A stretch of DNA of 26,353 nucleotides from a virus: positions 1-26,353 of IMG/VR virus record IMGVR_UViG_3300032092_001620, one strand, 5' to 3'. Each line of letters opens with the position of its first letter. The first letter of the stretch is position 1. The notes under the pieces were generated by a model. The model did not search any database. It was not told the DNA's origin and saw nothing but the letters and a program-made list of their open reading frames with translations. A program made the position numbers and the translations under genes. Shown here in pieces: positions 1 to 26,353 of the stretch.

Positions 1-25
1 TCTGGTATTAGACTAACTATCCACA

Positions 26-766
26 TTAGACTTTTTCCAACGCTACGGCATACTTGCCGTTCTCAAATACAAATGTATTTCCAATTTTAGTAATGTTGTA
101 GTTACCTACGTACTTGGTAAAGTACATAACTTCACTCATAGAACTACCTTCTAACATAATTGGACCGTCTATGTTATTGTAGACCTGTGCAGTTGTGCCG
201 AAGTCTTTGATACGCATACGCAATGGTTCTGCATATTTCTTTTGGAATACAATATCTTCATGATCAACACTCACCTGTTCTAAATAACTGCGTCCAAAGA
301 AGTTGCTAAAATTATTCATAGTATTTTCTTGAATATTTTGTTCGTATGCATCTTTGTTAGATGGCACAGTTTCTCTTAGATTAGTTTCGTCTGCATCAAT
401 GCTGTGAAAACTTTTATAGTATCTAAATTTAAAATTATCTACTTCTGTTAGTTCTTTTAACCCGTAGAGCAATTCTGAAATCTGTTCTGCAATACGTTTG
501 TTTCTTTCAATTTCTACAAAAACTTTATAACGTCCGTCGTCAAGTTCTCCGGGACTTGAATCTGCATCAAGAACAAAATCGTATCCGCGTTCTAAAAATC
601 TTACTAGATCTTTAGCAGGTGCTAGACTTTCAACATTGAAACTTAATACAACAATATCTTTATCTGATCCCATCTTTGAAGCATAGCTATCAATTTCAAA
701 AATGTTATCAACTAACATTTTTAAGTCACCCGCTATGAGCTCTTCGTTAAGCTGCTGGTGCTGCAT
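26..766 (-). CDS. Conserved-looking phage protein of unknown function, 246 residues
   Basis: I do not recognise a named family. The protein is soluble and mixed in composition, with no membrane segment or signal peptide. An acidic stretch near residues 65-85 (DADSSPGELDDGRY) leads into VFVEIERNKRI and a predicted helical part. Its C-terminal part is beta-rich and ends EKV. The start at 766 overlaps the upstream gene's end by 20 bases and has a good ribosome site (GGGGGAG, 6 bases before ATG). An internal ATG at 718 also has one (GGGTGA), so residues 1-16 may not be translated. It follows the 182-residue gene and probably shares its transcript. Proteins of this type occur in marine T4-like phages next to virion genes, by my recollection only. 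Confidence that it is a gene is high; the role is unknown. Confidence 0.8.
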   Translation of the reverse strand: MQHQQLNEELIAGDLKMLVDNIFEIDSYASKMGSDKDIVVLSFNVESLAPAKDLVRFLERGYDFVLDADSSPGELDDGRYKVFVEIERNKRIAEQISELLYGLKELTEVDNFKFRYYKSFHSIDADETNLRETVPSNKDAYEQNIQENTMNNFSNFFGRSYLEQVSVDHEDIVFQKKYAEPLRMRIKDFGTTAQVYNNIDGPIMLEGSSMSEVMYFTKYVGNYNITKIGNTFVFENGKYAVALEKV

Positions 767-1295
767 TTGGTGCTCCCCCTACTGGTACTGCAGGTGCTGC
801 AACTGCTGCTTGATCTGCTGGTTGAGCAGGCGCCGCATCGGCCCTACCGTTTCCTATGCCCATGCCTTCTTTCATTTTAGTCATGTAACCGTTAAAGATT
901 TCAGTTACTAATTTTTTAGGCATAGTAATTTCTACTAACCAAACTGGTAATCGATCTAATTTACCTTTACGAGTACCTGGACGGAAATCATCCGGGCTGT
1001 TAATTTTTCGGGGTTCTATAAGATGTGTTTTTTCATAACGTACTTTGCAGCCATAATCTAACAATCTTTTAGCAGCCATAGGATCTGGCATTTTTTCATG
1101 CGGCCACATAAAGCTGGCTTTGATCCAGTGTCTATCAACTATCGGGCCTTCGGCTAATTCACCATCTTGCCAGTTTTTATATACGTACATATTCATCTCG
1201 TCTAGAACACGCTCAAAGTCTTTAAGAGTGCTTAAACTGCTGTTTGTACTGTAGATACTTTCTACATTTTTAATAACGTCTAAAATGTCGCGCAT
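747..1295 (-). CDS. Phage protein of unknown function with Ala/Pro-rich tail, 182 residues
   Basis: No family recognised. Residues 1-140 form a compact, charged, tryptophan-containing domain (NWQDGELAEGPIVDRHW, then LPVWLVEITMP near 117-126). Residues 150 to 182 are a low-complexity tail of Ala, Pro, Gly and Gln that should be disordered. The ATG at 1295 has AGGA 6 bases upstream and a late-promoter-like AGCTAAATA about 30 bases upstream, so this gene probably heads a minus-strand transcript that also carries the 246-residue gene. The tail is encoded by the DNA that overlaps the start of the next gene. The flexible tail could be a linker or a binding arm, but that is inference. Confidence 0.8.
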   Translation of the reverse strand: MRDILDVIKNVESIYSTNSSLSTLKDFERVLDEMNMYVYKNWQDGELAEGPIVDRHWIKASFMWPHEKMPDPMAAKRLLDYGCKVRYEKTHLIEPRKINSPDDFRPGTRKGKLDRLPVWLVEITMPKKLVTEIFNGYMTKMKEGMGIGNGRADAAPAQPADQAAVAAPAVPVGGAPNAAPAA

Positions 1296-1321
1296 TTTTA
1301 GTCCTAAGAATATTCTATACT

Positions 1322-1330
1322 TATTTAGCT
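1322..1330 (-). promoter_or_regulatory. T4-late-like promoter element AGCTAAATA
   Basis: On the minus strand this reads CCAGCTAAATAAG. T4 late promoters centre on TATAAATA, with transcription starting about 6 bases after it. That would give a leader of about 20 bases before the ATG at 1295, including the AGGA ribosome site. The same AGCTAAATA word occurs before two other minus-strand genes in this window (13139-13147 and 26156-26164). Confidence 0.5.
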
Positions 1331-1385
1331 GGCTTTAAATCATATGTTGCTAGTTTATTTTAGTCCAAAATGACTAAGTAAGAGT

Positions 1386-1428
1386 GTAGGACCTCTGTAG
1401 TTATCGAGGCGGTCGCTACATGTCCTAC
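1386..1428 (+). promoter_or_regulatory. Three-part hairpin in the phoH leader
   Basis: The plus-strand RNA can fold into one long hairpin: GTAGGAC (1386-1392) pairs with GTCCTAC (1422-1428), TGTAG (1396-1400) with CTACA (1416-1420), and CGA (1405-1407) with TCG (1413-1415) around a GGCGG loop. Fifteen pairs are interrupted only by bulges of 3, 4 and 1 bases. No T-tract follows, so it is not a terminator. It buries a possible ATG at 1420 and ends 28 bases before the ATG at 1456. It may be a translational or stability element for phoH; no known riboswitch class is recognised. Confidence 0.6.
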
Positions 1429-1455
1429 TTTACTAAAAAGTGGGAGATAACCTTA

Positions 1456-2178
1456 ATGAGTAAAAACACAAGAGTGAAAAAACGTTTTACTTCAGATGTG
1501 AATGTAATTGACTTTCATGCACATGTACCTGCAAAAAAGCAGCGTGTAACCTTGTTACCACGTAACAAGCACCAAGAAACTTACCTTTTTAAACTGCACG
1601 ACGACAACAAGAATATCTTGTTTGCCATCGGGCCAGCTGGCACGGGTAAGACGCTCTTGGCGGTGCAGATGGGAATCAAACTTTATCAAGAGGGAAAAAT
1701 TGATAAAATTATAGTCACAAGACCCGCCGTTTCCGTAGATGAGGATTTGGGATTCTTACCAGGGACGCTTAATGAAAAAATGGCGCCATGGACAAGACCT
1801 ATTTTTGATGTATTAGGAGAATACTATCAGCAGAAAGATATAGAAAACATGCTCTATGAGGGAGTGATAGAAATAAGCCCGCTTGCATATATGCGCGGCC
1901 GCACGTTTAAGAATGCTTACGTTATAGCGGACGAGATGCAGAATGCTACCCAGAACCAAATGAAAATGTTGCTAACACGCCTGGGTGAAAATTCTAAGAT
2001 GGTAGTAACAGGGGATCTTAACCAAGCCGACCGCCTAAAAGATAACGGCCTAGTTGACTTCATTGACAAAATCAAAGGTCAACGGTTAGATCACATCGAT
2101 GCAGTGTATTTTGATAGTCACGATATCGAAAGACACAAAGCCGTTAAGGAGGTACTAGACCTTTACGGTGACGATTAA
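1456..2178 (+). CDS. phoH: PhoH-family P-loop ATPase
   Basis: PhoH-like proteins are cytoplasmic P-loop NTPases related to the N-terminal half of superfamily 1 helicases. They are common in marine phages; their role there is unsettled, and phosphate stress and RNA metabolism are both proposed. Walker A GPAGTGKT is at about residues 59-66 and Walker B VIADEMQN at about 156-163, with the typical VTRPAVSVDEDLGFLPG and VVTGDLNQAD motifs between and after. I chose ATG 1456 because GGGAG lies 9 bases upstream. An in-frame ATG at 1420 would add 12 residues but sits inside a strong hairpin. The gene runs opposite to its neighbours and ends at a two-way terminator. Family assignment is secure. Confidence 0.95.
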   Translation: MSKNTRVKKRFTSDVNVIDFHAHVPAKKQRVTLLPRNKHQETYLFKLHDDNKNILFAIGPAGTGKTLLAVQMGIKLYQEGKIDKIIVTRPAVSVDEDLGFLPGTLNEKMAPWTRPIFDVLGEYYQQKDIENMLYEGVIEISPLAYMRGRTFKNAYVIADEMQNATQNQMKMLLTRLGENSKMVVTGDLNQADRLKDNGLVDFIDKIKGQRLDHIDAVYFDSHDIERHKAVKEVLDLYGDD

Positions 2179-2179
2179 T

Positions 2180-2204
2180 AAAAAGGGGACTAGGTCCCCT
2201 TTTT
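2180..2204. terminator. Bidirectional rho-independent terminator
   Basis: AAAAAGGGGAC (2180-2190), loop TAG, GTCCCCTTTTT (2194-2204) form a perfect 11-base-pair stem with an A-run on one side and a T-run on the other. It can stop transcripts from both sides. It lies between phoH, which ends at 2178, and the convergent DUF2452 gene, which ends at 2205. Confidence 0.93.
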
Positions 2205-2675
2205 TCATTCTATTTCCATCCAGGTATGATCACCCATATATTTGACCTGTGCTCGATATTCATAATTGTTGGGAACACCAGTTGACCAATCGTTGGGTCC
2301 GGTCAGTACTAGTAACATCTTTTCTTTACGAGTATCCCATACTAGCCAATAAGAATTACCCATAACCAGCTGAAACTGATACTCGGCAGCATGTACTAAA
2401 TCTGTTATATCGAGTCGTCGTTTGATTGCCTGCGCCTGCTTTTCTAATACTGCTACTAGTTCCATAATACGATCATACTCTTGTTGAGCATAGATCCTAG
2501 CATGATTGATCATTAGATCTTTCTGTTTTGTAACAGGTACTAGATCAAATTTAACTCCGCCTGCTTCCGTGGGATATTCTGAAACATTCCTATTGAAGAA
2601 AGGAATTACTGAACCTGTTGATGTAGAATCATAGCTTGTTCTTCCTTTAGCAGAGTTAGATTTTTTGTCAGTCAT
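2205..2675 (-). CDS. DUF2452 domain protein, 156 residues
   Basis: The C-terminal part (residues about 90-156) carries the pattern I associate with DUF2452: YQFQLVMGNSYWLVW, then LVLTGPNDW and a closing MGDHTWMEIE. The N-terminal 25 residues are Ser/Thr-rich and probably disordered. Residues 55-90 are helical (QQEYDRIMELVAVLEKQAQ). The biochemical role of the family is unknown. The gene overlaps the 3' end of the clamp-loader gene by 8 bases and lacks a clear ribosome site, which suggests coupling to it. In T4 the clamp loader's small subunit gp62 follows gp44; this protein sits in that place but does not resemble gp62. Family call fairly confident, function open. Confidence 0.8.
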   Translation of the reverse strand: MTDKKSNSAKGRTSYDSTSTGSVIPFFNRNVSEYPTEAGGVKFDLVPVTKQKDLMINHARIYAQQEYDRIMELVAVLEKQAQAIKRRLDITDLVHAAEYQFQLVMGNSYWLVWDTRKEKMLLVLTGPNDWSTGVPNNYEYRAQVKYMGDHTWMEIE

Positions 2676-3591
2676 TAACGTGACTAAGTCTAATCAGTGT
2701 AGCCGCTAGGTTAATTTCTGGATCACTAACTAAGGTATGATCCACTAGTCCTTGCTTGATAATAAGAATAGCTTTCTCCTGTGAAGGTTCTTCACCAAAG
2801 ATGCTAACATTCTCATAAAGCCAACGATAAATGTCTTCCATTTCTTCTGGCCTAGCCTGTCCGCATACTAGTTTACGTGCTTCGCTAATCTTGCCTTTCT
2901 TAAACAGATCAATCATTTCTACACGATAGTCGGTGCTTGAGTCAGATGATTCGGGACTGTGTAATTTACCATCTAGACTATTCATTTGTACATTGTTGAT
3001 ACACTTGCGTAGATCCGGATATGTTGCTGACACATAAGTTGCTAGAGTTTCTAGATCAAACTCGATGTTTTCTTTTTGCAAAATAGTTTCAACACGTTTG
3101 ATGAATTCTGTCATATCTGTTTTTTCAATATGCAGACGCTGACAACGACTATGCAATGCGGGAATAATCTTGTTAGGATAGTTACAGGTGAGAATAAATC
3201 TTACACTCTGACTGTATTGTTCCATTAGGTTACGCATAGCTGGCTGCACTGACTGATGATTAAGATAGTCAGCTTCGTCAAGAATAACAACTTTAAAATC
3301 ACCAAACGGCATTGTTTGACAGAACCCGTCTAGTTTATCTCTAAGCCAGTCAATTTTACGACCTTCCTTACTAGCATTAACTGACAATACATCTGTGTCT
3401 TGAACACCTAACATCTTAATAAGAATTTTTGCCAGCGTAGTTTTGCCTACGCCTGCGTTGCCACTAAACAACAAGTGAGGAATACTGCCTTCAGCAATCC
3501 AACTTTCAATCTGTGCTCGTTGATGATCATCTTTAAATACATATCCGTCTAAGGTATCTGGACGGTATTTCTCAACCCATAGTTCTTTCAT
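2668..3591 (-). CDS. 44: Sliding-clamp loader ATPase subunit (T4 gp44-like)
   Basis: AAA+ ATPase of the RFC/gp44 type, which opens the sliding clamp (gp45) and loads it on primed DNA at the replication fork. Visible motifs are WVEKYRPDTL at the start, Walker A GNAGVGKTT (44-52), Walker B VVILDEAD (101-108), sensor-1 region LTCNYPNKI (134-142) and the arginine-finger SRC motif (148-150). At 307 residues it is close to T4 gp44 (about 319). It starts by an ATGA overlap with the 45-residue gene and should be transcribed from the strong promoter at 3745-3773, which suits early expression. No gp62 partner is visible in this window. Assignment is secure. Confidence 0.95.
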   Translation of the reverse strand: MKELWVEKYRPDTLDGYVFKDDHQRAQIESWIAEGSIPHLLFSGNAGVGKTTLAKILIKMLGVQDTDVLSVNASKEGRKIDWLRDKLDGFCQTMPFGDFKVVILDEADYLNHQSVQPAMRNLMEQYSQSVRFILTCNYPNKIIPALHSRCQRLHIEKTDMTEFIKRVETILQKENIEFDLETLATYVSATYPDLRKCINNVQMNSLDGKLHSPESSDSSTDYRVEMIDLFKKGKISEARKLVCGQARPEEMEDIYRWLYENVSIFGEEPSQEKAILIIKQGLVDHTLVSDPEINLAATLIRLSHVND

Positions 3592-3725
3592 TCTTTAACC
3601 TTTATAAATTCGTAAACATTGCAGGTGCGGATTTTATACACTACAAAATGTGTAGCTTCTGTCAGTGTAGGAAACAACTTTGTTGTTCTTGTTCCACCGA
3701 CCATATAATAACTAACTCTCCACAT
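3588..3725 (-). CDS. Small phage protein of unknown function, 45 residues
   Basis: A small basic, aromatic protein (MWRVSYYMVGG at the start, EFIKVKE at the end), not recognised. A longer reading from 3824 is possible but would begin upstream of the promoter and inside the MazG gene. The ATG at 3725 has AAAGGA at good spacing and follows the sigma70 promoter by only about 12-16 bases, so I prefer it. The gene ends in an ATGA overlap with the clamp-loader gene, making it a likely translational lead-in for gp44. Confidence 0.65.
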   Translation of the reverse strand: MWRVSYYMVGGTRTTKLFPTLTEATHFVVYKIRTCNVYEFIKVKE

Positions 3726-3744
3726 TACAATATCCTTTTCATTT

Positions 3745-3773
3745 ATTATAGAGGAAAAGAAAGGGTCTGTCAA
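3745..3773 (-). promoter_or_regulatory. Perfect-consensus sigma70 promoter for the gp44 operon
   Basis: On the minus strand, TTGACA (3773-3768), 17 bases, then TATAAT (3750-3745): every base of both hexamers and the spacer length match the consensus. Transcription should begin near 3738-3741 and run into the 45-residue gene, gp44 and the DUF2452 gene. It suggests early transcription by unmodified host polymerase. The -35 box overlaps the loop of the terminator at 3760-3781. Confidence 0.92.
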
Positions 3774-3781
3774 GACCCTTT
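3760..3781 (-). terminator. Terminator after the MazG gene
   Basis: AAAGGGTCT (3760-3768) and AGACCCTTT (3773-3781) form a perfect 9-pair stem with a four-base loop. On the minus strand it lies 4 bases after the MazG gene and is followed by CTTTTCC, a modest T-tract. It probably separates the MazG-side transcript from the gp44 operon. Confidence 0.75.
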
Positions 3782-3784
3782 GAG

Positions 3785-4153
3785 TTATTTGCTCACAAAT
3801 GGAGCCAACTCCGGCGGCGTCCACCCTATGGGTTTCAATACCTTACCGTCCTCACGCTTACGAACCTTGCCGGTCTCTTTGTCGATCTTGGCAAAGTTTG
3901 TACTCATAACTTCTTTCCAAGCACTTTCGCCGTTGAATCCTGCGCTATGAATAGCACCAATAGTAACAACTAGGATATCAATTAATGCATCCAACTGTTC
4001 AACTAAGTCATCGGCAGCAACTGCTTCTTTAAGTTCTTGATGCTCTTCTTCGATCAAATTTAAATACATTTTATATTGTGATATTGAATAAGCATCCACT
4101 GCCTGATCACAGGCCCGCATGAATTTTTCTTGATCTCTAAACGGATTGGTCAT
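3785..4153 (-). CDS. mazG: MazG-like nucleotide pyrophosphohydrolase
   Basis: All-alpha NTP pyrophosphohydrolase of the MazG/HisE group, which splits NTPs or related nucleotides to monophosphates and pyrophosphate with Mg2+. The metal-binding signature is visible: EEEHQE (35-40) and DALID (55-59) on paired helices, followed by ILVVTIGAIHSAGFNG. The end (KVLKPIGWTPPEL) is typical of phage members. At 122 residues it is a single-domain form. Marine phage MazG proteins have been proposed to alter host nucleotide or alarmone pools; the substrate here cannot be read from sequence. It starts by an ATGA overlap with the co-chaperonin gene and is followed by a terminator. Confidence 0.88.
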   Translation of the reverse strand: MTNPFRDQEKFMRACDQAVDAYSISQYKMYLNLIEEEHQELKEAVAADDLVEQLDALIDILVVTIGAIHSAGFNGESAWKEVMSTNFAKIDKETGKVRKREDGKVLKPIGWTPPELAPFVSK

Positions 4154-4539
4154 AGCTCTCTTCCAATCATTGCGTCTTCAGGCGGCGCCTCATCAGAAAC
4201 CATTAACATACATTTTGTGTCAATTTTTCTAATAATTTTCTCACCTTCATCATCTTCGATCTTAATACCACGTGTCCAACGTCCGTGTTCAATTAACACC
4301 CATTGACCTACACCGACATCTTGTTGGTCATCTCCGACTGCATATACTTTAGCCCATCTAGGATGGACTCCGTGTGCCTTGCCGTTATCACTTTGAAGAA
4401 TAATTCCACCACTGGACACTTGTTCTCCAAAATTCATGTCAATTACAATTACATTATCAGTTAGCGGTCGAAGAGCAGATACTTTCCATGCATTGATGTT
4501 TACACCTGCATTTTTTTGAAATCCTAAAGTTTCGTTCAT
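4150..4539 (-). CDS. GroES-like co-chaperonin (gp31-type)
   Basis: The protein has the GroES fold pattern: ALRPLTDNVIVID (22-34), a mobile-loop hydrophobic motif GGIIL (44-48) that would dock on GroEL, then AKVYAVGDDQ and GQWVLIEHGRW. In T4, gp31 replaces host GroES so that GroEL can fold the major capsid protein gp23. A similar role in capsid folding is likely here. It has an N-terminal extension of about 20 residues and a C-terminal tail relative to bacterial GroES. The ATG at 4539 has AGAGGA at good spacing. It lies 8 bases after the 71-residue gene and overlaps MazG by ATGA. Confidence 0.85.
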   Translation of the reverse strand: MNETLGFQKNAGVNINAWKVSALRPLTDNVIVIDMNFGEQVSSGGIILQSDNGKAHGVHPRWAKVYAVGDDQQDVGVGQWVLIEHGRWTRGIKIEDDEGEKIIRKIDTKCMLMVSDEAPPEDAMIGREL

Positions 4540-4547
4540 AAATCCTC

Positions 4548-4763
4548 TTATCTGCTATCTTTGCTGTCTGTATGATATTCTGTGCTTGCTTCTTCACGCT
4601 TGCGAACAATTTTGCCACCTGGTCCTAATTCGTCACCACGAGCGTTCATTCGAGCATTACCTACTGCTAGAGTGTTTTCGTTTTTAATTCTTAGCTTATC
4701 GAGATCAATTTCTTTACCTTGCATTGATCTGTATACTTTTGCTGGTGCTGGTTTCATTGCCAT
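4548..4763 (-). CDS. Small conserved-looking phage protein, 71 residues
   Basis: Function not recognised. It is a charged, glycine-containing protein with KVYRSMQGKEIDLDKL near the start, VGNARMNARGDELGPGG in the middle and a polar, probably disordered tail rich in Glu, Ser and Asp. I recall similar short proteins in T4-like marine phages, always unassigned. The start is firm: AAGGAG lies 7 bases before the ATG at 4763. It is the first gene before the co-chaperonin and probably shares its transcript. Confidence 0.78.
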   Translation of the reverse strand: MAMKPAPAKVYRSMQGKEIDLDKLRIKNENTLAVGNARMNARGDELGPGGKIVRKREEASTEYHTDSKDSR

Positions 4764-4793
4764 AACATTCTCCTTATGGTGTTATATATGTAC

Positions 4794-5294
4794 TTATCTC
4801 AAGAATTCACGCCAGTCTAAATTATATTTCACGCTGTCAATTTTGTGTACACCTAACAAAAATAACACGTAACTAGCTACACTGCTTCCTCTACCTACAC
4901 CCCAAACTATGCTATTAGTTTTTAAGGTATCTACTGTGTACTTAAGAACTCTAAGAAGATCTAGCATATTGCGTTCTCTAAATTCTTCTAGTTCTTCTAT
5001 TAGACGTTGATAGTTTTCTTTAGGGCATAGCGTTACTAAAATTTCTTCAATGTCTAATTTTTTATACTCTTCCGGCATAAACCAATCACTCTGACAAATT
5101 TTATCAAAGTCGGCTACTTCAATGTCAAAGTTTTGATTGAGTTTTAAGTTAATTTCGGAGTATTCGGCTAGTTGTTTAATGCCAACTGTTTCATTTACAA
5201 TAATTTGATCTAATTGATCTATATGACCTTTGTAGATAAGGTCTATAATATCATTGTCTTGAAATATAGGATTGCCGTACTTGTCTGATTGCAT
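4794..5294 (-). CDS. DnaE-like fragment lacking the catalytic aspartates, 166 residues
   Basis: The C-terminal 50 residues match the C-family DNA polymerase (PolIII alpha, DnaE) palm motif. GVGRGSSVASYVLFLLGV (132-149) parallels GPGRGS-type sequence in DnaE, and KYNLDWREFLR (156-166) parallels the FDLLFERFLN stretch. In DnaE the catalytic PDFDVDF aspartates follow immediately, but here the protein stops. The preceding region (QLAEYSEINLKLNQNFDIEV, then FMPEEY) also resembles the DnaE linker between PHP and palm domains. There is no PHP domain. It therefore cannot be a polymerase alone; it might bind nucleotide, primer end or clamp, or inhibit host PolIII, all inference. It has no clear ribosome site and starts right after an inverted repeat. 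Confidence 0.75.
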   Translation of the reverse strand: MQSDKYGNPIFQDNDIIDLIYKGHIDQLDQIIVNETVGIKQLAEYSEINLKLNQNFDIEVADFDKICQSDWFMPEEYKKLDIEEILVTLCPKENYQRLIEELEEFRERNMLDLLRVLKYTVDTLKTNSIVWGVGRGSSVASYVLFLLGVHKIDSVKYNLDWREFLR

Positions 5295-5311
5295 TTAACT
5301 ATTTTAGTTAA
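5295..5311. repeat. Inverted repeat abutting the start of the DnaE-like gene
   Basis: TTAACTA (5295-5301), loop TTT, TAGTTAA (5305-5311): a perfect 7-pair stem that touches the ATG at 5294 and includes the stop codon of the 77-residue gene. No Shine-Dalgarno sequence is visible here. It may limit translation of the DnaE-like gene. The stem is AT-rich and weak. Confidence 0.4.
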
Positions 5312-5537
5312 CTTTAATCAGTTTGTCAAGATCTTTGTCTCTGTTTTGAGCCAATTGCTCGATATTTTTTATTCTTCGAGCTCTTAATTCCTCATTGTAC
5401 GTGTCAAGGAATAAGGAAATTTGTTGTTGCACATCGGGATTTTTAGACTGCCAATACTTTCTGCCTAACTCTTGTATTTTGGACTCAATTTCCAAATCTT
5501 TAAGTTTAGACAAATCTTGCGCTAGGGGGTGTATCAT
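5304..5537 (-). CDS. Small helical phage protein of unknown function, 77 residues
   Basis: Not recognised by function. It is almost entirely helical and charged: KLKDLEIESKIQELGRKYW, then QQQISLFLDTYNEELRARR. That composition suits a helical bundle or coiled coil. It starts by an ATGA overlap with the 186-residue structural gene and precedes the DnaE-like gene by 9 bases. Similar short proteins occur in marine T4-like phages as far as I recall. It could be a small virion, scaffold or adaptor protein, but nothing in the sequence decides this. Confidence 0.75.
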   Translation of the reverse strand: MIHPLAQDLSKLKDLEIESKIQELGRKYWQSKNPDVQQQISLFLDTYNEELRARRIKNIEQLAQNRDKDLDKLIKVN

Positions 5538-6094
5538 AATGTAAAGTTACCAACGTGCTCAATAAAAACTGTAGTACCACCGGTAGTAGACCATACATTA
5601 AAAATTGATCTTGTTGTTGCAGTTGCTGACAACGTGAATGTTACCGCACCAAAGTTTGTTAGGATAGTTGGAGTTGGTGATCCGCTAAATGTAACTGTAC
5701 GTGCAGAGCCATCGCTTTTTAATTCTACTGTAAGTTTAGATAACACTCCTGCAGCGCCCCATTCTCTAAAGGTTAAAGTTAAATTACCACCTATAGTAAA
5801 GGTTTGATAAACACCATCAATTAATTCTACGTTAGTTGCACCGCTAATAGTTCCTACACTGGCAACAGTGCCATATGCATTATTATATTCAAAATTTTCA
5901 ATAAGATTCAATGCAAAATCGTTATCGGCATTTGTTTTTGCAGTATTGGTCTGCAGGTCTGTAATTTCGGATGCAGCGGTAGTTAGACCAGCTTTAATGT
6001 AATTAAAGTTATCTCTAAACCCTTGACTGTTGTTGTCTTGCCCCGCAACTGGGTATGTTTCGTCTATGCTTGAATATAAAATTGCACTGGTCAT
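5534..6094 (-). CDS. Putative virion structural protein, 186 residues
   Basis: The first 45 residues (YPVAGQDNNSQGFRDNFNYIKAGL) are a diverged form of the N-terminal motif shared by the large fibre-like proteins in this block. Then come a short helical part and a beta-rich C-terminal domain full of Thr, Gly and Ser (TFTIGGNLTLTFREWG, then VTFSGSPTPTILTNFG). This is typical of small fibre or baseplate decoration proteins. The start overlaps the Ig-like gene by ATGA, and a late-promoter-like GATAAATA lies about 35 bases upstream. A structural role is probable; the exact place in the particle is unknown. Confidence 0.75.
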   Translation of the reverse strand: MTSAILYSSIDETYPVAGQDNNSQGFRDNFNYIKAGLTTAASEITDLQTNTAKTNADNDFALNLIENFEYNNAYGTVASVGTISGATNVELIDGVYQTFTIGGNLTLTFREWGAAGVLSKLTVELKSDGSARTVTFSGSPTPTILTNFGAVTFTLSATATTRSIFNVWSTTGGTTVFIEHVGNFTL

Positions 6095-8652
6095 GTTATA
6101 GTTGTCCTATCGTTTCTAAATACGATGTATTTATCAGCGGAATACCCGGTGACAGAATCTATTATATATCTATCAATTACATAGTCTATTTGGCTAAAAT
6201 CAAAGTTTCTATTCTTAATATTCAGCAAAACATCATCAGCCATACCAGGTTTACAGTAGCAAAGCGGTATTGCCTTTACGTAATCTAATTCTTGTACTTC
6301 ACCGTCTTGAATAGTACGCATCCATAGCGGTAAGTAATTTCTTTCTTTTAACCCTAATTCTTTTATTCTTTTGCGCCAAATTGACACACTTGACGGAAAC
6401 TTGTATGCACTATAAGGATCTTCAGGAAATACATCTGAACGGTCTACAGTGGCACTAAATGGATCAGGAGCATTCCAATATTTTGTATCTAAATCAAACG
6501 GTCCGTTGTAGTATTGATTATTTTGATCCGTAGTAATAGCTCGTTGTGAGGGTGATGTATTAATCATACTTGGCAGATATTTCTTGCCTACTTCTAACGG
6601 ATCTATTACATCTATATAGATAACTTCGTAAACAACATCATTAGTTCCGGTGATTTTAGCTTTGGCTTTTTTAATGTCGCCTAATTTAAAACGTTTTTCT
6701 TTGTGATTTCTATTAATCACACTAACTGTTTGAGATGCTGATTTTGTTTCTATACCAGCAAACACTAACATTCTTAAATCAGTTTGTATACCAAAGTTTG
6801 CGTCACTGGGTCTATATATTGAATTGATAGTAAACACATTATTGTCAGTGATAAATGATCTAAACAAATCTCTTTGATTTTGTTTTAAGAATGGCTTAAC
6901 AGTTAGATTGCTGTAAAGTCTATCATTAGGAGTATCAATTGCAAGTGTAAATGTTCTTGAAACTGTACTGTAGTTGGTAATGTCTCTAGCTTCCACTGTG
7001 AATGTATATTCTTTGTCAAAGGTTGTCTCGTTAAAATCTAAAGTAAAATTGTTGTTATCAAATGTAATAATACCTGGTTCGGTTTGTGTACCGAATTGTC
7101 GAACCTTGCCAACAATCTCCCCGTCAAGATTTAATGTAAGTCCAGGCGGCAATGCACCTAAAGTTTTAACGTAAAGTATAACAGCATTTGCCAATGTTGT
7201 TTCAGCACTTAGTGACAGTGTGCTTATTAAGTTAGCTTGAATAGTTCCTAAAGATGTAGGAGTGACCCAGGTTATAATACTGTCTATTTCACCAATGATC
7301 TGTACACCAAACGTTCTTCTGGAATTGGCTCTTTCAAGTTTATCGCTATATCTAGTGGCTAGAATTGTAAATTCGTAACTTTTAGTTATGGCAGGCTGAT
7401 AAGGTAATACGCCAAACACTTCAGAACTTCCTGGATCAAATTGCATACCTGGAGGTATTTCACTAGTAGTTCCTAATGCAATCCATGTATCATTGGGAAT
7501 GGCTTTAGCTAACACTGGTGTAACTGTCAGCACAAATTCTGTCGAACTTACAGTTGATACATTAGTAATAGTGTAGATAGTTGAGTCAGCACCGTCAACA
7601 TAATTTTTAAGAGTGATCTTTTTACCCGTAGTTGGAGTTCCGCTAGCATCTTTTATTCTAATCAAGTTTCTAGTTATTTTATTTTCTGTACTTAATGTAG
7701 TAGATGCTCTTCCGGTAATCTTTGGATTTACATTTTCTAATTCGTAAGTAATAGGACCTAGTTCTATTCCTGTGTAGACATCTAATTTAAATGTTTGATA
7801 GTTATTAGCTCTCTTAGTTCCAAGATCTGACGCAGTTTCCCAAATAGGAGATCTAACATATGTGGTATCTACTGTATATGCACCCACACCTGCATAAAAA
7901 GAAATGTTGTCTGCTCTAAAATAATCATCACCGATGACATATATTTTAAATGTTCGTTCAACACTAGTGTCACCGTCAGTAACTACAACAATAAACTCGT
8001 AGTATCTATTGATCTTATTAGGCGTATAATTGATAAAACTATCGTACCCCGATTCTGGTTGGTATCCAAAATCGTATGCTACGTCGTCATATATAGTTGT
8101 ATCATATGCACCGTTACCTGCAGTCTCAGGTATTCCTAGTGCAGGTTGAATCCAACCTACAATTCTACCTGTTTCTGTTAAAATAAGACCAGGAGGTAAT
8201 TCTCCTAATTTTTTAAAATACTTTAAACTCTGCCCAGCAGACGTATCGAAATCTGTAGCCACTAGTTGGAAATCAATATATGTACTGTCAAGCACATAGT
8301 ATTGATCGGTATTTAACACAGCTAGACTTCCCGCTGCTGTTTGCCATATAGGAACGTCTGCACCTTCGACAGTTAGGAAAAATGTACGATCTGCAATTTG
8401 CTCTCCGTATTTTGCTCTAACAACAAATTCATAGTCTGTACTTCTAGGTACTTCGGCAGCAGTGCCAGTTATTTTATCTTCGACAATTCTCAAACCGTTA
8501 GGCAATCTTCCTGATATAACAGTAAATGTTAGATTAGTACTATCTTGGAACCCATTAGTGTAACTAACAGGCAGATCCTGATTTATAATAGTGCGTTCTT
8601 GGATAGTATTGAACCTATAACCAGATCGTTCAGTCCAGATAGATAATGCCAT
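6091..8652 (-). CDS. Large Ig-like (He_PIG) virion protein, 853 residues
   Basis: The protein has four copies of the 'LPPGL...G.I.G...' pattern of putative Ig (He_PIG) domains: LPNGL (50-54), LPPGL (152-156), IPPGM (399-403) and LPPGL (501-505). Each is followed by a strand such as YEFVVRA, YEFTILAT or YTFTVEARD. Residues from about 580 to 853 form a different, mixed domain containing WRKRIKELGLKERNYLPLWMRT and a Cys pair (LCYCKPG). There is no signal peptide, as expected for a virion protein. It probably forms part of the baseplate or fibre attachment. The ATG at 8652 has AAGGA 7 bases upstream and overlaps the protease stop by 1 base, so the two are coupled. Confidence 0.85.
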   Translation of the reverse strand: MALSIWTERSGYRFNTIQERTIINQDLPVSYTNGFQDSTNLTFTVISGRLPNGLRIVEDKITGTAAEVPRSTDYEFVVRAKYGEQIADRTFFLTVEGADVPIWQTAAGSLAVLNTDQYYVLDSTYIDFQLVATDFDTSAGQSLKYFKKLGELPPGLILTETGRIVGWIQPALGIPETAGNGAYDTTIYDDVAYDFGYQPESGYDSFINYTPNKINRYYEFIVVVTDGDTSVERTFKIYVIGDDYFRADNISFYAGVGAYTVDTTYVRSPIWETASDLGTKRANNYQTFKLDVYTGIELGPITYELENVNPKITGRASTTLSTENKITRNLIRIKDASGTPTTGKKITLKNYVDGADSTIYTITNVSTVSSTEFVLTVTPVLAKAIPNDTWIALGTTSEIPPGMQFDPGSSEVFGVLPYQPAITKSYEFTILATRYSDKLERANSRRTFGVQIIGEIDSIITWVTPTSLGTIQANLISTLSLSAETTLANAVILYVKTLGALPPGLTLNLDGEIVGKVRQFGTQTEPGIITFDNNNFTLDFNETTFDKEYTFTVEARDITNYSTVSRTFTLAIDTPNDRLYSNLTVKPFLKQNQRDLFRSFITDNNVFTINSIYRPSDANFGIQTDLRMLVFAGIETKSASQTVSVINRNHKEKRFKLGDIKKAKAKITGTNDVVYEVIYIDVIDPLEVGKKYLPSMINTSPSQRAITTDQNNQYYNGPFDLDTKYWNAPDPFSATVDRSDVFPEDPYSAYKFPSSVSIWRKRIKELGLKERNYLPLWMRTIQDGEVQELDYVKAIPLCYCKPGMADDVLLNIKNRNFDFSQIDYVIDRYIIDSVTGYSADKYIVFRNDRTTIT
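6128..6135 (-). promoter_or_regulatory. T4-late-like promoter element GATAAATA
   Basis: The minus strand reads CTGATAAATACAT inside the last codons of the Ig-like protein gene. With a start about 6 bases downstream, the leader to the ATG at 6094 would be about 27 bases. It also encodes Asp-Lys-Tyr, so chance is possible. Confidence 0.35.
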
Positions 8653-11309
8653 TACAGAGTCCTTCTAATTCTTCTTCTTGGGTAAACTGCCCCAGTTGCT
8701 GGTCTAGGTTGGTAATTTAATTTAGGAAACGTATTTCCTGACGTTGCTCGTTCTTTATTATAATATAAAAATAAATTAGCAGAACCTTGTAGATCCTGAC
8801 CGTTAGTAGGGCCGTTCGAGTTGGTAGTTATTTGATTGGCTTTTGCATGTCCTAGTATATAGGCTTTGGCCTGTACTTGATTCATATAAGGATATGTTTC
8901 TAACGCACACGCAAGTACTCCACATACTTGCGGGCTTGCCATACTAGTGCCACTGAACTTGCCAATAAAATAACTTCCATTCCTAGAATCACCGATGCCG
9001 CTAGGTAGTGCGCTGACAATATGCGTACCGGGTGCATACAGGTCAACTCCTGGGCCGCAGTCACTATATTGTACCTTTTGATCTGTAGATATAGAGTCAA
9101 TTGATCCTACACATATTGCCGGAAGTTCAAATTGTCCTGTTGTAGAATTGTCATTTGCTGTTGGGCTAGTTCCTCTCATATAGAAATAAGGTTGTGCTAC
9201 ACTATCGGGATATCTAGTAGCCATTTCAAAAGTGTTGTTCCAATCTAGTCCACCTGGCACATCATGTTTCCATCGACCGTTACCAGCAGCACCGACCATA
9301 ATAATACCTTCGGCGTATAAGTCTTCAATATCTACATCTGATGCAGCTACTCTAGCAGGAATACGCTGACCACTGATAAATCCCCACGCATTTAATTGTT
9401 CAGTAGTAAATGCGCCAGTTGTCTTTCTAGAATTTACACCTACTTGCAAATCAATTTGAGTTGGAGTAGCTTCATAAAACACGTACTCACATACCATATT
9501 TGGTGAACCTAATATACCAGAAGTACCTGCAGCACCTTCCATTCTTATATTAAATGTTCTGCTCCCTGCAGTGCCTTGTGTAGTGTAATAAATTCTCTGT
9601 ACACTGTTATCGGCAGCACTCCACATGATCTTAGGAAGATTAGGAGAACTTTGATTAACAGTTGACCATACTGTAGAACCTGCTCCAAATGTTAGGTAGA
9701 AGTTTGTGCTAGGATATACTTCATTATAAGTAGTTCCGAGATATGTAATAGGAAACGGTAATGCCAGTGTCCAGTACCCGTCATCATTATTACCAACTGT
9801 TGGCGTAGTTGAGGATGTCCATCCCGTTGGTGTAGATAGTGAGTTTGTTATGCTACTAACAGATGCAGTAGCCGGTGTGCTTTCTGTTACTACTGTTAAA
9901 CTCAATGCAGTTCCAAACAGTACCGACCCAGCACCGCTAATATCGATAGTATTATTAAATATGATAGTATACACTGCTGCATTAGGTAAGTTAATAGTTT
10001 CTCGAATGTCAGTTTCTAACGTACCACCATTTGTTGTTGAACCTGCATCTTCAGTATATGTTGCTACAGCGGTTACACCTTGTGTAATAACAATAGAACT
10101 ACTTAATGACATTGAGCCCGAAACAGCATCCATTGCAACATTATTAATCAAATCTAAGTCAGCTGGTCCTTGTACTGTAATGGTATAACTTGCATTAGGC
10201 TGTGATAGTTCAATAAAATATGCCTGTTCTCCAGTTTGCGTCCATGAGGCCGGTTTAGTTAAGATGCTACCGCCTGGCGCCGTATAAGGCCCAGTAGTTG
10301 TTATCCTGTTCCCGGCATTTTCAAATCCAACTAGGGTTGCTAATCTTGCATTAGAAGTACATACTCCGCTGAATCCTGTGTAAACGGTTGACCCTGCAGG
10401 AGTGTATCTAGTTCCTCTATAGGTTACGGCGGTAATATCAGTTAATGACCATTCGCTAGGAAAAATACTTTGTCCCCAACTGTTGTTAACAATAGTAGGA
10501 TTTTTTCTTCCTAAGGCAGGGTTTGATGCTTTATTTCTGTGAAATGCACGAATGTAATCAAATACATAACTAAAGTTTCCAGGATTACCAGTATCGTAGT
10601 ATAAGTTATAAATGTTTGCGCTACGTGCCCAACCTTGTGTATTACCTGCAACTGTTCCGGCAACGTGTGTTCCGTGATCCCCGACACCGTAAGAATATGT
10701 ACCGTTAGCGCCGTTGCCTATCTCTGCACTATGTTGAAACCAATTGTATTGAATAGCTCTAGAACCTCCAGTTCCGTCGGCGTTTACTGCATACTCTGGA
10801 TGATTCCATACAATACCATTAGTATCACAAATCACCACATCGACATTATTACCTGTTTCAGTTAGCGTTATAGTGCCAGTCTGTGCAGCAGTGCCCGTGC
10901 CGTCACCTTCGTACCCTGTACCTCCCCAGCCTGATCTCTGAGTACCTTCGGCACATCTTAACAGCCCCCAATTTTTCATGGTTCCACTAGTGCTAGGTGA
11001 CTTGTCCCAAGCTGTACTAGTTTGCTCAACAGCAGTTGTTCCTGCTTGGATACCTAAATAGTATGGAGCAATTGAAATTGTTTTAATTCGTGGATCTTTT
11101 CTTAATTCTTCTACTTCTAACTCAGTTAAAAAATAATGAGTATTTCTACTAGTAGTTCTACGGTGTAGACAATCTACACTTCTTAGTAAATCTATATTAG
11201 GCGGGCTTTTCCCTTCGGTTTCTAAATCAGCATATAAGCTATCTAAATCTTCGAAGTTATTAACAGTTACAATATATTCTTTTCTTTTAATGTAATCTGA
11301 TATAGACAT
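8652..11309 (-). CDS. Subtilisin-family (S8) serine protease with large insertion, 885 residues
   Basis: All subtilisin active-site motifs are present: Asp162 in VVICDTNG, His212 in DHGTHVAGTVAG, oxyanion Asn677 in VGAAGNG and Ser789 in FSGTSMASP. NNSWG at 275-279 is also family-typical. Between NNSWG and AAGN lies an insertion of roughly 350 residues, beta-rich, with a segment (DDGYWTLALPFPITYLG, about 509-525) like modules in phage fibres. No signal peptide is seen, and residues 1-100 may be a propeptide-like domain. Sitting between two structural genes with 1-base spacing, it is probably carried in the virion or used in its maturation. Its target, whether host surface protein or phage fibre, is unknown. 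Confidence 0.9.
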   Translation of the reverse strand: MSISDYIKRKEYIVTVNNFEDLDSLYADLETEGKSPPNIDLLRSVDCLHRRTTSRNTHYFLTELEVEELRKDPRIKTISIAPYYLGIQAGTTAVEQTSTAWDKSPSTSGTMKNWGLLRCAEGTQRSGWGGTGYEGDGTGTAAQTGTITLTETGNNVDVVICDTNGIVWNHPEYAVNADGTGGSRAIQYNWFQHSAEIGNGANGTYSYGVGDHGTHVAGTVAGNTQGWARSANIYNLYYDTGNPGNFSYVFDYIRAFHRNKASNPALGRKNPTIVNNSWGQSIFPSEWSLTDITAVTYRGTRYTPAGSTVYTGFSGVCTSNARLATLVGFENAGNRITTTGPYTAPGGSILTKPASWTQTGEQAYFIELSQPNASYTITVQGPADLDLINNVAMDAVSGSMSLSSSIVITQGVTAVATYTEDAGSTTNGGTLETDIRETINLPNAAVYTIIFNNTIDISGAGSVLFGTALSLTVVTESTPATASVSSITNSLSTPTGWTSSTTPTVGNNDDGYWTLALPFPITYLGTTYNEVYPSTNFYLTFGAGSTVWSTVNQSSPNLPKIMWSAADNSVQRIYYTTQGTAGSRTFNIRMEGAAGTSGILGSPNMVCEYVFYEATPTQIDLQVGVNSRKTTGAFTTEQLNAWGFISGQRIPARVAASDVDIEDLYAEGIIMVGAAGNGRWKHDVPGGLDWNNTFEMATRYPDSVAQPYFYMRGTSPTANDNSTTGQFELPAICVGSIDSISTDQKVQYSDCGPGVDLYAPGTHIVSALPSGIGDSRNGSYFIGKFSGTSMASPQVCGVLACALETYPYMNQVQAKAYILGHAKANQITTNSNGPTNGQDLQGSANLFLYYNKERATSGNTFPKLNYQPRPATGAVYPRRRIRRTL

Positions 11310-11310
11310 G

Positions 11311-13119
11311 TTATGCCTCTAGTTGTACGACAACAAGTGTTACAGTGACAGTAGAAGTACTACCTGATTTATTAGTTACTCTAACAGGAATGTTAGTAGT
11401 CGGAGTACCTTCGTTGTTAAAACCAAATGCTCCCGGACTAATTAAAATTGTACTAGCACCTGTAGTAATAACTTCAGCAATGACTCCGGCTCCTGGCGCA
11501 GGATCTACGCCTTCTAGTCTACTGGCATCAGCAGTTCTACTTGTAGAATCGGTATATAATCTTACCCATGATGCAACGCTAGTTTGAATTTTATAAAGCA
11601 TGTAGCCTTTAAATCCAGTAATATCTATGTTGCCAGATGCATTACTGGCTAACGATGCTGATGTTCCGGCAACACTTGCCCTGCTAGACAATCCACTACC
11701 TGCTCCAGGAATCTGCCAAGAACTAGGTCCATATATTTTTATAGAATTTGCAGTTGAGTCATAATACATCATTCCGGATACAGGTGATGCACCAACTGCA
11801 GAATTAGCAGTAGCTTCGCTAGCATACGATGGTAGCTGAAGTACACTCATTAATTGTAAAGCAAAATTTCCGTCGGTAGCTATTTGTCGACTAGTAATAC
11901 TAATACCTTCAATGGCTACATTACCAATACCATTTGATCTAATGGTAATTGATTGATTACTGGAAGTTGATGTAATTAGGCCATCTTGACTTAGAGTCAT
12001 TCCACCTACGGATAAACTGAAATTATTTCCTATGTTAATGTTACTCAACACAGACATTGTCGATTCGCTAAGTGCCTGTATGCTATTGACTCGCCATACA
12101 CCTTGTGATGTTAATACTGCTTTTTCTGATAATACACCTGCTGTATTACGAGTATCAAAAGCAAGTTCGCCCGGAACTATTCCTAGTGACACAGCTCCAG
12201 AAACTCTAGCAGTTATACTACCGATTGATACTCTATTGGTACCGTCGTGACCTATAAAATTTAAATCAGCAATATCGTCTCCGTTAGCAACAGCAGCTAT
12301 TGCGAGACCAGTACCTCTTGTTCTTAAAAAATTTAAATTTACTGCATCAGCGGTTGCATGATGTTGTGCAAAAGTAAGCCCACTACCAAACGCACTAGAG
12401 TATGAATTTCTAACAATATATACATTACCGTCAACTAGGGTAGTGTTATTTCCAAAACTAGTAGTTGTCGTTGGGCTAATATTTAATTCACCTGTTTTTG
12501 TAATATTACCATTAGGATTAATTGTTAAACTAGTGTGTAATATAATGTCGCCATTTCCAGCTGGATCTATATTAATATCTCCATTACCTGTAGAAACAAT
12601 ACTGAAACCGTTGACATCTAATGCACCGCCTAGCTGCGGTGTTGTATCGTTGACAATATCAGTGAGTCCGCCACCGCCACTGACTGTTCCCGGTTTCCAT
12701 TGACTTGTTCCGCTGTTCCAAACAAGAGATTGACCGTTAGTGGGAGGAGTCGTTGAAGTATCAACATCTGCTAGAGCATTGATACTAGATGTAGTGTAAA
12801 CTCCGTTAGTAACTGTGCTTGCATTTCCACTAACATCGCCTGTAACATTTCCAACAAACGGATTGTTTGCTGCCACGGTAATAACGTTACCATCATAGCT
12901 GACTGTTAAATTTGTTCCTGCAGCAATAGTTCTAAATTGTAATGCACCACCATTTGCAGTTTTAAACACTGGTGCTCCTGCACCTAAGTTAGTTCCGGAT
13001 ATTACTGCAAAAGTGTCTATATAGTCAAAATTGTCATTAACTTTAGTAAACGCAGCCCGTAGATCGTCTCCTGTACCATCGTTTGCATAAGTTCCTAGAT
13101 TAATATTTTGTATGGCCAT
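11311..13119 (-). CDS. Fibre-like virion protein, 602 residues
   Basis: Begins with the shared motif GTYANDGTGDDLRAAF and KVNDNF within residues 9-33, seen at the start of the two larger fibre-like proteins. The body is low in Cys and Trp and rich in Thr, Ser, Asn and Gly, with phrases such as GNGDINIDPAGNGDIIL that recur in marine phage fibres. The C-terminal 120 residues form a distinct beta domain (GFKGYMLYKIQTSVASWVRL) that could be a binding tip. The ATG at 13119 has a GAGAGTGAGA purine tract just before it and a late-promoter-like AGCTAAATA about 20 bases upstream. The stop is followed after one base by the protease ATG, so both are likely co-expressed late. Confidence 0.82.
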   Translation of the reverse strand: MAIQNINLGTYANDGTGDDLRAAFTKVNDNFDYIDTFAVISGTNLGAGAPVFKTANGGALQFRTIAAGTNLTVSYDGNVITVAANNPFVGNVTGDVSGNASTVTNGVYTTSSINALADVDTSTTPPTNGQSLVWNSGTSQWKPGTVSGGGGLTDIVNDTTPQLGGALDVNGFSIVSTGNGDINIDPAGNGDIILHTSLTINPNGNITKTGELNISPTTTTSFGNNTTLVDGNVYIVRNSYSSAFGSGLTFAQHHATADAVNLNFLRTRGTGLAIAAVANGDDIADLNFIGHDGTNRVSIGSITARVSGAVSLGIVPGELAFDTRNTAGVLSEKAVLTSQGVWRVNSIQALSESTMSVLSNINIGNNFSLSVGGMTLSQDGLITSTSSNQSITIRSNGIGNVAIEGISITSRQIATDGNFALQLMSVLQLPSYASEATANSAVGASPVSGMMYYDSTANSIKIYGPSSWQIPGAGSGLSSRASVAGTSASLASNASGNIDITGFKGYMLYKIQTSVASWVRLYTDSTSRTADASRLEGVDPAPGAGVIAEVITTGASTILISPGAFGFNNEGTPTTNIPVRVTNKSGSTSTVTVTLVVVQLEA

Positions 13120-13138
13120 ATCTCACTCTCATTTACTA

Positions 13139-13147
13139 TATTTAGCT
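13139..13147 (-). promoter_or_regulatory. T4-late-like promoter element AGCTAAATA
   Basis: Minus-strand ACCAGCTAAATATAG overlaps the stop codon of the desaturase gene. Start about 6 bases downstream would leave a leader of about 14 bases to ATG 13119. The wider word CCAGCTAAATA is identical to that before the gene at 1295. Confidence 0.55.
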
Positions 13148-13852
13148 GGTTCTAACTTTTGCTAAACCTAGCATACTTAAAGTGCGTATATAAAACCAAC
13201 CTATGTCAAATTCCCAGGATTTTACACTTAACTTTGCACTAGCTGGTGCTAGGTGATGATTGTTGTGCAATTCTTCTCCACCAATAATAATACCCCAAGG
13301 TACAATGTTCTTGCTAGAATCTTTAGTTTCTCCATTGCGATATCCCCACCAATGCCCAATACCGTTGACAACACCTGCTGCCCAGAATGGTATCCATAAC
13401 ATTTGAATACCCCACACAATTAAGCCCCATGGTCCAAAGAACACAAGATCTATGATCAACATTAGAAGAATACCAAGGCGGCAGTGTGGAGTATAAAGTT
13501 TGCGTTCAATCCAGTCATCCGGAGTACCTTTACCGTATTCTATAGTCATACGTGCATCTTTTGCCGCTAGATAATAGTAGTAAACGCCCCTGAAGAATAT
13601 ATTTTTAATACCGTATGTAACTGGACTATGAGGATCACTATCTTGATCTGTAAATCTATGATGCTTACGATGTATAGCGACCCACTGTTTAGTAATCATA
13701 CCAGTAGTTAGCCACAGCCAGAAACGCATGGTATGTGCAACTATTGGGTTAAACTCCACTGCTCTGTGTGCTTGGCTGCGATGCAGATACAGAGTAACGC
13801 AGGCGATAGTAATGTGGGTAAGTAGTAGTGTTATTAAAATTATAGTCATCAT
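13142..13852 (-). CDS. Fatty-acid desaturase (acyl-CoA delta-9 type)
   Basis: Membrane di-iron desaturase that introduces a double bond into a fatty acyl chain using O2 and electrons from a carrier. All three histidine boxes are intact: HRSQAH (24-29), HRKHH (61-65) and HNNHH (196-200), plus NGIGHWWG (163-170), typical of the delta-9 acyl-CoA group. Hydrophobic segments lie at about 2-22, 40-58 and 126-165. At 236 residues it is shorter than most bacterial members but complete in motifs. It lies inside the fibre block, after a terminator and before the 602-residue fibre gene. It probably alters host membrane unsaturation during infection; substrate and timing are inference. The ribosome site is weak (GTAGG). 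Confidence 0.92.
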   Translation of the reverse strand: MMTIILITLLLTHITIACVTLYLHRSQAHRAVEFNPIVAHTMRFWLWLTTGMITKQWVAIHRKHHRFTDQDSDPHSPVTYGIKNIFFRGVYYYYLAAKDARMTIEYGKGTPDDWIERKLYTPHCRLGILLMLIIDLVFFGPWGLIVWGIQMLWIPFWAAGVVNGIGHWWGYRNGETKDSSKNIVPWGIIIGGEELHNNHHLAPASAKLSVKSWEFDIGWFYIRTLSMLGLAKVRTS

Positions 13853-13887
13853 GTATTTAACCTACAAATATTCCATGAGTATATACA

Positions 13888-13923
13888 GAAAAAAATATCG
13901 CACTTTAGATAAGGTGCGATATT
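13888..13923 (-). terminator. Rho-independent terminator after the fibre module
   Basis: Stem 13894-13906 (AATATCGCACTTT) pairs with 13911-13923 (AAGGTGCGATATT) over a 4-base loop: 13 pairs with one G-T. On the minus strand a run of 7 T follows immediately. It lies about 110 bases after the 130-residue gene and about 36 bases before the desaturase ATG. Confidence 0.88.
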
Positions 13924-14030
13924 GGTGTTAAATTACGTGGTAAGGTATTAAAACTAACTATCAGATCCGACCCTATTATAGAATGATATCACGCTCTCTT
14001 TAGTATATTTACCGTTCTGTTAGTATCCAA

Positions 14031-14423
14031 TTATGCAGGAGTTTTGCAAACTAAAAAATTGAATTGATTACTATTTGCAGTTCCAACATTAGCCCCTGTA
14101 AAAAAATTAACCACACGCCCAGACTCTGAAGTCCAAATATTGTAAGCATGACTTGAAAATACCCACCCATAAACACTTTGAGCATCAGCATAACTTAGCA
14201 CTGCTGTGAGACTTTGAAGTTCCGCAACAGTAGCGGTTCGCCATGTGCCTGCTGAAAAGCCTAGGCCTGTGAAGTTTGCGGCGTGGGTTTGAGCCTCTGC
14301 ATAAGTTCCACCAGTGGTCATAGGAGCCCATGTCAAGCCAGCTAGAGTAACATAGCCTGCTGGCAGTAGTGAGAGGCGTCGTCGACGACCAAACTTGAAT
14401 GAACCGGTGAATGAACTCAACAT
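14031..14423 (-). CDS. Small DUF1566-like / lectin-like virion protein, 130 residues
   Basis: After a short basic N-terminus (KFGRRRRL), the pattern LTWAPM, then TYAEAQTHAANF, WRTATVAELQSL, WVFSSHAYNIWTSESG and a closing FNFLVCKTPA resembles DUF1566/Lcl and C-type-lectin-fold domains. In that fold a conserved Trp-Arg loop is followed by an ELxxL helix and a W-T-S strand. I placed the start at 14423, one base after the preceding stop, because CAGGA lies 7 bases upstream; a start at 14468 would overlap the fibre gene. It directly follows the 593-residue fibre-like gene, so it may be a receptor-binding tip or a fibre chaperone. The DNA is clearly richer in G+C than the flanks. Fold assignment is tentative. 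Confidence 0.72.
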   Translation of the reverse strand: MLSSFTGSFKFGRRRRLSLLPAGYVTLAGLTWAPMTTGGTYAEAQTHAANFTGLGFSAGTWRTATVAELQSLTAVLSYADAQSVYGWVFSSHAYNIWTSESGRVVNFFTGANVGTANSNQFNFLVCKTPA

Positions 14424-14424
14424 G

Positions 14425-16206
14425 TTAGAATCCTGTGAGTTGTCCCAGCACTGTGTAAGTGCCAGCATTGTTTATGATACTGAATGTCACTACATCAGTT
14501 CTGTTGGTGCTGGGTGTTGGTGTGATATTGCCCTGCCAGTTTATAGTCTGTGCCACACCTGCAATCTGAACTGCACTAGGATAGTAACCTGTAGCGCCTT
14601 GCGCTATGATTATGGTCACTGAGGTAGCTCTATTCCATGTATCAAGTAAATTAGTTAAATTCACAGTCCAGTTGGCATCTGGGCTTGTATGATAAAATAA
14701 GTGTCCGTTGGCGCAGTTGTGTGTTACTACACCGGTAGCATCTGCCAAACTACTGAAGAATTCATAGACTCCATTTGCAACAAATAAATCATCAACTACC
14801 ACATTAGTGCCATTGGATTTACTACCTAGTATCACAGCTCCTACACCACTGCTTCGTCCTATCTCAATCTGTCCATTATTTGCAGAATCAATAATTACAT
14901 AGCTTTCACCTTCAATGGTCAAGTTCCCAGATATATTTTTTACCACAGCACCTTCGGGCAATGTCAGTTCACCTGTTGAAGAAAATCCCCAACTCTTATA
15001 GCCATTTGACAATACTCCAACTGGCACAGGTCCAGGTCCAGTACTTAGAGCCCACCCGATGAGATCATTGCTGGTGTATTTGGCATCACCATCTATGAAT
15101 ACAAACCAAGTGCCGCCTAGGTTTTCTACAGTGACACTACTGTTGTCATTACCTGTATAAAGTGTATTGTTAGTTTTGTTATAAGTTTGATTTACTGGAC
15201 CATTACCAGCACCACTTAGAGTTAGTATAGCAGTTTGATCAATAGCGTCAAGACTGATACCTTCACCGCTGGCAATGTGGAATCCCATGCCCACACGAAT
15301 TGTTGTATCGGCACGATCAAATACTATGCCACCATCTTGCGGCAATTCCAGATCGCCATCCTCACCAAACTGCCAACGGCGCAGAGTTGAGTCACTCAAG
15401 TTGATGTCAATGTTGATGTTGCCTTCGCTGCGGATGTCTCCGGGTATAGTCACCGACCCGTCTGCACTAAATGTCCAATTCTTTGATCCTCCAGGTGCTG
15501 CGCCAGAACCGTTTGATATTATGTTGATATCTGTAACAGAGGTAAGAGCGAGATTGCCTGCAATCGTGCTGACTTCTGCTCCTTGAATTTGAAGTTGATC
15601 ACCACCAGTTATAGCAGGAAAAGTAACAAAAGGATCGGCAACACCTGGACCACCGACCAAGGTAACTTCAACCCCATCAGTGATCTTTAATTTATCAACG
15701 GTAGCGGCAGTCCAATAACCACCTTGATACGAAAGCACATCACCTGCTTGCGGGCTACCAAGATTTACATCAGTGAGGGCATCCAGTCTAATAAACTCGC
15801 CATCAGCATGTGCAACAGTGCTGCCATTCCAAGTAAGGCTGCCATTATTATCTACTCCTAGACTATTGCCACCGATGTAGATTGTGTTGTTGCTGACATA
15901 TAAACTCTTCCAAGGTCTAGCAGCACTGCCTAAATTATGTTCATTAGCGATATTAGGAACAATATCACCTTGCATAGTCAGTTCACTTGCTACAGTAACA
16001 GCCTGGTCGATGACAATAGCCGAACTGTCAGTGGTACTCATCGTACTGCCCGTAAATTCAAACGCACCTAGATTTATTCCGCCGTTGTCTAATCCTAATG
16101 CAGTGTACAGTTCAGTAAAATTATCATTGACCTTACCGAACGCTGTGCGGATCGGATCGCCGTTTCCTGTATCAGCAGTGCCGGTATTAATTATTTTTTG
16201 TGTCAT
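14425..16206 (-). CDS. Fibre-like virion protein, 593 residues
   Basis: Starts with the shared motif GTADTGNGDPIRTAF and KVNDNFTELY (about residues 8-35), the presumed attachment domain of this set. The remainder is beta-rich and repetitive (SLTWNGSTVAHADGEFI, then NWTFSADGSVTIPGDI and WGFSSTGELTLPEG). The 'W.F...G.L..P' repeats are typical of phage tail fibres. The C-terminal 110 residues (WTVNLTNLLDTW, then VTIIIAQGATGYYPSAVQIAG) form a distinct tip-like domain. GGAG 6 bases before the ATG supports the start. Sampled lines in the middle and C-terminal part are about 43-50% G+C, while the N-terminal part is about 38-40%, suggesting a mosaic gene. Confidence 0.82.
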   Translation of the reverse strand: MTQKIINTGTADTGNGDPIRTAFGKVNDNFTELYTALGLDNGGINLGAFEFTGSTMSTTDSSAIVIDQAVTVASELTMQGDIVPNIANEHNLGSAARPWKSLYVSNNTIYIGGNSLGVDNNGSLTWNGSTVAHADGEFIRLDALTDVNLGSPQAGDVLSYQGGYWTAATVDKLKITDGVEVTLVGGPGVADPFVTFPAITGGDQLQIQGAEVSTIAGNLALTSVTDINIISNGSGAAPGGSKNWTFSADGSVTIPGDIRSEGNINIDINLSDSTLRRWQFGEDGDLELPQDGGIVFDRADTTIRVGMGFHIASGEGISLDAIDQTAILTLSGAGNGPVNQTYNKTNNTLYTGNDNSSVTVENLGGTWFVFIDGDAKYTSNDLIGWALSTGPGPVPVGVLSNGYKSWGFSSTGELTLPEGAVVKNISGNLTIEGESYVIIDSANNGQIEIGRSSGVGAVILGSKSNGTNVVVDDLFVANGVYEFFSSLADATGVVTHNCANGHLFYHTSPDANWTVNLTNLLDTWNRATSVTIIIAQGATGYYPSAVQIAGVAQTINWQGNITPTPSTNRTDVVTFSIINNAGTYTVLGQLTGF

Positions 16207-16227
16207 TTTTCGCTCCGATCCTTATCT

Positions 16228-19200
16228 TTAAACTCTACCAACTGCAACTTCAATTACACCCATTTCAGTGTAGTCTTTGTCTTCTAGTGCTTTGCCAATG
16301 ATAGTACCTACTCGAGGATCTATGGCCTTGGCAGCATGTCCCACAATACCAGCAGTGGTTAACATATCACCTTTCTTAACACGCCCAACTACCTTACATG
16401 GTACACGACCTTGTAGTGCTACTAGTGCTCTAGTTCCTGCTAGTTCAGCATTCATTGAGTAGCCTGGAGCAGTAGAAACAACACCTGCTAGTCTTGCATC
16501 ACCAAAGACGTTTGTAGTTGTAGTTTCAGCAGTGCCGCCAAATATCAACACAGTGCCTGGTTCGTATTCCTTGTCTGCTGTATAATATTCAGCCAAGTCA
16601 GCAAATCTTGCCTGTGTTGCTGTTGTTGTTAATACATTAGTACTGGCATTGTAGGTCATGTTAGAATTAACTCTAACACCTTGATTACCACTAGTAGCAG
16701 TTACAAAAGTTACATAGGCTGTAGCAGAAGTTGTATCATTAGTAATTGCCACGTTTGTAGAACTGGTTGCAGCCAATGTTGCATTTGTTCCCGGAGTCCA
16801 CTGTCCTTTATAGGTCACAGGAGTTGAGTTATCTGCACTACCTATACCGCTGATCAGTTCAGTACCGCCTGGTGTTTTAACAACTAGTGTTGAACCTGAG
16901 TATGCTAATACAGTGTTACTATTCAATTGAATTGCTTGTACGTCAATAAATCCAGCTTCAGTTGACGACTTAGTTCTAACTAGAGAATTTGCAGAACCGT
17001 TGGTTGTGATAGCAGATATACTAAATGAACTTGCTACTTCGCTAGCACCTTTAGTAAACGTATATGCATATGGTTGACTTAGTGTTGCCGAAGCATTAAA
17101 TTCATTCCAGGTTCCCTTCTTAAGAATTGACTCTGCTGTAAGTTCTCTAGGATACGTTGCGCTGCCAGTGAAGTTACCCAGTACTGCGCCATTGCCAATA
17201 TTGGCAATTTCAGTTACAGCAACACCACCTGCTTTAATACCGATAAATCCTGCACCGTCGTCTTCAAAGTTAGCACTGTCAAATTTTGCAATACCTTTTA
17301 CTGCCGCGCCTGATGTATTAGCAGTTGCATTAGTTAATGACAGTTTGCTCTGTTGAATAGCAGCAGTTGGACTAACATCAGCGTTAACAATGACTTCTGG
17401 TGCAATCTGCATGTCAAGTCTAGCATTGTTTACACCTATAACTGTTGCTCCAGCTGCGTGTGTAGTTGCAGTTGTAGTCTTAACGCCTCTAGTTACGCTG
17501 TCAAATCTATTAGAAGCTAGTGTTACACCAGTATAGGTAAACAGTTCGTTACCTATCTGAATAGTACCGCTTGTTGGGAAACCAGTTATGTCAGTAACAA
17601 CAATACCGTTACTAACGTTAATTTGACCTACATCAACTATCCCTGAGTCAATAGTTGGGAAACTAGTTACACCACCTACTAGAGTAGTTGTATTCACACT
17701 AGTGTACTGTGAAGTAATGTCTCCACCGAACGACGCAGTTGTGACTGACTTGTTACCGCCTGTAGCAATAACTACTTCACCAGTAATGTTGTTTGCACAT
17801 ACCATACTACCCGAAGCAGTTGATAGTGTCACTGCCGAACCGCCTGGTGTTAATGATACAGTGAATGTAGTTCCACTAGGTTTAGTCTTAACATAGTATG
17901 TTAGACTTCCGCTAATACCGCCAAATGTTGTACCCGTAAATCTAATTGGCTGTCCTATTACTAGGTATGCGGTTGTATCACAGGTAATTAAATTAGTTGT
18001 AACTGTAGTATTAGTACATGTTGCTAATGTTGCGCCAGTTAATATACTAACATCAGTTAATTCTGATAGTTCATCATTGAGTCCAACTTGCGTGTCAACA
18101 TAGGCTTTTGTAGCAGCATCAGTTGAGGAACTAGGCGCACCTATGCCAATGATTTTATTGCCGCCCATGCTAAGATTACCGACCATAGCCAATTGACCGT
18201 TTAGTGGTAAGTACCCCGGTCCGATCAAGTTTGGTGTTGGAATCAGGCCACCACCATGATCTAAGCCTAGACGTTTATCGATATATCCGCGAATAGCCGA
18301 CTGCACTGGAACAGTGTCAGCAGCATTGTTGGTCATTGTGTTATCTGTGGAGAACTCGCTAACAGTAACACCACGTTTAAATCCAATACCGTCTAAGTTA
18401 CTCAGTGCAATACTTGCTGAGAACGTAACAGTACCAGTACCCTGGTCAACTGTAAAATAAGGTCCTACACGGAATACACCGTCCTGGTCTGTAGTTACAT
18501 AGAATACACGGCCTTTATTAGTTTCAATAACTTCGTTTTCTTGACTAGGTTCTTGACTTGGGTTACCAAAAATAGTTGTTGGATAGTTGCTGGTGTTAAA
18601 TCCGCCGGTGCCTATATCTAAGAAGTCATGTCCAGTAGCTCGACAAGTTGAAATTTTAATAGTGACAGCCCCAGTAGATCCGCTCGGCAAACCTGCACGT
18701 AGTGTCCTTGATTCGTCATCTGGAAATACTTTATTAATGCCACTAGCTGTTTGACTGTAATTATTGTTATCGCTATAGTCAACAAATGATATATACGCAG
18801 GAACAAGTCCGGCTGCTGCTACATACTCTGTAATTCTATGTATTTTACCATTCCAAGCAAATGCTAATGTTCCTGAATTTAATAAATCACGTTTTGCCGC
18901 GTTTTCTGATCCACTAATATCAATGACAGCAATCTTAGTATCGCCGATGGTGCCGCCCATCGTCTTGGCCCCATTGTCGGGATCAACTGTTAACACTTTG
19001 TCTGCATCACTTACTGGTTTTAAATATGAAAAACTAGTATCAATGGATAATACCGCTTGATTGGCAGGTAATACCGAACCGTCGGCTAACGATAACCCAT
19101 ATGCAATAACACGTAGGATGTCCGGACTAGTTGCACTGAATTCTAAAGCAGTACTAGGTCTAGTTGGGTTAACGTTGTCGATGCTGTCAAATCTAAAGTT

Positions 19201-22200
19201 TTGTAAACCTCTAATGATCAGATTAGTATGATCCGATAACTGTGAAGTAAGACCGTTAGCTTCCCTGTTATCGTTAGCATTAGACGTAAGTCCAATTAAT
19301 AATACTTCTTGACCACCGTATATATTACCGGTGACTGTGGCAGTACCAGTGCCTGTTCCCACTGCGGTAGCCGTGAATACTGTGCCTACAGTATTGCTAG
19401 ACGAGCCAATTAGCGTAAAGTTTGTTGATCCACTACCTGTGCTGACAATAGTATAAACTTTGCCTCTAACAAAACTGCCAGCTGTTATAGTTGCACCTGT
19501 AGCAAATGTACCGTAAGATGTGCTAACTACAGGAGTAACTAGAGTAGGATCAGTGTACAATTCTAATTGAGATGAACTTAATCCAGCAGTTGACACCTTA
19601 GCATAGTACAAACCAGTGATCTGTGTCATGCCTGCTATGTCACTAATATTGACAAGATCCCCGTCATTGTAATGATGTGCAGCATCTAATGTTACTTTTG
19701 CAGGACTTGCTTTAGTGATCGCAGTTACGGCATAGGTAAATCTTTCATACGCAGTACCACCGTAGTAGGCAGTTCCCGTCCCTGTCCCTACGCCAGTTGC
19801 AACAAATTGTGTGCCTGGGTTGTTGTTTGCTGCACCATGTGACCCTGAAAAATCCGTAGTGCCAGCAGTGATAATTGTATATCTACGACCTGTTACAAAA
19901 CCTCCAGCAGCCACAATGCCAGGTTTAACAAATGCAGTGTATGCTGAAGAATTAACACCTGTAGTTAACGTGCTATTTGAATATAATTCAAACGTATTAT
20001 AAGTCAAAGGCTTAACGTAATATCTATTATTGTTAAGCTCAGTCATTCCTACAACATCGCTGATAAAAATTCTATCTCCTTGATAGAATTTAATTGGGGA
20101 CTCTATAGTACCACCTGACAGATATGTACTATATACTGTAGAATCTACTGCAGGAATTAATGTATCATCAGTATAGATAGCAAATTGATTAGCAGCATAG
20201 CCACTAGCCTTAACGTAGAAACTAGCGCCATTAATCTGTGTCATGCCAACTACACCAGAGAGAGACACAAAATCTCTATCAATTAATCCGTGACTGCGAG
20301 TAGCCGTTCCTGTTCCTGATCCAACACCAGTTGCATTAAATGTTGTACCTTCTGTAACACCTTTCATTGCCACTGCACCCAGTACTGATTGACTAGTATT
20401 TACAGTATAAGTCCCAATACCGCCTGTACCACTGCCTAATGCAGTAATTCTAGTACCAGCTGTAACTCCAGAACCTGTTAGGTACATACCAACTTGAACA
20501 GTACCACTAGTCGGGGCAACTGTTACATTAAGAACAGTGCCAGCACCGCCTGAGCCGTTGCTAATTGTAGCAGTGAAATCTGTTGACCCTGCGCCTATAG
20601 TTGGCCAAGCTGTATTACCGCCTGACAATATTGTATAGGTTTGTCCCGCTATAAAACTTCCGGCAGATACTGTACCAGTAGTAACTGTTACTACAGCAGG
20701 ATCGTTTCTAGTAATATTAGTCACAGTCAATGGCAAGTATTCACTGTTAACTGTGACCACACAAGGATTAGCAGTAGTTGCATTGGTAATTCGATAATTG
20801 TAAGTACTCGAGTTAATACCAGTTCTAGTTGCTGTTCTTAATTCGTATCTACTTGTCGTGTCATCGGGATGGATAACTTCAACCTCACTGACACTATTAG
20901 GAATATATGAATATCTCTTTAAGTAAAATGAAATATCATTTTTTAAATTTTTGTTACTAAAATCATCGAATCGATAAATCTTACCTACCTGTGTCATGTT
21001 TTCAAATAACGTAACTTGATCAGGTAATTCTGTAGGATCAGCACCTTCGGATCTTAAACCATATGTACCGTTCGCATTTGATCCTGCAACTGAACGAATC
21101 TGTCCACCGTTGCTGGCAAAATATGCAGTGTGACAGTAATAGGTAAATGTAGAAACTTGTTCAGTCAAACCTGCATTGTGTGCAAGAATTCCATAACCTA
21201 AATCGTTAACCTGTGTGTAATCGTTGGCCAACATTGAACGATTGCCCGGAGTTTCTAAAATGATATCTAAGTTTCCATTACTCCACGGAGTGGTTGCGTT
21301 AAGTTCGATTACTGTAACACCAGTAGTACCATTCCAACTGACAATGTTGTCAACTTGATATCTAAATCCGGCATAGTAGAACGATGTGGGAGCAATAGGT
21401 CTACGACTAGTTAATCCACTTAAGGTTAAAAATAATCCAGAAGTGCTGGTAATTTTAGCAGTTAAACGTCCACTGAACCCATCAATAAACATACCGCCGC
21501 GGAATGCCTGTTTATTCACACTTGCACAGAAGCTAGCACTTTCCTGAACATATGGAGATTTACTACCAATTTGTCCTGCAGGATCAAGTACACACATAAA
21601 TCCGCCATGACCTTGACCAGTAATGTTACTGATACGTACAGCATCATTAAACATGAACATGTCAATTTCTGTATTATTCTTTGGAGGATTATACGCAACA
21701 TCAAATGCAAATGTAACACTGCCTACTAGATTAGTAATGACCGGGTCAACCCCTGCTTCTTTGGTAATAGATAGATCTCTAATCTGTGTAACAGTTCCGC
21801 GCTTTGGCGGCGATGTGGACACTGTTAGTAATACATTATCAATTATTTCTTGTGCAACTGTATTAATGTAATTAATAGCTGCAATATGTTCAACTTCAGT
21901 CAATCCGAGATTAGTGGTATAGTATTTTGATGCAGCATCTACAACATTAGCCTTGCCCCCGGCAATCAAGTCTGCAACAATCGCATCAGTAATTAGACCA
22001 GCATCTCTTGATAATAAATCTTGATTAACAGCTCCTACTCCTGGGTACACTAACATGTATTCAACTACTTCTGCTTGTATAAATTTTCTGTTAATTTCTA
22101 AAAGTTTGGCAGCGTTTACATACTCACCCGGATTAGCGTAACTAGTACCAACATTGTATGCAGCCTGTGTATTCGTTAAGTAATGGTAACCATATTTTGG

Positions 22201-24993
22201 ACTAGAGAACGCACCAAATGCAGATGTCAATGCTGTTAGACCTGTTGTAATTACTGTAGCAATATCGTCTAGTAATCCGCCAACTTTTGTAACGGCCGCT
22301 GTTTCCCCATTAGCAGCAGTGATAGTTTGAGTTTCAGATGCTTGTAAAGATGCATATGCAGTGTTTAATAAAACATAATTAACAGCAATATTTTTAAGTT
22401 GTAGTACTGCTGCAGATGTCTGTGCTTCTTGTCCTGCATTTTTAAAAATTGCACCGTTATAGTATAAACTTGCCGTGGTAAAACTTTCAGCATTGCCGCC
22501 GTATTTTACGTCAGCAATTAGTGCATCAACAATTAACCCAACATCTTGAGAAAATAGGCTGTCATTATAGGTAAATGCAGCCCATATTCCTGTGCCAATT
22601 CCAATTTGTTGATTAATCCATGCAATAACTTCTTTCTTTAGATAATCTTTATTGAATGTTAATAATTCAACTGCATCCGGATAATTAGTTGCGGCAAGAT
22701 CCAATCCGTCAAAGCTGGTATCTCTATAAAAATAAGTTTCAATCCAAGGACTTTGGCTTGCACGATCTTTAGGACGCACAATGCATCTACGGAAATCATC
22801 ACCTCGAATCGTTACGTTAGCCGGGACTCGTATTGGTAGATCTTCATAATAAATTCCACTCTCAACTCGAATAGTAACCTGTACATTTTTGTTTGCTTCG
22901 GCAAATTCTAATTCTTCAGTTAGATCAAAGTTTTGTGGAGAAAGTAAATTACATGTAATTGTATCAAAGCCTGAAGCAGTATTATCGTTGTAATTTACAA
23001 TTCTACCGACAGCCCCTGATCTAATTCCTCGAATCAATTTACCCGGGATAATGTCAATGTTAACCGGATCACCTTGATCAACTCTGGTTCCACCGTTGTC
23101 GAAAGTAATAACCACAACTCCAGTACCATAATCAATTTCCGGAGCGGAACTAACACCATCATTAAGTACATCAATTACAATGTCAAATTTACTTTCAACT
23201 GCTGATCTGCGTGTTGAATTTGGAGCAGAATAAATGCTGTTCTGTCTTGAATAAACTGATTGATAAGAAGTAGGTGGGCTTGTTTCTTGTAAGACGTAAT
23301 CAGTAAGAACTTTTGCGTATTGAATACCGGCAGCAGTTTCTACTAATTGTGATCCAGAAGCGACTCTTGCACTGACATTCTTAAAATATGATTTACCAGC
23401 ATTAACTGATTGATAGTTGCTGTCAGTTAGTATGTCAATAAGAACAGCATCAATAATATATCCTACATCTCTAAAACACAGATCTTGATCATATTGAAGA
23501 GTGGGGTATGTAGTATTAATGAATCCAATTACTTCAGCTTGGATATACTCTTTATTAAGAGTTAATAGGTCTTCAACATCGATCCAGCTGGCATTGCCGC
23601 CACTAAATGCAACACTTTGTACTTGACTGTTAGTTGTTTCTCCGGCAACAGTGTGAGCAATACGCTGTCTATACGGACCTGGTTCATTTTCGTAAAGCTC
23701 AATGACCTCTTCCGCCTTACGACACGCAGCACCTACTGTGGCATATGCATAGGCAAAGGCAGCACCTTCTTTACCTTCGGGCGTATTAGCCTGTGTGTCA
23801 TCTCCCGAATTTGCCACAAACAAATTAAATTGGCTGGCAAAACTGGAATTATCAACATAATACTTTGTAGCTGCCTGCAGATCGTCTGCGCCGTTTGGAG
23901 TGCCTGCACCTGCAAGTGGTCCAGGGTGATCATCTAAGTACAGTGGCCCAGTCATTGTATCGCCTTGTCTGCGTACAGTACTCTTACGAGGCAATGCTTC
24001 GTTACTTAGATAATTTCCCGCAAGATTAGTATCTAAATATGCATCAACTAGTGTCTGTGTACCAGTACCGCCCGATACAGTAATTTTATCTACACCACTT
24101 CTAGCATCATCGGCACTGTAGTGTACACTTACATAGTTGTCATCAACATATTTTAAATGGTACACAGGTGTTGCAACACCGCTGCCGGATCCGGCACCTA
24201 TTGCAGTAAATACCGTAGAAACTTCGTTGTTTAATGCACCTATGCTAGTCCAAACAGTTGAGCCTACTGTATTAATTTTATAAGTTCTTCCTACAACAAA
24301 ACTCCCTGCATTTACAGTTTCAGCGAGTCCTACAGCATTCGTCCCTGTAGAGTTATAGGTAAATGCAATACCATCAGAGCCAGAATCAAATCCATGGTTT
24401 GGCAGATTCATATTACCACCAATATATCCGGATATAGCTCTTGTATATTCGGATTGATTTGCAGGCTCATCTCTTACACGCAGCTGGCCAGCAGAACTGC
24501 TGCCACCGCCACTTTGAAGATATCTGCGATCCGCATAACCTTTGGTAATAACCAATGCATCTGCTGTAATAGTAGTGCCGTGTGTAGTATTGAATAATAA
24601 CGCATTTTGAACACTAGGATCCGCAGCTCGACCTATAGGCAAATTCTGTGCATCTAATGGAGAACCTAACTTTGGTCTAGGATCCGAAATTACCTGGCCG
24701 CCAGACGCAGTAATAGTAACACCGTCTTCACCATTTGGATCTATAATGATACCATCGCCTGCTACGAGATCTTTAGCTAATACTTGATCTCCTAGATCAT
24801 TAACGATGAATATTTGATTGCTGGTATATGTATTAGGGAAGTCATCTAAGTTTGTAGAAGAAATAAAATCCCCAGAACCAAAAACTGCGTATAAATCTCG
24901 AAAGTTTTCGTTAACTTTACGGAACGCTTCACGAATACTATCGCCAGTGCCGTCATTGCCTTGTACGCCAATATCAATTTTTTGTCTTGCCAT
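16228..24993 (-). CDS. Giant fibre-like virion protein, 2921 residues
   Basis: By far the largest gene here. It opens with [16 protein letters not shown] and [10 protein letters not shown], the shared N-terminal motif. Then come three copies of an approximately 100-residue helical repeat (23589-21815), a segment resembling a right-handed beta-helix ([16 protein letters not shown] then VTIRGDD), and interleaved short beta repeats (20664-19339). Long Thr/Ser/Gly-rich stretches follow. The C-terminus ([20 protein letters not shown], then [16 protein letters not shown] and GTIIGKAL) is a domain found at the end of many phage fibres, often near an intramolecular chaperone, but no such S74 peptidase follows here. 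GAGG 6 bases before the ATG lies within the end of the IscA-like gene, so the two are translationally linked. Likely the long host-contact fibre. Confidence 0.88.
19339..20664 (-). repeat. Interleaved beta-repeat tract in the giant fibre gene
   Basis: Two protein repeats alternate. Type A (AGSF..G..YTI...GT.FTATG.G.GTGTA, about 48 residues) occurs at 20664-20299, 19908-19768 and 19482-19339, with a distant copy at 24309-24169. Type B (GMTxINGxxYYVK...ELYTDxTL..V) occurs near 20285-20105, 20090-19915 and 19670-19490. The order is A-B-B-A-B-A. The copies are diverged in DNA, so the expansion is old. The first A copy in the tract carries an inserted module. Confidence 0.8.
21815..23589 (-). repeat. 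Three helical repeats of about 100 residues in the giant fibre gene
   Basis: Copies near 23589-23275, 22678-22355 and 22119-21815 share the plan LLxxNKxYIQAEVIxxIN, then DLxxRDVGxIxDAxxxD, a YY or YF pair, and an approximately 25-residue closing helix ending in VLxxT. They are alpha-helical islands in an otherwise beta-rich protein. A beta-helix-like segment separates copies 1 and 2. Confidence 0.8.
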
Positions 24994-24994
24994 T

Positions 24995-25363
24995 TTATAC
25001 CTCTAAGTGATCAACGTAGTCATCTGCTACTGAAAAACTAGATCCGCAGCCGCAGGTCGTAGTTGCGTTGGGATTCGTAATTGTAAATGAACTTCCCATA
25101 AGTTCGTCTTTGTAATCTATTTCAGCACCCTGTAGATACTGCATACTCATAGCATCTACAAGCACTTTAAATTCGTCTAGAGGAATTTCAAAGTCATCTT
25201 CGTTTGTTACTTCGTCGAAGGTAAAACCATAGCTAAATCCGCTACATCCTCCCCCTTGAACAAATGTACGTAATGCTAGTTTAGGATTACCTTCTTCGTA
25301 TAGAAGGTCTTTAATTTTTAATCTTGCTGAGTTGGAAATTGTTATCATAATGATATTTATCAT
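24995..25363 (-). CDS. A-type iron-sulfur carrier protein (IscA/ErpA/HesB family)
   Basis: A-type carriers hold a [2Fe-2S] or [4Fe-4S] cluster and pass it to target enzymes. The three cysteine ligands are in the usual places: Cys40 in [11 protein letters not shown] and Cys104/Cys106 in CGCGSSF. The hallmark segment [16 protein letters not shown] (80-95) precedes the second pair. Length (122, or 117 from the ATG at 25348) is normal. Neither start has a clear ribosome site; the second, [16 protein letters not shown], resembles family starts better. The stop overlaps the ribosome site of the giant fibre gene. It may support Fe-S or di-iron demand in the infected cell, or act in virion assembly; the role is inference, the family is secure. 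Confidence 0.92.
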
Positions 25364-25393
25364 ATCATTTTATAACCATAATGTAAATACAAG

Positions 25394-25681
25394 ATGTTTA
25401 TCACAACAGAGACAGAAATCACAGTCCACACTAGGATCAGCAAGCTAGGAGTAGAACACCAATATAACCGCACTCGAACAGTAGCAGTGTTTCGTTGTGA
25501 TAACTGTGGGGAAGGATTTCGTAGACTGAAAGAAAAGGTCAGTCCCAAGAGGCTGAACAACAATTACTTTCACTGTTGTGAACACTGTGATGCCAAACGT
25601 TTCGCCCAAAAGAAAGGCGTCGAGCGACGCCTAATATGGGATATGCCAGTATCAAGTACTGCGGATATCAGCCGACTCTAG
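25394..25681 (+). CDS. Zinc-ribbon protein of unknown function, 95 residues
   Basis: One of two convincing plus-strand genes. Two CxxC-type knuckles are visible: FRCDNCGEGF (Cys35, Cys38) and CCEHC (Cys61/62, Cys65), spaced as in a zinc ribbon, followed by a basic segment (DAKRFAQKKGVERRL) that could touch nucleic acid. I recall similar small proteins in cyanophages but no assigned function. It is divergent from the IscA-like gene, with only 30 bases between them, and converges on the HNH gene with a 14-base overlap. No strong ribosome site is seen before ATG 25394. A regulatory or nucleic-acid-binding role is possible. Confidence 0.8.
   Translation: MFITTETEITVHTRISKLGVEHQYNRTRTVAVFRCDNCGEGFRRLKEKVSPKRLNNNYFHCCEHCDAKRFAQKKGVERRLIWDMPVSSTADISRL
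25606..25632 (-). terminator. Minus-strand terminator inside the zinc-ribbon gene
   Basis: AGGCGTCG (25615-25622) and CGACGCCT (25625-25632) form a perfect 8-pair GC-rich inverted repeat. On the minus strand it is followed by TTCTTTT, giving a normal terminator shape 36 bases after the HNH stop codon. On the plus strand the same bases encode Gly-Val-Glu-Arg-Arg. Confidence 0.65.
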
Positions 25682-26138
25682 GAAACGCACACATCTTACC
25701 GTTCTTGATCAGTTTAGAAATAACAGAGTTCATATGGCGCTGTTTATTTTTTTCTGGGCTAAGAGCAAAGATACCTGTCTTATTTTCTTTAGCAGATTGG
25801 CCGCCTTTCTTTCCACCGATACTTCCTGCTCTAGATGCATGTCCTAATTTGAAACCGCATTTACCTTCTTTGTTTGCTTTAGTAGCGGCCAACGATGCAA
25901 GACGACTTCTCTCTTCTGGGGGTATTGAATGTCTTCCAGAGATTAATAAACACGCGGCCCAATCACCTTGGGAGTAGTGTATATCATAGTGTTCCTGCCA
26001 AGTGACAAGTTTAAGATTATTAATATCATTATTAGAATGGTGTCCGTCGATATGATGAATCTCCATACCTTCTGGAATTTTTGTTCCGTGATATTGTTCG
26101 TAAATTTTTCGATGTTGTTTAGTTTCGTATTTTGCCAT
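25668..26138 (-). CDS. Free-standing HNH homing endonuclease
   Basis: The HNH nuclease core is clear: MEIHHIDGHHSNNDINNL (25-42) followed by KLVTWQEHYDIH (43-54), giving His28-His29, Asn41 and His50/His54 as the likely metal and catalytic residues. The C-terminal half is basic with a glycine-rich GSIGGKKGGQSAK (105-117), like the DNA-contact repeats (NUMOD3-like) of phage homing endonucleases. No intron or intein boundary is visible around it. It sits between the SOD and zinc-ribbon genes. Start 26138 has GGGAA 8 bases upstream, partly in a small hairpin. It is a probable selfish element that cuts rival phage genomes at this locus. Confidence 0.9.
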   Translation of the reverse strand: MAKYETKQHRKIYEQYHGTKIPEGMEIHHIDGHHSNNDINNLKLVTWQEHYDIHYSQGDWAACLLISGRHSIPPEERSRLASLAATKANKEGKCGFKLGHASRAGSIGGKKGGQSAKENKTGIFALSPEKNKQRHMNSVISKLIKNGKMCAFPRVG

Positions 26139-26140
26139 TG

Positions 26141-26154
26141 TCGTGTTCCCACGA
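26141..26154 (-). promoter_or_regulatory. Hairpin over the ribosome site of the HNH gene
   Basis: TCGTG (minus, 26154-26150), tetraloop GGAA, CACGA (26145-26141): 5 pairs closed by a GNRA-type loop. The loop and last stem base hold the GGGAA ribosome site. The late-like promoter next to it would start transcription inside this hairpin, so only read-through RNA could fold it. Confidence 0.45.
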
Positions 26155-26155
26155 G

Positions 26156-26164
26156 TATTTAGCT
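26156..26164 (-). promoter_or_regulatory. T4-late-like promoter element AGCTAAATA
   Basis: Minus-strand TTTAGCTAAATACTC lies 18 bases before the HNH ATG and just after the SOD stop. The expected start is near 26150, with a leader of about 11 bases. Shares AGCTAAATA with 1322-1330 and 13139-13147. Confidence 0.5.
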
Positions 26165-26167
26165 AAA

Positions 26168-26353
26168 TTAGATTCTTGCACTCACTATGTCCCAGTTAAT
26201 AATCTTCCATTGATTTTCTAGGTATTTCTTTTTATCACTTTGGTAGTCTAAAACCCAAGAGTGTTCCCACCAATCAACTAAAAGTACAATATCACTGCGT
26301 ATTTGATGATTAACGATAGTTTTGATCTCACCGTTACGTGCTAGGTAGACCCA
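26168..26353 (-). CDS. Fe/Mn superoxide dismutase, C-terminal 61 residues (cut by window edge)
   Basis: The minus strand is open from the window end to a TAA at 26168-26170. The end of the protein shows the iron/manganese SOD signature region: LLVDWWEHSWVLDYQ, then KYLENQWKIINWDIV. The Asp and His of DWWEH are the last two metal ligands of the family; the usual AYY after EH is SWV here. SOD converts superoxide to O2 and H2O2. The N-terminal domain with the first two His ligands lies outside the window. Found upstream of the HNH gene in the same direction. Together with the IscA-like protein it suggests management of redox stress during infection. Metal preference cannot be judged. Confidence 0.88.
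   Translation of the reverse strand, partial: WVYLARNGEIKTIVNHQIRSDIVLLVDWWEHSWVLDYQSDKKKYLENQWKIINWDIVSARI

Follow-up and report, generated by a model that had tools for sequence, protein, structure and literature searches.

The open reading frame found at positions 4794-5294 (minus strand; ATG start, 166 aa) of the DNA analysed here, a 26,353-base fragment of an uncultured virus (IMG/VR record IMGVR_UViG_3300032092_001620, hereafter the window), is almost certainly the N-terminal half of a two-gene, miniature DNA polymerase III (Pol III) alpha. It is probable that this protein, referred to below as the stub, forms part of a minimal C-family polymerase that is kept as two proteins and rebuilt in trans. 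Such a division is already described, since a 'split minimal Pol III alpha' was predicted in group 2.2 jumbo phages by Iyer et al. 2021 (PMC7824862, section 13), and the stub belongs to that kind. What is added here is the membership of this fragment, a cut point placed to within a few residues, a tally of the catalytic triad, counts of co-occurrence and synteny, and a 141-kb genome holding both halves.

When the stub was scanned against Pfam, PF07733 (DNA_pol3_alpha) was the sole family at E <= 1, matching residues 82-165 with an E-value of 1.2e-10 and 41.9 bits (cut-off 23.9), with no PHP and no other Pol III domain at that threshold. Residues 4-166 match phrog_11127 (labelled 'DNA polymerase', length 171) with an E-value of 2.2e-39. 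A phage-specific N-terminus (approximately residues 1-64) is followed, within 4794..5294 (minus strand), by palm helices and the motif GVGRGS, and the C-terminal end reads NLDWREFLR. The chain contains the start of the palm only, PHP, thumb and fingers being lacking; PDFDVDF and all three catalytic aspartates are absent, the protein stopping just before that motif. The preliminary description, made from the letters alone, had proposed a DnaE-like piece without a PHP domain that covers GxGRGS and ends before PDFDVDF; the PF07733 and phrog_11127 matches bear it out on each of these points.

Relatives of the stub were found by tblastn in 65 of the 50,697 records of a phage collection (E <= 0.01; best 6e-27). 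One of the phages concerned, Sharanji, has E. coli K-12 MG1655 entered as its host. In an alignment of nine rows, formed by the window protein and, with their extents as annotated, eight phage proteins that share 24-41% identity with it, the motif GxGRGS is invariant, and the invariant residues comprise R97, E101, G132, G134, R135, G136, S137 and E163. When the single stub sequence was compared with those of solved structures, Pol III alpha came up at an E-value of 0.68 and the anti-CRISPR AcrIF14 at 0.76. When the C-terminal 76 residues were used as query, 919 records matched at E <= 10, and the 60 listed are mostly annotated DnaE-like polymerases. A stub-like match also lies near the C-terminal end of phrog_7513 and phrog_13169 (461 and 463 aa), two phage families that may represent further polymerases with a division at about this point.

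The end of the stub is a conserved feature. A pattern scan of IMG/VR gave at least 600 matches, and 599 of those listed encode a relative of the stub; among the best 80 of these at least 599 loci, 77 end 29 residues past GxGRGS, two end after 30 and one after 35. Since the scan pattern contains GRGS, the conservation of GRGS among these loci carries no independent weight, and that of the end point does. Two of the 80 (L036 and L037) encode proteins 100% identical to that of the window, and the reading frame stays open in relatives down to 46% identity. The stub could in principle be a relic or an assembly truncation of a full-length polymerase, and in the accessible text of the CBB paper (PMC5259590) a stand-alone 172-aa alpha, the only such product noted there, is indeed termed truncated. 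However, against a relic stand the end point shared by those 77 loci, the open frame in distant relatives and the neighbours kept in 47 of 47 eligible loci (see below), so that this explanation is improbable enough to be set aside; clean ends, rather than random truncation, had also been read from the window's own sequence.

The motif missing from the stub is found in relatives at the start of another gene that stands alone (phrog_11778), the product of which has about 190-215 aa. In five phage records PF07733 matched the stub only, and sub-threshold matches to PF17657 (fingers) in three of them fell on ORFs of about 200 aa, which led to phrog_11778; PF17657 missed the other two records, in which the second-half gene is found by tblastn. 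The second-half ORFs match phrog_11778 with E-values from 3.8e-73 to 5.9e-104, and one of the proteins (P0001) matches the phage Pol III family phrog_405 (E 3.2e-9). Pfam matches to the second half fell below cut-off in three of three proteins, so its family membership rests on phrog_405, the fold and the motifs; in a single-sequence comparison with solved structures, Pol III alpha was obtained at an E-value of 0.1 and YpeB at 0.49.

As regards the motifs, the second halves of phages Phosso and RaK2 carry TDIDID at their start, MPDIDIDFADR is the literal start in three IMG/VR loci (L127, L133 and L159), and the annotated Atu_ph07 gene begins just past the motif, its frame extending upstream with DIDF. 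Further along the translations come KMDFL, KVDIL or KFDFL and, near the end, FKK[SP]H. Both DxDxD and KxDxL are kept in 80 of 80 IMG/VR second halves and are invariant in 57 aligned rows; in one locus (L135) a stop cuts the protein short past the third aspartate. The scan pattern for this set was the FKKSHA region, so the aspartates provide an independent test, and the conservation of the fingers motif within it does not; around the conserved histidine this motif reads KK[SAP]H[AS]xxY, with KRAH or RKSH in a few. The available text of PMC3919608 describes D401, D403 and D555 (E. coli numbering) as absolutely conserved throughout the C-family, and D405 as conserved in this way within the DnaE groups. 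On the basis of motifs and of the alignment to structure 2hpi, the phage residues D3, D5 and D69 are assigned as the counterparts of D401, D403 and D555, and the phage proteins also have an aspartate at the position of D405 (D7, invariant in the 57 aligned rows).

AlphaFold2 models were obtained for the stub (pLDDT 88.2, pTM 0.68) and for the second half of locus L133 (pLDDT 91.4, pTM 0.83). For the stub, Foldseek returned nothing at E <= 0.001, its rows 1-16 all being C-family polymerases; for the second half, C-family polymerases fill rows 1-14, with a best E-value of 1.5e-4. In VIA-align, residues 65-166 (approximately) of the stub lie on the palms of Pol III alpha and PolC with Z-scores of 7.8-12.5, residues 1-64 (approximately) being barely covered by these alignments; the kinship with Pol III alpha that had been read from the letters is also found when the predicted structure is compared. 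The second half aligns with Z-scores of 5.7-9.0 over 176-192 residues, and the first unrelated row has a Z-score of 4.1.

These alignments locate the division. Residue 166 of the stub aligns to Taq 455 (structures 2hpi, 3e0d and 4iqj, which we take to be those of Thermus aquaticus), E. coli 393, residue 413 of 5lew and 7pu7, and PolC 964-965, while residue 1 of the second half aligns to Taq 461, E. coli 400-401, residue 419 of 5lew and 7pu7 and, in two of the three PolC rows, residue 970; in PolC 9qrn the cut is thus 964|970. The end of one protein and the start of the other abut, with a gap of 5 residues (6-7 in E. coli), so that the two models tile one palm. The 191 residues of the second half span about 384 residues in E. 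coli (401-784), of which about half are gone, and the parts absent would comprise the greater part of the thumb and some of the fingers. Taken together, the two halves resemble bacterial DnaE/Pol III alpha (PF07733, PF17657) in palm fold, GxGRGS, DxDxD and KxDxL, and differ from it in lacking PHP, about half of the stretch corresponding to E. coli 401-784 and the C-terminal domains, as well as in being encoded by two genes.

In the phage collection, 65 records were matched by the stub, 64 by the second half and 62 by both; these 62 include many close relatives and RefSeq duplicates and so do not represent 62 independent events, and the length of the stub itself was checked in nine of them. The three stub-only records contain single frames of 1073, 1149 and 761 aa, each with GRGS and PDIDxD motifs, and are therefore long single-chain C-family polymerases and not stubs. 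The first two frames come from unverified records (L250, 'Staphylococcus phage SA 1306 Kay', 1073 aa; L251, 'Enterococcus phage Efs 1-1-1', 1149 aa), which may be bacterial contigs. The second half without a stub was seen in a 109-kb Klebsiella phage record and in a phage of Clostridioides for which a dnaE is annotated. A profile search found one copy of each half in nine of nine genome records of named phages, one of which carries the label partial, the two genes being at least 10.9 kb apart, and one copy of each in all five IMG/VR contigs of at least 180 kb. In RaK2 the pair is formed by YP_007007317 and YP_007007279. Altogether, 23 IMG/VR contigs were searched, six of which hold both halves, twelve the stub only and five the second half only, a split that fits fragmentation of the contigs; the two long contigs whose stubs are closest to that of the window (91 and 109 kb) showed no second half in the sequence searched. 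Both halves are also present in the 141-kb circular genome of an Alishewanella phage, which falls below the usual jumbo phage limit of 200 kb. In this the distribution goes beyond the jumbo phages for which the split was predicted by Iyer et al.

It had been suggested in the preliminary description that the stub is retained as a binding module or as a means to interfere with host Pol III. A non-catalytic binder of a nucleotide, a primer end or the host Pol III, acting alone, would suit a protein with a nucleotide-binding motif and no catalytic aspartates, in a window where no second half is seen. However, the catalytic half, cut at the matching point, is present as a second gene in all 14 stub-bearing records that are long enough (9/9 named records and 5/5 contigs), besides being found in 62 of the 65 stub-matched records, which makes a lone binder very improbable; the suggestion that the stub serves only these purposes is not supported.

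A six-frame pattern scan of the 26,353 bases of the window gave no PDFDVDF-like motif, and a profile search of the same bases with the second half found none; this last result lacks a known positive and is weak alone, although a related profile (A2) matches in 20 of 32 other records. Taking both nulls into account, the stub is not the product of a local frameshift. The possibility raised earlier, that the missing half might lie nearby in frame, is thus answered in two ways: no such half was found in the 26 kb, and in relatives one is indeed encoded, elsewhere in the genome. We infer that the window phage also carries it. A B-family polymerase, in whose company a DnaE-like piece had been called out of place, was present in 14 of 14 relatives tested (the nine named records and the five IMG/VR contigs), and none was found in the 26-kb fragment. 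In NC_042013 (W05), LR588166 (W01) and OQ508957 (W07), the B-family polymerase matches lie in more than one open frame, which suggests that there the replicase gene itself is in pieces. A proofreading exonuclease of the DnaQ type, considered as an obligate third part in view of the CBB and Atu_ph07 papers, did not hold up as one, PF00929 being found in six of the 14 records and in none of the five IMG/VR contigs.

The system can therefore be set beside that of Iyer et al., as it is presented in section 13 of their paper. It is alike in the window's stand-alone N-terminal NTP-binding piece without PHP and, among relatives, in the distant gene for an Mg2+/template-binding piece and in the family B polymerase; it differs in that the window is a 26-kb fragment from an uncultured virus, in which neither the second half nor the B-family polymerase was seen. 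Iyer et al. suggest that the minimal form is the ancestral one. Papers on phage Atu_ph07 (PMC6102473) and on a Sinorhizobium phage (PMC11242549) list, in the text available, Pol III subunits. Within the accessible open-licence literature, the split is described in PMC7824862 only, and no test of the activity of a two-piece enzyme was found. In PHROGs v4 the same two halves appear as families, phrog_11127 and phrog_11778, both labelled 'DNA polymerase', labels that are silent on each being half an active site. The second half is annotated as 'putative membrane protein' in several records (GAP32, CBB, Muenster and some Erwinia phages).

The surroundings of the two genes are different and conserved. 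The 47 stub loci regarded as eligible have at least 5 kb of downstream sequence. Directly upstream of the stub lies a 77-aa ORF (5304..5537, minus strand) with relatives in 47 of 47 eligible loci and no convincing family match, possibly a co-transcribed partner of the stub; directly downstream lies a 71-aa ORF (4548..4763, minus strand; phrog_14844), also in 47 of 47. These two flanking ORFs are candidate partners of the split polymerase. They are followed by a GroES-like co-chaperonin (4150..4539, minus strand; PF00166, phrog_931 head morphogenesis; 47 of 47) and by the clamp-loader large subunit (2668..3591, minus strand; AAA domain PF00004, gp44 lid domain PF21328; 46 of 47), and the cluster ends at PhoH (1420..2178, plus strand, opposite to the rest; PF02562; 40 of 47). 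The close neighbours pointed out before any search was made are hence kept in all eligible loci as far as the 77-aa, 71-aa and GroES-like ORFs are concerned. Two virion proteins near the stub are found in 41 loci each, while MazG (18/47) and a 78-aa ORF (3/47) are not conserved neighbours. The ORF at 2205-2675 was considered as the clamp-loader small subunit (gp62) and rejected: it matches DUF2452 and has relatives in three of the 47 loci.

Around the second half, a primase is found in 63 of 63 eligible loci, a replicative helicase in 42 of 42, a 488-aa ORF, 'UvsW-like' according to the RaK2 annotation, in 57 of 58, and a convergent phrog_11637 ORF (at 9121-9492, minus strand, in L133) in 66 of 66; three further query ORFs are poorly conserved (26/70, 11/78 and 2/67). 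According to these tallies, the stub sits with the clamp loader and the second half with primosome genes.

It is proposed that the stub would give the first part of the palm and GxGRGS, a motif presumed to bind the incoming nucleotide by its triphosphate, and that the second protein would give the three aspartates that bind metal, together with fingers of reduced length. The gene for this second protein lies next to those for primase and helicase, at a distance from the stub gene that ranges from about 11 kb to over 100 kb. The two proteins would then associate in trans, a step that is likely, rebuilding one palm active site. The predicted product is a mini-polymerase that lacks PHP, has about 360 residues and retains little of the thumb, and it might serve as a second, specialised enzyme (in gap filling, repair or the synthesis of one strand) beside the B-family replicase. 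Whether the predicted pair is active as a polymerase is judged about even: with 191 residues for the approximately 384 of E. coli, DNA binding could be poor.

Alternatively, the halves may assemble into something other than a template-directed DNA polymerase, such as a derived nucleotidyltransferase (for end-tailing or as a primase helper) or an adaptor with a structural role in the clamp loader or the primosome. Such a product would be in keeping with the loss of about half of the matching E. coli stretch, with the 26 residues that separate, in P0001, the last aspartate of DxDxD from the conserved histidine, with the location of the pieces in clamp-loader and primase-helicase clusters and with the family B replicase already present in relatives. 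However, the full triad and the fingers motif are kept, beyond the needs of a scaffold, and this alternative is considered unlikely. A more ambitious form of the two-protein polymerase may also be put forward, in which the C-family enzyme of about 360 residues, perhaps the smallest of its family, is an active second polymerase of T4-like phages, one part being made with the clamp loader and the GroES-like chaperone and the other with the primase-helicase, and in which the N-terminus of the stub and the 77-aa and 71-aa proteins replace the PHP scaffold; we regard it as possible, with the balance somewhat against it.

If the two-protein enzyme is active, it would offer a natural minimal core, in the form of two small proteins, of the family of polymerases responsible for copying bacterial chromosomes. 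It would then allow a direct test of which of PHP, the thumb and much of the fingers can be dispensed with, and of what a second polymerase brings to a phage that has a family B replicase. As for databases, entries named 'DNA polymerase' for the stub or, in several records, 'putative membrane protein' for the second half may each stand for one half of a single predicted enzyme, in which case the latter name is misleading.

Other genes of the window can be mentioned. A protein of 885 aa with a subtilase domain (PF00082, 5.2e-25, in two stretches) is encoded at 8652-11309 (minus strand) amid tail- or structure-like genes, and at 13142-13852 (minus strand) the phage fragment has a metabolic gene of host-like type, for a fatty acid desaturase (PF00487, 1.3e-16). 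Towards the far end are found an iron-sulphur cluster biosynthesis protein (24995-25363, minus strand; PF01521, 1.7e-18) and an HNH endonuclease (25668-26138, minus strand; PF13392, 3e-14).
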